Shown: positions 1-64,000 of the stretch, one piece after another
Position numbering within the stretch: position 1 is the stretch's first letter
Layout: every line of letters starts with the position of its first letter
Source: Salinicola acroporae
Lineage (GTDB): Bacteria > Pseudomonadota > Gammaproteobacteria > Pseudomonadales > Halomonadaceae
DNA: 64,000 nucleotides
Assembly: GCF_003206615.1 (NCBI RefSeq)
Contig: NZ_PZJW01000002.1
Location: 1 to 64,000, forward strand
Direction: 5' to 3'
Notes under the pieces: model-generated
Database searches by the model: none
What the model was told of the DNA's origin: nothing
The model's input: only the letters and a program-made list of their open reading frames with translations
Translations under genes and position numbers: made by a program

Positions 1-1489
1 TCACGCAGCACAGCAGTTTGTGATGCTCGATGACGTTCTCCTCGGCCTTGGCGAACTCGAGGAACTTGTCGCGCAGGATCGCGATATCGGCGCTCAGGTG
101 CAGCGTCAGCACGAGGCTGCGATACTCCTTGGTACTCTTGGATGAGAGGTTCTCGAAGGCCTTCGAGGCGAAATAGGTGACCGGCACGATCAGGCGTCGC
201 TCGTTCCATAACCGCAGCCGGATATGGGTGTAGAAGATCCCCTCGACATAGGCCCACTGCCCCTCGAACATCACCAGGTCGCCGACCCGTATCGGCTTGG
301 CCAGCGACAGCTGAAACGATGACAGGATGTTGCCGAGAACGGCCTGCCCCGCCACGCCCACCAGCACCGCCAGCACGCTTGCCGAGGCCAAAATCGACAG
401 CCCCAGGGTTTCGAAGAGCTGGACCTGCCCAAGGACATAGATCGAAACCGCCGTCACCAGAATGAGAATGATGATGCGTCGAACCGCATAGAGTGTGGTG
501 AGCAGCTTGCGGTCGTCCTTGGGCTTGGAGTCATCGATCTGCCCCGCGAGGCGACGCGTCATCTTCAGCATCATGGTATCGACGAGCCGCAGCCCGACGG
601 CCCCGATTCCCCAGGCCAGGATGGCGATCAGCACCACTCGCAGGGTGGTCGTCGCGATCGCCGAGAAGGAGACGACATAGTCGAGCAGCGCCTGGGTCAG
701 CAACGACATCACGATAAGCGCCACCGGGCCGCGAATCTGCTTGGCAAAGATGCTCGGCGAGCCGGAAGGCAACCAGCGCGTCATCACCTCGACCAACCGA
801 TAGACCCCCTTGCCGATCAGCGCGACCACCAGCAGCACCAGCGGGATCGCGATCCACTCCCAGATCCTGAGCGGCCCGAAGGAGTTCTTGAGACTCTCGG
901 GAATGTGGCGCTCGAACGCCGCCGGGCCGTACTCGTCATAGAGCACGGGAATCGCCGCCACGCTCTCCGGCATGATCAGCCAGACCGGCTCCTCGCTATC
1001 CAGTTGATAGCGACCCAGCCGGATATCGTAGGTGTCGCCATCGGCCGCGAGCCTGGCCAACTCGATATCGCGACGTGGCTCGCCGGCATGGGGGCTCTCG
1101 CCGGTAGGATCCTCGATGGCGGCATCCTGGCGTCCGGAGAGGTGCGAAATACGGATCGACTTGCCACGCTGGAAGATGGCGGCGAGCTGTCGGGCCAGCT
1201 CGGCGCCCCGCTCGCGCTGCGCCGGCGGGGAAAGATCGGCGAGGTTGAGGATGTGGGCCGCCGCCTCGAAATCGCCCTGGTCGGTCAGATCGCGGAAGGT
1301 ACGCATCGACTCCCGCGGCGTTCTGAGCTTGACGGAACCCGGCGCCTTCCCCAGACCGGTATTCAGCGAATCGATGGCGTACCAGTCCTGCACGCCGTCT
1401 GCATCCTGGGTCTGTGCCAGGCACAGGCTGGATACCAGCCATATCGATGCCGCCACCAACCACCGCTGCCATGAGCCGATTTTCTTCAT
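1..1489 (-). CDS. MscS-family mechanosensitive ion channel (3' end outside window)
   Basis: The frame stays open to the left edge, so the C-terminus is missing; about 496 residues are visible. I start it at the ATG at 1489 because it opens a clear signal peptide (MKKIGSWQRW, a hydrophobic stretch, then LCLA before Q). A periplasmic region of about 130 residues follows, then several membrane helices. The last one is Ala/Gly-rich (LASASVLAVLVGVAGQAV, then LGNILSSFQL), which is the pore-lining TM3 of the MscS family. The beta domain follows (RVGDLVMFEG, then a RLRLWNERR segment). The likely role is release of solutes on osmotic downshock, which fits a salt-adapted bacterium. The long N-terminal extension puts it with the larger MscS-like proteins rather than with short MscS. 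Confidence 0.88.
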   Translation of the reverse strand, partial: MKKIGSWQRWLVAASIWLVSSLCLAQTQDADGVQDWYAIDSLNTGLGKAPGSVKLRTPRESMRTFRDLTDQGDFEAAAHILNLADLSPPAQRERGAELARQLAAIFQRGKSIRISHLSGRQDAAIEDPTGESPHAGEPRRDIELARLAADGDTYDIRLGRYQLDSEEPVWLIMPESVAAIPVLYDEYGPAAFERHIPESLKNSFGPLRIWEWIAIPLVLLVVALIGKGVYRLVEVMTRWLPSGSPSIFAKQIRGPVALIVMSLLTQALLDYVVSFSAIATTTLRVVLIAILAWGIGAVGLRLVDTMMLKMTRRLAGQIDDSKPKDDRKLLTTLYAVRRIIILILVTAVSIYVLGQVQLFETLGLSILASASVLAVLVGVAGQAVLGNILSSFQLSLAKPIRVGDLVMFEGQWAYVEGIFYTHIRLRLWNERRLIVPVTYFASKAFENLSSKSTKEYRSLVLTLHLSADIAILRDKFLEFAKAEENVIEHHKLLCCV

Positions 1490-1604
1490 CCGTGCGTCAC
1501 CGCTCTAGTGAGTCATCCGTGTAGTTCATCCGGCGGATCATCCCGACTTCTCCGGAGCGCGTCCATCACATGGGTCAACACCACCGAAGGCGCCTCCGTG
1601 CAGG

Positions 1605-1745
1605 TCAGTCTCGTCCCTGGCGCCGACACCGCTCCGAGCAATAGACGACATTCTCCCAGTCCCGTGCCCACTTCTTGCGCCAGGTGAACGGCCGCTGGCA
1701 GACAGGACAGAGCCTGGTGGGGAGGTTGGTTTTTTGATGCGCCAT
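1605..1745 (-). CDS. DUF2256 small zinc-finger-like protein
   Basis: This 46-residue ORF starts [11 protein letters not shown]. It carries a CPVC pair at residues 13-16, the conserved PFTWRKKW segment, then CSERC at about residues 36-40 and a basic end. The order CPxC, P-F-x-W-R-K-K-W, CSxxC is the signature of the DUF2256 family of tiny cysteine-pair proteins, whose function is unknown. The four cysteines are placed to bind one zinc ion. It lies alone between the MscS gene and the SnoaL-like gene on the same strand. Confidence 0.8.
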
Positions 1746-1829
1746 GATCGTTCGCCGAATTTCCTCGTCTGACGCCGCCGTTTTCGAACGAAAAGCATCA
1801 ATGACTACGCACGGTACTGGCCGTGCAAT

Positions 1830-2207
1830 CTACAGCTGCAGTTCTATCGCTGCCTTGTCGATCACCGACCACACCTCCTGGATCTTCCCCTCGGCGAATC
1901 GATAGAAGACGTTCTCGTGAAACACGACCCGCCGACCGTCGACGGGCAGTCCCATGAATTCGGCTTTGGGATGACAGTCGAAACACAGCCTGCTGGCAAC
2001 GGTCGTGGCGTCGGATACCAGCCGTTCGACGGAGAAGCGCAGGTCGGGTATGTCGCGGTAGTCGCCGGCGAGCATCTCGCGATACCCCCCTAGGCCAAGC
2101 GCCGAACCGTTGTGGATGACGGTATCACTGACGAACTCATCGAGGCCGTCCAGATCTCGCGCGTTCAAACACGCGATATAAGCTTCATAGCGCGGCTTCA
2201 AGTCCAT
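1830..2207 (-). CDS. SnoaL-like / NTF2-fold ester-cyclase-type protein
   Basis: A 125-residue single-domain protein. The opening (YEAYIACLNARDLDGLDEFV), the motif IHNGSALGLGGYREML and the tail VFYRFAEGKIQEVWSVIDK are typical of SnoaL-like polyketide cyclase relatives with the NTF2 cone fold. Substrate cannot be read from the sequence. Its ATG directly abuts the stop of the TetR gene upstream (2208), so the two are probably co-transcribed and translationally coupled. Together with the divergent oxidoreductase at 2956 this looks like one small inducible catabolic or detoxification unit under that TetR protein. Confidence 0.78.
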   Translation of the reverse strand: MDLKPRYEAYIACLNARDLDGLDEFVSDTVIHNGSALGLGGYREMLAGDYRDIPDLRFSVERLVSDATTVASRLCFDCHPKAEFMGLPVDGRRVVFHENVFYRFAEGKIQEVWSVIDKAAIELQL

Positions 2208-2876
2208 TCACGCCTCCCCGTTTGATCGACATGACAAGGACTCTCGCAACCCACCCCGAATCAGCGATGCGAAAGTCTCTGCGGCTTCGGGCTCACCGCA
2301 ATTGCCGCGCACCATCGCGCCTGACAAGGCTTCACCGGCACCGATCAAGCCGATGCAGCGCCGCTCCAGCTCGGCCTGCTGTAGATCGATATGCGGTTTC
2401 AGCACGGCGGCGAACAGCTGGACGTAACCATCGAGCAGCTCCTGATATACCGCCTCCTTCTCCTCGCTCCCCGCCAGCGCAGCGCCGATCGCATGCCATT
2501 CGCCAGTGGTATCGGCGTAGCAATGAATGTAGGCCGAGGCGAGAGCGGCGATGGTCTCTTCGATGCTGCGCTCGCCGGTTGTCAGTGCGGCCTGGAGCGC
2601 CGCTGCCTGTGTCTGGTCGATCGACTTGTAGAGTTCGATGAGTAACTTCGAACGCGTACCGAAATGGTCGTAGGCGACCGGTTTCGAGATCCCGGCTCGA
2701 GCCGCCAGGTGTCCCAGCGTCAATCGGTCGGCGCCCTCGTCACGAACGATCGTCAACGCCACATCCAGCAGTTGCCGCCGCCGCTGGGAACGGGAAAGCC
2801 GGCGCGATACAGGCTTTTCCGTCTGCTCCTGGGGATTGCCCTTTTTTTCCTCGCCTGCCAATCGATCACTCCTCAT
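2208..2876 (-). CDS. TetR/AcrR family regulator
   Basis: Up to 222 residues. The helix-turn-helix sits near residues 35-75 (LLDVALTIVRDEGADRLTL, then LAARAGISKPVAYDHFGTRSKLL). The rest is the helical ligand-binding domain. The ATG at 2876 lies only five bases from the palindromic operator and has no good ribosome site, so a start a few codons inside (for example the TTG at 2861, preceded by GAGG) is also possible. The gene is divergent from the saccharopine-dehydrogenase-like gene, with two dyads between them. The arrangement suggests a repressor that controls itself, the SnoaL-like gene after it and the divergent oxidoreductase. Confidence 0.87.
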   Translation of the reverse strand: MRSDRLAGEEKKGNPQEQTEKPVSRRLSRSQRRRQLLDVALTIVRDEGADRLTLGHLAARAGISKPVAYDHFGTRSKLLIELYKSIDQTQAAALQAALTTGERSIEETIAALASAYIHCYADTTGEWHAIGAALAGSEEKEAVYQELLDGYVQLFAAVLKPHIDLQQAELERRCIGLIGAGEALSGAMVRGNCGEPEAAETFASLIRGGLRESLSCRSNGEA

Positions 2877-2880
2877 TGAT

Positions 2881-2930
2881 AACCTACCAAAAGTAGCTTA
2901 TCGTTTCTCACAACCTACTTTTGGTAGGTT
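2881..2930. promoter_or_regulatory. Paired palindromic operator for the divergent TetR/oxidoreductase unit
   Basis: AACCTACCAAAAGTAG (2881-2896) and CTACTTTTGGTAGGTT (2915-2930) are perfect reverse complements, 16 of 16 bases, separated by 18 bases. The right copy is also an internal dyad, AACCTAC-TTTTG-GTAGGTT (2912-2930). Two such sites between a TetR gene and its divergent target are the usual form of a TetR operator, and they would cover both promoters. Confidence 0.8.
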
Positions 2931-2955
2931 TATCACGATCCCAGGAGACGTCGCA

Positions 2956-3975
2956 ATGACACCCGATCCCATTCTGCTCGTTGGCGGTGCCGGCATCGTC
3001 GGTCGCCAGACGGCGAAATACTTGCGCCACTCATACCCCGATGTACCGCTACTGATCGGCGGCCGCGATCTCGACAAGGCGCAGCGTATGGCCCGGGAGA
3101 TCGGCCATGCGGAAGCGGTGACGGTCGATCTCGCCGCAGCCGATCTGGGCCTTGGCAAGCGGCCGATCAGCGCGGTCGCGATCTATTTCACCGATACAAG
3201 TAGCGCCGCGCTCGCCTTTGCCCAGGCCCGCAAGGTCCCCTATCTCAGCATCTCACCCGCCCTGTATGAGACCGGCCCGGAAATCGCGGCTTACATGCAC
3301 GCGCCGGATGCCGCGCCAGTGGTGCTGGGCACGGAATGGCTAGTGGGCGCCACGACGATCCCCACGCTCGAGTTCGCCAAGGCGTTCAGCCGCGTCGATT
3401 CGATTCGGCTTGGCGCGCTGCTGGACATCCAAGACGAAGGCGGACCGGCCGCATTCGACGATCTCGAGCGCCAGACGCAGGCCATTCCCGCCGTTCAGGT
3501 CCGTCGCAAGGGCGCCTGGATCTGGCGAACCGGGGATGACCTCAAGACCACCTTCCTCGCCGCCGATGGCATCGAGATGGAAGCCTCCGCGCTCTCGCCC
3601 CACGATGTCGTCGCCCTGGCCACCGCGACCGGCGCTCCGAACGTCGAATTCAACCTCGCGATCGGCGTCAGTTCCAGCCGCCGACGCGGCGAGCCGATGT
3701 CCACCGAGATTCTGGTCGAACTCGCCGGCCGTGATCATGACGGCCAGTCGCTATGCACGCGCCATGCCGTGATCCACCCCGAGGGCCAGATGCCGCTGAC
3801 CGGGTTGGGGGTGGCACTGGTGCTCGAGAGGCTGCTGGGACTCGATGGCGGGCCTGCCACGCCACCCGGACTCTATTTCCCGTATCAGCTCCTGGATTCA
3901 CACCGCTATTTCGATCGGTTCCAGCAGGCTGGCGGAGAGATTTCGACACTAGCCCCGACTGAAATCGTCGAATAG
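2956..3975 (+). CDS. Saccharopine-dehydrogenase-like NAD(P)-binding oxidoreductase
   Basis: 339 residues from the ATG at 2956, chosen because AGGAG lies about nine bases upstream and because an upstream in-frame start would read through the operator. The N-terminus is a Rossmann fold (ILLVGGAGIVGRQTAKYL), followed by LIGGRDLDKA at the end of beta-2, which is the saccharopine dehydrogenase NADP-binding layout. The C-terminal half has no motif that I can tie to a substrate. It is divergent from, and probably repressed by, the TetR gene next door. Real saccharopine activity is unlikely; such proteins are usually called membrane or conserved short oxidoreductases. Confidence 0.75.
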   Translation: MTPDPILLVGGAGIVGRQTAKYLRHSYPDVPLLIGGRDLDKAQRMAREIGHAEAVTVDLAAADLGLGKRPISAVAIYFTDTSSAALAFAQARKVPYLSISPALYETGPEIAAYMHAPDAAPVVLGTEWLVGATTIPTLEFAKAFSRVDSIRLGALLDIQDEGGPAAFDDLERQTQAIPAVQVRRKGAWIWRTGDDLKTTFLAADGIEMEASALSPHDVVALATATGAPNVEFNLAIGVSSSRRRGEPMSTEILVELAGRDHDGQSLCTRHAVIHPEGQMPLTGLGVALVLERLLGLDGGPATPPGLYFPYQLLDSHRYFDRFQQAGGEISTLAPTEIVE

Positions 3976-4196
3976 CGCTCCCGCGCGCTGGATAGCCGAC
4001 AGACTCATCCTGAAGCCCCGGCCTGGCCGCCATCGCCGTTCCCACCGATGCTCTCGGCGGAAACGGAAGCGTGATCGGCGTGTTGAGGGCTCGACGAGTC
4101 GACTACACTTTACCCACTGGACGGGATGTCTTCCCCGGCAAAGGCCCTTGTCGCCCCGGTGACGTGTCTTCGCTTGACCAGCAAAAGGAGCTTGCC

Positions 4197-4625
4197 ATGA
4201 TTGCCACCGACGAACGACCGGTCCGCACAGGACCGAATCCACTCCACGGGATGCTGCTTGCCGGCGGCTTCCCGCTCTTCCTGGGCGCCGCGCTGAGCGA
4301 CTACGCCTACTTCACGAGTTTCCACATTCAGTGGGCCACCTTCTCGTCCTGGCTGATCGCCGGTGGGCTGGTGTTTTGCGGCTTTGCGCTGATCTGCGCG
4401 CTGATCGGGATCTTTCGCCCCGCCGGCAGCCGCGGCCTTTCCGTACTCTACTTCGTACTGCTGCTGGTGACCTGGGTCCTCGGCTTCGTCAATGCGCTGG
4501 TTCACGCCCGGGATGCCTGGGCGATGATGCCAACGGGCCTGACCCTGTCGGTGGTCGTCGCGGTGCTCGCGTTCGCCGCCGTCTGGATCGGATTCACCAG
4601 CCGCAAGAGCGGAGGTTACTCATGA
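4197..4625 (+). CDS. DUF2231 membrane protein
   Basis: 142 residues with four predicted membrane helices. I start it at 4197, with AAAAGGAG just before. The conserved NPLHGMLLAGGFPLFLG opening, in which a histidine sits at the membrane edge, and the second helix SWLIAGGLVFCGFALICALIG match the DUF2231 family. It ends inside the next gene (ATGA overlap at 4622-4625), which encodes a sorbosone-dehydrogenase-like protein. The same pair, DUF2231 plus a beta-propeller dehydrogenase, is common in proteobacteria, so this protein is probably the membrane or electron-transfer partner. That role is an inference. Confidence 0.78.
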   Translation: MIATDERPVRTGPNPLHGMLLAGGFPLFLGAALSDYAYFTSFHIQWATFSSWLIAGGLVFCGFALICALIGIFRPAGSRGLSVLYFVLLLVTWVLGFVNALVHARDAWAMMPTGLTLSVVVAVLAFAAVWIGFTSRKSGGYS

Positions 4626-6055
4626 AACACGCCAACAGATCAACCCGCATGCGTTATGCCGCCCCCTTGTCGATCCTGCTGCTGGCCGGAAGTGCCCACG
4701 CCGCTGACGACGATCAGCAGTATGGCGCCGACCCGGAACTGCCCGATCCCCAGCGCGGCCTGCTGCCCAACATGGGCGTCCCCGAGCAGGCGCCCTGGGA
4801 TGACAAGCGACCCACGGTGCCGGATGGCTACAGCATCCAGCCCATCGCGACCGATCTCCGGATTCCGCGTCAGACACTGGTGCTGCCGAATGGCGATATC
4901 CTGGTTGCCGAAGGCAGCGGCGGCCACGCCCCGAAACTCAAGCCGAAGGACTTCATCGCCGGTGTGATCAAGGCCAAGGGCAAGACCTCGGTCAAGGGTG
5001 GCAACCGCTTGACGCTGCTACGTGATAGCGATGGTGACGGCACCTACGAAGAACAGACGGTATTCGCCGAGAATCTCGACGCGCCCTACGGTCTCGCCCT
5101 GATCGGCAACGATCTCTACGTGGCCAACCAGGGAGCGCTGGTCCGATTCGATTATCAGCAAGGCCAAACCCAAGCCAGCGGCGAGCCCGAGCTCGTGACA
5201 CCGCTGCCCGCCGAGATCAATCACCATTGGACCAAAGCGCTGACGGCAAGCGCCGATGGGCAGACGCTATACGTTGGTATCGGCTCGAACAGCAACATTA
5301 CCGAGCGAGGCATGGAAGCGGAGGTCGACCGTGCGGAAATCTGGGCGATCGACCCGGAGACCGGCGCGCATCGCGCCTACGCCACCGGCGTGCGCAACCC
5401 CACCGCGCTGACCATCCAGCCCGGGACGGACCAACTCTGGGCCGTCGCCAACGAGCGTGACGAGCTCGGCCCGCATCTGGTGCCGGACTACCTCACCTCC
5501 ATCCAGGATGGCGGCTTCTACGGCTGGCCATACAGCTACTGGGGCCAGCACGTCGACCCGCGAGTCAAGCCGGAAAACCCGGAGTTGGTCGAGTCGGCGA
5601 TCGCCCCCGACTACAGTCTCGGCTCACATCGCGCGCCCCTGGGCGTCGCCTTCTCCAATGAGGCCGTCGGGGGCGAGTTCACCGATGGCGCCTTCGTCGG
5701 CGAGCACGGCAGTTGGAACCGTGCCGACCCCGTCGGTTACAAGGTCGTCTTCGTCCCGTTCCAGAACGGCGAGCCTGCCGGCGACCCGATCGATTTCGTC
5801 TCCGGCTTTCTCACCGATGACGGCAGGACGCGGGGGCGCCCGGTGGGAGTGACCGTTGCGCCGGATGGCTCGGTGATCATCGCCGACGACCTGACCAACG
5901 CGGTGTGGCGCGTCACGCGGGATGGCGCCAACCGCCCCGCCAATGACGACGAAAGCGCTGCCATGTCCGAGGACGAATCCGCGATGACTGGCGGGGAAGC
6001 CGACACCGCCAGCGACGATCCGGCGGCCGAGGGCGAGACCGACAGCTCGACCTGA
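4622..6055 (+). CDS. Sorbosone/glucose dehydrogenase-like beta-propeller protein
   Basis: 477 residues, starting in a 4-base overlap with the DUF2231 gene (GGAGGT upstream). A signal peptide (SILLLAGSAHA) sends it to the periplasm. The propeller has the family repeats, for example RIPRQTLVLPNGDILVAEG, APYGLALIGNDLYVANQG, YATGVRNPTALTIQP, and the late GEHGSWNR and DDLTNAVWRV segments. It belongs to the L-sorbosone / PQQ-dependent sugar dehydrogenase fold. No CxxCH heme site is present, so electrons must leave through another carrier. The last about 35 residues are low-complexity and rich in Asp, Glu, Ser and Ala, an acidic tail typical of proteins exposed to high salt. Confidence 0.82.
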   Translation: MKHANRSTRMRYAAPLSILLLAGSAHAADDDQQYGADPELPDPQRGLLPNMGVPEQAPWDDKRPTVPDGYSIQPIATDLRIPRQTLVLPNGDILVAEGSGGHAPKLKPKDFIAGVIKAKGKTSVKGGNRLTLLRDSDGDGTYEEQTVFAENLDAPYGLALIGNDLYVANQGALVRFDYQQGQTQASGEPELVTPLPAEINHHWTKALTASADGQTLYVGIGSNSNITERGMEAEVDRAEIWAIDPETGAHRAYATGVRNPTALTIQPGTDQLWAVANERDELGPHLVPDYLTSIQDGGFYGWPYSYWGQHVDPRVKPENPELVESAIAPDYSLGSHRAPLGVAFSNEAVGGEFTDGAFVGEHGSWNRADPVGYKVVFVPFQNGEPAGDPIDFVSGFLTDDGRTRGRPVGVTVAPDGSVIIADDLTNAVWRVTRDGANRPANDDESAAMSEDESAMTGGEADTASDDPAAEGETDSST

Positions 6056-6075
6056 TCACGACGGCAAGATCCACG

Positions 6076-6105
6076 ATGCCCCGCCGGTGCACTCCAGCGG
6101 GGCAT
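6076..6105. terminator. Convergent hairpin between the beta-propeller gene and lldD
   Basis: ATGCCCCGC (6076-6084) pairs perfectly with GCGGGGCAT (6097-6105) across a 12-base loop. It sits between two convergent genes and can end transcription from either side, but no strong T-run follows, so efficiency is uncertain. Confidence 0.5.
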
Positions 6106-6136
6106 TGTCGTCACGACCGACGGTAACTTCCCGCGT

Positions 6137-7333
6137 TCAGAATCTTGCGGTTTCCGGAGACGCCACCGCGGGACCCTGCTCGCGCGCCAACGACTTCACG
6201 GCCGATTCCAGATGGCTGGCATTGATATCGGCAGGCGAGTGGGCCCCAATCAGCGTCATGGTCACGCGCAGGTCAGCCGCGATCAGTTCCAGCAGATGCG
6301 AGACGCCGCGCTCACCACCCGCCGCCAGCGCATACGCATAGGCGCGGCCGAGCAGCACCCCCTTGGCCCCCAGCGCCAGCATCCTGACCACATCCAGCCC
6401 TGATCGAACTCCGGAGTCCGCCAGCACCGTCAGCTCGTCACCGACGGCGTCGACGATATGCGGCAATGCCCGCGCGGTGGGGATGGCGCCATCCAGCTGC
6501 CGCCCGCCATGATTGGAGACGATGATGCCATCGGCGCCCATGCGCACCGCATCACGAGCATCCTCCTTGTCCAGCAGCCCCTTGATGATCAGGTTGCCCT
6601 TCCAGCTATCGCGGATCCACTCCAGTTCGCTCCAGCTGATGGAGGGATCGAAGTTCTTGGCCAGAAATCCCATGTAGTCGTCCATGGTCATCTCGCGGCC
6701 GGTGTACGCCTCGATATTGCCGAACGACAAGGGCTTGCCCTTGAGCGCGACGTCGAACGCCCAACGGGGGTGAGTCAGCGCCTGGACGGCCTGGCGCAGT
6801 TTGGCATGGGGGCCGGACATGCCGGAGTGGCGGTCGCGGTAGCGTGAGCCCGGCAGCGGCATGTCGACGGTGAAGACCAGCGTCTTCATGCCCGCCGCCC
6901 AGGCGCGCTCCAGCGCGTTCTGCATGAAGCCGCGATCCTTCAGCACATAGAGCTGGGACCACAACTCTCCGCCAGCGCCCTTCGCCACCTCCTCGATGGA
7001 ACAGACCGACACCGTCGACAGCGTATAGGGAATACCAGCTTTTTCCGCCGCCCTGGCGGCCTGAACCTCGCCGCGACGCGCGTACATGCCGGTCGCCCCG
7101 ACCGGTGCCAGCGCCACCGGCAGCTTCCAGCGATTGCCGAGCACCTCGGTCTCGAGCGCTGGGGTGCCACCGCCCTGCAGCACCCGTTGGCGCAGCGGAA
7201 TGGCCTGCAGGGCCTCGACGTTGCTCCGCATCGTGCTCTCGGTCACCGCGCCACCATCGAGGTAGTCGAACAGAAAGCGAGGAACACGCCGCCTGGCAGC
7301 TCGGCGGTAATCGGAAGGGCCTGAGATGATCAT
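6137..7333 (-). CDS. lldD: FMN-dependent L-lactate dehydrogenase
   Basis: 398 residues, full length for LldD. It has the FMN alpha-hydroxy-acid dehydrogenase signature [11 protein letters not shown] with the catalytic histidine, the early FDYLDGGAV segment, the [15 protein letters not shown] loop, and [18 protein letters not shown], which is characteristic of the membrane-associated lactate enzymes. The reaction is L-lactate to pyruvate, with electrons passed to the quinone pool. It stands alone, without the LldP permease or LldR regulator beside it. Two tandem 27-base copies lie in the leader (7347-7400). Confidence 0.9.
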
Positions 7334-7346
7334 GGATTCGCCTTAA

Positions 7347-7400
7347 CGCTCGGTTCGGGAGCAGTGAAAAAGTCGCTCGGCTCGGGAGCGATGAAAAATA
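7347..7400. repeat. Tandem 27-base duplication in the lldD leader
   Basis: 7347-7373 and 7374-7400 both read CGCTCGG(T/C)TCGGGAGC followed by two swapped bases and TGAAAAA. About 22 of 27 bases match. Each unit contains a small GCTC...GAGC dyad. Confidence 0.75.
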
Positions 7401-7530
7401 AGCTCGCCACGCACGGCGAGGGAAACCAGAAGCTGCGATGAGCCGCTAGCGTACCAAGTCTCCTCGCAGAAGAGCGGCTCTCGAAATTAGGACTTTAGTC
7501 GGAGCTTCTGCCCCTGGCGCTGCTGCCGTG

Positions 7531-9195
7531 TCATCCCGCCGGGCCGAAGGTCTCGAAGTCGATCCGATCCGCCTCGACACCGCGCGCCTCCAGCCCGGCG
7601 CTGATCTCGGCGAGAAACCGGGCCGGGCCGCAGAGCAGATAGCTCGCGTCCGCCCCAGCGCCGAGTTCGAGCAGGTCGTCGGGCGTGACTCGCCCCTGGA
7701 TGTCGTAATCGACACCTGCCGTGTCATTCGGGCGCGGTGCACTATAGAAGATACGTCGTTTCACATTGTCGGCCTTGGCCACCAATGCCCCGACCTCGGC
7801 CCGGAAGGCGTGCGTCCCGCCGTTGCGCGTGGCGTGCACGAACCAGACCGGTGGTCTCTCGTTTTCCGCTTTCGCCACCACCGAGTGCAGCATCGACAAC
7901 ATCGGCGTGATCCCCACCCCGGCGCTGACCAGTACCAGCGGCCCTAGCCGGTCGGGCAAGATGAACTCACCCGACGGCGGACGTGCCGCGATGGAGTCAC
8001 CGATAGCGATCCCGTCGTGCAGAAAACGCGACGCCGTGCCCCGCGCCTCGCGCTTGACGCTGATGCGATAGGTCGCGTCGGATGGCGATCCCGAGAGCGA
8101 GTAACTGCGACCGACCCGCCCCGGCTGATGTGGCACCTCCAGCTCGACCGCCAGGTGCTGGCCGGCCTGGAATGGCGGCAGCGCTCCCCCCTCCGGCTCG
8201 GCCAGGTAGAAAGAGGTGATCTGGTCGCTTTCTGCCACCTTGTCGACGACCGTCAACCGCAGCGGGGCTTCGTCCTCCCGCCGCCATCGCAGTGTCAGCG
8301 CGGCCGGCCGGTCGACGACCTGCTCGACGCACACTTCGATCCAGCGCTTGGCGTTCGGATCTCGGCTCTGCTGCGGCGACCAGTCGATGCGGGCCCGGCC
8401 GGTGATCTGCAGCAGGCCGCCGGTTTCGAAATCGACGAACAGCAGTCCCACCCGGGGATCCTGGATCAGGTTGCCAAGGGTGTTGAAGAAGTTGTTGCCG
8501 GCGTAGTCCGGGATCCACAGCGTTCCGTTCTCGGTCACCTGCACGAAGCCGGGCTCGCCGCCGCGATGAGAGGCGTCGTAACCCCGGCTCGCGCTGGGCT
8601 CCCTGTCTGAATCGTGGACGGAGCCGGCGACGGAGCCGATGAAGAAGGTATCCGCCGCGGAGATTCGCGCACGCTGCCCGCTATCGAGTCGTTCGGAGAC
8701 GGTGGCGTCCGGCGCGGCCACGGATTCGACGCGCCGCCACTCGCGCTCGCGGATGTACTGCGGGCAGTTGCCGAAGCTCTGTTGCACCTCGACGACCAGA
8801 CGCTCCTGCGCCGACCGGACCACCCCGTTGAGCCGGTTGCGGCGACGCGTTGCCAGCTCGATTCCGAGCAGGCCCACGTCGACCCCGGCCATGACTGCCG
8901 AGGCCAGCGGGTCCTGGGCATCGGGCGCCGCTGCCATCGCCAGCGTCCGCGCATCGGGCGTCTCGATGAAGCCGCCCTCGCCCTCCAGCAGCGTGACCCA
9001 AGGACGACCCTGAGCATCGCCGGTGGCCATGACGATGAACGGCAACTGGGCGAAGAACTCGCGATGCTGCTCGGGCATGAAGTCACGGATGAAGCTGCCG
9101 GCCGAACGGGCAATGCCTTCCACCCCGGCGCGCCGCTGCGCCTCAAGCTCACCGGCGTGGAATGGCGTCTCCAGGGACGGCGGTTCGCGATTCAT
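7531..9195 (-). CDS. PNPOx-like / FNR-type reductase fusion flavoprotein
   Basis: 554 residues in two parts. Residues 1-300 are a pyridoxamine-5'-phosphate-oxidase-like split barrel (FIVMATGDAQGRPWVTLLEG, then IPDYAGNNFFNTLGNL and VGLLFVDFETG). Residues 310-554 are a ferredoxin-NADP reductase module: FAD-binding RSYSLSG, the VSAGVGITPMLSML NAD(P) motif, and a C-terminal YLLCGP with a final FETFGPAG. Many relatives of this fusion carry an extra 2Fe-2S domain after the last motif; here the protein ends right after it, so it must hand electrons on by other means. The likely role is a flavin-linked NAD(P)H oxidoreductase in detoxification. It runs in the same direction as the GST gene just upstream. 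Confidence 0.82.
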   Translation of the reverse strand: MNREPPSLETPFHAGELEAQRRAGVEGIARSAGSFIRDFMPEQHREFFAQLPFIVMATGDAQGRPWVTLLEGEGGFIETPDARTLAMAAAPDAQDPLASAVMAGVDVGLLGIELATRRRNRLNGVVRSAQERLVVEVQQSFGNCPQYIREREWRRVESVAAPDATVSERLDSGQRARISAADTFFIGSVAGSVHDSDREPSASRGYDASHRGGEPGFVQVTENGTLWIPDYAGNNFFNTLGNLIQDPRVGLLFVDFETGGLLQITGRARIDWSPQQSRDPNAKRWIEVCVEQVVDRPAALTLRWRREDEAPLRLTVVDKVAESDQITSFYLAEPEGGALPPFQAGQHLAVELEVPHQPGRVGRSYSLSGSPSDATYRISVKREARGTASRFLHDGIAIGDSIAARPPSGEFILPDRLGPLVLVSAGVGITPMLSMLHSVVAKAENERPPVWFVHATRNGGTHAFRAEVGALVAKADNVKRRIFYSAPRPNDTAGVDYDIQGRVTPDDLLELGAGADASYLLCGPARFLAEISAGLEARGVEADRIDFETFGPAG

Positions 9196-9223
9196 GACTC
9201 GCCTCCGTTCGAACTTACCCGAT

Positions 9224-9865
9224 TCAAGCCAGCACCGGCGAGCGTGCCATGCCGATGAAGCGTGGCAGCGCCTCGATACGCACCAGCCAGGCCCGGACGT
9301 GCGGATAGGGATCGAGGCTCACCCCGCCTTCCGGGGCGTGGGCGATATAGCTGTAGCCGGCGATATCGGCCAGCGTCGGCCGATCGGCCGCTAGCCAGTC
9401 GCGATCCTCGAGGTGGGCATCCATCATCGTCAGCAGACCATACGCCTTGGTCTTGGCGGCCTCATGATCGAGCGGTGCGCCGAACACGGTGACGAGTCGC
9501 GCGGCGCAGGGACCGGCGGCTATCTCGCCTGCCGCAATCGAGAGCCAGCGCTGTACCTGAGCCTTCTCGAGCGGCTTGTTGCCGATCCAGAGGGCAGGAT
9601 CACCGTAACGCTCGACCAGGTAGGTGATGATGGCGTTGGAATCCGAAAGCGTGATGCCGTTGTCCTCGATCGCCGGCACCTGCCCCAGCGGGCTGAGCTT
9701 CAGATAGGCGGGCTCTCGGTGGGCGCCGTTGGCCATGTCGAGGTCGACGGTTTCGTAAGGCACCTCCAGCAGGGCCAGCATCAGCTCGACACGGTGGCAG
9801 TGGCCCGACTTGGGATTGCGATAGAGCTTTACGGGGACATCGGAAAGGGCATTGGCGTTCGACAT
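9224..9865 (-). CDS. Glutathione S-transferase family protein
   Basis: 213 residues from the ATG at 9865 (AAGGAG seven bases upstream, a better start than the upstream in-frame ATG). The thioredoxin-like N-terminal domain has KLYRNPKSGHCHRVELMLALL, the cis-Pro segment PLGQVPAIEDNG and the DSNAIITYLVERYG glutathione-binding edge. The helical C-terminal domain carries PTLADIAGYSYIAHAPEG. Such enzymes conjugate or reduce electrophiles with glutathione. It lies 28 bases upstream of the PNPOx-FNR fusion on the same strand and is divergent from a LysR gene that probably regulates both. Confidence 0.88.
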   Translation of the reverse strand: MSNANALSDVPVKLYRNPKSGHCHRVELMLALLEVPYETVDLDMANGAHREPAYLKLSPLGQVPAIEDNGITLSDSNAIITYLVERYGDPALWIGNKPLEKAQVQRWLSIAAGEIAAGPCAARLVTVFGAPLDHEAAKTKAYGLLTMMDAHLEDRDWLAADRPTLADIAGYSYIAHAPEGGVSLDPYPHVRAWLVRIEALPRFIGMARSPVLA

Positions 9866-10008
9866 GACAGGCTCCTTCATCGCGATGATGATCGGGTGAT
9901 CGGAAACGTCACTCTAGAACCTCATGAATCACGAAAGAATAGGGTCGTTATGAAAGAAACTGTTTTATATTCTAAAACTATCACGTCTCTGTAGCCGAGC
10001 TGGACATC

Positions 10009-10905
10009 ATGGACCGCCTTCAGGCCCTCAACGTTTTCGTCGCTGTTGCCGAAGCCGAAAGCTTTGCCAGGGGAGCCCGCGCCACCGGGCTAAGCGCCCC
10101 CTCCGCCACGCGAGCCATCAACACCCTCGAGGCCGCTCTCGGTGCTCGGCTCTTCACCCGCTCGACACGGCAGGTCAGGTTGACCGAGGCAGGCCGGACC
10201 TACCTCGGGGAAGTGCGCGACATCCTCGCGCATCTTCAAGCCGCCGACGACATGGCCTCGGGCGCGGCCAACACACCGGTCGGACAGCTGCGAATCACCT
10301 GTCCGCAGGAGTTCGGACGAATCCACGTTGCGCCGCTGCTGACCGAGTTTCTCGATGAATATCCGCGGGTTCGCGCTGACGTGCTGATGGTCGACCGCAT
10401 CGTCAACCTGGTCGAGGAGGGCCTGGATATCGCCGTGCGTATCGGCCACCTGCCCTCATCCGAACTCTCCGCGGTCCGGATCGGCCAGGTTCGCCGTGTC
10501 ATCTGCGGCTCGCCGGACTATTTCGCCACGCGAGGCCGTCCGCAGACACCGAGCGATCTCGCTTCCCATCGGGTGATATCGAGCGGTGCCAGCCTGCCCC
10601 TTGACGAATGGCGGTTCGGGCGGGACAGCACCCATGGCGTCAGGGTGAATCCTCGACTCACGGTCAGCAGCCTCGCCGCGGCCATCGATATCGCCAGGCA
10701 AGGCTGGGGGCTGTGTCGAATGCTGTCGTATCAGGTCGGGCCCGATCTCGAGTCAGGTACGCTCCAGACCGTGCTGGAAGCGCACGAGCCCGCCCCGCTG
10801 CCGATTCATCTCGTGCATGTGGAGGGGCGCCGCGCGGCAGCGAAGGTTCGAGCCTTCATCGATTTCGCCGCGCCGCGCCTGCGTCGGATCGAGGTGTTGC
10901 GTTGA
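10009..10905 (+). CDS. LysR family regulator, divergent from gst
   Basis: 298 residues. The N-terminal winged helix is complete (MDRLQALNVFVAVAEAESF, then GARLFTRSTRQVRLTEAG), followed by a periplasmic-binding-like effector domain. It belongs to the common LysR clade whose HTH reads ALNVFVAVAEAESFARGA. The 143-base gap to the divergent GST gene is AT-rich (around 9940-9975) and should hold both promoters and the LysR box. Control of the gst/flavoprotein pair is the simplest reading. Its last codons (LRRIEV-LR-stop) are echoed downstream at 13414-13441. Confidence 0.9.
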   Translation: MDRLQALNVFVAVAEAESFARGARATGLSAPSATRAINTLEAALGARLFTRSTRQVRLTEAGRTYLGEVRDILAHLQAADDMASGAANTPVGQLRITCPQEFGRIHVAPLLTEFLDEYPRVRADVLMVDRIVNLVEEGLDIAVRIGHLPSSELSAVRIGQVRRVICGSPDYFATRGRPQTPSDLASHRVISSGASLPLDEWRFGRDSTHGVRVNPRLTVSSLAAAIDIARQGWGLCRMLSYQVGPDLESGTLQTVLEAHEPAPLPIHLVHVEGRRAAAKVRAFIDFAAPRLRRIEVLR

Positions 10906-10944
10906 AACCGGTGGGGTGAAACCAATGGGTCGAAACCAAGGAGG
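10903..10944. repeat. Three 14-base tandem units with a distant inverted copy
   Basis: Units start at 10903, 10917 and 10931 and share (T/C)GAAACC followed by a purine-rich half. The 12-base core GAAACCAATGGG of the second unit reappears inverted at 11045-11059 (CCCCATTGGTTTCGA), so the gap between this convergent gene pair can form a long-loop stem. Confidence 0.6.
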
Positions 10945-11071
10945 AGCCGGCCAGAACGACAATCCACCTTCGCGAGCCTGGACGAGGCGCCGGACGATGC
11001 CGGCATTCAGGGCTACCGCGATCCTCGTCGTCCCCATCGATCTTCCCCATTGGTTTCGAGGCTCAGGTTGT

Positions 11072-12277
11072 CTATGCCCTGACCCATAGCGCGATCAGCA
11101 GCGATGCGAGCAGCATGACGACGGCCCCCACCACGAACACCCCGATGATGCCACTGACGCTGAACATGGCCCCACCCGCGGCCGCCCCCACTGCGATGGA
11201 AGACTGCACCGACGCGACCACCATGCCACCGGCACTCTCTGTCTGGTCCGGCACGGCCTGCGCTACCCAGTTGGACCATGCAACCGGCACGCCACCGAAT
11301 GCCATGCCCCAGAAAGCGACCAGTAGCGCCTGGCTCACGATCGATGAAGGCAGCAGCACCAGCGCCAGCGCGGAGATACCGACCAGGAGTGGCATCAGTA
11401 TCAAAGCCCCTCTCAAACTCCGTTCCATCAACCAGCCGGTCAGCAGCGTTCCCATAAAGTTAGCCACGCCGAATCCCAGCAGCATGAGTGCGAGGGCATC
11501 CGATCCGACACCTGTCGTGCTCTCCAGAAAGGGACGAATGTAGGTGAACAAGGCAAAATGGCCGGTGTGAGCCAGTATGCAACCCAACATGCCCACGCCA
11601 ATTCCCTGCCGAGCCAGCACCTCCAGTATGGTTGTTAACCGAGCGGTTCCCGTGGGTGTCATTCGAGGGAGCGTGAACCACTGAAAGACGAGCGTTGTCA
11701 TCCCGACCGCAGCGGCCGCCAGAAAGGCGCTGTGCCAGCCATAAAGCCCGCCCATGTAGCTGCCGAGCGGCACGGCCACGACCGTGCCCACAGCGATGCC
11801 GCTGAAGATGATCGACAAGGCGCGTGGCAGCAGCGCCGCCGGCACCAACCGCATGGCCACCGCTGCCGCCATGCTCCAGAAGCCGCCCAGGGCGACGCCC
11901 AGGAAAACCCGCATGATCAATAGAACGGCCAGGCTGGACGACAGGGCGACCAACAGATTCGAAACGATCATCATCGCGGTGAAACCCAGCAGCACCGTAC
12001 GTCGGTCGATGCCACGGGTGAGCCGTGGAACCAGCAAACCGGCAAAGAGCGCCACCGCCGCCGTTACCGTGACGGCCTGCCCCGCCATCGATTCCGACAC
12101 CTCGAGCGCAGCAGCCATCGGCGTCAACAAACTGGCTGGCAGGTACTCCGCGGTCAGCAACCCGAACACCCCCATCGCCAGCGACAACACGGCCATCCAG
12201 GCTGGCGAGGTAGGCTCCGTCTCGACCGCTTGATCCAGGTTGGCATCAGATACCACACCACAGGCACTGCTGTTCAT
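11072..12277 (-). CDS. MFS transporter (sugar-efflux / AraJ-like exporter)
   Basis: 401 residues from the ATG at 12277, chosen because AAGGGA lies upstream; longer in-frame starts would overlap the divergent gene. Twelve membrane helices. The A-loop region GLLVPRLTRGIDRRTVLLG, the helix-5 motif GIAVGTVVAVPLGSYMGGLYGWHSAF and helix 4 MRVFLGVALGGFW fit the DHA1-type exporters of the AraJ/YdhP group. Substrate is unknown; arabinose-like sugars or drugs are usual for the group. It is divergent from an AraC-type regulator 62 bases away, which probably controls it. Confidence 0.85.
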   Translation of the reverse strand: MNSSACGVVSDANLDQAVETEPTSPAWMAVLSLAMGVFGLLTAEYLPASLLTPMAAALEVSESMAGQAVTVTAAVALFAGLLVPRLTRGIDRRTVLLGFTAMMIVSNLLVALSSSLAVLLIMRVFLGVALGGFWSMAAAVAMRLVPAALLPRALSIIFSGIAVGTVVAVPLGSYMGGLYGWHSAFLAAAAVGMTTLVFQWFTLPRMTPTGTARLTTILEVLARQGIGVGMLGCILAHTGHFALFTYIRPFLESTTGVGSDALALMLLGFGVANFMGTLLTGWLMERSLRGALILMPLLVGISALALVLLPSSIVSQALLVAFWGMAFGGVPVAWSNWVAQAVPDQTESAGGMVVASVQSSIAVGAAAGGAMFSVSGIIGVFVVGAVVMLLASLLIALWVRA

Positions 12278-12339
12278 CAGAGAATATCCCTTGGCATTCA
12301 TGATGAGCGGCAGTCTATGATCGGCGTGCAGGATGATCC

Positions 12340-13359
12340 ATGACACTAAACCCTGATTTTTTGATTGAAACCCCGAATGCGGTTACCCCTATGGCAACGC
12401 CAGATCCCTTCGCCCTCTCCTCCGATCTCATCAGCGAAATGCTCACCGGCATGCGCTTGCGAGGCGTCAGGTACCGTCGTATTCAGACAGGACCGTCATT
12501 TGGTTTCAGCTTTGAAGACAGGCCTGGCCACGCCCATTTTTACTTCCTCGCGGTAGGCGACGCCCTGTTGCGCATGAAAGATGGCACGCTGCATGAGCTG
12601 TCGGCGGGCAATGCCGTGCTGATGCCGCACGGCACCGCACATCAGCTGTTATCCGGCCTTGATCTCGCGGTTCAGGATATTTCCAGCTTCGAGGTGGCCT
12701 CGCTCGGCGACGCGGTTTGCGCCATCGATATCTGTCCCAGTCAGCAGGACATACCCGGCGCGATTCTCTTTCATGGTTGCATGGCGTTCGATCTCGGTGG
12801 CATGCAGGGCCTGAGCCGGCTGATGCCCGACGTGATGATGGTCGATGCCGCGGGGCAGCGATATCCCGACCTCGTGCCGATTCTCACCGCCATGAAACGC
12901 GAGATCTGCTCTGGACGGGTTGGGTTCGCCGGTGTCCTAGCCCGGCTCGCCGATGTGGTGGCCACGATGATCGTCCGTGGTTGGGTTGAGTGCGGCTGCG
13001 ACAATGCCGCGGGGATGGTCGCCGCACTGCGCGATCCCAGATTGGCCATGGGCATTCTTGCCCTGCACAGGGAACCCACTCACAACTGGAGCGTGGGAGA
13101 GCTGGCGGCCAAGTGCCATATTTCGCGTTCGGTCTTCGCCGAGCGCTTTCAAGCCACCATCGGCACGCCACCGCTGCGTTATGCCACCGAGTTGCGAATG
13201 CAGCTAGCCAGCCAGTGGCTGACTCAGGACGGCCTTCATATCGAAGAGGTGGCGCTGCGGCTCGGTTATACCTCGCAGGCAGCCTTTAGCCGCGCCTATA
13301 AGCGCGTCACCGGACAACCCCCGGGGGCCAGCCGCCGAAAGCGTCGTCTGGCGTCGTGA
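12340..13359 (+). CDS. AraC family regulator with N-terminal cupin domain
   Basis: 339 residues; the ATG at 12391 (MATPDPF) is an alternative start 17 codons in. The N-terminal part (residues 20-190) is a cupin of the type found in AraC regulators near MFS exporters (FYFLAVGDALLRM, GNAVLMPHGTAHQL). The C-terminal double HTH is intact: WSVGELAAKCHISRSVFAERF, then IEEVALRLGYTSQAAFSRAYKRV, ending PPGASRRKRR. It is divergent from the MFS gene and most likely induces it in response to a small molecule bound by the cupin. Confidence 0.87.
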   Translation: MTLNPDFLIETPNAVTPMATPDPFALSSDLISEMLTGMRLRGVRYRRIQTGPSFGFSFEDRPGHAHFYFLAVGDALLRMKDGTLHELSAGNAVLMPHGTAHQLLSGLDLAVQDISSFEVASLGDAVCAIDICPSQQDIPGAILFHGCMAFDLGGMQGLSRLMPDVMMVDAAGQRYPDLVPILTAMKREICSGRVGFAGVLARLADVVATMIVRGWVECGCDNAAGMVAALRDPRLAMGILALHREPTHNWSVGELAAKCHISRSVFAERFQATIGTPPLRYATELRMQLASQWLTQDGLHIEEVALRLGYTSQAAFSRAYKRVTGQPPGASRRKRRLAS

Positions 13360-13413
13360 TCCGTTCATGGTCAAGCAGGCGCCGGGGCAGGCGGACTGCT
13401 GCCACCGCCGTGT

Positions 13414-13441
13414 CTGCGCCGGATCGAGGTGTCGCGTTGAA
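13414..13441 (+). pseudogene. Remnant of a LysR-type gene 3' end
   Basis: These 28 bases match the last 28 bases of the LysR gene region at 10879-10906 at 26 positions and read CLRRIEVSR-stop against RLRRIEVLR-stop. The rest of the 13360-13562 gap holds no gene that I can support. It looks like the leftover tail of a lost LysR gene or a small duplication. Confidence 0.55.
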
Positions 13442-13562
13442 GTGCGTGCGACGATCAAGACGAGTGTCAGCCAGCGCTTCGCCCCTCTCCCAGCATGGAG
13501 ACACGACATCCGCCGCTTCACTAGCGGTGCAAAGCGGCGGAGCAAGGTGATGACACCCGTAC

Positions 13563-14324
13563 TCAGATGCCGAGACCACCGGCGACGTTGATGGCCTCGC
13601 CATTGATGTAGCCGGCGGAAGGCCCGGCCAGGAAACCGACGATGTCCGCCACTTCCTCGAGGGTCGCGATACGACGGATCGGGTGCATGTCCAGAATGGC
13701 GTCACGGTCGGGAAGCTCACCGGCCACGTCCGAGGCCATGTCCGTGGGCATGATGCCCGGCTGTACCACATTCACCGTGATGTTGCGCGGGCCGAGGTCG
13801 CGAGCGATGCCCTTGGCGTAGCCGGCAAGCGCCCACTTGGTGGCGGCGTAATCGGCGACGCCAGCGAAAGGCACGTAGGAGCCGAGCAGGGAACCGATGA
13901 AAATGATGCGACCGCCATCGGTCAGTCTGGGCGCCGCCGCCCGCGTGATCGCGATGGTTCCCATCACGTTGACCTGCCACTGACGATTGTAGTTTTCCCC
14001 GTCGAGTTCGGGATCATCCACCAGTTGGCCCTGGATCGCGATGCCGGCGTTGTTCACCAGGATGTCGAGCTTGCCGAATTCGGCGATGACGGCGTCGATC
14101 AACGGCCTGGCGACCGAGAGATCGGCCTGATCCGCCTGGATCGCCATCGCGCGGGCCCCTGTCGACTTCAGTTGTTCCACCACCGTATTCGCCTTGTCGG
14201 CGGAAGAGGCGTAGCTGATTGCCACATCGGCACCCAGTTCCGCCAGCCGCGCTGCCGTTACCGCGCCGAGTCCCCGCGAGCCGCCGGTGACCAGCGCGAC
14301 CTTGCCTTCCAATATCCGATCCAT
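13563..14324 (-). CDS. SDR family oxidoreductase
   Basis: 253 residues, a classical short-chain dehydrogenase. The cofactor loop is TGGSRGLGA (residues 14-22), followed by ILVNNAGI. The catalytic Ser is in the GSLLGSY segment, and YAATK supplies Tyr and Lys (YxxxK). The C-terminal VVQPGIMPTDMA and INVAGGLGI complete the family. The Ser-Asp-type region after beta-2 (ISYASSADKA) favours NADP. It is divergent from a TetR gene with palindromes in the gap, an arrangement typical of a TetR-repressed ketone or quinone reductase. Confidence 0.88.
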   Translation of the reverse strand: MDRILEGKVALVTGGSRGLGAVTAARLAELGADVAISYASSADKANTVVEQLKSTGARAMAIQADQADLSVARPLIDAVIAEFGKLDILVNNAGIAIQGQLVDDPELDGENYNRQWQVNVMGTIAITRAAAPRLTDGGRIIFIGSLLGSYVPFAGVADYAATKWALAGYAKGIARDLGPRNITVNVVQPGIMPTDMASDVAGELPDRDAILDMHPIRRIATLEEVADIVGFLAGPSAGYINGEAINVAGGLGI

Positions 14325-14393
14325 CTCTGCTCCTCCTGACCGATGACATGTCGCCTGCGGATCGAGACCTCACCGTTGACGACCCAAATTAAA

Positions 14394-14413
14394 TAACGAT
14401 CGTTACGGTAACG
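14394..14413. promoter_or_regulatory. TetR operator between the SDR and tetR genes
   Basis: TAACGATCGTTA (14394-14405) is a perfect 12-base palindrome. It overlaps CGTTAC-G-GTAACG (14401-14413), a perfect 6+6 dyad. A further GTTACG half-site lies near 14459. The cluster sits in the divergent gap and is the obvious binding site of the TetR protein encoded at 14482. Confidence 0.7.
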
Positions 14414-14481
14414 ATGATTACGAAATGGCTCGCGACTGTCCAGTGTTTTATAATGGCCGTTACGAAATAAAGGAGAGTCCC

Positions 14482-15069
14482 ATGGGACGACGTCGAGAGT
14501 TCGATGTGGAACAGGCGTTGGAGGCAGCGCTGTGCGTGTTCTGGCGCAAGGGTTACGAAGGCGCGTCCTACAACGATCTGACCCGGGCCACTGGGGTCGA
14601 ACGGCCAGCACTCTACTCGGCCTTCGGCAACAAGGAAGCCCTGTTCCTTCGCGCCCTGGAGCGCTACGAGGAGCAGCAATTGGGTTTCTTGCCGGAGGCG
14701 CTCGCGCAGTCAACCTCCCGAGACGTCGCCGAGCACGTACTGCGCGGTGTCGCCGAACTGAATACCCGTCATCCGGAGCACAGCGGGTGTTTCATCGTGA
14801 ATGGCGCGCTGGCGGGGTCGGACGAGTCGGAACCCGTGCGCCAGGCGCTGATAACAGCGCGCGCGAAGGGAGAAGCCCAGCTACGCGAGCGCTTCGAACG
14901 GGCGCAGCAGGAGGGAGATCTGCCGGCAACCACAAATTGCGCCGCGCTGGCCGCGTTCTTGATGGCGGTGACCCACGGCATGGCGGTGCAGGCCAAGTCC
15001 GGGTTCAGTCGAGAAGCCCTCGATGCGGTAGCCGATCAGGCTCTGGCGACCTGGCCGACGAACGCCTGA
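14482..15069 (+). CDS. TetR/AcrR family regulator (YxaF/AcuR-like group)
   Basis: 195 residues from the ATG at 14482, with AAAGGAG seven bases upstream. It starts GRRREFDVEQALEAALCVFW; the HTH runs through YNDLTRATGVERPALYSAFGNKEALF. The middle segment ERYEEQQLG and the FIVNGALAGSDESEPV motif belong to the TetR branch with a C-terminal domain that often senses electrophiles. It probably represses the divergent SDR gene and itself through the 14394 palindromes. Confidence 0.88.
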   Translation: MGRRREFDVEQALEAALCVFWRKGYEGASYNDLTRATGVERPALYSAFGNKEALFLRALERYEEQQLGFLPEALAQSTSRDVAEHVLRGVAELNTRHPEHSGCFIVNGALAGSDESEPVRQALITARAKGEAQLRERFERAQQEGDLPATTNCAALAAFLMAVTHGMAVQAKSGFSREALDAVADQALATWPTNA

Positions 15070-15075
15070 TCGTTA

Positions 15076-15777
15076 GTGGGGGGAGTTGCCGTTCCCCAGG
15101 TTCGATGGCGCGAAAGCGCCAAGGAAGGTGCAAGAGTCTGCCTCCATCGGACTGTCCCGCCATGCCGCACGACCCATGATCGGATCGTGCGCTGCCGCCA
15201 GCCCTTCACTCAGCAGGGATGGATCACCGCTGATCGTCATTTCGCCCGTGCCCAGATGACGGTCGATGGCGACTCAAATCGTTGCTGCGCCAGCTTCGAG
15301 GCACTGGCGGAGCGGGCCAAAGTGCTCGAGAGCTCGGACTCCGCCGACGAAGCGCTCGTGGCGTGGATGCAAGAAACCACTGAGTTCACTTACCGCCAAC
15401 GTGGCATCATCGCGTTGATGATGGGAGCCATCGAGGATACGAATTCCGCGCTTCATGACTCATGCGTCATGCTGCGGGCGGCAGGCACGGCCCTTCTCAC
15501 CCGCGCCCAAGCCGAGGGCAAGGCCAGGGATGACCTGAGTGGCGCGGAGCTGTTCGATCTCATCGCGGCGCTCGCCTGGCTGCGCGAGCAGCCATCGCAT
15601 GCGGCTCGTGCCGATCATCTCTTCACACTCATTGCCGACGCCATCCTGACGGATTCCTCCGGCGCTCATAGCGGGGGGGGATCAGAACCCGGCACGACGG
15701 CGCCCACCGAGACAGCGCCGCCGCCTGCAGGCTCGCGCCGGATGAACAACTCGATTCAGCAAAGGACCCCGGAATGA
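15076..15777 (+). pseudogene. Decayed TetR-type regulator: C-terminal domain without HTH
   Basis: The reading frame is open, but only its second half looks like protein. From about residue 70 on (FEALAERAKVLES, LVAWMQETTEFTYRQRG, then ALAWLREQPSHAARADHLF and a final LIADAIL) it matches the C-terminal ligand domain of TetR regulators of the YcdC-like type. The first about 65 residues are Cys/Arg-rich and do not form the expected HTH; only a short RHF may remain from the HTH end. I read it as a regulator that has lost its DNA-binding part. The stop overlaps the ATG of the next gene by four bases. A short functional protein cannot be ruled out. Confidence 0.55.
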
Positions 15778-16523
15778 CGATCACCAAACAGGCCGAACTG
15801 GAGGGGCTGAAAGCCATCGGCCGCATCGTCGCCAACACGATGCACGCCATGGCGAGGTCGATGGAGCCCGGCATGAAGACGCGAGAGCTGGACGAGATCG
15901 GCAAGGCGTTGCTGGAGCGAGAGGGTGCGATATCGGCACCCCAGGCAATTTACGACTTCCCCGGCGCAACCTGCATCAGCGTCAATGAAGAGATCGCCCA
16001 CGGCGTTCCGGGCGAGCGGGTGATCGCGCGGGGTGACCTGGTCAACATCGATGTTTCGGCGTCGAAAGACGGCTATTTCGCGGATACCGGGGCAACCTTT
16101 CGTGTCGCCCAGGTGGAGCCTTCTCTGGAGCGTCTCTGCCGTGACGGCAAACTTGCCATGGACATTGGCATTGCCAAGGTCGGCAGCGAAAAGCCGCTGG
16201 CAGGTATTGGCCAGGCGATAGGGCGCTTTGCCTCGGACCGGGGCTACACGCTCATTCGCAATCTCGCCAGCCATGGCGTGGGCAGGTCCCTGCACGAATA
16301 CCCCGAGGAAATCGCGACCTGGCCGACCCGAAATGACCAGCGGCGTATCAACAAGGGGCTCGTTCTGACCGTCGAGCCGTTCCTCTCCCGGGGTGGGCTC
16401 TGGGCCACCGAAGGGAGTGACGGATGGACGCTCTACAGCGAACCCAGCGCTCCCGCCGTGCAGTATGAACATACGGTCGTGGCGACGGATCGCGGCGCAA
16501 TCATCATTACCCTGCCGGGTTGA
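15774..16523 (+). CDS. map: Type I methionine aminopeptidase
   Basis: 249 residues. The pita-bread metalloprotease ligands are all in place: NIDVSASKDGYFADTG (two Asp), SHGVGRSLHE (His), LTVEPFL (Glu) and QYEHTVV (Glu). It removes the N-terminal Met from new proteins. AAAGGA precedes the ATG, which overlaps the stop of the TetR remnant. The usual housekeeping map gene in gammaproteobacteria sits beside rpsB, so this copy, placed among regulators, is probably a second, accessory one; that needs the rest of the genome to confirm. Confidence 0.87.
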   Translation: MTITKQAELEGLKAIGRIVANTMHAMARSMEPGMKTRELDEIGKALLEREGAISAPQAIYDFPGATCISVNEEIAHGVPGERVIARGDLVNIDVSASKDGYFADTGATFRVAQVEPSLERLCRDGKLAMDIGIAKVGSEKPLAGIGQAIGRFASDRGYTLIRNLASHGVGRSLHEYPEEIATWPTRNDQRRINKGLVLTVEPFLSRGGLWATEGSDGWTLYSEPSAPAVQYEHTVVATDRGAIIITLPG

Positions 16524-16715
16524 TCAGCTGCGCGCCAGCGCTATGGGTATGACGAGACGGATGGGCTGCTGCCGATGAAGACCATTGGCGAGCCGGGTCT
16601 GATGGCGCCCGCCTGCCATCCTGCCGCCCCCCATGCACGATTGCTCGAAGTCGTTCATGCTGGTCGTATCGACTCTCTCTTCACCCACTGCCGTCCGCGT
16701 CGACCAGGAGCACCC

Positions 16716-18224
16716 ATGACCCGACCCTCGGAGCCCACTCGCCAAGCGCTATACGAACAAGCCCAGCAACGCGGCATCGAGGGTCGCTCGTCGATGACCA
16801 AGGCGCAACTGGCGGCGGCGCTCGAGCAGAAACCGCCCAAGGAACCCGCACCGGAGGCTGCAACGCGATTCAAGACGTTCAAGCGCCTGGCCGAAGCGGT
16901 GGCCGACGGTGAATTCGTCCTGCGACCGCGCGCGCTGACCGGCTACGAGCGGCGACGGCACCTGCGCCAGACACTGCGCGAGGATCACCGGATGCGGATC
17001 GCCAATGGCTCCGAGGAAGGAGGCATCAAGTTCGACAAGCTCTCCGACTCGCTGTTCTCGTTCTTTCGCGGCACCGCGCTGCTGTTCTACCGCGACATGG
17101 CCGGCGACGACGCCTGGATGCCGACCGTGCTCGCCTTGGGAGACGTCCATCCGGGCAATTTCGGCGTCATGCCCAATATCGACAACGTGCCGATCTTCTC
17201 GGTCAACGACTTCGACGAAGCGTATTACGCGCCGTTCACCTGGGACATCAAGCGTGGCGCGGTGGGCTTCATGATCGCCGCGGAGGTCGAAGGAGAGCTC
17301 AAGCGCAAGCATCGCCTCAAGATCGTGCGCCGATTCGTGGAGGGTTATATCGCGGAGATGGCGCGGCTGGCGCGGGAAGGCACCGAGCAGGACGAGGAAA
17401 TGCGCCATGACAACGCACCCAAGCTCATTCGCCAGCTGTTCGAGGATGCCGACGAAGATCGCGCCGAGTGGCTGGCCGACGACTATCTCGACGAGACGCG
17501 CAGCGGATTCCGCCCGACCAAAAAGCTGGTGCCGATTTCCTCGCGCCGTGACGAGTTCCAGGCGATCATGGATCGCCTGATCGCCGACAACGACATCGAG
17601 ATACCGGCCCGCGCTCGAGCGCACGATAGCGACGGCGTACGCGTGAAAGATGTCGCGATCCGGCTCGGCCAGGGCACCGCTTCGCTGGGGCTCAACCGCT
17701 ACTACGTGCTGATCGAAGGCCCCGGCGGCGAGGGCAAGGACGATCTAATCATCGAACTCAAGCAGGCTCGGCGCTCCGCCCTGTCCGGCCTGGTGCCGCC
17801 CTCCCCCTACGAGCTGGATTCCCTCGCCGAGCGCGTCAGCCATGCCCAGGCCGTGCATCTGGTGCGCGGTGATATCTTCTACGGTCACGTCGAGTTCGAT
17901 GGCCTGAGTTATCTCTCCCGCGAACGCGCCCCGTTCCGTGACGATATCGATCTCGACGATCTCTCCAAGAGCGAATGGAAGGACTACGCTCACATCTGTG
18001 GTGGCGTCCTGGCCCGCGTGCATGCTCTCTCCGACGAATCCGGCAGACTCGACTACGACATCGAACCCGCCATCGTCGACGCCATCGGCCCACCGGCACT
18101 GTTCACCGAGGACATGGTGGAGTTCGCTGTCGAGGCCGCCGACCGCGTGCGGCGAGACCACGAGATGTTCAGCGAGGATCATGCCCGCGGCGCCTTCGAG
18201 CATCTGGACTGGGTGCACCGATGA
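16716..18224 (+). CDS. DUF2252 family protein (kinase-like fold)
   Basis: 502 residues from the ATG at 16716 (CCAGGAG upstream). A short SAP/HeH-like segment (residues 1-45, SSMTKAQLAAALEQKPP) precedes the DUF2252 region. Recognisable parts are FFRGTALLFYRDM, LGDVHPGNFGVM and FSVNDFDEAYYAPFTWDIKR, which resemble the catalytic loop (HPGNF) and the metal-binding DFD of aminoglycoside-phosphotransferase-like kinases. No substrate is known for the family. It stands alone, and its start is about 190 bases after the map stop. Confidence 0.82.
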   Translation: MTRPSEPTRQALYEQAQQRGIEGRSSMTKAQLAAALEQKPPKEPAPEAATRFKTFKRLAEAVADGEFVLRPRALTGYERRRHLRQTLREDHRMRIANGSEEGGIKFDKLSDSLFSFFRGTALLFYRDMAGDDAWMPTVLALGDVHPGNFGVMPNIDNVPIFSVNDFDEAYYAPFTWDIKRGAVGFMIAAEVEGELKRKHRLKIVRRFVEGYIAEMARLAREGTEQDEEMRHDNAPKLIRQLFEDADEDRAEWLADDYLDETRSGFRPTKKLVPISSRRDEFQAIMDRLIADNDIEIPARARAHDSDGVRVKDVAIRLGQGTASLGLNRYYVLIEGPGGEGKDDLIIELKQARRSALSGLVPPSPYELDSLAERVSHAQAVHLVRGDIFYGHVEFDGLSYLSRERAPFRDDIDLDDLSKSEWKDYAHICGGVLARVHALSDESGRLDYDIEPAIVDAIGPPALFTEDMVEFAVEAADRVRRDHEMFSEDHARGAFEHLDWVHR

Positions 18225-18254
18225 GACGCCACCCCTGCGCGGCAGCCTGCCGGT

Positions 18255-18527
18255 GTGATCGGGCGGGCAAGGGTGCTGTCGCCGTTCGCCGTGGTGCCGG
18301 CACGATCAACCGATGATGAATGGGTAGTTCAGCGAGTTTGCGGCAAGGGCGTCGCCGGTCTGCTGATCGAGAGCGTGGAACAGGCGGCACGGCGCCTGGG
18401 CGAAGACACAATCTATCTGACCACCAAGGACAGCCAGACGCTCTACGCCCGGTACGGCTGGCAGCACGCCGGCATCGTCCAGTATCCGGATTGCGATCTC
18501 TATCTCATGCACAAGGCATTGGGCTGA
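18255..18527 (+). pseudogene. C-terminal fragment of a GNAT acetyltransferase
   Basis: From about residue 30 the frame reads GKGVAGLLIESVEQAARRLG, the acetyl-CoA-binding Q/RxxGxG/A-type motif A of GNAT enzymes, then TIYLTTKDSQTLYARYGW, motif B, and a normal end. The N-terminal half of the fold is missing; the residues before it are Arg/Pro-rich noise. I see no intact start, so this is a truncated gene. Confidence 0.6.
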
Positions 18528-18711
18528 AACCGGGGCGGTCCCCGTTCGTCCGATACCAGGCCGCCCAACGTCGCCACTGCCCCGACCCAGCAGGGACCGA
18601 TGGTATCGGGAGATCCCTTCGCCCACGCTGCCGCCGTGGGGGAAGGAGGAATCTGAACATGACATCGACAGCCTGACGGATGCCGGAAAAACCGGGAGAC
18701 GGGGTTTGTGG

Positions 18712-19341
18712 CTAGCGGCCGGGCCAGATTTCCAGAAAGGTCGATACCGTCTCGTTCAGCTCATGCTCGCTGGCGCCTGAGCTTGCAGCCACGAGCAGGC
18801 CATCGGTTGCCGCCTTTAGCAGCATAGCCAAACCGTGAGGATTGCAGGTTTCGGGAAAATCACCCTCCTGGTCAGCTCGTTCGAACCGCTCGAGAAGTTT
18901 GCTGCGCCAGAACCGCCCTCTCTCGGCCACATATTCACGGATGCTCTCGTCGCCCGGCGCATAGCTGATCGAGTGCACAACGCCCATGCTTCCTTTGGGG
19001 GTGGCGGTATTGGTCTGAAGATCGACCGTCCCTCGCAAGAGGTGCTCGGCCACGCGTCGACTGGTTGGCTGTTCGAGAGCATCGAGCATATATGCCGTCT
19101 TTTCGCGCTCATAGAGATCCAGCACCTGCTTGAACAGTTGCTGCTTGTCTCCGAAGGAAGCGTAGAGCGTCGCTCGACTGATGCCCATCTCGGCAATGAG
19201 CGTGCCGATGCTCGCACCGGCGTATCCATACTTCCAGAACACCTGCATCGCCGCCGTGAGCGCCGCGCTGTGATCAAACTCCCTGGGCCGGCCCGGCGCT
19301 TTAGGGCGTCCACGCTCGGGCGGCGTCGTATTCAAAGGCAT
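18712..19341 (-). CDS. TetR/AcrR family regulator
   Basis: 209 residues. A basic GRPKAPGRPREFD leader is followed by the HTH (MQVFWKYGYAGASI, then GISRATLYASFGDKQQLF) and a C-terminal domain with LEQPTSRRVAEHLLRGTVD. It is a close relative of the TetR protein at 14482, same subfamily by its GRPREFD and YASFGDK motifs. It is divergent from the NTF2-like gene at 19468, with GGAACGATCGTTCC palindromes between, and most likely represses that gene and itself. Confidence 0.88.
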   Translation of the reverse strand: MPLNTTPPERGRPKAPGRPREFDHSAALTAAMQVFWKYGYAGASIGTLIAEMGISRATLYASFGDKQQLFKQVLDLYEREKTAYMLDALEQPTSRRVAEHLLRGTVDLQTNTATPKGSMGVVHSISYAPGDESIREYVAERGRFWRSKLLERFERADQEGDFPETCNPHGLAMLLKAATDGLLVAASSGASEHELNETVSTFLEIWPGR

Positions 19342-19375
19342 GATGCTCCAGCTACCTCCATGGCATTGACAATAC

Positions 19376-19414
19376 GGAACGATCGTTCCATATTAATATT
19401 GGAACGATCAGTTC
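19376..19414. promoter_or_regulatory. Tandem TetR operator in the divergent gap
   Basis: GGAACGATCGTTCC (19376-19389) is a perfect 14-base palindrome. GGAACGATCAGTTC (19401-19414) is a second copy with minor mismatches, 25 bases on. The AT-rich stretch between them (TATTAATATT) can hold the -10 region, so binding would block both genes. Confidence 0.72.
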
Positions 19415-19467
19415 AAAACATTCCGGCGCGCCCTCCCCGGACGCCGGTCCAATCCAAGGAGAGAATT

Positions 19468-19887
19468 GTGCCATATTCAGAGCAGGAGAAAGCGAACTTG
19501 GCAGTCGTCCAGGACGCTCTTGCGGCTGCGACAAGTGACTTCACGAAATTCTTCGAGGCGATTTTCGCCACGGATGTCGAGTGGACGATCGCCGGACACG
19601 GGCCCGTCGCCCGCACTTACAACGGCTTGGAGGATCTTTTCACCAACGCTGAGGCGGCGCTTTTCTCCCGCTTCACCGAGCCACTGAGGATCACCGTGCG
19701 TGGCGTCTGGGCGGACGGGGACAAGGTGTTCGCCCAGATCGACAGCGCCACTACCGCAAAGGATGGTAAACCCTACGCTAATGGCTACATGTACATCATG
19801 TCGATGGAGGACGGAAAGGTGGTATCCGGCATAGAGTGGCTCGACCTCTCGGCCTATTATGAGATCCTGGATCGAGTGGATCCTTGA
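19468..19887 (+). CDS. NTF2-like / SnoaL-like protein
   Basis: 139 residues from a GTG at 19468, supported by AAGGAGAG just upstream and by the start of conserved sequence (PYSEQEKANLAVVQDALAA). The fold is a single NTF2-like cone: FATDVEWTIAGHGPVARTY, RFTEPLRITVRGVWADGDKV, YMYIMSMEDGKVVSGIEWLD. Such proteins are often small isomerases, dehydratases or binding proteins; the ligand cannot be named. It is divergent from, and probably controlled by, the TetR gene at 18712. Confidence 0.8.
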   Translation: MPYSEQEKANLAVVQDALAAATSDFTKFFEAIFATDVEWTIAGHGPVARTYNGLEDLFTNAEAALFSRFTEPLRITVRGVWADGDKVFAQIDSATTAKDGKPYANGYMYIMSMEDGKVVSGIEWLDLSAYYEILDRVDP

Positions 19888-19923
19888 TCGGGTCGTTGCC
19901 CCGCGTTTCACGCCCGACCATGG

Positions 19924-19949
19924 GTGCAGGAGGCCGATCCCTCCTGCAC
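19924..19949 (+). terminator. Hairpin after the NTF2-like gene
   Basis: GTGCAGGAGG (19924-19933) pairs perfectly with CCTCCTGCAC (19940-19949) across a six-base loop. It lies between convergent genes. No clear T-run follows. Confidence 0.5.
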
Positions 19950-20062
19950 GCCTCGCTTGGTGATCACAGCAACCGCTCTTGCCGGGCCTGGTAGACGGTT
20001 CGGACACTCGGGCAGAAGCCCAGTTCGAACCGCTTTCGTGCAGCGCCTTCCCTGCGGCCACC

Positions 20063-20962
20063 TTACCGCGTCCGCTTCGCTTGTTTCAGGATATCGATGA
20101 ACGCGCGCAATGACGCCGGCACATGACGGTTGGCCGGATAATAGAGCGCGAGACCCGGCGTCGGCGGGCACCAGTCATCGAGGACGGTCACGAGTTGGCC
20201 CGATCCCAGGTACGCCAGGGCGAAGTGCTCGGGAACGTAGGCGATGCCACGCCCGTCCACGGCCGCCTGTACCAGAAGATCGTTGTCATCGAGAGTGAGA
20301 TTGCCAGGAACGTCCACCGCCAGCTCGGCGCCCCGTCTGGAGAACTCCCAGCGATAGCGCTTTCCACTGGGCAGGCGTTGGCGGATACAGCAATGCACGT
20401 GCAGATCGTCGGGCGTGCTCGGCCTCGATCTGTGTTCCAGATAGGACGGCGCCGCCACGGCGATGAAGCGCACGTCACCCCCGAACGGCACCGCGACCAT
20501 GTCCTGCGGAATCGTCTCCATCAGGCGTACGCCGGCATCGAACCCCTGTTCCACGACATCGACGAGACGTCCTTCCGACACCAGGTCGAGCTCGACGTCG
20601 GGATAACGATCCAGGAACGGAGGCACGACGTCTCTCAGGAGGATACGGGCACCGCTCTTGTTGGCATTGATCCGCAGCGTGCCGGTCGGCGTGCCGCGCT
20701 CCTCGGAGAGAGTATCGAGCGCCTGATCGAGATCCTGAAGAACCGGGTGGAGCCGATCAAGCATCCGGGCGCCAGCCTGGGTCAGTGACACGCTGCGTGT
20801 CGTCCGGTTGAAAAGCCGGACGCCCAGTTTGCCCTCGAGTCCGATGATCGTGTGGCTGAGCGCGGAGCGCGAGACCCCCATGACGTCGGCCGCCCTGCGA
20901 AAGCTGAGGTGACTGGCCACTGCCGTGAAGGCGGCCAGGTCATTCAGGCTGGGACGCACCAT
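20063..20962 (-). CDS. LysR family regulator
   Basis: 299 residues. The winged HTH is intact ([38 protein letters not shown]), with [18 protein letters not shown] closing the domain. The effector domain follows to the end ([16 protein letters not shown]). It has the style of the DsdC/YafC-like LysR group that often regulates divergent SDR genes. The SDR gene at 21071 starts about 108 bases away in the opposite direction, and is the likely target. Confidence 0.9.
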
Positions 20963-21070
20963 TCGTGATTATTCCTCACCACCTCATCCCATATTGAAGA
21001 TCTTATAACACCAATCCCCGTGATTTACATTCGCAGACCTACATTCGCAGACTTGCAGAGGGGTAATCGC

Positions 21071-21904
21071 ATGAAGAAAACGTGGTTTATCACCGGCGCT
21101 TCCTCGGGGCTCGGCCTCGAGATGACACGGCAACTGCTGGCCCAAGGAGATACGGTGGTCGCAACGACAAGGCGCCAAGGGGCGCTGACGGAACTCGAGC
21201 GGGAGTACCCTGAACGCCTGGATGTGGTCCCGCTCGATCTGCTCGAGCCGGAAAGTACGGCATCGGCCGTCGAAGGCGCGTTTCAGCGACACGGCCGGAT
21301 AGACGTGGTGGTGAGCAATGCCGGCTACGGCCTGTTCGGTGCAGCGGAAGAGCTTACGGAAGATGAGATCGAGCGCCTGATCGCCACCAATCTCACCGGG
21401 TCCATCCAACTGATCCGCGCCGCCCTACCCCACCTTCGCGAACAGGGCGGTGGCAGGATCGTGCAGGTCTCTTCCGAAGGGGGGCAGATCGCCTATCCGG
21501 GCTTCAGTCTCTATCACGCCACCAAATGGGGTATCGAAGGCTTCGTCGAATCCGTGGCCCAGGAAATGGCTCCCTTCGGTATCGACTTCATCATCGCCGA
21601 GCCGGGGCCGACCGCTACCAATTTCGGCGCCAATCTCGTTTATGCGACCCCCAGGGCTGCCTACGACCAGACGCCTGCCGACGCTGTCCGTCGTGCCATC
21701 AGCGACGGAAGCTTCGAGATCAAGGGTGACGCGGCGCGCACCGTGGACGCCATCATTTCCGCGGCCGAGACCGCGACGCCACCCTTGCGGTTGGCGCTGG
21801 GCAGCACCGCCTACGCGTCGATCTCGCAGGCACTCGCCGCGCGCCTATCGGCCCTCGAGGCGCAGCGGGAGGTCGCCCATTCCGCCGACCGCCAGGCTCC
21901 GTGA
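21071..21904 (+). CDS. SDR family oxidoreductase
   Basis: 277 residues from the ATG at 21071 (AGAGGGG upstream). TGASSGLG at residues 8-15 is the NAD(P) loop, NAGYG is the structural motif, VSSEGGQIAYPGFSLYHATKWG contains Ser and the YxxxK pair, and the late AEPGPTATNF is typical of the retinol-dehydrogenase-like SDR group (KTWFITGASSGLGLEMTRQLL). Substrate unknown. It is divergent from a LysR gene and followed by a lipocalin-like gene 39 bases on, so the two probably form an operon. A 12-base sequence ACATTCGCAGAC is repeated in the leader at 21027 and 21041. Confidence 0.88.
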   Translation: MKKTWFITGASSGLGLEMTRQLLAQGDTVVATTRRQGALTELEREYPERLDVVPLDLLEPESTASAVEGAFQRHGRIDVVVSNAGYGLFGAAEELTEDEIERLIATNLTGSIQLIRAALPHLREQGGGRIVQVSSEGGQIAYPGFSLYHATKWGIEGFVESVAQEMAPFGIDFIIAEPGPTATNFGANLVYATPRAAYDQTPADAVRRAISDGSFEIKGDAARTVDAIISAAETATPPLRLALGSTAYASISQALAARLSALEAQREVAHSADRQAP

Positions 21905-21943
21905 AGTCGCAGCAACCCAGACACCAGGAACAGAGGAAAAAAC

Positions 21944-22441
21944 ATGTCTATTCGTCCCGTCATGCTGGCGCTCGCCCTCGGCACCTTGTCCTCATTCGCC
22001 TTCGCACAGACCAGCGCTGAAAATCAGGTACTGGGCACATGGAAAATGGTGTCGGCGACGATCGACCCTGGCGGCAAGAATATTCCCGCCTATGGAGAAA
22101 AACCCAACAGTCTCCTCGTCTTTACGCCCGATATGCACTTCGTGGAGGTACTTACCGACGCCGACACGCCTCGTTTTGCGTCCAATGCTCGCGGTGAGGG
22201 GACGGATAAAGAGAACCGTATGGCGATGTCACGCAGTATCGGATTCTTCGGCACCTATACTGTCGACAGCAATGGAGAATTTAGCGGAAACCGTGTCTTG
22301 GGTTCGACATTCCCGAACTGGGTCGGCAGCGTGCGGACTCTTGACGATCTGACGCTTACTGTTGATGGTGACCGCATGTCCGAGAGATTTCGGCGGCCCG
22401 AGGGGACCCAGATCCAGATCGAATGGCGGCGCGTCGAGTAA
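21944..22441 (+). CDS. Secreted lipocalin-like domain protein
   Basis: 165 residues. A signal peptide (MLALALGTLSSFAFA, cut before QTS) sends it to the periplasm. The mature part has the lipocalin-like start NQVLGTWKMVSATID and the paired PNSLLVFTPDMHFVEVL and SIGFFGTYTVDSNG strands of the PF13924-type lipocalin-like family. It probably binds a small hydrophobic ligand, perhaps the substrate of the upstream SDR. The last 18 coding bases are duplicated in tandem just past the stop (22423-22440 and 22441-22458, 16 of 18 identical). Confidence 0.75.
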   Translation: MSIRPVMLALALGTLSSFAFAQTSAENQVLGTWKMVSATIDPGGKNIPAYGEKPNSLLVFTPDMHFVEVLTDADTPRFASNARGEGTDKENRMAMSRSIGFFGTYTVDSNGEFSGNRVLGSTFPNWVGSVRTLDDLTLTVDGDRMSERFRRPEGTQIQIEWRRVE

Positions 22442-22798
22442 TGGCAGCGCGCCGAGTAAAGAACGGGGAGCACGAACCCTTCGATGATAACCAGAGGCGA
22501 AGTAGGACGACCGGGGGCCGATGAAGTCGAGTCGTTGATGAGAGCGAGCCTCTTGCCACACCCATACAAAGAAAAACCATATCCCGCCAATAGAGTCAAA
22601 CTCCAACGAGAAGTGCCGCACGATCGCTGACAAACACCAAATTGATAACAAGCGCCATGTCACTATCGTGCTATGCAACCACAATTTCTGGACTAAAAAC
22701 CTCGACGAACTGGGACAATAGCAACGCGTTGGCATGAACTCATTTTATAGGGAGAGGCCCTGGTTTTCAGGGCTCCCCTGGCGAATAGCGAATACGCT
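22442..22798. other. Intergenic stretch with no gene seen
   Basis: Apart from the 18-base tandem copy at its left end, I find no coding sequence, RNA or clear hairpin here. Its base composition is lower in GC than the neighbouring genes. Confidence 0.6.
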
Positions 22799-23251
22799 CT
22801 ACTGCGGTGCGGCCAAATGGCAGCACCCCCGCAAAGCCTTCATGCCCTCGTCTTTACTCTTCATTTCGAGACCTGCCCCGCCAACGAACACGCCCATCTT
22901 GATATACTGCTCAACGAAGTAATTCTCGCCGGCGCTCGCGGTAAAGACGAGCGTATTGTCACTGAATTCGGATTCAGTTGACAGGCTGTGCTCGCCCGGT
23001 TCTATCAATTCATAAAAATAGACGCCATTGGCCGTCTCACCAAGAAGTTGGCCATCCAGAGAGATAGACTTCTTTAGTGCCTTGCCCATGAAGCTGTCGC
23101 GGTAGACGTAGAGGCCAGCTTCACCCTTCGGGGGTGCGGGGAACTGCTTGAGTGCAAGATCTTCATCGCTGGAACCCATGGGCACAGAAGCACATCCTGA
23201 AGCCAGCAGCGTCGTGGTGATAAGCGCGCCTAACATCGCTTTTTGATACAT
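22799..23251 (-). CDS. DUF2846 lipoprotein
   Basis: 150 residues. A lipoprotein signal ends in LLASGC, with the acylated Cys at residue 20. The mature part shows the DUF2846 pattern: GEAGLYVYRDSFMGKA, then SISLDGQLLGETANGVYFY and a late ENYFVEQYIKMGVF. It should sit in the outer or inner membrane leaflet facing the periplasm. The function of the family is unknown. Its end carries CC and a short charged segment. It is read alone on the minus strand. Confidence 0.8.
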   Translation of the reverse strand: MYQKAMLGALITTTLLASGCASVPMGSSDEDLALKQFPAPPKGEAGLYVYRDSFMGKALKKSISLDGQLLGETANGVYFYELIEPGEHSLSTESEFSDNTLVFTASAGENYFVEQYIKMGVFVGGAGLEMKSKDEGMKALRGCCHLAAPQ

Positions 23252-23365
23252 CTATGTTCCCTTCTTGAATCTTTTCTTGGTATTTGTCTCGGCAAACCAA
23301 GTATCGACCGCAGAAGGGATTTCCTTAACAAAGACGATTCATAGACCGAGTATCGCGTGGTCGTA

Positions 23366-23842
23366 TCACCCCAGCAGCAGATCGCCCTCGATGGGGATGA
23401 ACTGGCTCGCGGCGTTGATGAGCGAGTGCGCGGTGAGCTTGGGCACGCCGTAGACCTCGACCCGCTTGCCGTGGACCTCGCGGATCTTGCGCGCCAGCAG
23501 GTCGAAGTCGCCATCGCCGGAGACCAGCACCACCACGTCCGCCCGGGCTGCATACTCGATGGCATCGAGGGTGATGCCCACGTCCCAGTCGCCCTTGGCG
23601 GAACCATCCGCGCGCTGAATGAACGGCTTCAGCTTCACTTCGAAGCCGATGCTGCGCAGGGTGTTCTGAAAGCCGCGCTGCTTGGGATCGCCGCGGTCGG
23701 TGGCGTAGCAGCGCGCGGTCAGCACCTCGCGGCCCGCCGTCGCCCGCGCCCAGAAGCGGCGATAGTCGAACTGCTTGGCGTAGGCGTCGCGGGTGGTGTA
23801 GTAGACGTTCTGGGTGTCGACGAAGATCGCGACCGTGGTCAT
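23366..23842 (-). CDS. NYN domain protein (LabA/DUF88 family, putative RNase)
   Basis: 158 residues, one PIN-like NYN domain. The acidic metal site is visible as IFVDTQNVYY near the start, GDWDVGITLDAIEY in the middle and LVSGDGDFDLLARKIRE, with ITLDA and SGDGDF as the hallmark. VEVYGVPKLTAHSLINAAS ends the domain. NYN/LabA proteins are thought to be single-strand-specific ribonucleases that bind Mg2+ through these Asp residues. No partner gene is beside it, and it lies between a lipoprotein gene and mesD on the same strand. Confidence 0.87.
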   Translation of the reverse strand: MTTVAIFVDTQNVYYTTRDAYAKQFDYRRFWARATAGREVLTARCYATDRGDPKQRGFQNTLRSIGFEVKLKPFIQRADGSAKGDWDVGITLDAIEYAARADVVVLVSGDGDFDLLARKIREVHGKRVEVYGVPKLTAHSLINAASQFIPIEGDLLLG

Positions 23843-23963
23843 GGGGCGGCATTTCCAGAGGTGGCCGAGCGCCGGCGCCTTTTCTTACACCCTCCAGCGA
23901 ACCAAGACGCGTCGGTGAGCCGTTAATGGCTCACCGACGTCGAACTCGCTGTAGCGGCCGAAG

Positions 23964-24992
23964 CTAGCGGGCGAGTTCCTGGCGCACGATCGCCGCACCA
24001 GCGCTCAAAGCCTTCAGCTTGCCCTGCGCGACCTGGCGAGACAAGGGCGTCATGCCGCAGTTGGTGCAGGGGTAGAGCTTGTCGGCATCGACGAACTGCA
24101 GCGCCTTGCGCAGGGTCGCGGCGACCTCTTCCGGTGTCTCGATGGTGTTGGTGGCCACGTCGATAGCCCCGACCATTACCTTCTTGCCCCGGATCAGCTC
24201 GATCAGCTCCATCGGCACGTGGGAGTTCTGGCACTCCAGCGAGACGATATCGATGTTCGACGCCTGCAGCTTGGGGAAGATCTCTTCGTACTGGCGCCAC
24301 TCCGACCCCAGGGTCTTCTTCCAGTCGGTGTTGGCCTTGATGCCGTAGCCGTAGCAGATATGCACGCCGGTCTCGCACTCGACCCCTTCGATGGCTTTCT
24401 CCAGCGCGGCGATGCCCCAGTCGTTCACCTCGTCGAAGAAGACGTTGAAGGCGGGCTCATCGAACTGAATGATATCCACGCCGGCGGCTGCCAGGTCGCG
24501 GGCTTCCTGGTTGAGAATCTTGGCGAACTCCCAGGCCAGCTTTTCGCGGCTCTTGTAGTGGCCATCATAGAGCGTATCGACCATGGTCATGGGCCCGGGC
24601 AGCGCCCACTTGATCGGCTGGTCGGTCTGCTGGCGCAGGAACTTGGCATCCTCGACGAAGACCGGCTTCTCCCGCGCCACGGGGCCGACCACCGAAGGCA
24701 CGCTGGCGTCGTAGCGGTCGCGGATCTTGACGATCTCGCGCTGCTCGAAATCGACCCCGCTCAAGTGCTCGATAAAGGTGGTGACGAAGTGCTGGCGAGT
24801 CTGCTCGCCGTCACTGACGATATCGATTCCGGCCCGCTGCTGGTCGTGCAGGGAGACCCGCAGTGCGTCCCGCTTGCCCTCGGCCAGCTCCTCGTCCTGC
24901 AGTTTCCACGGCGACCAGAGCGTCTCGGGCTTGGCCAGCCAGGCGGGCTTGGGCAGGCTACCGGCGGTCGATGTGGGCAACAGAGTCTTCAT
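23964..24992 (-). CDS. mesD: Core methionine synthase MesD (short MetE-like, folate-independent)
   Basis: 342 residues, only the catalytic C-terminal barrel of MetE. The zinc ligands are present: HIC (H211, C213), LEC (E253) and C312 in PCTNCGM. PGPMTMVDT and QFDEPAF are the homocysteine-side motifs. The N-terminal folate-binding half of true MetE is absent. In the four families of folate-independent core methionine synthases known in bacteria, the one that travels with a DUF1852 protein is MesD, which needs that partner (MesX) and oxygen. The DUF1852 gene lies directly upstream here, so I assign MesD. It makes methionine from homocysteine; the methyl donor is not known to me. Confidence 0.85.
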   Translation of the reverse strand: MKTLLPTSTAGSLPKPAWLAKPETLWSPWKLQDEELAEGKRDALRVSLHDQQRAGIDIVSDGEQTRQHFVTTFIEHLSGVDFEQREIVKIRDRYDASVPSVVGPVAREKPVFVEDAKFLRQQTDQPIKWALPGPMTMVDTLYDGHYKSREKLAWEFAKILNQEARDLAAAGVDIIQFDEPAFNVFFDEVNDWGIAALEKAIEGVECETGVHICYGYGIKANTDWKKTLGSEWRQYEEIFPKLQASNIDIVSLECQNSHVPMELIELIRGKKVMVGAIDVATNTIETPEEVAATLRKALQFVDADKLYPCTNCGMTPLSRQVAQGKLKALSAGAAIVRQELAR

Positions 24993-25066
24993 GCAAAAAT
25001 GACCTTCATAACGGGTTGAGCAAAGAATATGGTTGTAACGGGCTGATCAAAAAACGTCGCTGAAAT

Positions 25067-25094
25067 GGATCGACCCATTGGCGCGGGTCGATCC
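25067..25094. repeat. Hairpin and 18-base tandem repeat between mesX and mesD
   Basis: GGATCGACCC (25067-25076) and GGGTCGATCC (25085-25094) form a 10-bp perfect stem. The same stretch is an imperfect tandem repeat of period 18 (25071-25088 and 25089-25106). A second direct pair, TAACGGG(T/C)TGA(G/T)CAAA, lies at 25009 and 25036. The gap is 117 bases and could attenuate or stabilise the mesX-mesD transcript. Confidence 0.6.
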
Positions 25095-25109
25095 ATTGGC
25101 ACGAGTCGG

Positions 25110-26093
25110 TCAAAAAGAGTAGCTGGCCGACCACTGCTCGAGCACCTGGCGATAGGGCTTGATGAAGTGCCGCTCGGTGAACTTGCCCTGCTCGACGGCG
25201 AGTTGGCTGCGCTCTTCACGATCGTAGACGATGCGCGTCAGCGAGTAGTCCTGATGCTCCAGGCTCGGCTGGTAGACCTTGCCCGCGACCGAGTTGGCGT
25301 TGTAGATCTCGGGGCGGTAGATCTTCTGGAACGTCTCCATGGTGCTGATGGCGCTGATCAGTTCGAGATCGCTGTAGTCGGCCAGCAGATCGCCTGAGAA
25401 GTAGAACGCCAGCGGCGCGACGGCATGCGGCGGCATGAAGTAGCGCACCTGCAGGCCCATCTTGCCGAAGTAGAAATCCGTCAGCGAGGAGTCGTCGTTT
25501 TCATACTCCACGCCCAGCACCGGGTGGCGATTGTCGGTCTGGCGATAGACCTTGCTGCTGGAGACGCTGAGGCAGATCACCGGCGCCTTGCCGAAGGAGG
25601 CCCGGTAGGCGTCGGAGTCGACGAAGCGCTTGAACAGCTTGCCGTGCAGATCGCCAAAGCCCTCGGGGATGCCGAATTCGGCGCGATCGCGGTTGTGCTC
25701 CGACAGCCACACGCTGAAGTCGTAGTCGCGCACGTAGGAGGAGAAGTTGTTCCCCACCATGCCCGGAATGCGCTTGCCGGTGTGCTTGTCGATGATCGTC
25801 GTCTTCAACATCTCGATCGCCGGGAAGGTGTCGTCCTCGTCCTCGGCCCCCACGCTCAGCTCACCGGTGATGATGTCGAGCTCGACGGCGTAGCGATCCG
25901 CCCTGGGGTTGTCCCAATGCGCCAGGGCATTGAAGCGGTTGTCGATCATCGTCAGGGCATTGCGCAGGTTCTCCTCGCGACGCTCCCCACGCGCCAGGTT
26001 GGCGAAGTTGGTGGTGGTGCGCGTGTTCTCGGCCGGACGGTAATGCTCGTCGAACCGAACGCTCTTGATATCGAATGTGAAGTCGTGACTCAT
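25110..26093 (-). CDS. mesX: MesX, DUF1852 protein required for MesD
   Basis: 327 residues. The sequence (SHDFTFDIKSVRFDEHYRPA, then DIITGELSVGAEDEDDTFPA, GMVGNNFSSYVRDYDFSVWLSEHNRDRAEFGIP) is the conserved DUF1852 family. The family has been tied genetically to MesD: MesX is needed for the short MetE-like enzyme to make methionine, in an oxygen-dependent way, and it has been suggested to supply the methyl group. It is transcribed with mesD, which follows 117 bases downstream. Three 12-base tandem repeats lie just upstream of its start. Confidence 0.87.
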   Translation of the reverse strand: MSHDFTFDIKSVRFDEHYRPAENTRTTTNFANLARGERREENLRNALTMIDNRFNALAHWDNPRADRYAVELDIITGELSVGAEDEDDTFPAIEMLKTTIIDKHTGKRIPGMVGNNFSSYVRDYDFSVWLSEHNRDRAEFGIPEGFGDLHGKLFKRFVDSDAYRASFGKAPVICLSVSSSKVYRQTDNRHPVLGVEYENDDSSLTDFYFGKMGLQVRYFMPPHAVAPLAFYFSGDLLADYSDLELISAISTMETFQKIYRPEIYNANSVAGKVYQPSLEHQDYSLTRIVYDREERSQLAVEQGKFTERHFIKPYRQVLEQWSASYSF

Positions 26094-26105
26094 CGCGAAA
26101 GCACC

Positions 26106-26141
26106 CTATTGGTCGAGATGTTGGTCGAGCTATTGGTCAAG
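26106..26141. repeat. Three tandem 12-base repeats in the mesX leader
   Basis: CTATTGGTCGAG (26106-26117), ATGTTGGTCGAG (26118-26129) and CTATTGGTCAAG (26130-26141). In the mesX sense they read (C/T)T(C/T)GACCAA followed by three variable bases. They lie 13 to 48 bases upstream of the mesX start codon, so they fall in the leader or promoter. Confidence 0.75.
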
Positions 26142-26384
26142 AGAGCCGCTGGCGCCCTGAGAGGGCCTGCGTCCGTCAATGCCATTACCGTGTCTGGCGT
26201 CTCCGCGACAGGCACCTGGGCGGCTGCCGTCGAAGCGATGCGCTATTTATGCCAGAGCGGCTGGATGCATGAAAAGCGATAAGAATTCAGCTCAAGATGA
26301 ATCACACTCATGAAGAGCGCGGGCTTGCGACGATAAAGCGCCTTGGCGCCTGTCAAGCCAGCGGATATCCGGATCAGCACCCAC

Positions 26385-26410
26385 AAAAAAGGGCGTGCCT
26401 TGGCACGCCC
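26385..26410 (-). terminator. Rho-independent terminator of the alcohol dehydrogenase gene
   Basis: On the minus strand GGGCGTGCC, a two-base AA loop, GGCACGCCC, then six T. The stem (26391-26399 with 26402-26410) is perfect, and it starts 23 bases past the stop codon. Confidence 0.92.
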
Positions 26411-26433
26411 CGAGCGGCAGTTCGCTGACGCAC

Positions 26434-27462
26434 TCAACTCGCCATATCGAGCACCACCCGCCCTTCGATCTTCCCGGCGATCATGCGATCGAAGACGGCG
26501 TTGATGTTCTCCAGCTTGTCGGCATGCACCGTGGCCTTCACCTTGCCCTCGCCGGCGAAGTCCAGCGCCTCCTGCAGGTCGAGCCGGGTGCCGACGATCG
26601 AACCGCGCACCGTGGTGCCGTTGAGCACCATGTCGAAGATCGACAGCGGAAAGTCCCCCGGCGGCAGGCCGTTGAGCGCCACCGTACCACCCCGGCGGAC
26701 CATGCCCAGCGCCTGCTCGAAGGCCTTGGGCGAGACCGCCGTGACCAGCGCCCCGTGGGCACCGCCGATCGCCTGCTTGAGATAGGCGGCGGGATCATGC
26801 TGCTTGGCGTTGACGGTGACCGTGGCGCCGAGGCGCTCGGCCAGCGCCAGCTTGGTGTCGTCGATATCCACCGCGGCGACGTTGAGGCCCATCGCCTTGG
26901 CGTACTGCACCGCCATGTGGCCGAGGCCGCCGATGCCCGAGATCGCCACCCACTGCCCCGGGCGGGTATCGGTCATCTTCAACCCCTTGTAGACCGTCAC
27001 GCCGGCACACAGCACCGGAGCGATCTCCAGGAAATCGACGTTATCGGGAATGCGACCCACGTAATCGGCCTGGGCCAGCGTATAGCCGGCGAAGCCGCCG
27101 TTGACCGAGTAGCCGGTATTCTGCTGGGACTCGCACAATGTCTCCCAGCCGCCGAGGCAGTGCTCGCAGTGGCCGCAGGCGGAATAGAGCCAGGGGATGC
27201 CGACCCGGTCACCCTCCTTGACGTGCGTGACACCCGCGCCCACCGCCACCACGTGGCCGACACCTTCATGGCCGGGGATGAACGGCGGTTCGGGCTTCAC
27301 CGGCCAATCACCGTGGGCGGCGTGCAGGTCGGTATGGCAAACGCCGGAAGCGGCGATCTTGACCAGCAGTTCACCGGGGCCCGGGCGCGGCACCGGCGCT
27401 TCTTCGATGACCAGAGGTTCGCCGAAGGCACGCACCACGGCGGCTTGCATCGTGGAATCCAT
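26434..27462 (-). CDS. adhP: Zinc-dependent alcohol dehydrogenase, AdhP type
   Basis: 342 residues. The catalytic zinc site is [14 protein letters not shown] and [12 protein letters not shown]; the structural zinc site is the cluster [15 protein letters not shown]. The cofactor loop is [19 protein letters not shown] followed by [14 protein letters not shown], which prefers NAD. This is the ethanol-active AdhP group ([21 protein letters not shown]). AAGGAG lies seven bases before the ATG. It sits between a strong terminator and the aldehyde dehydrogenase gene, which it complements: alcohol to aldehyde, then aldehyde to acid. Confidence 0.9.
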
Positions 27463-27511
27463 GACAGGCTCCTTGGGTTTTCTTGTTGGAGAGGTTTTCT
27501 TATTGAAGAAC

Positions 27512-27535
27512 GGGGCCGGCCAGGCAGCCGGCCCC
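27512..27535. terminator. GC-rich hairpin between the aldehyde and alcohol dehydrogenase genes
   Basis: GGGGCCGGC (27512-27520), loop CAGGCA, GCCGGCCCC (27527-27535): a perfect 9-bp stem. No strong T-run on either side. It lies after the aldehyde dehydrogenase gene and in front of adhP, and may end most of the upstream message. Confidence 0.5.
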
Positions 27536-27564
27536 GCGGGGCGCCCGTCTTTGTCAGACGGTTA

Positions 27565-27711
27565 CTAGAAGCTGTCTGAGAAGTCGACGAGCGAAGGCAA
27601 GACGAGGCAAAAATCGGCGAAAGAGCGGAGTTTACGGGGTGTAAATGAGCATCTTGACGCCGATTTTTAACGCGGTATTGCCGAGCGCAGTCCTTATCAG
27701 ACAGGTTCTAG
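27565..27711. mobile_element. MITE-like repeat element with terminal inverted repeats
   Basis: About 147 bp without coding capacity. The ends, CTAGAAGCTGTCTGAGAAG (27565-27583) and CTTATCAGACAGGTTCTAG (27693-27711), are inverted copies with two mismatches. Inside, GCAAAAATCGGCG (27607-27619) and CGCCGATTTTTA are a second inverted pair, so the whole can fold into a long cruciform. The right end runs into the aldehyde dehydrogenase gene and supplies its TAG stop codon (27708-27710). A TIR-like sequence also precedes the left end. This is the form of a non-autonomous element or a REP/BIME-like repeat. Confidence 0.7.
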
Positions 27712-29228
27712 AAGAAGCCCATCGGATTGATGTCGTAGCTCACCAACAGATTCTTGGTCTGCTGGTAATGCTCCAGCGCCATCTTGTGGGTCTCGCGGCC
27801 GATGCCGGACTTCTTGTAGCCACCGAAGGCGGCATGCGCCGGATACTGGTGGTAGCAGTTGGTCCATACGCGCCCGGCCTGAATGCCCCGGCCCATGCGG
27901 AAGGCGACGTTCATGTCACGGGTCCACACCCCGGCACCGAGACCGAATTCGGTGTCGTTGGCGATCGCCAGCGCCTCGGCTTCGTCCTTGAAGGTGGTCA
28001 CGCCGACCACCGGGCCGAAGATCTCCTCCTGGAAGACGCGCATCTTGTTGTTGCCCTTGAGCAGGGTCGGCTGGATGTAGTAACCCCGGCCGAAGGCGCC
28101 CTCCAGGCTCTCCTTGCCACCGCCGGTGAGGAACTCGGCGCCCTCTTCGCGGGCCACGTCCATGTAGGAGAGGATCTTGTCGTACTGCTCCTGGCTGGCC
28201 TGGGCGCCCACCTGGACGTCGGTGTCCAGCGGGTTGCCGCGCTTGATCGCCTTGGTGCGCTCGATCACCTTGGCCATGAAGGCGTCGTACATCGACTCCT
28301 GGATCAGCGCGCGTGACGGGCAGGTGCACACCTCACCCTGGTTGAGGAAGGCCAGCACCAGCCCTTCGACCGCCTTGTCGATGAACTCCGGCTCGGCGTT
28401 CATGATGTCGGCGAAGTAGACGTTGGGCGACTTGCCACCGAGTTCCACGGTGGAGGGGATGATGTTCTCGGCGGCGCACTTGAGGATGTGCGAGCCGACC
28501 GGGGTCGAGCCGGTGAAGGCGATCTTGGCGATCCGCTTGCTGGTGGCCAGCGCCTGGCCGACCTCTTCGCCGTAGCCGTTGACGATATTGACCACGCCGG
28601 GCGGCAGCAGGTCGCCGATCAGCTCCATCACCTTGAGGATCGAGGCCGGAGTCTGCTCGGCGGGCTTGAGCACCACGCAGTTACCCGCCGCCAGCGCCGG
28701 GGCGAGCTTCCACACCGCCATCAGGATGGGGAAGTTCCAGGGGATGATCTGCCCCACCACACCCAGCGGCTCGTGGAAGTGATAGGCCACGGTGTTGGCG
28801 TCGATATCGGCCGCGGTGCCTTCTTGGGCGCGGATGCAGCCGGCGAAGTAGCGGAAGTGATCCACCGCCAGCGGCAGGTCGGCGTTGAGCGTCTCGCGCA
28901 CCGCCTTGCCGTTGTCCCAGGTCTCGGCGACGGCGAGCATTTCCAGATTCTGCTCGATACGGTCGGCGATCTTGAGCAGCAGGTTGCTGCGCTCGGCGAC
29001 CGAGGTCTTGCCCCAGTCCGGGGCGGCGGCGTGGGCGGCGTCCAGCGCCTTCTCGACATCCTCCACGGTGGAGCGCGGGATCTCGCAGAACACCTCGCCG
29101 GTGACGGGGCTGATATTCTCGAAGTACTGGCCCTTCACCGGCGCGACGAACTCACCGCCGATGTAGTTACCGTAACGCTTGTCGAAGCTGACGAGGGCGC
29201 CGTCGCTTCCGGGATTGGCGTAAATCAT
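27708..29228 (-). CDS. NAD-dependent aldehyde dehydrogenase (ExaC/acetaldehyde type)
   Basis: 506 residues from the ATG at 29228, which has AGGAG upstream; in-frame codons further up run into the divergent regulator and are not used. Catalytic motifs: [14 protein letters not shown] (Glu) and [15 protein letters not shown] (Cys, with the adjacent Cys typical of the ExaC/AldB group), with the cofactor segment [13 protein letters not shown]. It oxidises acetaldehyde and related aldehydes to acids. Divergent from the LuxR-type response regulator, convergent in function with adhP. The stop TAG is provided by the inserted repeat element, so the natural C-terminus may have been trimmed or exactly replaced. 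Confidence 0.9.
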
Positions 29229-29360
29229 GGCTGTGCTCCTGACGTTATCGTTATGCGTGACACAGATCGATTCTTGGTCACGACGCCAGGCTGCGACATA
29301 CTCCTCAAGCAGGAAATCGTCTCCTCCCTTGGGAGGAGACGCCACCCCGGAGCCGACGCC

Positions 29361-30098
29361 ATGTACACCTTGCTGGTTGCCGACGATCACCCGATGTTCC
29401 GTGAGGCCATGGTCGGTGCGATCGCCGCCGCCCTCCCCGACAGCCGCGTGCTGGAAGCCGCGAGCCTGGCCCAGGCGATCGCCCAGGCCGAGGCGCAGGA
29501 GGAGCTCGATCTGCTGTTGCTCGATCTGGCACTGCCCGACAGCAAGGGCCTGGCAGGCCTGCGCCGGCTGCGCGAGACGCTGCCGTGGCTGCCGGTGGCG
29601 ATCCTCTCCGCCGAGCAGAGCCGCGATATCGTGCTCGAAGCGCTGGGGCTGGGCGCGGTGGGCTATCTGCCCAAGTCGACCCCGCGCGACGATCTGCTGG
29701 CGGCACTGCGCCAGATTCTCGCCGGCCAGGTCTACCTGCCGGCGGATATCCTGCGCCGCCCCACCGCCCGCCACGCCGCCACGGGCGCCTTGGCCTCTTC
29801 GGCCGCATCCACGACCTCCACATCGGCATATACGACCTCGCCCACACACACGGCGACCCACGGCGACGCCCTCAGCGATGGCATCTCCCAGCTCACCGCC
29901 AAGCAGTTGCAGGTGCTGGCGTGTCTCAGCCGGGGGGAGTCCAACAAGGCCATCGCCCGCGACCTGGCGATCGCCGAGACCACGGTCAAGAGCCATGTCT
30001 CGGCGATCCTGCGCAAGCTGGGGGTGAACAGCCGGGTGCAGGCGATTCTCACCGCCCAGACGCTGGATCTCGACGATCCTCGGTATCCGCCGCGCTAA
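29361..30098 (+). CDS. LuxR-type response regulator of alcohol oxidation (ErbR/AgmR-like)
   Basis: 245 residues. An N-terminal receiver domain ([14 protein letters not shown], phosphoacceptor in [14 protein letters not shown], Lys in [11 protein letters not shown]) is joined by a Thr/Ser/His-rich linker (about residues 135-175) to a NarL-type HTH ([40 protein letters not shown]). The linker is unusually long and repetitive. The position, divergent from the aldehyde dehydrogenase gene and next to a hybrid kinase and a FIST gene, matches the regulators of ethanol oxidation in pseudomonads. I infer that it activates the dehydrogenase genes. Confidence 0.88.
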
Positions 30099-30107
30099 GG
30101 GGCGCGG

Positions 30108-31577
30108 CTAAGAAGCGAGACTGACCAGCGACACCAACAGCATCTTCAGGCGCAGCGGCTTGACCGGCTTCAACAGGTAGGCGTAGCCGCGCTCGCGAAT
30201 CCGCGCCTTGAGCGCCGCATCATGATTGGCGGTGACCATCAGCACCGGCAGGCCGGGCCGTTCGCGCTGGAGCTGCTCGGGCACCGCCAGGCCGTCGTCG
30301 TCCGCTGCATCGAGGTGGTAATCGACCACCAGCAGGTTGGGGCTGGGCAGCTCAACGGCAGCCTCGCGCAGCGCGGCCAGCGATAGCCCACCCGCGATGC
30401 GACAGCCCCACCCCGAGAGCAGCGCGCGCATGCCTTCGAGCACCGCCGGGTCGTCATCGACGATCCACACCTTCGCCCCGGCGAGCTGGTCATTGCCCGG
30501 CATCACCTCCGCCGGGGTCGCGGGGCGTGGCGCGCGGCAGGCGTAGGGCACGCGGACCGAGAAGGCCGAGCCCTGCCCAGGCCGCGAACGCAGAGTGATC
30601 GGGTGGCCCAGCATCGCGGCGATACGATCGACGATCGCCAGCCCCAGCCCCAGGCCGCGCTGCTCACGGTCGAGCCCCGCTGCCGCACGCCGGAATTCGA
30701 GGAAGATCGCCTCGCGCTGATCATCGGCGATCCCCGGCCCGGTGTCGCCGACCACGATCTCCAGGCCGTCGTGGCGCCGCCGGCAGCCCAGCAGGACATG
30801 CCCGGTGGCGGTGTAGCGGATGGCGTTGGTGAGAAAGTTGCGCACCACCCGCGCCAGCAGCTGCAGGTCGGAGTCGACCACCGCGGTGCTGCGTACGTAG
30901 TGCAAGGTCAGCCCCTGGGATTGCGCCACCTGGCGGTACTCCTCGGCCAGGGTATCGAGCAGCTCGTCGGCGCCGAAGGCGGCGATATCCGGCTTGAGCA
31001 CGCCGGCATCGAGCCGCGAGATATCCACCAGCGTGCCCAGCAGCGCCTCGACATCCTTGAGCGAGCGCCCGATCTGGCCGACCAGCGGCTTGGACGCCGC
31101 CGGCACCTCGTGCTCGTCGAGCGCGCTGGTGAACAGCCGCGCGGCGTTCAGCGGCTGCAACAGATCGTGGCTGACCGCGGCCAGAAAGCGGGTCTTCGAC
31201 AGATTGGCCGCCTCGGCCTCGCGCTTGGCTTCACGCAGGCGCGCTTCGGCGGCCACGCGGGTGGCGATCTCGTCACGCAGCTGATCGTTGACCTGGCCCA
31301 GCTCGTCGAGGGTGCGGTGCAGCGCCTCGGTACGCTCGCGCACCTGCTCGGCCAGCAGCACGGCGTGCTCGAAGGCGGCGTAGGGCGCGCCACCGGCGAC
31401 CCCGCTAGATTCCACGCGCTCGATCAGTGCCGCGCAGGTCCGCCGCAGGCGGGCGTTCTCCTCGGCCAGCGCGCGCTCACGCTCGCTCGCCGGTTCCGCC
31501 GTCTCGGCACTCGGGGCGTCCAATAGCCACCCCGGTGAAGGTCTGGTTGATGTGCATCCCATGGTGCTGCTCTCCAT
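30108..31577 (-). CDS. Hybrid histidine kinase / response regulator (ErcS'-like)
   Basis: Up to 489 residues. A coiled-coil N-terminus (about 30-130, rich in Glu, Arg, Ala) leads into HisKA (TRFLAAVSHDLLQPLNAARLF), HATPase (NFLTNAIRYTATGHV, DTGPGIADDQ, RGLGLGLAIVDRIA) and a C-terminal receiver (VWIVDDDPAVLEGM, LLVVDYHLDA, LLKPVKPLRL). There is no membrane segment, so it is a soluble kinase of the NahK/ErcS' kind. The visible start overlaps the end of the FIST gene by about 100 bases; a TTG start at about 31526 is an alternative. The FIST protein probably supplies the signal, and the regulator at 29361 the output. Confidence 0.85.
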   Translation of the reverse strand: MESSTMGCTSTRPSPGWLLDAPSAETAEPASERERALAEENARLRRTCAALIERVESSGVAGGAPYAAFEHAVLLAEQVRERTEALHRTLDELGQVNDQLRDEIATRVAAEARLREAKREAEAANLSKTRFLAAVSHDLLQPLNAARLFTSALDEHEVPAASKPLVGQIGRSLKDVEALLGTLVDISRLDAGVLKPDIAAFGADELLDTLAEEYRQVAQSQGLTLHYVRSTAVVDSDLQLLARVVRNFLTNAIRYTATGHVLLGCRRRHDGLEIVVGDTGPGIADDQREAIFLEFRRAAAGLDREQRGLGLGLAIVDRIAAMLGHPITLRSRPGQGSAFSVRVPYACRAPRPATPAEVMPGNDQLAGAKVWIVDDDPAVLEGMRALLSGWGCRIAGGLSLAALREAAVELPSPNLLVVDYHLDAADDDGLAVPEQLQRERPGLPVLMVTANHDAALKARIRERGYAYLLKPVKPLRLKMLLVSLVSLAS

Positions 31578-32709
31578 AGGTGTTGAAGCCGACCGTACGA
31601 TGGCGCCGCAACACGTCTTCCGCCGCCGCGACCCTCTCCAGCGCCTCGATCTCCAGGCGACGCAGGAAGCAGTCGCAGCCGATCACCAGTGCCGGCGGCC
31701 CCAGGCGCGCTTCCAGCCCGGCGAACACTGTCTCGAGATCGTCGAGAATCGGCGCCGGAGTCATCGCGGTAAGCACGATGCCGTTCTCCACCGCGCAGTA
31801 GAAGGTCAGGCTGCCATCGGGGTTGACGCGCTGGATCGAGCGCACGTAGTGCGCCTCGCCGATACGCACCGCCAGCGGATGGCGGGCGAAGTCGGTCTCG
31901 TCGAGCGCCTCGACCGGGCGCCCCACCAGCCGCGCATACTCCTCGGCGGCGGGCGCGGCGTTGAGTTCGAACACGGTGCGCCGCTGGCGGTCGGCGGCGG
32001 TGACCACCAGCTTCTCGCCACGCGGCCGCAGATGGTGGGTGCTGAACACCTCGAACGGCAGCGGCGTATTGACCATCACCACCACCGCCGCCTGATCATG
32101 GAAGCGCCCCTGGTGGAAGACGTGGGTATGCGCCAGGCGATTGTCGTCGCCGGCCGAACCGCCGAAGCTGGGGATGCTGCCCAGCGCCGCATCCAGTGTG
32201 GCCAGCACCTGCTCTTCACTGCTCGACAAACCATCGAGCAGGGTCAGCGCGAAGCTGTGCCCGGCGATTGGCGCCAGCGCCTGATGGCGGCACTCATTGA
32301 GCAGGGTATCGGTGAGGCGCTGAGCGCGGATCAGATCGAAGTGCGCCAGGTCGTCGATCAGTACGGTCGACACGGCAAAATGCGCGCGGGGGAAACCGAT
32401 CGCCACGATGCCGCCGCGGGCGTAACCGTTCGGCGTGATCTCCCCGGCGGTGGTGCAGCCGCTGACCGGCACGCCCTCGAAAGCGGCTGTCAGCGCCTCG
32501 CCGAGGGCCGCCAACGGATACTCGGCGCTGCAGAAGAACAGCACCGCGCCCAGGTGCGCCCCTGCCAGCGGTTCCGCCAACGCCTGCGCCAGTTCACGCG
32601 CGGCGCGCGCCGGGTCCGGCTCATGGCTACAGGCGGTAGGCAGCACCGCGGCGGGCGAAGAGGCGCCCGCCGGGCGGGTCACCGAAGGCGGCGTCGGCGC
32701 ATCGAGCAT
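31477..32709 (-). CDS. FIST-domain sensor protein
   Basis: 410 residues from the ATG at 32709. FIST_N covers about 35-235 (GAVLFFCSAEYPLAALGEAL, VSGCTTAGEITPNGY, LLDGLSSSEEQVL, FGGSAGDDNRLAHT) and FIST_C about 250-390 (EYARLVGRPVEALDETDFARH, VIGCDCFLRRLE, FNTYGEQHHGMHINQTFTG). FIST proteins bind small ligands, probably amino-acid-like or alcohol-linked molecules, and commonly stand next to a kinase they feed. Here the gene overlaps the hybrid kinase gene, so the two are translated together. The normal family end (NQTFTGVAIG) is followed by a short extension that lies in the overlap. Confidence 0.87.
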   Translation of the reverse strand: MLDAPTPPSVTRPAGASSPAAVLPTACSHEPDPARAARELAQALAEPLAGAHLGAVLFFCSAEYPLAALGEALTAAFEGVPVSGCTTAGEITPNGYARGGIVAIGFPRAHFAVSTVLIDDLAHFDLIRAQRLTDTLLNECRHQALAPIAGHSFALTLLDGLSSSEEQVLATLDAALGSIPSFGGSAGDDNRLAHTHVFHQGRFHDQAAVVVMVNTPLPFEVFSTHHLRPRGEKLVVTAADRQRRTVFELNAAPAAEEYARLVGRPVEALDETDFARHPLAVRIGEAHYVRSIQRVNPDGSLTFYCAVENGIVLTAMTPAPILDDLETVFAGLEARLGPPALVIGCDCFLRRLEIEALERVAAAEDVLRRHRTVGFNTYGEQHHGMHINQTFTGVAIGRPECRDGGTGERA

Positions 32710-32882
32710 GACGGCGAACCTGCACAGGGAGTGATGCTGGCAGTGTAGGCCGCGCAGGCGCGGGCTCACAATGGGGCTACACCACTCCCTCGAAAGCCCT
32801 TGTGCAAGGCACCTAAATGGAATGCTCTTCAGCCCACGAACGGCGGAGAGCCTTCTTGCCAAGGAGGCCGCCATCGATTAAC

Positions 32883-32895
32883 GTAACGACGTTAC
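32883..32895. promoter_or_regulatory. Dyad operator of the ArsR regulator
   Basis: GTAAC-GAC-GTTAC is a 5+5 dyad, 21 bases before the arsR-type start codon, in a short AT-rich promoter region. The position fits autoregulation by the protein encoded at 32916. Confidence 0.6.
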
Positions 32896-32915
32896 ATCGA
32901 ATATTGGAATTTCAC

Positions 32916-33257
32916 ATGACGTCCTGCAACCATGAGCATGCATCGCCCACTTCCCCCACGCTGCCCTCCGCCGACCAACTGACGCGCAGTGCGGCGCTGT
33001 TCAAGGCACTGGGCGATCCCGCTCGGCTGGATCTGCTCTACCGCTTGAAGGATGGCGAGCGGTGTGTCGGCGAGCTGGTTGGCGAAGATGCCAAGCTCTC
33101 GACGGTTTCCGCCCGGTTGCAGACACTGCTGAACGCTCAACTGGTCAAGCGGCGCCGCGATGCTCGGCACCTCTACTACAGCCTGGCCGACCAGCATGTC
33201 GTTCAACTGATGGACAACGCGCTCGCGCATGCCGATGAGGACGCCCAGTCGTCATAG
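32916..33257 (+). CDS. ArsR family metalloregulator
   Basis: 113 residues from the ATG at 32916 (upstream in-frame starts would include the operator). A His/Cys-bearing N-terminus (TSCNHEHASPTSP) precedes the winged HTH: LFKALGDPARLDLLYRLKDGERCVGELV, LSTVSARLQTLLNAQLVKRRRDARHLYYSL. The Cys in ERCVGEL sits at the alpha-3 metal site used by many ArsR/SmtB sensors, and the leader Cys and His could add ligands. A His-rich protein gene follows 83 bases downstream, so I infer control by a divalent metal, possibly zinc, nickel or cobalt. Confidence 0.85.
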   Translation: MTSCNHEHASPTSPTLPSADQLTRSAALFKALGDPARLDLLYRLKDGERCVGELVGEDAKLSTVSARLQTLLNAQLVKRRRDARHLYYSLADQHVVQLMDNALAHADEDAQSS

Positions 33258-33340
33258 ACACGGGAATGCCTCGCTCGGGCCGAAGCGCCACCCACTGCCC
33301 TTCTCATACAAGCGTTCTTACGCAGAAACAGGAGTCGACG

Positions 33341-33688
33341 ATGAGCTGCAACACGCACGACAATCACCCCCACGAGCACGGCCCGAACTGCGGTCACACC
33401 CAGATCGAGCACAACGGCCATGTGGACTATCTCCACGATGGTCACCTGCATCATCCGCACGGTGATCACGTCAACGAGCACGTGATCGAAGTCTCCGATC
33501 AGAACCCGGACGCCTGCACCCCGAACCATCAGTGCGGCGACCACGCGGCCGACCACGTGCACGGCCCGGGCTGCGGCCATGAAGCCGTGCCGCACGGCGA
33601 CCATGTCGACTATCTGGTCAATGGCCACCTGCACCACCCGCATGGCGACCACTGCGACGACCACGGCCCGGTCAGCGTCGTTCGCTGA
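33341..33688 (+). CDS. His-rich metal-binding protein with internal duplication
   Basis: 115 residues, CAGGAG upstream. About one residue in five is histidine. The protein is a duplication: GPNCGHTQIEHNGHVDYLHDGHLHHPHGDH near residue 18 is repeated as GPGCGHEAVPHGDHVDYLVNGHLHHPHGDH near residue 75, each with a CGH turn and a HVDYLxxGHLHHPHGDH core. No signal peptide is visible, so it should be cytosolic. The composition suggests a metal store or metallochaperone, like small His-rich proteins beside zinc or nickel regulators. It is very likely controlled by the ArsR protein just upstream. Confidence 0.8.
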   Translation: MSCNTHDNHPHEHGPNCGHTQIEHNGHVDYLHDGHLHHPHGDHVNEHVIEVSDQNPDACTPNHQCGDHAADHVHGPGCGHEAVPHGDHVDYLVNGHLHHPHGDHCDDHGPVSVVR

Positions 33689-33713
33689 TCTCGCCCGGCA
33701 TAGCTCGTAATGC

Positions 33714-33747
33714 AAAACGGCCAGGCATCGATATGCCTGGCCGTTTT
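33714..33747 (+). terminator. Strong bidirectional terminator after the His-rich gene
   Basis: AAAACGGCCAGGCAT (33714-33728), loop CGAT, ATGCCTGGCCGTTTT (33733-33747): a perfect 15-bp stem including A and T runs, which can end transcription in both directions. Confidence 0.92.
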
Positions 33748-33836
33748 CATTGATACGCCTAACACCTGATCATCAGCGGCGCCCGCTCACCAGTGATCCG
33801 TGCGTGGTCCGCTCGGCCCATGCATCGGGGCAAGAC

Positions 33837-34214
33837 TCACCCCGCCAGATGGCGCGCGAAGAAGCCGAGCAATTGGGTGTGATGGGTGTTTTCCGCCTCA
33901 CTGCGCGGTATATGGTCTTCGCCTTCGTAGTAGTGAACCTCCGGGGACCGGCCGTGGGCCTGCAAGCGAGCTTCGAGCCGACGGGTCATCGCTACCGACC
34001 AGACACGATCCGAAGTGCCGTGACTGAGGAGCAGCGGGCCGACATAGCGCTCGATCTCAATAGGCTGGGTCGGCAGCAACGCCTCGGACGACCCGCGCCA
34101 GTTCCAGGCGCGGTCGGCGCCATCCCACGCTTGCCAGCCGGGGTCACCCACATCACGAAAGGTGCGCCCATCGAACGCGCCGCAAATACAGTCCGGCGTG
34201 CTGTGCTCGGACAC
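33837..34214 (-). pseudogene. Truncated alpha/beta hydrolase (C-terminal part only)
   Basis: About 126 residues. It keeps the end of an alpha/beta hydrolase of the prolyl-oligopeptidase or acyl-CoA-thioesterase (BAAT-like) kind: GPLLLSHGTSDRVWS holds the catalytic Asp, HYYEGEDHIP the catalytic His. The N-terminal half with the nucleophile elbow GxSxG is missing. The frame can be followed upstream to the stop codon of the AT-rich insert next door (34287-34289), which suggests that arrival of the insert cut the gene. Confidence 0.6.
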
Positions 34215-34286
34215 GGCATCGGCGATGCCTAGTACGCCGTCTCTCGCAATTAAAAACGTCAGCAGCAGAGTCTGTTCAGGACCTTC

Positions 34287-37200
34287 TCACTTGTATTTCT
34301 TATTCACTTTGATCGGTGATTCTTGATCATCATACTTTCCAACGATGCCTTCCAGTTTGAGGCGCTCAAGCAGCGCACGGTCGAAAGGTGTATTGGGGAT
34401 GCGAGGTTTATCGTGCCCAACCTCAGTGAGCTTTGGATAGTCTCCACTCAATGCCTGCAAGACTATAAAAAGCTGGTCACTGCTGATCGACCCTATGTGA
34501 CAACTGAGTAGTTTTACAACATACTGCGATGCAACGCCTTTCTCCGCCATCCGCTGCACAATATTTGATGGAATTTCGTGCTCATTTTGAGCAGCATATC
34601 GAGCTAGTTCCTCAAGCCCTTTCGGCCCGGCCACTTCAGCATACTCTACCGACTGTTCGACAACCGTGACTTTGACTGCCGAGCTAATTTCACTGCTGCT
34701 GAGAAGAAATTCCAAATCACCCTTCACTAGCTCTGGCGTCATATAACTCAAGAAATCCTTCGATTCGCGGATGAATCCCTTGCGTGTCGGCCAATCAGTC
34801 GCTGCCAGATGTTCGTAGGACTTTGCTTCGTCCGCAATGATGTCGTGCTTCAGCAGTAATGCAAAAAGATCACCTTTCTCAACCTTAACATTCTCGACAT
34901 CGAGGTGTTTATTTAGCTTCAAACTCGCCACCAGCCCCGCACGTAGCGCTGCGGATGGAAGATAAATAGTCGCCGCCAAAATAGCAATTGCCAAGTCAGG
35001 CTTTAACTCCTCATCAGCGACACCGGTCTCTGAAATTTTTCCGGCAGCGGATAGTAGCCTCCCTAGTGGAGCATCCACCGACTCAAGAGCCACGAAGTAG
35101 CGGCTTACGTTGTTGAAAGTTGCTGGAACTCGCTTGTGTTTGAGCAATGCCGGCCATACCCCTTCAGGCGCCTCAGCGATGTCTGCAAGCTCACAAGCTG
35201 GAGACGCGCGTTCAACAACATCATCGAGGCAGGATGATGCTTGCTCGAGCACATCCTCTATTACAGCAATAAAGTTTTCGCTTGCATCGATCGTCGCAGA
35301 AGCATTCTCGACGGCATCCAAATACGTTTGTAAATGGCTAAGCACATAAGCGTAAACCGTCTTATTGGCTGCACGAATGACGTCGAGCGCCACCGTTACT
35401 TTATTATCAATGACAATAGAGAGATTCTCGTGCGTAATCTTGTACAAGTTGCGCGATACGAATGACGGCCGAACATATCGACCAAGCACCTCCAAACTAG
35501 GCAGAATGACACTTGCATCTGCAAAGAGCGCGCCGATAGGTTCTGCCAGGGTCGATGTAGTCGCATCAGACGTAAGTACAGAGAACTCAGCGTAGTGCGC
35601 CGCCAGGTATTCAGACACCGCGACATCGGTTCGTCGCTTCGACTCTGGAAGATGCGCAAGGGCAACGTCTAATAATTCTATTCTCGAAGATTCATCTAAC
35701 TCAGCTTGGCTCACAAGATAGATGAGAACTTGCGTGGAAGCTCCCGTAAATCGCTCCAAGAATCTCCGGCGCTGCTCCCCTGCAGTCAGATACGCCTGCA
35801 GAAACCTTTTCTGACTCAGCCCGAGGCCGACCAAGGAGCGAGTCATTATATCGGCCGCATTAACATCAGTCACTAAAAGACGGTCAAGAATGGCAATATT
35901 GTATAGCGCTGGTTCCTTTAACCCATTTTTGCCTCGTTCACGAACAACGGCATCCACGTCATCCGGAGCAAGTTCAAAATATTCATCCATCAAGTCTCTT
36001 TCAACGTGATGAATGATGAAATTTGTCGCAGCCGGACTCACACGATTGCCATGGAACGTGGACGTATACAGTGTAAAATTACGATTGAGGTATCCGGCAC
36101 GGACAAGCTGACAAGCCAAACCCAAAGTCAAGAGCGCCTCTGCGATTGACTCCAAAGACTGCTTTTCCTGCTTATACACCACAAGGAACTCCGGTCGCTT
36201 TACGAGATCACCGAGATCGGCACTCCGCAGGAATCTGATATTTTCAGTTCGCTCATCAATCTGCTCATTCAGCGCTTTACGATCAGCTTCATCCCATCTC
36301 TCGGCGTCCAACGTATCGTCAAGAGCTGCTGCAAGGTTCTTCCGACTGAACGTCAAAGAGACCCGACCGTAGTTAGTAGCAGCGTTCCACTTCAACACAG
36401 CCTCATCTTCCTTTGCCTTAGCAAAGTCTGCCCAGAAGCTTGCTCCTTTAAGGTCCTCCGTTGACCGGCTAGCCCGGTCGAAAGAGAACGTTGCGTTATG
36501 CGTCGAGTAGCCTACTGCCTCTGCCGTTCGCTGCACGTGTGCAATCAAGCGTTCACCTAAAATTGCACTTCGTGTAGTCTCTCTATCGATCAGTGTAGCT
36601 CGCTGACGAAGCACGCGCAGCTCGCTCTCGATTCGTTTGATGTTTTCGGCCACAAGCGCACGACTGACCTTGTAAAGTACATCTAATTTACTCGTGCCGA
36701 GCCGGATGGTTTCGAAGTCTGTTAGGTGCGTGCTCTTGTAGAGCATCATCGCGAATAGCTCAGTCTCACTGAGATTGAGCTGCTTCCCGTCACCAGAGAA
36801 TATTCGATCCCGAAAAACAACAAACTCATTACAAACATTCTTCAAGAGTCGCATATCTGGCACATATTGCGCAGACAAATCTAGCAACTCTGGCTCTACC
36901 TTGTGGTCGATCTTGCCAAGCAACTGAACTGCTATATTACGAGCACTCCGATGCGTGACAAAAGGAACCACCGGAATAATCAGATCAAAAAATTTTGTAC
37001 GATTAGCACGCATACTCTCGGATTGTGCCGGGTCATTGACTTTGAACACACTCGACTCAAACTTTCGCCCCTCTAACCTTAGACCCACATTATCGAAAAT
37101 ACTGTCTTTTATAGCATATATAAAACGAACAGGCTTATTGATCTGCGGCGAGGCATTAAGCAACGTATTCAGTGCACGAAGTGTTTCAAAAATATGAGAA

Positions 37201-37964
37201 TCATCGAACCTGTCAATATCCTCGAAGATCACGACATCCCGGCCTGAAACCTCAAAAAAGTAGACAATTTCATCAAGATATTGATCGAAATACGATACGG
37301 AATTGTCATCAAGAGTGACAGTTGCCGAGCCCGCCGAAAGCTGTTTGATATGAAGCCGCCCATGATACAACCAGCGAGCCAGCAGCAAAACTATCGCCGC
37401 AACGCCGGCTGCCATAAAATGAGTCCAGACGCCTATATCACTCTGAGCAGTTAACGCAGTGGCGATCTCTACGGTCCATCCTGTTAACAAGAAAATAACA
37501 GCTATAACGCTCCCTAGCAGCAACGCACTTACCGTCTCATGTTTCAAACGAAAGCGTTCGATCCATCGAAAACGAGAGGCCGGCATCCTATTAGGATCTT
37601 CCCTGTATAGTAATTGCTTGACGATTTCCTGCTGGATGCGGTTGGTCGGTGTCGTCGCTTGAATAGGTACCGAATCATCAATCTTGGATTCTTCGATCGG
37701 CGCGAGCGTCGACAACGAAAGTTCAACAATACGCCCCTTCTGGCGCCTCGCGACCTCCCCTAATATACTGCTCTTGCCGACACCATAGTTCCCAGATAAT
37801 GCTATGTTCCGTATATGGCTTTTTCCAAGAGCAGCCTCTATAGTCTCAACATATCCCTCATGCTCAGATTCAAGATACTCGGGAGTCAAAGCATCAAGCT
37901 TCCAAGATTTTTTATAAACAGAGCCAAACAATTCTTCGCCAGAAAACTCTCTATTCCCATACAA
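34287..37964 (-). CDS. Large KAP/YobI-type membrane P-loop NTPase
   Basis: 1225 residues, in AT-richer DNA with different codon use (AAT, ATA, TTT common) than its neighbours. Walker A is GNYGVGKSS at 58-66, Walker B is VVIFEDIDRFD at about 244-254. Between them lie two membrane helices (about 145-165 and 182-200), the insertion that marks the KAP/YobI NTPase group. The remaining about 930 residues are helical and have no catalytic motif that I can name. Length and layout match the YobI-like ATPases, which are sporadic and often sit in variable islands with anti-phage genes. A role in phage defence or in membrane signalling is plausible but not shown here. No partner gene accompanies it. The ATG at 37964 opens in an AT-rich leader. 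Confidence 0.75.
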   Translation of the reverse strand: MYGNREFSGEELFGSVYKKSWKLDALTPEYLESEHEGYVETIEAALGKSHIRNIALSGNYGVGKSSILGEVARRQKGRIVELSLSTLAPIEESKIDDSVPIQATTPTNRIQQEIVKQLLYREDPNRMPASRFRWIERFRLKHETVSALLLGSVIAVIFLLTGWTVEIATALTAQSDIGVWTHFMAAGVAAIVLLLARWLYHGRLHIKQLSAGSATVTLDDNSVSYFDQYLDEIVYFFEVSGRDVVIFEDIDRFDDSHIFETLRALNTLLNASPQINKPVRFIYAIKDSIFDNVGLRLEGRKFESSVFKVNDPAQSESMRANRTKFFDLIIPVVPFVTHRSARNIAVQLLGKIDHKVEPELLDLSAQYVPDMRLLKNVCNEFVVFRDRIFSGDGKQLNLSETELFAMMLYKSTHLTDFETIRLGTSKLDVLYKVSRALVAENIKRIESELRVLRQRATLIDRETTRSAILGERLIAHVQRTAEAVGYSTHNATFSFDRASRSTEDLKGASFWADFAKAKEDEAVLKWNAATNYGRVSLTFSRKNLAAALDDTLDAERWDEADRKALNEQIDERTENIRFLRSADLGDLVKRPEFLVVYKQEKQSLESIAEALLTLGLACQLVRAGYLNRNFTLYTSTFHGNRVSPAATNFIIHHVERDLMDEYFELAPDDVDAVVRERGKNGLKEPALYNIAILDRLLVTDVNAADIMTRSLVGLGLSQKRFLQAYLTAGEQRRRFLERFTGASTQVLIYLVSQAELDESSRIELLDVALAHLPESKRRTDVAVSEYLAAHYAEFSVLTSDATTSTLAEPIGALFADASVILPSLEVLGRYVRPSFVSRNLYKITHENLSIVIDNKVTVALDVIRAANKTVYAYVLSHLQTYLDAVENASATIDASENFIAVIEDVLEQASSCLDDVVERASPACELADIAEAPEGVWPALLKHKRVPATFNNVSRYFVALESVDAPLGRLLSAAGKISETGVADEELKPDLAIAILAATIYLPSAALRAGLVASLKLNKHLDVENVKVEKGDLFALLLKHDIIADEAKSYEHLAATDWPTRKGFIRESKDFLSYMTPELVKGDLEFLLSSSEISSAVKVTVVEQSVEYAEVAGPKGLEELARYAAQNEHEIPSNIVQRMAEKGVASQYVVKLLSCHIGSISSDQLFIVLQALSGDYPKLTEVGHDKPRIPNTPFDRALLERLKLEGIVGKYDDQESPIKVNKKYK

Positions 37965-38180
37965 CCTAAAAAAACCAATATTAAGCGGTTTTTTTCAAAA
38001 CACTCAAAAACCCCTGCAGCTTAACCACAAAAAAACATCCGCCGCCTTTTAAAAATCGCATCTGGCTCACCGCCTTTTATTAACAGCACCCCTGCATGCT
38101 TACGGGACGCAGCCACGCCATTAGAAAAAGCAATTTAATAATTGTTACCAGACTTCGTCTCATTGAGCAAGAAAGCAAGC
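37965..38180. other. AT-rich leader and right flank of the NTPase insert
   Basis: 216 bases with no gene. The composition stays AT-rich (TTAAGCGGTTTTTTTC, runs of A) up to the guaA terminator. It should contain the promoter of the NTPase gene and the right edge of the insert; I see no tRNA or clear direct repeat that would define an attachment site. Confidence 0.5.
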
Positions 38181-38208
38181 AAAAAGCCCGCTCGATGGCG
38201 GGCTTTTT
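38181..38208 (-). terminator. Terminator of guaA
   Basis: AAAAAGCCCGC (38181-38191), loop TCGATG, GCGGGCTTTTT (38198-38208): perfect 11-bp stem with a T-run on the minus strand, 38 bases past the guaA stop. Confidence 0.93.
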
Positions 38209-38245
38209 AACGCATAACGACAGTGAGCCTTGAACCTTTAGAAAA

Positions 38246-39820
38246 TCACTCCCACTCGATCGTCGCCGGCGGCTTGCTGCTGACGTCGTAGGTCACGCGC
38301 GATACACCGCTGATTTCGTTGATGATGCGGTTGGAGACTTTCTCCAGCAGCTCATACGGCAGGTGGGCCCAGCGGGCGGTCATGAAGTCGATGGTCTCGA
38401 CGGCGCGCAGGGCGATGACCCATTCGTAGCGGCGGCCGTCGCCGACCACGCCGACCGATTTCACCGGCAGGAAGACGGCAAATGCCTGGCTGGTCTTGTG
38501 GTACCAGTCGGCGTTGTGCAGCTCTTCAATGAAGATGGCGTCGGCTTCGCGCAGGATGTCGGCGTACTCCTTCTTCACTTCGCCGAGGATGCGCACGCCC
38601 AGGCCCGGCCCCGGGAAGGGGTGGCGGTAGACCATGTCGTAGGGCAGGCCGAGTTCGAGGCCGAGCTTGCGCACTTCGTCCTTGAACAGTTCGCGCAGCG
38701 GTTCGACCAGCTTGAGCTTCATGGTCTCGGGCAGGCCGCCAACGTTGTGGTGCGACTTGATGACGTGGGCCTTGCCGGTCTTGCTGGCGGCGGATTCGAT
38801 CACGTCCGGGTAGATGGTGCCCTGGGCGAGGAAGTCGACGCCGTCGATCTTGGCGGCTTCGCGGTCGAACACGTCGATGAAGGTGTTGCCGATAATCTTG
38901 CGCTTGGCTTCGGGGTCGTTCTCGCCACCCAGGTTGCCGAGGAATTCATCTTCGGCGTCGACCCGGATCACCTTGACGCCCATATGGCTGGCGAAGGTTT
39001 CCATGACCTGGTCGCCTTCGTTCTTGCGCAGCAGGCCGTTGTCGACGAACACGCAGGTAAGCTGGTCGCCGATCGCCTTGTGCAGCAGCGCCGCAACCAC
39101 AGAGGAGTCGACACCACCGGAGAGGCCGAGCAGCACGTGGCGGTCACCGACCTGCTCGCGCACGCGCTCGGTGAGGTCTTCGATGATCTGCGCCGGGGTC
39201 CAGAGTTTTTCCGCCTGGCAGATATCCAGCACGAAGCGTTCGAGGATGCGCTGGCCCTGCAGGGTGTGAGTCACTTCCGGGTGGAACTGGACGCCGTAGA
39301 AGCGCTTTTCCGGCCAGGTCATGGCGGCGATGGGGCAGCTCGGCGTGGAAGCGGTGACGGTGAACTCCGCCGGGGCGCGGGCGACCTTGTCGCCGTGGCT
39401 CATCCACACGTCAAGCAGCGCGCCACCATCGTGATCGACATGGTCCTTGATCCCGCCGAGCAGGTCGTCTTCCGCGGAAACGCTGATCTGGGCGTAGCCG
39501 AACTCGCGCTTGTTGGAGCCTTCGGTGGCGCCGCCGAGCTGTTCGGCCATGGTCTGCATGCCGTAGCAGATACCGAACACCGGCAGGCCCATCTCGAACA
39601 CGCATTCCGGCGCGCGCGGCGAGCCCAGTTCGGAGACCGATTCCGGCCCACCGGAGAGGATGATGCCGTTGGGATTGTATTCGCGGATCTCTTCTTCGGT
39701 GATATCGAAGGCGCGGATCTCGGAGAACACGCCGATCTCGCGCACGCGACGGGCGATCAGCTGCGTGTACTGGGAGCCGAAGTCGAGAATCAGGATCTTG
39801 TGCGAATGGATGTCGGTCAT
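38246..39820 (-). CDS. guaA: GMP synthase (glutamine-hydrolysing)
   Basis: 524 residues, full length. The class I amidotransferase domain has its nucleophile in GICYGMQTM and the His-Glu pair in QFHPEVTHT. The ATP pyrophosphatase domain has LSGGVDSSV, and the C-terminal dimerisation domain ends [14 protein letters not shown], the invariant GuaA terminus. It converts XMP to GMP with glutamine. It follows guaB, 130 bases downstream, as the normal guaBA operon, and ends at a strong terminator. Confidence 0.97.
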
Positions 39821-39950
39821 GAAGGGGCCACCGCCGTAAGGGTTTCAATTGCCGAGACAAAAGCACGGCCGGAAAAGAATGAAGAGGAAAGAGCGAAGGG
39901 GAAAGATGCACTTCCCACTTCTCCCTTCCCTCTTCCGACTAACGGGTCAA

Positions 39951-41420
39951 TCACGCGCCGCGATAATTCGGCGCTTCTTTGGTGATCTGCACATCGTGTA
40001 CATGCGACTCGGTAATGCCCGCACCGGTGATCTTGACGAACTCCGGCAGCGTGCGCATCTCGTCGATGTTGTGGCAGCCGGTGTAGCCCATGGAGGCGCG
40101 CAGGCCACCCATCATCTGGTGAACGATGGCGCTCATCTGGCCCTTGTAGGGCACGCGGCCTTCGATACCTTCCGGCACCAGCTTCTCGACGCCTTCGTCC
40201 TTGCTCTGGAAGTAGCGATCCGAGGAGCCCTGGGTCTGGGACATCGCCCCCATGGAGCCCATGCCGCGATAGGCCTTGTAGGTGCGGCCCTGGAACAGCT
40301 CGACTTCGCCCGGCGCTTCCTCGGTGCCGGCGAGCATGCTGCCGAGCATCACGGTGCTGGCGCCGGCGACGATCGCCTTGGCGATATCACCGGAGTAGCG
40401 CACGCCGCCATCGGCGATCAGCGGGATGTCGAACGGCTTGAGCGCTTCGGCGACGTTGGCGACGGCGGTGATCTGCAGCACGCCGACGCCGGTGACGACG
40501 CGGGTGGTGCAGATGGAACCGGGGCCGATACCGACCTTGACCGCGTCGGCGCCGGCTTCGGCCAGAGCGACGGCGGCGTCACCGGTGGCGATGTTGCCGC
40601 CGATCACCTGCAGTTCCGGGTAGTGCTCCTTGACCCAGCGCACCCGGTCGATGACGCCCTTGGAGTGGCCGTGGGCGGTATCGACGACCAGCACGTCGAC
40701 GCCGGCTTCGACCAGCGCGGCGATGCGGTCCGGGGTTTCCGGGCCGGTGCCGACGGCAGCGCCGACCAGCAGGCGGCCATCGGCGTCCTTGGCGGCCATC
40801 GGGTAGGTGCGGGCTTTCTCGATGTCACGCACGGTGACCAGGCCGCGCAGGTGGAAGTCCTTGTCGACGACCAGGATCTTCTCGATGCGGTTTTCCTGCA
40901 GCTTGGACTTGATCACGTCAAGCCCGGTGCCTTCGAGCACGGTGACCAGCTTGTCGCGCGGAGTCATGATCGCTTCGACGCTGTCGCTGTGGTCCGGCTG
41001 GAAGCGCATGTCGCGCCCGGTGACGATACCGACCAGGGTCTCGCCCTCGACCACCGGGAAGCCGGAATAGCCGTACTCCTTGGCCATCTCCAGCAGGTCC
41101 TGCAGCTTGGCGTTGGGACCGACGGTGACCGGGTCCTTGACGATGACGCTCTCGTGCTTCTTGACCTTGCGGACCTCGGCGGCCTGCTGGGTGATCGACA
41201 TGCTCTTGTGGATGATGCCGATGCCACCTTCCTGCGCCATCGCGATGGCCAGGCGCGCTTCGGTGACGGTATCCATGGCGGACGAGAGCAGCGGGATATT
41301 GAGGGTCAGCTTGCGGGTCAGGCGGGACTTGAGTTCGACGTCTCTGGGCAGGACATCCGAGTAGCGGGGTACGAGTAATACGTCATCGAACGTAAGAGCT
41401 TCTTGCGCTATACGTAGCAT
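39951..41420 (-). CDS. guaB: IMP dehydrogenase
   Basis: 489 residues, full length. The catalytic loop is [15 protein letters not shown], with the nucleophilic Cys. Two CBS domains (about residues 90-205) are inserted into the barrel. The flap motif YRGMGS and the tail segment ITKEAPNY are conserved. It oxidises IMP to XMP, the first committed step to GMP. First gene of guaBA, with a good sigma-70 promoter about 105 bases upstream. Confidence 0.97.
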
Positions 41421-41525
41421 GGTCGGAAACCCAATTGGCAGGTGGTGGGGAGCCTGTAACAGCCTGCGGCACCGCGATGAGGCATGCAGTGGGACCGAAT
41501 CGGGGCCGCGAAAAGTTAATCGCGC

Positions 41526-41554
41526 ATTATAGTCGTTTGGTCGGTGCCTCTCAA
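41526..41554 (-). promoter_or_regulatory. Sigma-70 promoter of guaBA
   Basis: On the minus strand TTGAGA (41554-41549), a spacer of exactly 17 bases, then a perfect TATAAT (41531-41526). Transcription would start near 41519, giving a leader of about 100 bases to guaB. Confidence 0.8.
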
Positions 41555-41839
41555 TGGCAATCGCGCCGGGAAGCCAAGGCGAGGGCGGCAGAAAGCGGCC
41601 CGTGTGAGGCTTGTCGGTATCGATTACCCCGGCCGATGTTTCGCCGGGTCATGGCCATGTCTTGCCGGCGTCGAGTGCCCAGCCCGCTCCGAGGGCGCTC
41701 TCCGCAAGCCCCCTCGATACACCAGGCGCATCGGGCACGGGAGCAAGGTGACGGCGACTGCAAGACCGGGGATAGTTTCCGTATCGATATAGGCTGCTCG
41801 CGGCCCAAGCCGCTACCTCATGCCCAAGGGGTACCTACC

Positions 41840-42607
41840 TTGAATAGCACACTGATCTTTTCCAACCTCGACACGACCCAGTACCTTGGCGTGGCGGCGA
41901 CTGCCTTCCTGGCCTCGGTGATCGGCGGTATCAGCGGTTACGGCACCGGCTTGTTGCTGCCGCCGATTCTGATTCCGATGATCGGCCCCGAGGCGGTCGT
42001 TCCGGTCGTCAGCCTGTCGGCGCTGATCACCAATGCCAGCCGCGTCGCCGCCTTTCGCCATCAGTTCGACCGCACTCGAGCGTTTTGGGTGGTGGCCTTC
42101 GCCCTTCCCTTCTGCCTACTCGGCGCCTACGGCTACACTCGGCTCTCCGGCCCGATGATCAGCGTGGGGCTCGGGCTGCTGTTGATGCTGATCGTGCCGT
42201 TGCGGCCACTGCTGGTGCGGCGCCACGGCCATCTGGGCAGGCCGGGGTTGGCGATCGGCTCGGGTGGCTACGGGCTACTGATGGGCGGGACGTCGGGCTC
42301 CGGCGTGGTGCTGATCTCGCTGCTGCTCTCGGCGGGCCTGACCGGTGCCAGCGTCATCGCCACCGATGCCGGGATCTCCTTCATGCTGGGCATCGCCAAG
42401 GTATCGATGTTCCAGGCCGCGGGGGCGCTGACGCCAGCGCTCTGGGCCATGGCCCTGCTGATCGGCGTCTGTGCCGTCCCGGGCACGTTTCTCGCCAAGC
42501 GACTGGCACGACGTCTCTCCCTGCGCTCCCACTCCCTGATCCTGGATGGCGTGGTCGTGCTGGGCGGGTTGCTGCTGGTGATTGAGGGCGGCAAGGAGCT
42601 GCTGTAG
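41840..42607 (+). CDS. TauE/SafE family sulfite/anion permease
   Basis: 255 residues from the TTG at 41840. AAGGGG lies about ten bases upstream, and upstream in-frame sequence is not protein-like. It has eight predicted membrane helices. The opening helix LGVAATAFLASVIGGISGYGTGLLL and the half-way GSGGYGLLMGGTSGSGVVLISLLLSAGL form the repeated TauE/SafE (DUF81) motif. The family moves sulfite, sulfonates or other organic anions; the substrate here is not clear. It is a lone gene between guaB and xseA; the 230-base region upstream of it shows nothing but the guaBA promoter. Confidence 0.82.
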   Translation: MNSTLIFSNLDTTQYLGVAATAFLASVIGGISGYGTGLLLPPILIPMIGPEAVVPVVSLSALITNASRVAAFRHQFDRTRAFWVVAFALPFCLLGAYGYTRLSGPMISVGLGLLLMLIVPLRPLLVRRHGHLGRPGLAIGSGGYGLLMGGTSGSGVVLISLLLSAGLTGASVIATDAGISFMLGIAKVSMFQAAGALTPALWAMALLIGVCAVPGTFLAKRLARRLSLRSHSLILDGVVVLGGLLLVIEGGKELL

Positions 42608-42680
42608 CCTTGCGCGCCCAAAGGCGCGTCGATGCTACACTGCCCGCCAATCACTCCAACGCCATCGACCAGGCTCCCGG

Positions 42681-44057
42681 ATGCCCGATAACGCCCCAGC
42701 TCCCCTCTCCGTCAGCGATCTCAACCGCCAGGCCCGCCAGATGCTGGAGCGCGGCTTCGGCGACTGCTGGGTCGAGGGCGAGATTTCGGGGCTGGCGCGG
42801 CCCGCGTCCGGGCATATCTACTTCAGCCTGAAAGACGCCAGGGCCCAGCTCAAGTGCGCGTTCTTCCGCAACCGGGCGAGCCTGTCGCGCACGCCGCTGA
42901 AGGATGGCGACCGGATCAAGGTTCGCGGCCGCGTCTCGATCTTCGAGCCGCGTGGCGACTACCAGTTGATCGTCGATGCCGTGCAGCCCAGCGGCGAAGG
43001 CGAACTGATGGCGGCTTACGAACGGCTCAAGCGCCAGTTGAGCGCCGAGGGCATGTTCGCCAACGCGCGACCGCTGCCCTACCCGCCCCGCCATCTGGCC
43101 CTGATCACCTCGCCCACCGGCGCCGCCATTCGCGATGTGCTGGCGGTGCTGCAGGCGCGCTGGCCGATGGTGCGCGTCAGCGTGTTCCCGTCGCCGGTGC
43201 AGGGTCGCGAGGCACCGCCGGCGCTGATCCGCGCGCTGGCCTTGGTCAATCGCCAGGCACGTTATGAATCAGCACGACAGGATGCCGAGCGTTCGGCGAC
43301 CGAGCCGTTCGATGCGATCCTGATCACCCGCGGCGGTGGCAGCCTGGAAGACCTGTGGGCGTTCAACGACGAACATCTGGTCCGGGCGATCCACCACTCG
43401 GCGCTGCCGGTGATGGCCGCTATCGGCCACGAGGTCGACACGACCCTGGCCGAATTTGCTGCCGATGTGCGGGCGCCGACCCCCTCCGCCGCCGCCGAAC
43501 GGCTGGTGCCGGATCGCCGCGATCTCGAGGCAAGGCTGAGTCAGCAGCGGAGAAGGCTCCTTCAGGCGTGGCGCGGGCGCTTCAATGTGGAATCCCAGCG
43601 CCTCGATCACCTGCGTGCGCGGCTGCGCCACCCCGGTGAACGGCTCGCCCAGCAGCGCCAGCGTCTGGCGGGGCTGGATCGTCGCCTGCAACTGGCGATG
43701 CAGCAGCGCCTGCAGCGGGATCGTCAGCGGCTCGAGGCCGCCACCCGGCGCTTCGCGCCCCACGACCCGCGCCGTACCTTGCGCCAATCGCGGGAGCGCG
43801 TGAACCAGCTACGCCAGCGACTGGAGAGCGCCCAGCAGCGTCAGTTGCAACGGGAACGCCATCGGCTCGAAGGGGTCGCACGGGAGCTCAACGCGGTCAG
43901 CCCGCTGGCCGTGCTGGGGCGGGGCTACTCGATCCTGCAGGACGACGACGGCCAGGTCGTGCGTGCCGCCAGCCAGACCCAGCCGGGCCAGACGCTCACC
44001 GCCCGCCTCGGCGAGGGCCGCCTGAAGCTGGAGGTGAAGCGGCGGTTGAAGCGCTGA
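42681..44057 (+). CDS. xseA: Exodeoxyribonuclease VII large subunit
   Basis: 458 residues from the ATG at 42681. The N-terminal OB fold (LSVSDLNRQARQMLERGF, VEGEISGLARPASGHIYFSLKD) is followed by the nuclease core (ITSPTGAAIRDVL, ILITRGGGSLEDLWAFNDE, AIGHEVDTTLAEFAADVRAPTPSAAAE) and a long coiled coil (about 270-415) rich in Gln, Arg and Leu. LAVLGRGYSIL is the conserved late motif. Degrades single-stranded DNA with XseB, encoded elsewhere. It is on its own promoter. Confidence 0.96.
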   Translation: MPDNAPAPLSVSDLNRQARQMLERGFGDCWVEGEISGLARPASGHIYFSLKDARAQLKCAFFRNRASLSRTPLKDGDRIKVRGRVSIFEPRGDYQLIVDAVQPSGEGELMAAYERLKRQLSAEGMFANARPLPYPPRHLALITSPTGAAIRDVLAVLQARWPMVRVSVFPSPVQGREAPPALIRALALVNRQARYESARQDAERSATEPFDAILITRGGGSLEDLWAFNDEHLVRAIHHSALPVMAAIGHEVDTTLAEFAADVRAPTPSAAAERLVPDRRDLEARLSQQRRRLLQAWRGRFNVESQRLDHLRARLRHPGERLAQQRQRLAGLDRRLQLAMQQRLQRDRQRLEAATRRFAPHDPRRTLRQSRERVNQLRQRLESAQQRQLQRERHRLEGVARELNAVSPLAVLGRGYSILQDDDGQVVRAASQTQPGQTLTARLGEGRLKLEVKRRLKR

Positions 44058-44071
44058 GCCATTCGCGGCCG

Positions 44072-44878
44072 CTAAGCGAGCCGCTCTTCGGGATCCCCCG
44101 GCTGTACCAGATGGATTCGCGTCCCGCCCTCGCCTTGACCCAACCCAGGTTTGAGCCGCTGATCGGTATCGTAGTGCCCGCCGTTCTGGCACCGGAAAGG
44201 GATGGGCGCGTCGCTGAACAACCCCGCCAAGCGCTGCTCGAGATCCGTCGCTACCTGCTGCCAGCCGGCATCGTCCAGGCGGTCGCTCGAATAGACCGGG
44301 AACGGCGGCATGACCGCCAGCCCGGGGTAGAACAGCGTGCCGTGCTGGATCGGCCACAGAATCTCCTCCAGGCTGCCATTGACGCCGCGATCGCTGTAGT
44401 GGGGCGCGCGCCCGCCGATCGGCAGGATCAACATCGCCCGACGACCGGCCAGCACGCCTTCGCCGTAACGGTCGCCCCAGCGTTCCCCACCGTGTTCACC
44501 GACCCCGTAGGCAAACCCGAAAGCGAACACCCGATCGACCCAGCCCTTGAGAATCGCGGGCATGCCGAACCACCACAGCGGGAAGCTGAACAGCACCGCG
44601 TCGGCCCACAAGAGCTTCTGCTGCTCGGCGGCGATATCGAGTGTCTGGGTGTCGGAGGCATAGGCGTGGCGCGACTCGGCGATGTAGCTCAGGCGCTCCG
44701 GGTCGACGGTGTCGATGAAATCCTCGCGATCGGCGCTCGCCTTCCACCCCATGGCGTAAAGGTCCGAGACCTGCACCTCATGCCCCTGCGCCTGCAGGAA
44801 CTCCACCGCCAGGTCCTTCAACGCGCTGGTCAGCGACTGGGGCTCGGGGTGGGCGTGGACGATCAGAATATGGCTCAT
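44072..44878 (-). CDS. NAD(P)H:quinone oxidoreductase (flavodoxin-like)
   Basis: 268 residues from the ATG at 44878. It opens ILIVHAHPEPQSLTSALKD, the FMN-binding loop of the NQO1/KefF family; WADAVLFSFPLWWFGMPAILKGWVDRVFAFGFAYG is the second flavin segment. The late RCQNGGHYD is typical of bacterial NQO-type enzymes. It reduces quinones by two electrons with NAD(P)H. It converges on xseA and is divergent from a LysR gene at 44981, its likely regulator. Confidence 0.85.
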   Translation of the reverse strand: MSHILIVHAHPEPQSLTSALKDLAVEFLQAQGHEVQVSDLYAMGWKASADREDFIDTVDPERLSYIAESRHAYASDTQTLDIAAEQQKLLWADAVLFSFPLWWFGMPAILKGWVDRVFAFGFAYGVGEHGGERWGDRYGEGVLAGRRAMLILPIGGRAPHYSDRGVNGSLEEILWPIQHGTLFYPGLAVMPPFPVYSSDRLDDAGWQQVATDLEQRLAGLFSDAPIPFRCQNGGHYDTDQRLKPGLGQGEGGTRIHLVQPGDPEERLA

Positions 44879-44980
44879 GGTCCGGTTACTCGTTTTGGAA
44901 ATGATCGGGTTCGGACCCTGATCTTGAGACGTCATCTGGTATTGTAGAAATCCGATATTTTATGGCCTGGTATCAATAGA

Positions 44981-45928
44981 ATGGATATCGAACGACTGGA
45001 CCTGAATCTGCTGGTGACCCTCGACACCTTGCTGGTGGAGCGCAATGTCAGTCGCGCCGCCAAGCGGCTGCATCTCAGCCAGCCGGCGATCTCCACCCGC
45101 CTGACCCGGCTGCGCGAGCTGCTGGGCGACCCGCTGCTGCTGCCCGCCCAGCGCGGCATGATCCCCACCCAGCGCGCGCTGGAGCTTCAGGCGCTGCTGC
45201 ACGCCGCCATCGAGGGCGTGCGCCAGGTCATCGCCACCGGCAGCCCGTTCGACCCGGCCACGGCACGGGCCACGGTCGCTATCGCCGCCAGCGACTATGT
45301 GCAGTACTCGGTCCTGATGCCGCTGGCACTGACCCTGAGCCGGGAGGCACCGGGGCTCAGGATCGCCTGGCGGACGATCGACACCGGGCTCCTGGAGGCG
45401 CAGATGGCGCGTGGAGAAGTCGATCTGGCCCTGACCACCCCCGGAACGGCGCCGGAAAACCTGCGCATGCGCACGCTCTATCGCGAGGAGTACGTCGCCA
45501 TCGTGCGCCCGGACCACCCTGCCTTGTCGGAACCGCTCGATCTCGACACCTTTTGCCGGCTGGAGCACGTCATCGTCTCGCCGGCAGGCGGCGGCTTTCA
45601 CGGTCCCGTGGACGACGCCCTGGCCGCCGTCGGCCGGTCCCGCCGCGTGGCCCTGTCGGCGCCGGGATTCCTGGTGGTGCCGGAGATCGTTGCGCGCAGC
45701 GACATGATCGCGCTGGTCCCCACCCGGGTCGCCGGGGACCGCGTCGGCCGGGTCCGGCTGCTGGCCCCGCCGCTACCCGTCCCCGGCTTCGACATGGCCA
45801 TGGTCTGGCACGAGCGCACCACCACCCACCCGCTGCACCGATGGCTGCGCCAGCGGATCGGCGAGTTGGTTTCGGCTTCGGGGAAGGATGGCGGGGAGAT
45901 GCCGGTACCTGCGCCACCCGGCACCTGA
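44981..45928 (+). CDS. LysR family regulator (NodD/LinR-like)
   Basis: 315 residues. The HTH is LDLNLLVTLDTLLVERNVSRAAKRLHLSQPAISTRLTRLRELLGDPLLLP, which is the NodD-like start (DLNLL) of the LinR/PhcT group. The effector domain follows. The 102-base gap to the divergent quinone reductase gene has an AT-rich patch (CCGATATTTTATGG) suited to a LysR box. Together they look like a quinone or phenol-responsive pair. Confidence 0.88.
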   Translation: MDIERLDLNLLVTLDTLLVERNVSRAAKRLHLSQPAISTRLTRLRELLGDPLLLPAQRGMIPTQRALELQALLHAAIEGVRQVIATGSPFDPATARATVAIAASDYVQYSVLMPLALTLSREAPGLRIAWRTIDTGLLEAQMARGEVDLALTTPGTAPENLRMRTLYREEYVAIVRPDHPALSEPLDLDTFCRLEHVIVSPAGGGFHGPVDDALAAVGRSRRVALSAPGFLVVPEIVARSDMIALVPTRVAGDRVGRVRLLAPPLPVPGFDMAMVWHERTTTHPLHRWLRQRIGELVSASGKDGGEMPVPAPPGT

Positions 45929-46164
45929 GTCGGCGTCGTCTGGGAAATCGATGATCGATCGCCAGGCAAAAATCGGCGGTAGATCGTCAGGATTGACGAT
46001 CGGGACAGTGCGACGGCATGACCTACGAGCGGATATCGCGAGTCAAAGACGGACCGGGCTGGCGTACCAGTCCAAGCCGGGTAAATGAGTAGCGTGACCG
46101 GACTGACTGGGGGACGCCGGATAGGCGAGAGCGGGCGGCTTTCAGCTACAACGCAGAGCGGCGA
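45929..46164. other. Intergenic region with a hairpin and a possible MITE relic
   Basis: No gene is supported here. GATCGTCA/TGACGATC (45982-45989, 45994-46001) forms an 8-bp stem. AGGCAAAAATCGGCG (45964-45978) is identical to 15 bases of the repeat at 27605-27619, and GTAAATGAG recurs at 46081. This may be a decayed, interrupted copy of that element. Confidence 0.45.
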
Positions 46165-46203
46165 AATAAAAAGCCCGATTCGACAGTGTCTTGCCGAATC
46201 GGG
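46165..46203 (-). terminator. Terminator of the glrKqseGglrR operon
   Basis: On the minus strand CCCGATTCG, a 12-base loop, CGAATCGGG, then CTTTTTATTT. The perfect 9-bp stem is at 46174-46182 and 46195-46203, about 80 bases past the glrR stop. Confidence 0.9.
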
Positions 46204-46285
46204 TGATCGCCCATCGAGGGGGTCGTGTCGTTTCAGTGGGCCGGCTGCCACGCCTTGGCGCGTTCGGAGTGCCGGCCGGCGGAGA

Positions 46286-47716
<1,431 letters not shown>

Positions 47717-47869
47717 GGGATTGGCACCTCCTGCCACCGCTTGTACCTTATCGCTGCCGATCAGGCTGTGTCACGTTCGTTGTGACGCGGTCGCGCGCGC
47801 CGATATGGCCTGGCATCGCGCGGATGGCTTGGTTTGACGTGAGTGTTGTCGTGCGCAGCTTGCGCGTTG

Positions 47870-48412
47870 TCAGTCGCGGGCGTTGATCGTCCGCTCGATA
47901 TCGGTCAACGCTTCCAGCTTGTCCGACATCTCCTTGAGCTGTTGCCTCAGCTTCTCGTTTTCCTGCTTCAGTGCCCGCGTATCGTTGTCTACCGCCCGAT
48001 GGCTCCCGTTCGTGCCTCGCGAGGCATAGAGTTGTCGACGCTCTTCGAGTTCGTTCAGCCATTGCTGCAGCAGAGGCTGCAATCGGGCAGGTGCCGAACC
48101 GATCGAGGCCTTGTAGAAATTCGAGGCCTGGGCCCATTGAGCGGGGCCATCCCAGGAGAGCACCACGGCTCGCACGGCCTTCTGGTCCATGCGGCTGCGA
48201 CCGACCCGCTCCAGCACCTCGTCGCGCCACTCGTCATCGCCCCGCTGCGCTTCCAGCCCGAACGCGACCCAGGAGTCGACCAGGCAGACATTGTCGGCGT
48301 AGGAGGGAATGTCGCCGCAGCCATACTGCCTGGGTTCGCTGGACAATGACTGGCAGCCCGCCAGTGCCATCATGCCGAACAGGGCGAGCGTCGTTCTTAT
48401 CTGACTGACCAT
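47870..48412 (-). CDS. qseG: Outer-membrane lipoprotein QseG
   Basis: 180 residues. The lipoprotein signal ends in MMALAGC (Cys at 20). The mature part has four Cys (YGCGDIPSYADNVCLVDSW), then a helical region; the last about 40 residues (DTRALKQENEKLRQQLKEMSDKLEALTDIE) form a coiled coil. The gene position between glrK and glrR and the coiled-coil end match QseG, a lipoprotein that binds and stimulates the GlrK (QseE) sensor from the periplasm. It starts inside the end of glrK (16-base overlap). Confidence 0.82.
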   Translation of the reverse strand: MVSQIRTTLALFGMMALAGCQSLSSEPRQYGCGDIPSYADNVCLVDSWVAFGLEAQRGDDEWRDEVLERVGRSRMDQKAVRAVVLSWDGPAQWAQASNFYKASIGSAPARLQPLLQQWLNELEERRQLYASRGTNGSHRAVDNDTRALKQENEKLRQQLKEMSDKLEALTDIERTINARD

Positions 48413-49920
48413 GTTTCTTTCCTTGCCTCACCGCCCGGAAACGTATCGTCCGGCGCGGCCTCATTATCGTGTTGCGCGCCGCGCAGCGGCGCGCTGGCCC
48501 ACGGTAGCGTGAGCCGGAAACAGACGGGCAATTCGGTATCATCCACCAGCGCCAGCTTCCCGTCCTGCAATCGAGCGCAGTCCGCGGCGACCGAGAGTCC
48601 GATACCGGAGCCCTTGAGCGGCCCCTTCCGACGCGCGCTGCCCTGATAGAACGCTTCGAACAGGTGCTCGCGATCCAACTCGGCAATGGGCTCCCCGCTA
48701 TTGGCGACATCCAGTGCCAGCCAGTCACGCTGGTGGGTGGCGCGAATCACCAGTTCGCCACCGTCGCTGCCATAGGCGATCGCGTTGGAGATCAGGTTGT
48801 CCAGCACCCGGGCCGTGCGCTCCCGATCCGCCTGCCAGGTCAGCGGATGATGCGGACTCCGGACCTGCATGCCCTTGTTGTCGAGTGCCAGGCGGTGCTT
48901 GGAGAGAACCTCCTGGATGACCGTGGCGACATCGAACTGGGTGACCTTCATTCGACGACTGTTCTGCAGCAGATTGTAATCCAGAAGCTGCTCGATCAAG
49001 GTCTGCAGCTCCAGGCCATTTTCATCGATCAGCCTGACGACCTCGCTCTGGCGTTCGTTGAGTTCCCCGGCCACGCCGTCGGACAACAGTGACGTGCCCT
49101 CGCGAACGCTGGCCAGCGGCGTTTTCAGCTCGTGCGACATGTGGCGCAGGAACTGCTGCTTCTGCGCTTCGAGCTCGGACAAGCGCCCCGACAACCAGGT
49201 CAGCCGCTCGCCCAATTGGACCAGCTCGGCGGGCCCCTGGATGCGGGTCGGCGTGTCACTGTGATCGCCACTGCCGAGGCCGAAGATCCGTCGCTCGAGT
49301 TGGCGGATCGGGCGAGTGATCAGCCAGGTGAAGAACAGCATCAGCATCAGGCTGGCGGAAACCAGGGCAGCGGTCTGCATCCACAGCCGAGCCTTCACCG
49401 CGTCGGCCTGTTCGCGGATATCGGCGATGCGCGCGTCGATCAGGTCGTTGGTGGCGTCCCTCACCGCATCGGACTCCGCGGCAAATCCCGAGAACCGCTG
49501 CAAGAACGCGCCCATATCATCGTCAACCGAGGACGACGGCAGCACCCGAAGTTGGCGGAAGCGCTCGACCAGCGACTGAAAGTCTGGGTTGTCGCGCATC
49601 AGCGGCTCGTGCTGTTGGAGCAGTTCACCGAACTGTCGGGCCTTCTGATTGTAGATATCGCGCAGGCCCTCCTCCTCGATCACCGCATACTGGCGGGCGC
49701 TGCGCTCCATCTGCAATGCCAGCGAGCTCAGCATGCGCGCGCGGCGGGTCTCCTCGACGGCTTGACGAGCGCTCTGGTCAGCCAGGCTCGAGAGCTGCGA
49801 CAACGCCTGACCGGCCTGAAACATCAGCACGGCTATCGGCAGCATGACGACGACGAAGGCAAGCAACACCAATTGCAGAAGCGAGCGAGGCCGCCAACGT
49901 CGGGAGAGCTCGGTGGTCAT
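48397..49920 (-). CDS. glrK: Sensor histidine kinase GlrK (QseE)
   Basis: 507 residues from the ATG at 49920, chosen because MTTELSRRWRPRSLLQLVLLAF lines up with the start of the enteric kinase; an ATG at 49956 is also in frame. One membrane helix at 15-40, a helical periplasmic domain to about 190, a second helix (TAALVSASLMLMLFFTWLI), then HAMP, HisKA (FLRHMSHELKTPLASVREGTSLL) and HATPase (NLISNAIAYGSDGGELV, GIGLSVAADCARLQDGKLAL). It phosphorylates GlrR. First gene of glrK-qseG-glrR, the order found in enterobacteria. Confidence 0.92.
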   Translation of the reverse strand: MTTELSRRWRPRSLLQLVLLAFVVVMLPIAVLMFQAGQALSQLSSLADQSARQAVEETRRARMLSSLALQMERSARQYAVIEEEGLRDIYNQKARQFGELLQQHEPLMRDNPDFQSLVERFRQLRVLPSSSVDDDMGAFLQRFSGFAAESDAVRDATNDLIDARIADIREQADAVKARLWMQTAALVSASLMLMLFFTWLITRPIRQLERRIFGLGSGDHSDTPTRIQGPAELVQLGERLTWLSGRLSELEAQKQQFLRHMSHELKTPLASVREGTSLLSDGVAGELNERQSEVVRLIDENGLELQTLIEQLLDYNLLQNSRRMKVTQFDVATVIQEVLSKHRLALDNKGMQVRSPHHPLTWQADRERTARVLDNLISNAIAYGSDGGELVIRATHQRDWLALDVANSGEPIAELDREHLFEAFYQGSARRKGPLKGSGIGLSVAADCARLQDGKLALVDDTELPVCFRLTLPWASAPLRGAQHDNEAAPDDTFPGGEARKETWSVR

Positions 49921-50079
49921 GAGATTCGCTCTGTGCAGGATACCCATTGGGGTCATGGATCGTTCCGCAAGGATAACATCTTTGTTGAAAGCCCATTCAG
50001 ATCGAACCGTTGAGCGCGAATCCGAATCTCATCCGCCGGTCGACAGTGCCGGTACCGATCGTGGGCGGGGAATCCACTC

Positions 50080-50107
50080 AAAAAAAGAGGGCCGGCAGAG
50101 CCGGCCC
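50080..50107 (-). terminator. Terminator between the RNA candidate and glrK
   Basis: On the minus strand GGGCCGGC, loop TCT, GCCGGCCC, then TCTTTTTTT. The stem (50089-50096 with 50100-50107) is perfect. It points away from argA and lies about 160 bases before glrK. The argA message ends at its own terminator (50642-50690), so this one must end a separate transcript that starts between them. Confidence 0.88.
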
Positions 50108-50526
50108 AAGGTACGCAGGGAACTGAAGGGTCGAGAACGACCTTGAAACACTGCCTGAATCAGCTATTCGAGATCGCTCCCGTGGCCCGAAGGCCCCGAA
50201 GCCAGTATTCGACTGAGCCATTCAGGGGCTACCGAATACCGGGGCGGCGAACCGCCTGCTTCGTCTTCGCGCCGGTCGCCGGAGTGTGGTCCGGCGGCCG
50301 GCTGCAATGGGTCCCCTCTCACGAGGGGGAAGGCATCCTTGCCGGGGCATCCTTGCCCAAGTGGTGCATCTCCTTGCCCGATGGGCCGCACCCGTCTCAT
50401 CGCAACCTAAGTCACACATCGCGTGGAGCGGACGCTGACGAATCCTGAAGGCCCTGCACAGGGTAGTCGAGGCACCTGCCAGGATTCGGCGAGACAAGTC
50501 CGAGGACATCGTCTCGTCGCTCTCGA
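50080..50526 (-). ncRNA. Candidate CsrA-binding small RNA upstream of glrK
   Basis: No protein frame makes sense here, yet the stretch lies between a sigma-54-type promoter and a terminator. On the minus strand three neighbouring hairpins hold GGA in the loop: GCAAGGAGATGC (50366-50377), GGGCAAGGATGCCC (50345-50358) and GGCAAGGATGCC (50332-50343). CAAGGATG fits the CsrA/RsmA recognition sequence ACARGGAUG. A stable hairpin CCCCTC/GAGGGG follows (about 50311-50329), and other GGA sites occur near 50442 and 50500. The length (about 445 nt) is near that of CsrB. By location, promoter type and orientation it corresponds to glmY of enterobacteria, but I do not see GlmY sequence. The 5' end is estimated from the promoter. 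Confidence 0.55.
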
Positions 50527-50536
50527 TCTAGATTAT

Positions 50537-50553
50537 TGCGATAGCCGTGCCAA
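50537..50553 (-). promoter_or_regulatory. Sigma-54 (-24/-12) promoter of the RNA candidate
   Basis: On the minus strand TTGGCACGGCTATCGCA: the -24 element TTGGCACG is a perfect match, the spacer is exact (GG at 50551-50550, GC at 50539-50538, 12 apart), and the -12 element TCGCA differs from TTGCA by one base. Transcription should begin near 50526. Confidence 0.7.
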
Positions 50554-50641
50554 CATTCTAAAGAACGATAAATATCATATACTTAAATTCACAACCTTTC
50601 ATGTATTCACGCCGTTGGCCACCGATGGCCGCGGAAGGACG

Positions 50642-50690
50642 AAAAAAAAGGGTCGAAAACGTCGGCTTTGACCGACGCTTTTTGACCCTT
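50642..50690 (-). terminator. Terminator of argA (nested hairpin)
   Basis: On the minus strand GGGTC, CGTCGG-loop-CCGACG inside, then GACCC and eight T. The outer stem is at 50650-50654 and 50684-50688, the inner at 50660-50665 and 50672-50677. It lies about 90 bases past the argA stop. The inner stem doubles as one of the GTC-N10-GAC dyads. Confidence 0.88.
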
Positions 50691-50787
50691 TCTCTTCTAT
50701 TTCAATAAAATCATATACTTGACGCGTCTCCATTTGGAGACGCCGTGATGAGAAACTGCCCGCTTCGAGTGTCGCTTTACAGCGACT
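50660..50787 (-). promoter_or_regulatory. Three GTC-N10-GAC dyads, candidate GlrR binding sites
   Basis: CGTC-N10-GACG at 50660-50677, CGTC-N10-GACG at 50725-50742 and TGTC-N10-GACT at 50770-50787. GlrR of enterobacteria binds TGTC-N10-GACA in several copies upstream of glmY. Here all three share the GTC-N10-GAC core and lie about 140, 210 and 250 bases upstream of the predicted sigma-54 start, a normal distance for an enhancer. The first also forms the inner stem of the argA terminator, so function as a binding site is not certain. Confidence 0.5.
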
Positions 50788-52135
50788 TGAGCAGTACCTT
50801 GGAGCGCCGAGCCTGATCGTAGGTCTCGCGCTTGAGGTCCGGCAACGCTTCCGGCGTGGAGAGCGAGAAGCCCCGCTCCACGAACCAGTGGGTGGTATGG
50901 GTGGTCAGGGCGAACAACCGGGTGAACCCCCGGCGACGCGCACGACGCTCTATCTCCGCCAGCAGCGTCTCCCCTCGGGTTCCCCGGCGATAATCGGTAT
51001 GCACGGCCAGACAGGCGAGCTCTCCCATCTTCGCTTCGGTGTAGCCATGCAGCGCGGCACAGCCGATCGCCATGCCGTCACGGTCGATCACCACGTAATC
51101 CTCGATCTCGTGTTCGAGCCGCTCGCGAGTTCGAGCCACCAGCATGCCACTGGCCTCGAGCGGCTTGAGCAGGGCCAGCAGGCCACCGACGTCATCCAGC
51201 ACCGCCTGGCGCAGCAGCTCGTAGCGATTCTGGGTGATCATGGTGCCGACGCCATCGCGGGTGAACAGCTCGCCGAGCAGAGCGTCATGATCGCGCCACG
51301 AGAGCAGATGGGTACGGCCGACACCGTGGCGGGCCGCGCCGCAGGCGGCACTGAGGTGGCGGGAGAGTTCGCTGCCGGGGCTGGCCCGTTCGCGCAGGAT
51401 ATCGGCCTCGTCGGGGGTCAGTTGGCGCTGCAACTGGCCGTCGTCGTCGTGCAGTCCGGCCGACTCGCCGAGCAGGATCAGCTTGTCCGCCTTGAGCGAG
51501 ACCGCCACGTGCTGGGCGATTTCCGAGGCGTCGAGGTCGAAGACCTCTCCCGTACGGGAGTAGCCCAGAGGAGGCAGGATCACCAGATTGCCACCGGCGA
51601 GCAGGCTCTCGATGGCCTCGCTGCGGACCCGGCGCACTTCCCCGCTGTGGTCGAAATCCACGCCGCCGCGCACACCCAGCGGCTTGGCCGAAACCAGGTT
51701 GCCGGAAACCGCCGTGAGCTCCACGCCGTGCAACGGCGTGTTGGGCAGACCCAGGGAGAGCTGGGCCTCCAGCTCGAGCCGGTGGACCGCCGCGATCCGT
51801 TCGACATGATCCATGATCTCGCGATCGGCCACCCAGCGCCCGTCGACGTGAACCGGCTCGACCTCGGCACTCTCGAGAGCGGCGGCGACCTGGGGCCGGA
51901 TGCCGTAGACGAGCACCACCCTCACGCCCAGGGTGTGCACCAGCGCCAGATCCTGCAGCAACTGCCCGCGCCACGACGACGCCATCGCCTCGCCCTCCAC
52001 CAGAACGACGAAGGTCTTGCCACGGTGGGCATTGACATAGGGCGATGAGTGGCGAAACCAGTCGACGAAGGGAAAACGCGAGTCCAAGGGGTTGACGCTC
52101 CGGCAATGAGACAGGGCTCTGAGGACACACTGCAT
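50777..52135 (-). CDS. argA: N-acetylglutamate synthase
   Basis: 452 residues from the ATG at 52135 (an in-frame TTG lies six codons upstream). The amino-acid-kinase-like domain covers about 1-290 (WFRHSSPYVNAHRGKTFVVLVEGEA, RVVLVYGIRPQVAAAL, VSAKPLGVRGGVDFDHSGEVR). The C-terminal GNAT domain has LACLAVHTDYRRGTRGETLL as its acetyl-CoA motif and FALTTHTTHWFVERGF. It acetylates glutamate, the first step of arginine synthesis, and such enzymes are inhibited by arginine. A possible extended -10 element (TGGTATAGT, 52298-52306) lies upstream. It ends at the nested terminator at 50642. Confidence 0.95.
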   Translation of the reverse strand: MQCVLRALSHCRSVNPLDSRFPFVDWFRHSSPYVNAHRGKTFVVLVEGEAMASSWRGQLLQDLALVHTLGVRVVLVYGIRPQVAAALESAEVEPVHVDGRWVADREIMDHVERIAAVHRLELEAQLSLGLPNTPLHGVELTAVSGNLVSAKPLGVRGGVDFDHSGEVRRVRSEAIESLLAGGNLVILPPLGYSRTGEVFDLDASEIAQHVAVSLKADKLILLGESAGLHDDDGQLQRQLTPDEADILRERASPGSELSRHLSAACGAARHGVGRTHLLSWRDHDALLGELFTRDGVGTMITQNRYELLRQAVLDDVGGLLALLKPLEASGMLVARTRERLEHEIEDYVVIDRDGMAIGCAALHGYTEAKMGELACLAVHTDYRRGTRGETLLAEIERRARRRGFTRLFALTTHTTHWFVERGFSLSTPEALPDLKRETYDQARRSKVLLKSL

Positions 52136-52356
52136 AAATGGCTGCGCGGGCAAATCACGTCGTTGTGCGGTGCCGGGGCGCCGGTCCGATCGGAATCCTC
52201 AGCTATACCCCATAGGCTCCGGTTCCTGTGCTCCGCACGCCTCGTGCTTTACGCCGCTCGTCAATTTATTCAGCGCTTCTTAAACGAGTCTGCGTCAACT
52301 ATACCAGAGCATCTCGGGGCCGGTAGAGCAGGACCGGCGTGCTCGGCGCCGGCAGA

Positions 52357-52379
52357 CCGGCCCGTCAATGACGGACCGG
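52357..52379 (-). terminator. Imperfect GC-rich hairpin after the Pit gene
   Basis: CCGGCCCGTC (52357-52366), loop AAT, GACGGACCGG (52370-52379): 10-bp stem with one mismatch, about 20 bases past the stop. No T-run follows, so it may be weak or have another role. Confidence 0.4.
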
Positions 52380-52398
52380 CACAGGGCAGCGCGAGCTG

Positions 52399-53667
52399 TC
52401 AGCCGAACATGCCCTTGAACATGAAGAAGAAGGCGATGGAGAGTAGCGCGCCAGCCGGCAGGGTGATCAGCCAGGAGAGCACGATCGAGCCGAGCACGCG
52501 CAGGTTGAGTGCCGCCATGCCGCGCGCCAGCCCGACCCCGAGTACCGCGCCGACCAGCGTGTGCGTGGTCGAGATCGGCAAGCCGGTACCGGAGGCGAGC
52601 ACGACGGTGGAAGCGGCGGAGAGCGTCGCCGCGAAACCGCGGCTAGGGGTCAGCTCGGTGATCCCGGTGCCGACGGTGGCGATGACCTTGTGGCCATAGG
52701 TCACCAGACCGACCACGATCCCGCCGCCGCCGAGCACCAGGACCCACCACGGCATGGTGGCCGAGCCGGTCACGCTGCCGCTGTTCTCGACCACGCTGAT
52801 GACCGCCGCCAGCGGGCCGACCGCGTTGGCGACGTCGTTAGAGCCGTGGGCGAAGGCCATGGCGCAGGCGGTGAACATCATCAGCACGCCGAAGATGCGC
52901 TCCACGCTGGAGAAGTCGTAGTTGCTGCGAGCCCGCCGGTCGCCCCGATTGATCCGGTTTTCCAGCAGCAGGCCGAACATCATGATGACGACGCCGAACG
53001 CCACCGCCAGCAGCAGGCTCTCGCCGAAGGTCAGGTGCAGGCCGACGTGGGACAGCCCCTTGACCAGGGTCACCATCGAGACGATGAAACCGACCAGGAA
53101 GATATACCCCGGTACGTAGCGCTTGGCCGCCGCGAATGGATCGGGGCTGTCGAAGATCAGCACCTGCACGGACCGGAACAGCATGAAGGCGAACACCCCC
53201 GCGATCAGCGGCGAGGTGATCCAGCTGAGCGCGATCGTTCCCACCGACCCCCAGTTGACCGACTGGACCCCGAGCCCGGCCACCGCGAACCCGACGATGG
53301 CGCCGACGATGGAGTGGGTGGTGGAGACCGGCCAGCCCTTCATGGACGCGATCATCAACCACGAACCGGCCGCCAGCAGCGACGCCAGCATGCCGTAGAT
53401 CAGCATCTGGGGATCACTCTGCAGCAGGCCGGGGTCGATGATGCCCTTGCGGATGGTCTCGGTGACCTGCCCCCCGGCCAGCCAGGCGCCGAGGAACTCG
53501 AAGATCACCGCGATGATGATCGCCTGCTTGATGGTGATCGCCTTGGAGCCGACCGAGGTTCCCATGGCATTCGCGACATCGTTGGCACCAACCCCCCATG
53601 CCATGAAGAAACCGAAGACACAGGCGAGAATGATGAAGACATCACCGTATTGCGCAATGATGGACAT
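52399..53667 (-). CDS. Low-affinity inorganic phosphate transporter, PitA type
   Basis: 422 residues with about ten to eleven membrane helices. The two inverted repeats of the Pho4/Pit family are clear: GVGANDVANAMGTSVGS with STTHSIVGAIVGFAVAGLG, and AHGSNDVANAVGPLAAV with STTHTLVGAVLGVGLA. It moves metal-phosphate with protons, or sodium in related proteins. It is preceded, 55 bases upstream, by the DUF47 gene on the same strand, the usual partner of Pit proteins. Confidence 0.92.
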   Translation of the reverse strand: MSIIAQYGDVFIILACVFGFFMAWGVGANDVANAMGTSVGSKAITIKQAIIIAVIFEFLGAWLAGGQVTETIRKGIIDPGLLQSDPQMLIYGMLASLLAAGSWLMIASMKGWPVSTTHSIVGAIVGFAVAGLGVQSVNWGSVGTIALSWITSPLIAGVFAFMLFRSVQVLIFDSPDPFAAAKRYVPGYIFLVGFIVSMVTLVKGLSHVGLHLTFGESLLLAVAFGVVIMMFGLLLENRINRGDRRARSNYDFSSVERIFGVLMMFTACAMAFAHGSNDVANAVGPLAAVISVVENSGSVTGSATMPWWVLVLGGGGIVVGLVTYGHKVIATVGTGITELTPSRGFAATLSAASTVVLASGTGLPISTTHTLVGAVLGVGLARGMAALNLRVLGSIVLSWLITLPAGALLSIAFFFMFKGMFG

Positions 53668-53722
53668 AGGCTTTGTTCGCTTGAGTGGCGTGACGAAGGC
53701 TTAGAATGACGAAGACCCGCGT

Positions 53723-54403
53723 TCAGCGGGCCGTCAGTATCTGCAGGCGGCTACCCACGCGCTCGGCGCGGTCGGATAACTCACCGATCCATTCGATGAT
53801 TTTATAGAGGAAGATCACATCGACCGGTGGCAGCTCCGCCTCGAGCTGGAACAGCTGGCGACGGATCGCGACCTGCTGGTCGTCGGCCTGGTGCTCGAGA
53901 TCGTGCAGCTCCCTGATCAGTTCGTGCATCACATCGGAGACGTTGCGACCGAAGCCGGACTCGAGCAGGTCCTCGAGTTCTTCCAGTGCCTTGCGCGCCT
54001 GGTCGACGGTGTCCACGGCGGTCCGCAGGTAGTCGCGCATCGGCTCCGCCAGCGGCTCGGGAATGCTCATGTTGCGACCGAGCATGATCCCGGTGATATC
54101 CCGGGCCTTGTTGGCGATCTTGTCCTGAACGCTGATCAGCTCCAGCAGATCGGAACGCGACACCGGCAGAAACATGGTGTTGGGCAGGTTGAGGCGCAAT
54201 TGCGTCTTGAGCTCGTCCGCCTCGTGCTCGAGCCGGGTGATCGCCTCGCGATACTTGCGAGCTTCTTCCCAGTCGCCCCCCAGCGCGGCATCGAAGAAAG
54301 GCAGCAACTGGCCGGCGCATTCGCTGGTCTTGACGATGTGAGCCAGGAGCGGTTGGAACGGCGATCGTCCAAACAGCGCCGAGAACGGATTGGTACTCAC
54401 CAT
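53723..54403 (-). CDS. DUF47 PhoU-like partner of the phosphate transporter
   Basis: 226 residues from the ATG at 54403. All helical: HEADELKTQLRLNLPNTMFLPVSRSDLLELISVQDKIANKARDI contains the metal-binding acidic/His helices of the TIGR00153/DUF47 (Pit accessory protein) family. YKIIEWIGELSDRAERVGSRLQIL closes it. Members are thought to regulate the neighbouring Pit transporter, much as PhoU does for Pst. The gene ends 55 bases before pit, so the two are surely co-transcribed. Confidence 0.92.
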   Translation of the reverse strand: MVSTNPFSALFGRSPFQPLLAHIVKTSECAGQLLPFFDAALGGDWEEARKYREAITRLEHEADELKTQLRLNLPNTMFLPVSRSDLLELISVQDKIANKARDITGIMLGRNMSIPEPLAEPMRDYLRTAVDTVDQARKALEELEDLLESGFGRNVSDVMHELIRELHDLEHQADDQQVAIRRQLFQLEAELPPVDVIFLYKIIEWIGELSDRAERVGSRLQILTAR

Positions 54404-54579
54404 AACGTGGCCTGGATGCGTTGGAAGTGGCGGCGCCAGTATAATGATTGCGTCTGGATGCGTCATGAAAAATTCATGTTACGCCGCCGGCCTGGTCGTG
54501 GAGCGAGTGATCCCGCCCCCGCTTCAGGACGGGCGACTTCAGACCGGCAACCCACGACCGGCCACCATCAGGAAGCTGC

Positions 54580-55479
54580 ATGAGCGACGAGATCGAACTC
54601 AAACTGGCGCTATCATCCCAGGGCCCCGCCCTGCTGATCGAGCATCCGCTGCTCCGCACGTTGACCTCCCGCACGGTGTCGCTGGGTAACCAGTACTACG
54701 ACACCGCCGAATCGGCACTGCGATCGCGACGCGTCGCCCTTCGCGTCAGGCGCCAGGACGAGCGGCGTCTGCAGACGCTCAAGAGCGCCGCGCAGAGCCA
54801 CGGCGGCCTGTCGAGTCGCGGCGAATGGGAGTGGCCGCTGGACGGGGTCGAGTGCAACGCCGCCGGCCTCGACGTGAAGGGGCTTCGCGCCCTGGAGCAC
54901 CCCGCCCTCGCCGGGCTGGCGCTGGAGACGCTTCGGCCGGTCTTCACGACCGACTTCGAGCGCCGACTCTGGCATTACCGGGATGACGAGTGTGACATCG
55001 AGATCGCCCTCGACCAGGGCACCATTGATGTCGGGGCGGCCACCCTGCCGATCCGTGAGCTCGAACTCGAACTCAAGCGGGGGGATCCCGCATGTCTGTG
55101 GACGCTGGCCGACGCCTTGTGCGCGCCGGCCGATCCCTCCGCAGCGCCCCTGCCGGCACGCCCGGCCAATCACAGCAAGGCCAGCAGGGCGTCCAGCCTT
55201 GCCACTCGCTGGCCGGAGCCGACAGCCCCCGAACACGCCTCGGTGGATTCGCTGATCGACGCCATCGATAGCTGGCAGGACAGCCAGGACCGCGCCTGGC
55301 TCGCCAATGCCAAAGCCCAGTGCGAGCGACTGATCCAGCGATGGACCATCGACGACGACACCTCGCGCCGGCAGGCCGGCGAGCGAATCCTGGCGGACCT
55401 GCAGGAAGGAAACCTCCCCTGGCGAAGCCGGGACTGGCTGGCTCTTCGACAACTGGCCGGGCAAGCGCCGGACCGGTAG
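54580..55479 (+). CDS. CYTH-domain protein (inorganic triphosphatase-like)
   Basis: 299 residues. The diagnostic EIELK starts at residue 4 and sits at the head of the tunnel fold; YYDTAESALRSRRVALRVRRQ and TLKSAAQSHGGLSSRGEWE follow, with ELELELKRGD as the second acidic strand. The last about 110 residues are helical and Arg/Ala-rich, a shortened CHAD-like remnant or a separate tail. In enterobacteria the relative YgiF hydrolyses tripolyphosphate. It is divergent from the DUF47 gene, which suits a phosphate-related theme. Confidence 0.85.
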   Translation: MSDEIELKLALSSQGPALLIEHPLLRTLTSRTVSLGNQYYDTAESALRSRRVALRVRRQDERRLQTLKSAAQSHGGLSSRGEWEWPLDGVECNAAGLDVKGLRALEHPALAGLALETLRPVFTTDFERRLWHYRDDECDIEIALDQGTIDVGAATLPIRELELELKRGDPACLWTLADALCAPADPSAAPLPARPANHSKASRASSLATRWPEPTAPEHASVDSLIDAIDSWQDSQDRAWLANAKAQCERLIQRWTIDDDTSRRQAGERILADLQEGNLPWRSRDWLALRQLAGQAPDR

Positions 55480-55536
55480 CTGCCAGGACGCGAAGGAGCT
55501 GGACTTGCTGGAGCGGGGCCCGATCCAAGGCGTCGC

Positions 55537-57486
55537 TCAGGGCACGCGGAGCGATGTACCGCGAGCCAGTGACACCGAAGACAAGCCGGCCAGGTAAGGC
55601 TTGGGCGGTCGAAAGTCCTGTACCAGGCGATCCAGCGGCAGCGGCCGGGAGTAGATGTAACCCTGGATGTCGGTAGCGCCCCAGTCGTGCAGGATCTCCA
55701 GGGTCTCCCGCTCCTCGACACCCTCGACGACGATGCCGTAATCGAGACGCTGGCAGAGGGCGACCACCGCCGACAGCACGTGGCGCTTGCGGGGCAACGA
55801 GGTGACGTTCATCACCAGTTCGCGATCGATCTTGACCGTATCCATGGGCATCGAAGTCAGTTGGGCCAGCGAAGAGTAGCCGCTGCCGAAATCGTCGAGG
55901 GCGACGCTGATACCGGCCTCCCGAATCCGATCCAGGCTGTGGAACGCCTTGATGGGATCGCTGAGCACCGAGGTTTCGGTCACTTCGATCTGCAGCCGGG
56001 TATGGGGTACCCCGTGGCGCCTCGATGCCGCGATCATGTCATCGAGCAACCTCGGATCCATCAACTGACGGGTGGACAGGTTCACGCTGAGCAGGAAATC
56101 ACCGCCGAAACGCTCGCGCACGATGTCGTCCCGCAGCAGCGGTAGGGCCTGCTCCATCAGCATCTCCCACAGCGGCGCGATCAGCCCGGAGCGCTCCGCG
56201 ACCTCGATGAAACTCGCCGGCGCCACGATGCCCTCCGTCGGATCGTACAGCCGCATCAAGGCCTCGAAGCCGCGGACCTCGCCCGTCGATGAATCGACGA
56301 TCGGCTGCACGAAGCAGCGCACGCCGTTCGTCGCCAATGCCCCGCGGATCAACTGTTCCGCACGGCTGTTCTGGCGCTCCCACTGGCGTAGCGACTCGCT
56401 GTAGTAGCGCCGCGAACCGACGTCGGACAGGCGCGCGTTGGCCAGCGCCAGGCGGGACTGGTGACGCCACTCGTCCACGCTCACCGGCTCGGCTGGATCA
56501 AGCACGGCCACCCCGCTGACATGCGACAGCCAGACCTGCTGCCCGTCGATCTCCACCGGCTGCGAAAGCAACGCCTCGAGCGGTTCGAGGGCTTCGTCCA
56601 GCCGCGCGACCTCGTCGGTCTCGAACACCATGGCGAAGGTATGTTCCGGCAGCGCGATCAACGCCACTCTGGGTGGCAACTGCTGGCGCATTCGCTGGAC
56701 CAGCCTGCGTAGTGCGCCGACGGCATCATCGACGGCGATGCCGTCGAACAACGACGCCACGTTGAGCAGCTGGAATTTGACCAGCGCCAGCGGCGGCCGT
56801 GGCGAGCGCACCAGACACTCCTGCAGGAGCAATTCGAGATAGGCACCGTTGGGCAGCAGCGTCATCGGATCGCCGAGCCGCTGCTCCGTGGTGTCGGTCT
56901 GGGTGCCGGCCATGCGAATGGCCACCCCGCGCTCGTTGCGCTGGCACAGACCTCGACACAGCACCATCCGCCAGGCGCCGCGCGCGTCACGGATGCGGTA
57001 TTCGACGGTCACCGAGGCGGTAAGGCCGTCGAGGTGCTGGTAGAGCGACCGCTGTACGTCGGCACGGTCGTCTTCGTGGATGAGGGCCAGCCAGTCGTCG
57101 AGTCCACGCCGTCCTTCGTCGTGCGGCAGTCCCAGCATGCTCGACCATCGTTGAGAGAGCGTGAGCTGGCCGCTGTCGATATCCCACTCCCAGACCCCGT
57201 CGTTGGTCGCCGTCAGTACCAGGTTCAGGCGCTGGGTTCGCTCCTGCACCCGGCTTTCGAGCTCATCGCGGGACGCCTTGAGATCGCGGATCGTACGACG
57301 CACTGAATCGAGCACGAAATTATTGAGCTGCGCCATCTTCTGCAGCGCGATCTCATCGCTGTCGGTATGGACGTGAAATTCGAACTGGCCATCGACCGCC
57401 TGGCACAGCTGGTTGCTGATGGAGTCGATCTCCGCGATCAGATGCCGTTCGCGCGCTTCGGCGTCGGTCAAGGATGCGTCACTCAT
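55537..57486 (-). CDS. PAS-degenerate GGDEF-EAL phosphodiesterase
   Basis: 649 residues. N-terminal coiled coil (about 1-90), a PAS domain (about 95-215: LNLVLTATNDGVWEWDIDSGQL), a GGDEF-like domain without its signature (LPEHTF stands where GGDEF should be), then an EAL domain (about 400-640) with FEALMRL, LSVNLSTRQL, QIEVTETSV, ALDDFGSGYSSL, KIDRELV and VEGVEERETLE intact. It should hydrolyse cyclic di-GMP. The ATG overlaps the stop of the H-NOX-like gene (ATGA), so the sensor and the enzyme are made together. Confidence 0.9.
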   Translation of the reverse strand: MSDASLTDAEARERHLIAEIDSISNQLCQAVDGQFEFHVHTDSDEIALQKMAQLNNFVLDSVRRTIRDLKASRDELESRVQERTQRLNLVLTATNDGVWEWDIDSGQLTLSQRWSSMLGLPHDEGRRGLDDWLALIHEDDRADVQRSLYQHLDGLTASVTVEYRIRDARGAWRMVLCRGLCQRNERGVAIRMAGTQTDTTEQRLGDPMTLLPNGAYLELLLQECLVRSPRPPLALVKFQLLNVASLFDGIAVDDAVGALRRLVQRMRQQLPPRVALIALPEHTFAMVFETDEVARLDEALEPLEALLSQPVEIDGQQVWLSHVSGVAVLDPAEPVSVDEWRHQSRLALANARLSDVGSRRYYSESLRQWERQNSRAEQLIRGALATNGVRCFVQPIVDSSTGEVRGFEALMRLYDPTEGIVAPASFIEVAERSGLIAPLWEMLMEQALPLLRDDIVRERFGGDFLLSVNLSTRQLMDPRLLDDMIAASRRHGVPHTRLQIEVTETSVLSDPIKAFHSLDRIREAGISVALDDFGSGYSSLAQLTSMPMDTVKIDRELVMNVTSLPRKRHVLSAVVALCQRLDYGIVVEGVEERETLEILHDWGATDIQGYIYSRPLPLDRLVQDFRPPKPYLAGLSSVSLARGTSLRVP

Positions 57487-58049
57487 GGCGCCGGCGCCTC
57501 CCCGAAGGTCATCTCGAAACGGCAACCGTCATCGCCCCGATGTCGACATTGGGTCTCAACGATGGTGCCGGTTTGCGCATACTCCTCGAGAATTCGCGAA
57601 AACAGCGCGTGATAGAGCGAGCAGAGCCCGTTGCCCGAGCGATACGCCACCACCAGACGCGACGGTGCCTGCTCGACGATACGAAACTTGTCGCTGACCC
57701 GGCCCCGGAGTTCGGGATCGCGAATGCCGGCACCGATCGAGGCATGGATGGCAGGCTGACGGGTCAGGAAGGCTTGCGCCGACTCCGCCATCGAGAAGAA
57801 CATGGGGTAGTGTCGGCGTGTCCACTTGACGAACAGGTCCGCATACAGCGCCATCAACGCCTCGTGGTCGAGTTGCAGGTAATCGCCAGCGGCAGCGAAG
57901 AAAGCCAGCGTATCGGCGTCGTCGTAATCGACGTCTATCCGCCGCCCCAACGAGACCAGGCCGGCCTGGGCGGCGATGGAGTCGACGACCGAGGCGCCGT
58001 AGCGGGTTTCGATATGGTCGATGAGCACGCGCTGAATCAATCCGATCAT
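57483..58049 (-). CDS. H-NOX-like heme NO/O2-binding protein, atypical
   Basis: 188 residues. The H-NOX (HNOB) opening GLIQRVLIDHIETRYG and the later LDHEALMALYADLFVKW match the family. The proximal His is at residue 102 (PAIHASIG), exactly where H-NOX proteins place it. The YxSxR motif that binds heme propionates reads YRSGN (136-140), so the Arg is replaced by Asn. The end, RGDDGCRFEMTF, has a Cys and resembles V4R/4-vinyl-reductase-like domains. It overlaps the EAL gene by four bases. H-NOX proteins commonly regulate cyclic di-GMP enzymes, and here I infer NO or oxygen control of the phosphodiesterase. Confidence 0.75.
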   Translation of the reverse strand: MIGLIQRVLIDHIETRYGASVVDSIAAQAGLVSLGRRIDVDYDDADTLAFFAAAGDYLQLDHEALMALYADLFVKWTRRHYPMFFSMAESAQAFLTRQPAIHASIGAGIRDPELRGRVSDKFRIVEQAPSRLVVAYRSGNGLCSLYHALFSRILEEYAQTGTIVETQCRHRGDDGCRFEMTFGEAPAP

Positions 58050-58262
58050 GGCAAGACCACTCTGGAGTCTGTTACCGCTCCGACATCGGTCAGCGGTGCC
58101 ACGCTACTTGGTCGCTTTCCGCAGGATGCAGGCGATGGTCGCCGGCGTTATCGAAGTATCATTAGCATTATCGGCGGTCGAATCACGAAGTTGAGTGCCG
58201 CCTGCATCCATTATCGAGCGCACTCGATGCGCCGCCTATCACCAGGGACAGGAACTGACTTG

Positions 58263-59165
58263 ATGCAATCGGGCGATTCACAGCTACGCAAGCGGCTGTT
58301 TCAAATCATCTTCGAATCGGACACACCGCAAGCGAAGGCTTTCGATATCGTTCTGATCACGCTGATCCTGGTGAGCGTGGGAATCGTCTTTCTCGATAGC
58401 GTGCCGGGTCTGCATGCACGCTACGGAAGAATCTTCTATTTCATCGAATGGGCGTTCACCCTGATCTTCACGCTGGAACTGGCGCTCAGGCTCTACTGCC
58501 TCGACCGCCCCTTGCGCTACCTGCGCAGCTTCTACGGGGTGCTGGACCTGCTCGCCATACTCCCGACCTGGCTTGCCCTGTTCATACCCGGCGCACAATC
58601 GCTGCTGGTGGTCAGGGTGCTGAGGGTGCTGCGCGTGTTCCGGGTCCTGCGACTGATGGAGTTCGTCGGCGAGGGTCGCATGCTGGTGGAAGCGCTGCAG
58701 CGCAGCCAACGCAAGATCCTGCTGTTCCTGACGACCATATTGCTGATCATCACCATCTTCGGCGCGCTGATCTACATGATCGAACCGCCGGAGGCCGGTT
58801 TCACCAGCATGCCAAGGGCCATGTACTGGGCGATCGTCACGCTGACCACCGTCGGATACGGCGATATCGCACCGGTGACGCCACTGGGGCAGTTCATCTC
58901 TGCGGTCATGATGATTCTCGGCTATTCGATCATCGCCGTCCCAACCGGGGTCTTCTCCGCCGAGGTGATTCGGTCGATCCAGCGCGAGCGCTACTCGGAC
59001 GAAGCCTGTCCGGGCTGCGGTCACGAGGGACACGAACGCGGGGCCAAGTACTGCCGTTTCTGCGGCACCTGGCTCGATGAAGAGACCGAGGACCCCAACG
59101 CGCCCTCCAGCGAGACTTCCGACACGACGTCGGAATCTCCCGAGGCGCACGAGAAAGGCGATTGA
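58263..59165 (+). CDS. Voltage-gated potassium channel with C-terminal zinc-ribbon-like tail
   Basis: 300 residues from the ATG at 58263 (CAGGAA upstream; longer in-frame extension is not protein-like). Six helices. S4 is VLRVLRVFRVLRLMEF (about 119-134), with Arg at every third position. The pore is MYWAIVTLTTVGYGDIAPV, with filter TVGYGD at 196-201. After S6 the cytosolic tail has CPGCG and CRFCG (Cys 249, 252, 264, 267), a four-Cys zinc ribbon, and ends in an acidic Ser/Thr/Glu/Asp stretch. The ribbon could sense zinc or redox state. It stands alone, divergent from the H-NOX gene. Confidence 0.87.
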   Translation: MQSGDSQLRKRLFQIIFESDTPQAKAFDIVLITLILVSVGIVFLDSVPGLHARYGRIFYFIEWAFTLIFTLELALRLYCLDRPLRYLRSFYGVLDLLAILPTWLALFIPGAQSLLVVRVLRVLRVFRVLRLMEFVGEGRMLVEALQRSQRKILLFLTTILLIITIFGALIYMIEPPEAGFTSMPRAMYWAIVTLTTVGYGDIAPVTPLGQFISAVMMILGYSIIAVPTGVFSAEVIRSIQRERYSDEACPGCGHEGHERGAKYCRFCGTWLDEETEDPNAPSSETSDTTSESPEAHEKGD

Positions 59166-59276
59166 ATTGAAGCCATGGGGCGACCGCAACGTTAACTTTT
59201 GTCATCAAACTGTGACACAAGAACGACAGACTCCCACGACGCCGCGTCAGGCTGTTCGTCATTATCGGGAGTTGTC

Positions 59277-60944
59277 ATGCAATCGCCTCGTCCTACGCTC
59301 CGCAGTGGCCTCGTTGCCATGCTGCTGCTGTTCGCGCTGCTGATGTCGGTCATCGGCGGCGGCAGCTATCTCGCCATGAAACAGGCGCGAAACGCCTTCG
59401 ATTCGGTCTATACCCTCAATGTGGTGCAGCTCGGTATGGCGCGCGAACTCTATGCCGAACTGCTGCAGACCCGAGTCCTGCTGGACAGCTATCAGACCGA
59501 TTACAACCGCCTGCGCGTCAAGCCCGCCAAGCAGACCTGGGCCCAGGCCCAGGCCACCTTCGCGAGCGCGAAGCAGCGCCTCGCGGAGATGCCCCCGGCA
59601 CCCCCCGACGCGCCGGGCAGCGATCTCGCCGATCGCTTCCAGGCGCTGATCGACGACGGCATCCAGCCCGGCTTCGATACGCTGAAGGCGTGGGATGTCT
59701 CGGCCTACCAAGCGAGTGTGAAGCAGGCCAACGATCTGACCGCCGCGGTGGATGCCAGTCTTGCCAGCTTGTCCGCCACCGCCAAAGCCAATGCGGTGGC
59801 GGGAGCGGCGGCCATGGCGCGCGACGTGCATCTCCTGCAGGTCGGGCTGACCACGGCGACCGTGGTCACGCTGGCGTTGATCCTGTTCGCCTTCTTCATG
59901 TTCCAGCGCCACCTGTTGCGCCCGCTGGGCGACGTGAGGCGACACTGCGCCGACATCGCCCAGGGCGATCTCAGCCAACGCCTGTCGCCCCGGGGCGCGA
60001 GGGAGATGCGGCTGCTCAAGTCCGGCGTCGATGCGATGCAGGTCGCGCTGCTGGAATTGGTCTCGCAACTGCAGCGGGAAAGCCGGGCGGTACGAGGCGA
60101 TGCCCAGGAGTTGATCGAGGCCAGCCACGCACTGAACGACCAGAGCCGGCAACAAGCCCAGGCACTCCAGCAGACGACCGCCAGCATGGAGGAGATCACC
60201 GCCACCGTCTCGCATACCGCGGATCATGCCGACCAGGGCCAGGCGCTGTCGGAGGAGAACCGGCGCCGGATCGATGCCAGCGGCGATCAGGTCTCGACGG
60301 CCGTCGTCGAGATCGAAGCGGCTCGGGCCCGCTCGGAATCGTCGCTGGAAGTGATCGGGATGATCGACTCGCTGGCCTTCCAGACCAACCTGCTGGCACT
60401 CAATGCGTCGGTCGAGGCGGCCCGAGCCGGGGCACAGGGTCGAGGGTTCGCCGTGGTGGCCGAGGAGGTTCGCAGCCTGTCGGCGCGCTCTGCCGAGGCC
60501 GCCAGGACCATCCGGGCCCAGATCGAGGGGACGCACATCCAGGTCAGGAAAGGCGCCCAGGTATTGACCCAGGCCAAGGAGACGATGGCCACCGCCGTGC
60601 GGTCCGGCCAGCACCTCGACCAGTTGCTGGAGGGTATCGCGCTGTCGTGCCGGCAGCAGCGAGACGGCATTCATCAGATCGATCAGGCCATCAACGCCAT
60701 CGACATCGCCACCCAGCGCAACGTTGCGCTGGCGGAACGCACGCTCAGGGCCACCCAGGAACTGGACGCCCGGGCGCAGCGCCAGCAGGAGCAATGCAAT
60801 CGGTTCACGCTGGAGGCGCCAGTGGCGGAACTCGACGCCGGGATGCAGGCGAGCGCCGAGCCGGATAGCATGGAGCTGGCCGAGGATCGGCCCCGCCTCC
60901 CCGTGAAACGGCACCACGAGGCACAGGCGGCGCTGCCGGTTTGA
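59277..60944 (+). CDS. Methyl-accepting chemotaxis protein
   Basis: 555 residues. N-terminal helix ([19 protein letters not shown]), a four-helix-bundle periplasmic domain (about 35-190, TarH type: [20 protein letters not shown]), second helix ([18 protein letters not shown]), HAMP, then the cytoplasmic signalling domain with the conserved hairpin tip [37 protein letters not shown]. It ends in an acidic tail, without the NWETF receptor pentapeptide. Ligand unknown. It lies 112 bases after the potassium channel gene and has its own ribosome site (GGGAG). Confidence 0.9.
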
Positions 60945-61266
60945 CAGCGACACAGGCTCCTTCTCGGAAGACATGTCGGATGCGCGGTTTGCCAGACAAG
61001 TCACGAGGAGGCGTCATATCGGAGTCCATGGCAACGACGAGCAACGCCCGCCTGTGAGCAGCTCGCACAGCGCCAGGCGCCGATATCATCGAATGGTATT
61101 CGTTGAGAGACCGCGCGAGGCCAGGCACCGCCGGGACAACGGCGGAGAATCTCCGCGGTGCAGCCGCCTGTTTCCGGCCGGGCCACGATGCCTCAAGGGG
61201 CGCGTAGCCATGTTTCGCGCCTGCCCTGCTTCCCTGCCACCGTGCCGCCAGCTCAAGGACACTTCA
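60945..61266. other. Intergenic stretch with no gene seen
   Basis: 322 bases without a supported ORF. Small GC-rich inverted repeats (such as GCCGGGACAACGGC near 61130) can fold, but I recognise no riboswitch or RNA family. Confidence 0.5.
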
Positions 61267-62067
61267 ATGCACGAGACCAACAGCACGACCCACAAGAACA
61301 GCTCCCGGCGTCGACTCTCATGGGCGGTAGCAACGACCGGCTTGATGCTGGGTATCGCCTCGATCTCCCAGGCCGCTGCCGCCGATGACGCCTGCGCCCC
61401 CGAGGCCTACGCGATGGCCCTTCGCTACCAGCAGCAGTCGGCCGAAGTCGATGCCCTGCAGCGACAGAGCTACGCCCTGGCCACGGCGAGATTGCAGCAG
61501 AAGATCGCCGCTCACCCCGAGGCGGACAACCTGGCGATCATGACCGACCTGGACGAGACCGTCATCGACAACTCGGCGCTCCTGGTTCGCGACATGCAGG
61601 CCTGTCACGACTTCACCGGCTGGGATACCTGGAAGGTATGGGAGCGCGAGGGACACCCACGGCTGATTCCCGGTGCGCGCAAGTTCCTGAATTACGCCGA
61701 CTCCCAGGGTGTGACGATTTTCTATGTTTCCGACCGCTACGAGGAGAACAAGGCGTCGACGCTCGCGACGCTACGCTCGCTGCACCTTCCCCAGGTCAAT
61801 GACGCCCAGGTACGGCTGCTGGGCCCCTCGAAGGGAGAGCGGCGTGCCGCCATCGAGCGCGATCACGACCTGGTCCTGCAACTGGGCGATTCGCTGGCCG
61901 ACTTCTCCAGCGATTTCCATCACGCCGACCTGAAGGATCAGCACCGGCTGGTGGCCGAGGACGATGCCCATTTCGGCGATGACTGGATCATGTTCCCCAA
62001 CGCCAGTTACGGCAGTTGGAGCGACGCCGATCTCGAGGCATGGGCAGCGCCCCTGAAGACTCGCTAG
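61267..62067 (+). CDS. Secreted acid phosphatase, class C / P4 (HAD) type
   Basis: 266 residues from the ATG at 61267 (CAAGGAC upstream). A signal peptide (LSWAVATTGLMLGIASISQAAA) leads to the periplasm; there is no lipobox. The HAD motifs are complete: MTDLDETVIDNSAL, FYVSDRYEENKAST, a conserved Lys in LGPSKGERRAAI, and LGDSLADFSSD. It matches the e(P4)/class C acid phosphatase group, which removes phosphate from nucleotides in the periplasm. The neighbourhood has no transporter for the product. Confidence 0.85.
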   Translation: MHETNSTTHKNSSRRRLSWAVATTGLMLGIASISQAAAADDACAPEAYAMALRYQQQSAEVDALQRQSYALATARLQQKIAAHPEADNLAIMTDLDETVIDNSALLVRDMQACHDFTGWDTWKVWEREGHPRLIPGARKFLNYADSQGVTIFYVSDRYEENKASTLATLRSLHLPQVNDAQVRLLGPSKGERRAAIERDHDLVLQLGDSLADFSSDFHHADLKDQHRLVAEDDAHFGDDWIMFPNASYGSWSDADLEAWAAPLKTR

Positions 62068-62129
62068 CGCGGGAGGCGGGACACCGCACGTCCCGCCCTT
62101 GATGGCGGCCAGCCCGCTGCCGGGTCCGC

Positions 62130-62750
62130 TCAGCGGAAAGGCGCCGGATCTCCGCGCCCTTCCCGCACGACCACGGGAGGGATCTCGCGCAGATCGACCA
62201 CCGTGGTCGGCTCCAACTGGCAGGCGCCGCCGTCGATGATCAGGTCCAGGTGGGCGCCGAGCCGCTCGCGAATCTCTTCCGGGTCGGTCATCGGCCATGT
62301 CTCTCCCACCGGGATCAAGGTCACGCTCATCAGCGGCTCGCCCAGGGCATCGAGTAGCGCATGGGTGATCTTGTGATCCGGCACGCGCACGCCGATCGAA
62401 CGGCGCTTGGGGTGCAGCAGCAATCTCGGCACTTCGCTGGTGGCGCTGAGGATGAAGGTATAGGCACCAGGGGTATGCGACTTGAGCAGCCGGAAGACGC
62501 TGTTGTCGACCTTGGCATAGGTGCCGATCTCCGAGAGATCGGAACAGACCAGGGTGAAGTTGTGACGGTCATCGAGCTGGCGTAGCCACTTGATCTTCTC
62601 GATCGCCTTCTTCTCGCCCAACCGGCAACCCAGGGCATAACCCGAATCGGTGGGATAGGCGACCACGCCGCCCTGGCGCAGGATCTCGATGGCCTGGTCG
62701 ATCAGGCGTTTCTGCGGGTTCTGCGAATGAATCTGGAAGAATTGGGTCAT
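62130..62750 (-). CDS. yciO: YciO family, Sua5/YrdC-like protein
   Basis: 206 residues from the ATG at 62750, preceded by AGGAGAG. The YrdC-like fold is clear: GGVVAYPTDSGYALGCRLGEKKAIEKIKWLRQLD, FTLVCSDLSEIGTYAKVDN, PGAYTFILSA, KRRSIGVRVPDHKI and DLIIDGGACQLEPTTVVDL. It is the YciO subgroup, a paralogue of the tRNA-threonylcarbamoyladenosine enzyme TsaC; its exact role is not settled. The RNase AM gene lies just upstream in the same direction, an arrangement shared with E. coli and its relatives. Confidence 0.92.
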   Translation of the reverse strand: MTQFFQIHSQNPQKRLIDQAIEILRQGGVVAYPTDSGYALGCRLGEKKAIEKIKWLRQLDDRHNFTLVCSDLSEIGTYAKVDNSVFRLLKSHTPGAYTFILSATSEVPRLLLHPKRRSIGVRVPDHKITHALLDALGEPLMSVTLIPVGETWPMTDPEEIRERLGAHLDLIIDGGACQLEPTTVVDLREIPPVVVREGRGDPAPFR

Positions 62751-62865
62751 CTCACGCTCTCCTGGAACCGCTGTCGAAATCTGCCGCCCCCGAAACGTCA
62801 CGGCCGTCCAGGGGACTGCCGCTGTCTTCAGGCCGTTACTGCTTCACAGGGTAACAGACGCGGCG

Positions 62866-63795
62866 CTACTCGCCGCCGGCAAAGCGTCGCAACGCCGGGT
62901 GACACCAGACCGGCCTGACGTGGGAACGCGGCGGCGGGCTGATCGTTCCCGGCGCCAGAGGGCCTCCCGGGTAATGAAAGTCGCTGCCGACGGACCCGTA
63001 AAGCCCGTGGAAATCGAGCTGGCGAGCCAAGTCGTGGGTCGTGTCCGGGTTCTGATAGCCGCTGACCAGTTCCGCCGCTTCGCCACCGGCATCGATGAAG
63101 GCCGAGAACATCAGGTCGCGCTTGCGCCGGGTCATGCCGTAGCGCAACGGATGCGCAACGACGGCGACCCCGCCGGCATCGCGAATCCATCCGACGACCG
63201 TGGCAAGTTCGGGCCAGTGCATCTTGACGTCCCCCCGCTTGCCGGCGCCCAGGTAACGCTTGAAGGCGGTCTTGACGTCCGGCACCACGCCGGCGGCAAC
63301 CAGAGCCGCTGCGAAATCCGGCCGCCCCAGTGGGCGCTCACTTCCCGCTGCCTGGCGTGCCCTGGCGAGGCCATCGGCGAGGCCGACCTTCTCCAGGCGA
63401 TGGGCGATCTCCCGCGCTCGCCTGTCGCGGGCGAGTCCCAGCGTCGTCAGCCCCTCCTCCAGCGCCGGGGAGACGCCCTCGGGCAGCAGCGCCACGATAT
63501 GCAGGGCGATACCGCGCCATTGGCAGGAAAGCTCGGCCGCCGCCAGCAGGGAGAGACCATGAAGCCGGCATTGCGCAGCCGCCTCCTCGACGCCGTCGAC
63601 GGTGTCGTGGTCGGTCAGGGCGACATGCGTCAAGCCACGCGCGTGACACAGGTCCGCCAGAGAGGCGGGCGAGAGCTTGCCGTCGGAAGCCGTGGAATGC
63701 AGATGCAAGTCGATCCCTCGAATACCTTCCAGCGTATCGGACAGCACGGTCGAGCGGGCCTCGGGGTCATCGGTGGGAAAAACGCTCATGGGCAT
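62866..63795 (-). CDS. rnm: PHP-domain 5'-3' exoribonuclease RNase AM (YciV/TrpH)
   Basis: 309 residues from the ATG at 63795 (63789 is a close alternative). The PHP metal motifs are complete: IDLHLHSTASDGKLSP, ALTDHDTVDGVEEA, AELSCQWRGIALHIVAL, AVVAHPLRYGMTRRK and GSDFHYPG. This is the YciV/TrpH family, shown in E. coli to remove 5' nucleotides from RNA and to help mature ribosomal RNA. It is read toward yciO, 115 bases on, and is divergent from yciB. Confidence 0.9.
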   Translation of the reverse strand: MPMSVFPTDDPEARSTVLSDTLEGIRGIDLHLHSTASDGKLSPASLADLCHARGLTHVALTDHDTVDGVEEAAAQCRLHGLSLLAAAELSCQWRGIALHIVALLPEGVSPALEEGLTTLGLARDRRAREIAHRLEKVGLADGLARARQAAGSERPLGRPDFAAALVAAGVVPDVKTAFKRYLGAGKRGDVKMHWPELATVVGWIRDAGGVAVVAHPLRYGMTRRKRDLMFSAFIDAGGEAAELVSGYQNPDTTHDLARQLDFHGLYGSVGSDFHYPGGPLAPGTISPPPRSHVRPVWCHPALRRFAGGE

Positions 63796-63899
63796 GACGC
63801 CAGCCAGCGTCTTTGTCAGAATAGATCGACTATGGTGAGGGGCGCGGCGAACGGGGTCAATCGTCCGCGCCATCACCACCCGCCGGAGGCCCAGTCCGT

Positions 63900-64000
63900 A
63901 TGAAACTGCTGTTCGATTTTCTGCCCATCGCGATCTTCTTCGCCGTCTATCACGTCAGCGGCGATATCATCATGGCCACGATGGTGCTCATCCCCGCTAC
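63900..64000 (+). CDS. yciB: YciB/Septation protein A (start only)
   Basis: The window ends after 33 codons. It begins MKLLFDFLPIAIFFAVYHVSGDIIMATMVLIP, the invariant start of the YciB (septation protein A) membrane protein, with CGGAGG nine bases upstream. The inner-membrane protein helps cell envelope synthesis and interacts with division and elongation proteins in E. coli. Confidence 0.87.
   Translation, partial: MKLLFDFLPIAIFFAVYHVSGDIIMATMVLIPA

Follow-up and report, generated by a model that had tools for sequence, protein, structure and literature searches.

An intergenic region of Salinicola acroporae, located between argA and glrK on the minus strand of a 64,000 nt stretch of DNA (here called the window, all positions being counted from its first letter), almost certainly harbours a real small RNA (sRNA) gene of 448 nt (50080-50527). 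The account which we consider probable for the RNA as a whole is that of a GlrK/GlrR-activated, sigma-54-transcribed sRNA made up of two modules, namely a core carrying three CsrA-type sites and an invariant module at the 3′ end. According to this account an envelope signal would be perceived by the sensor kinase GlrK, a role carried over from Enterobacteria, upon which phosphorylated GlrR would bind to GTC-N10-GAC sites and drive transcription at a -24/-12 promoter; the three CANGGA sites of the core would bind CsrA dimers, thereby removing CsrA from its mRNAs, while the 3′ module would act apart, most likely through pairing of UUCCCU with mRNA leaders. Gene structure, conservation, covariation, the fixed and free nucleotides of the sites, the phasing of the upstream activator sites and the existence of the module without the core can be read from the sequences, and from these we infer transcription, control by GlrR, CsrA binding, titration and any base pairing.

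Gene boundaries and genomic context

The predicted sRNA gene is followed on the same strand by glrK (qseE; 48397-49956), at a distance of 124 nt from the terminator, and beyond it by a qseG-like gene (47870-48412) and glrR (qseF; 46286-47737), while argA (50777-52153, minus strand) forms the other flank. The glrK product contains HisKA and HATPase_c domains, is 99% identical to GlrK of S. lusitanus CR50 and is named from its operon position; it has none among the 25 NCBIfam rows shown at cut-off. The qseG-like lipoprotein (YfhG) was recognized by PF13942 (38.6 bits, cut-off 27), its score of 39.5 bits against the QseG model NF007997 being below the cut-off of 234 bits, and GlrR, a sigma-54-dependent response regulator, was identified by NF011695 (806 bits, cut-off 763). 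The Salinicola genome also encodes a CsrA protein (csrA) and a RapZ-family protein (PF03668).

The first-pass annotation had placed a promoter at the start of this region and a terminator at its end, and both were found: the sRNA is predicted to start at approximately 50527, 11 nt downstream of the GC in the -12 element of a sigma-54-type promoter, and the intrinsic terminator (50080-50107) comprises a stem at 50107-50089 with 8 GC pairs followed by a T run. The view that the region is noncoding likewise stood up to analysis, as 156 of the 178 indel runs in the core, in an alignment of 39 genomes (A1), were not multiples of three, and a conserved protein over the core was rejected because no frame was open across its 170 nt in all 39 genomes (best frame, 20 of 39). 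Folding of the stretch, proposed at the outset as a check, gave a z-score of -6.06 with none of 100 shuffles equally stable. Orthologous transcripts, cut by script in 47 genomes, measured 389-485 nt in 43 of them and 209, 354, 548 and 561 nt in the others, a set in which the end for one genome (G101) was placed too early.

Promoter and control region

The promoter (TGGCACGGCTATCGCA, 50552-50537, minus strand) conforms to the -24/-12 pattern, and a sigma-54-like match was detected upstream of glrK in 48 of 56 regions as compared to 0.5 expected from base shuffles. Further upstream, three minus-strand sites fit the GTC-N10-GAC consensus ascribed to GlrR/QseF: GTCGGTCAAAGCCGAC at -149 (50661-50676), GTCTCCAAATGGAGAC at -214 (50726-50741), a position shared by 5 of 47 genomes, and GTCGCTGTAAAGCGAC at -259 (50771-50786), which overlaps the end of argA and whose position recurs in no other of the 47. 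Such sites occurred in 35 of 47 upstream regions against 3.2 expected from base shuffles, mostly around -139/-150 and -204/-214, at spacings of one or about six helical turns, and thus stand in helical phase. As the -149 site overlaps a terminator-like hairpin after argA, it may serve both uses or only that of argA. For E. coli, three TGT-N12-ACA sites ahead of glmY have been reported as QseF binding sites (PMC6075780), and TGTCN10GACA is quoted for Proteus (PMC8745638). GacA-box-like sites, allowing up to three mismatches to the box, were present at chance level only (6 of 47 regions as compared to 5.6 expected). The arrangement is thus of the GlmY type with respect to its position upstream of glrK and its sigma-54 promoter, the GlrR sites being assigned by consensus only, and it suggests that the sRNA is very probably subject to GlrR/sigma-54 control.

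Sequence conservation of the CsrA-type sites

Three AAGGA elements on the minus strand, which had been taken as matches to the CsrA/RsmA recognition sequence, were confirmed in sequence and coordinates as GCAAGGAGATGC (50377-50366), GGGCAAGGATGCCC (50358-50345) and GGCAAGGATGCC (50343-50332), designated here sites 1, 2 and 3. The signal from the single sequence is moderately above chance: the 448 nt contain three CANGGA motifs against a shuffle mean of 0.55 (three or more in 6 of 300 shuffles) and two GGA hairpins of at least four Watson-Crick pairs against a mean of 0.18 (reached in 2 of 300 shuffles), with an overall density of 1.79 GGA per 100 nt (8 in 448 nt).

The decisive evidence comes from conservation, which offers strong comparative support for these being CsrA-type sites. 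All three retain CANGGA in 39 of 39 aligned Halomonadaceae, in keeping with the expectation that GGA sites should recur upstream of glrK in relatives, and at every site C, A, G, G and A are fixed while N and X of ANGGAX are free, N being A21/T13/C4/G1 at site 1, A32/T4/C3 at site 2 and A24/T14/C1 at site 3. This pattern agrees with the published high-affinity motif of RsmE, in which ANGGAX forms a hexaloop on a stem (PMC4005645); the SELEX consensus for CsrA is RUACARGGAUGU (PMC7652899). The 39 of 39 counts derive from a selected set, since membership of A1 was decided by the anchor G[CT]GATGAGA together with at least one CA.GGA.GC. Eight of the 47 transcripts, which were left out as they do not contain the anchor, carry one to three GGA hairpins apiece; in one of these (G015) the single hairpin is weak, being matched in 36 of 300 shuffles, and the RNA has one CANGGA, which does not exceed the shuffle level. 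A less circular test was provided by a covariance model built from A1 and run on 66 chosen loci. It matched all 66, representing 45 distinct sequences of which 36 lie outside A1; the 31 of these that are linked to glrK all contain three CANGGA, while each of the five sibling copies located elsewhere contains two CANGGA along with three or more ANGGA. Directly 5′ of the sites lies a conserved element, GTTGCGATGAGAC (50394-50406, minus strand), 11 of whose 13 positions are identical in all 39 genomes and part of which, G[CT]GATGAGA, doubled as the anchor by which the 39 were chosen; this element has no GGA site and no clear covarying helix.

RNA structure and accessibility

The first-pass annotation had drawn the three sites as loops of three short adjacent hairpins, which proved correct for sites 2 and 3 only. 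Hairpin 2 (50345-50358) and hairpin 3 (50332-50343), both on the minus strand, each expose an ANGGAX hexaloop (CAAGGATG) on a stem, the layout seen in high-affinity RsmE sites, with N and X variable. For site 1 the alignment supports, in place of the 3-bp stem originally drawn, a larger covarying hairpin (50392-50363) in which the site (CAAGGA, 50376-50371; GGA at 50373-50371) lies in a lateral bulge, 3′ of helix 2 and within helix 1. Both helices of hairpin 1 covary, as illustrated by its column pairs 45-70 (AU:28 GC:8 GU:2 UA:1) and 49-59 (CG:34 AU:5).

Across A1, 97.1% of the cells in the proposed stems are paired as compared to at most 45.5% when the structure is slid along the alignment, with all cells of hairpin 2 paired. 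Double changes affect 7 of 16 pairs (2.9 in shuffled data) and 24 cells (5.2 in shuffled data), while the number of additional pair types stands out less (14 versus 11.4, reached in 20 of 500 shuffles). The covariation resides mainly in helices 1 and 2 and to some extent in hairpin 2; hairpin 3 has none of its own because its stem is invariant. The predicted unpaired probability of the GGA at sites 1, 2 and 3 is 0.42, 0.87 and 0.96 for the window sequence (0.32 for the whole RNA), the means over 38 genomes being 0.52, 0.81 and 0.72 (whole RNA 0.35); for the 3′ module the corresponding values are 0.55 (window) and 0.45 (mean). Sequence conservation and structure together make it likely that the RNA binds CsrA.

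Searches against known RNA families

No match at the gathering score was obtained with Rfam over the window or at the loci of five relatives. Relaxing the search to E 10 around the gene returned 17 sub-threshold matches; GlmY and GlmZ were absent from these, and the comparison with Csr/Rsm families (CsrB, CsrC, RsmX/Y/Z, PrrB) that had been suggested gave no match inside the transcript, the sole match of this type being PrrB_RsmZ (E 0.95) at 50652-50760, outside the transcript. The analysis supports the view that the position held by glmY before glrK is here taken by an sRNA-like gene, and this gene has no match to the Rfam GlmY and GlmZ models. The RsmY model, run on the window's own genome for a second Csr sRNA, returned 15 weak matches, none above cut-off, the best at the end of a gene that reads as rpmA, and below-cut-off matches to this model were obtained in 10 of 14 control genomes as well.

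Distribution in the Halomonadaceae

Of 151 family genomes, 118 contain a GlrK match scoring 300 bits or more (some kinase match being present in all 151), and 56 of these loci, picked for spread across genera, were examined. Transcripts were cut in 47, nine genomes (G002, G016, G017, G018, G022, G036, G037, G042 and G054) having been excluded beforehand since one or other of promoter, terminator and GGA site was not clear at first look; two of the nine, G022 and G036, do carry the 3′ module, the former with a sigma-54 match and the latter with a near match by eye. The core covariance model matched 98 of the 151 genomes, one merely at 3e-4, and once in the window's own genome. All 97 genomes with a core at E of 1e-6 or better also possess GlrK, a co-occurrence which is partly due to the two sharing a locus, and 21 of the 118 GlrK-bearing genomes gave no core match. 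The RNA is carried, among others, by Halomonas elongata 153B, Chromohalobacter, Cobetia and several Halomonas species. In a sample of the order, 5 of 145 genomes matched, three being family members, and the two remaining matches (L263, L264) were rejected as weak and located inside coding genes. In some Salinicola genomes the glrK match is split (G087, G116) or interrupted by stops (three TGA in G134, one TAA in G087), and in these three genomes the sRNA region is kept.

An invariant 3′ module and its sibling RNAs

The most constant part of the RNA is a near-invariant module, CCCTTCAGTTCCCTGCGTACCTT (50108-50130, minus strand), which directly precedes the terminator, and the tail CCCUUCAGUUCCCUGCGUACC together with a terminator also ends sister sRNAs. 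The pattern AGTTCCC?TGCGTA occurs upstream of glrK in 49 of 56 regions, and the exact module core, CAGTTCCCTGCGTA, was found in 101 of 151 family genomes as compared to 11 for a reversed control pattern. It occurs once in the window's own genome, while 12 genomes, nine of them of one genus, contain extra exact copies, with five in all in G122. Twenty further places were examined, consisting of 18 exact copies (in 11 genomes, including G044 and G132), the near-copy L279 and a weak model match, L284, at which the module was not found. The copies in G132 and G044 (L282 and L283) lie within apparent genes and are not followed by a terminator, and were dismissed as chance matches.

The remaining siblings combine core and tail in different ways. 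A core with the module or a near-module is present at L101, L275-L277 and L279; shorter siblings with one to three CANGGA were found at L102, L103, L266, L270, L274, L278, L280 and L281; and two GGA-rich, CsrB-like siblings ending in the module have five (L273) and three (L268) predicted GGA hairpins. At L265, L271 and L272, and in second copies at L065 and L085, the module follows a sigma-54-like element and there is no CANGGA, the second copy of L065 containing one GGA hairpin; the upstream region of glrK in G022 likewise has the module behind a sigma-54-like element and no CANGGA. The promoter-like elements of L265, L266, L268, L271, L272 and L281 were read by eye, having been missed by the script, in the case of L265, L271 and L272 because they stand too near for its limits, and no sigma-54-like element was found at L104, L105, L267 or L269. 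Two loci of genus g8, L065 and L085, have two tandem sRNA-like genes before glrK, the second one short, each with a sigma-54-type promoter and the 3′ module. In siblings of the L265 type a second UUCCCU was noticed by eye in a hairpin loop.

Several copies of the module lie near genes of prophage character, namely an S24 peptidase gene (L104, module at oriented position 1831), an RdgC gene (L105, module at 1629) and a frame that reads as repressor-like (L269). In a poorly selective 14-mer scan of a viral collection at least 87 matches were listed, at least seven of them with a T run no more than 50 nt away, and in two of the listed contigs (L359, L361) the module with a hairpin terminator was recognized by eye. 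It is possible that the module and terminator on such prophage-like or provirus DNA represent phage mimics of the tail.

The occurrence of the module with or without CANGGA indicates that the CsrA sites and the tail are separable. A role of the module as a base-pairing seed would have about even chances. Pairing with the leaders of 13 glmS genes from 12 genomes was no better than shuffles (for this set only the 3′ module was paired, and it includes G002 and G010, both without a core match), and the same applied to the csrA and glrK leaders. Near-complements of the module were not enriched genome-wide (20, one being the gene itself, as compared to 34 for the reversed pattern), and 15 of the 19 others fall within frames exceeding 150 codons on either strand. 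A role in turnover is also possible, as CsrB has an unstructured RNase E site at such a position, just before its terminator, where CsrA protects it from cleavage (PMC7652899).

Alternative explanations

The first-pass annotation had proposed a CsrA-titrating RNA wired to GlrK/GlrR. A control region of GlrR/sigma-54 type (35 of 47 and 48 of 56 regions, as above) and the CsrA-type sites agree with this proposal, which missed the 3′ module; since the module-bearing siblings include some without CANGGA, titration is probably only half of the function. As a main effect of this sRNA, titration of CsrA appears somewhat favoured. Certain features speak against the two-module account: there are just three strong CsrA sites, site 1 is modelled as no simple hairpin and as only partly accessible (0.42), and in the module-only siblings the tail, if working, would do so without CsrA sites. 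To these are added the lack of an Rfam Csr/Rsm match in the transcript, the 21 GlrK-bearing genomes with no core match, the single CANGGA of G015 and the empty search for targets of the module. Conversely, the RNA may chiefly be a base-pairing regulator acting through its 3′ module, with CsrA on the core setting RNA stability or activity and titration negligible. The small number of CsrA sites, the extreme constancy of the module, its presence behind a sigma-54-like element where CANGGA is absent (L265, L271, L272, G022) and the shielding of CsrB by CsrA from RNase E near the terminator (PMC7652899) would all suit such a regulator; however, no pairing target for the module emerged from the glmS, csrA and glrK leaders or from the genome-wide near-complements, and the GGA-rich siblings with five and three predicted hairpins fit titration, so that we judge this reading unlikely. 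Beyond the two-module sRNA itself, we tentatively suggest that the Halomonadaceae may possess a modular sigma-54/GlrR sRNA regulon, in which one tail, serving as a universal seed or protein handle, would be joined to CsrA-decoy cores of differing strength or to none, with as many as five copies in one genome, and would have been copied by prophages to tap the network, a proposal whose chances we put at rather less than even.

The slot and the type of control resemble those of glmY, and a RapZ-family gene is present, as would be expected if this were the local GlmY or GlmZ, diverged in sequence and acting as a RapZ decoy or glmS activator; it is nevertheless very improbable that it is, given the absence of a GlmY or GlmZ model match up to E 10 and of module-glmS leader pairing above shuffle level, and a length about twice that of GlmY and GlmZ. 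A cis-acting leader, in which CsrA on the nascent RNA governs read-through into glrK, would be in line with the terminator ending 124 nt short of glrK, which has the same orientation, and with the co-transcription of glmY and qseEGF in Proteus (PMC8745638), but the core together with a module or near-module and a terminator also exists in paralogs elsewhere in their genomes (L101, L275-L277, L279), one of them (L101) adjoining a putative TRAP transporter gene, and read-through from glmY into qseE is reportedly virtually absent in E. coli (PMC6075780), which leaves this explanation highly unlikely. That the GGA pattern arose accidentally, in an intergenic region rich in GC, has next to no probability: three CANGGA were reached by 6 of 300 shuffles of the single sequence, but site-by-site conservation and covariation across many genera contradict this explanation.

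Comparison with known systems

Like the Csr/Rsm sRNAs (CsrB, CsrC, RsmX/Y/Z and Pf1-3 of Pseudoalteromonas), the sRNA described here is intergenic, terminator-ended and predicted to present ANGGA in hairpin loops, its host encodes CsrA, and sibling copies exist in some genomes. It differs from them in having only three strong sites, where the Csr sRNAs of Pseudoalteromonas have 9-25 GGA motifs (PMC11882849), putative control of the sigma-54/GlrR type rather than by GacA boxes, an invariant 3′ module and no Rfam match. With its few GGA sites and candidate base-pairing region it can be likened, by description, to two base-pairing sRNAs of E. coli, McaS and GadY, which are described as binding and antagonising CsrA (PMC7652899); unlike theirs, any pairing by this sRNA is conjectural, the target search with the module having been empty.

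The idea of a sigma-54-driven Rsm sRNA is not new, as RpoN-linked RsmA-binding sRNAs were predicted in Pseudomonas syringae in 2017 and non-Gac activators proposed (PMC5568370). Those predictions resemble the present case in placing an RsmA/CsrA-type sRNA behind a sigma-54-like site, and differ, compared by description, in that glrK is absent among the flanking genes named, several of which are bare locus tags; the main text of that paper nowhere mentions Halomonas or Chromohalobacter. It also states that all species with experimentally validated RsmA-regulating sRNAs have Gac, which is involved in activating these sRNAs (PMC5568370). In a comparative-genomics table from 2020 the Csr sRNA of Halomonas anticariensis is given as unknown (PMC7366521), and a study modelling CsrA targets in Halomonas hydrothermalis nowhere mentions CsrB (PMC12889724). 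Among the open-access papers listed on Halomonas and Chromohalobacter Csr sRNAs, GlrR/GlmY, RsmE and McaS, no description of this RNA was encountered. The locus is a concrete, testable candidate both for a Csr sRNA of the kind not named for Halomonas anticariensis and for one with a non-Gac activator, and a tail common to siblings that have CsrA sites and siblings that do not raises the sharp question of what role the tail plays.

The closest positional counterpart is GlmY of the Enterobacteriaceae, which likewise lies directly before glrK-qseG-glrR and has a sigma-54 promoter and GlrR/QseF-type sites. Unlike GlmY, the Salinicola RNA carries CsrA-type sites, and it shows neither a GlmY/GlmZ model match nor a module-glmS pairing signal. 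In the slot which Enterobacteria give to GlmY, a candidate Csr-type RNA would here be tied to an envelope-sensing kinase.
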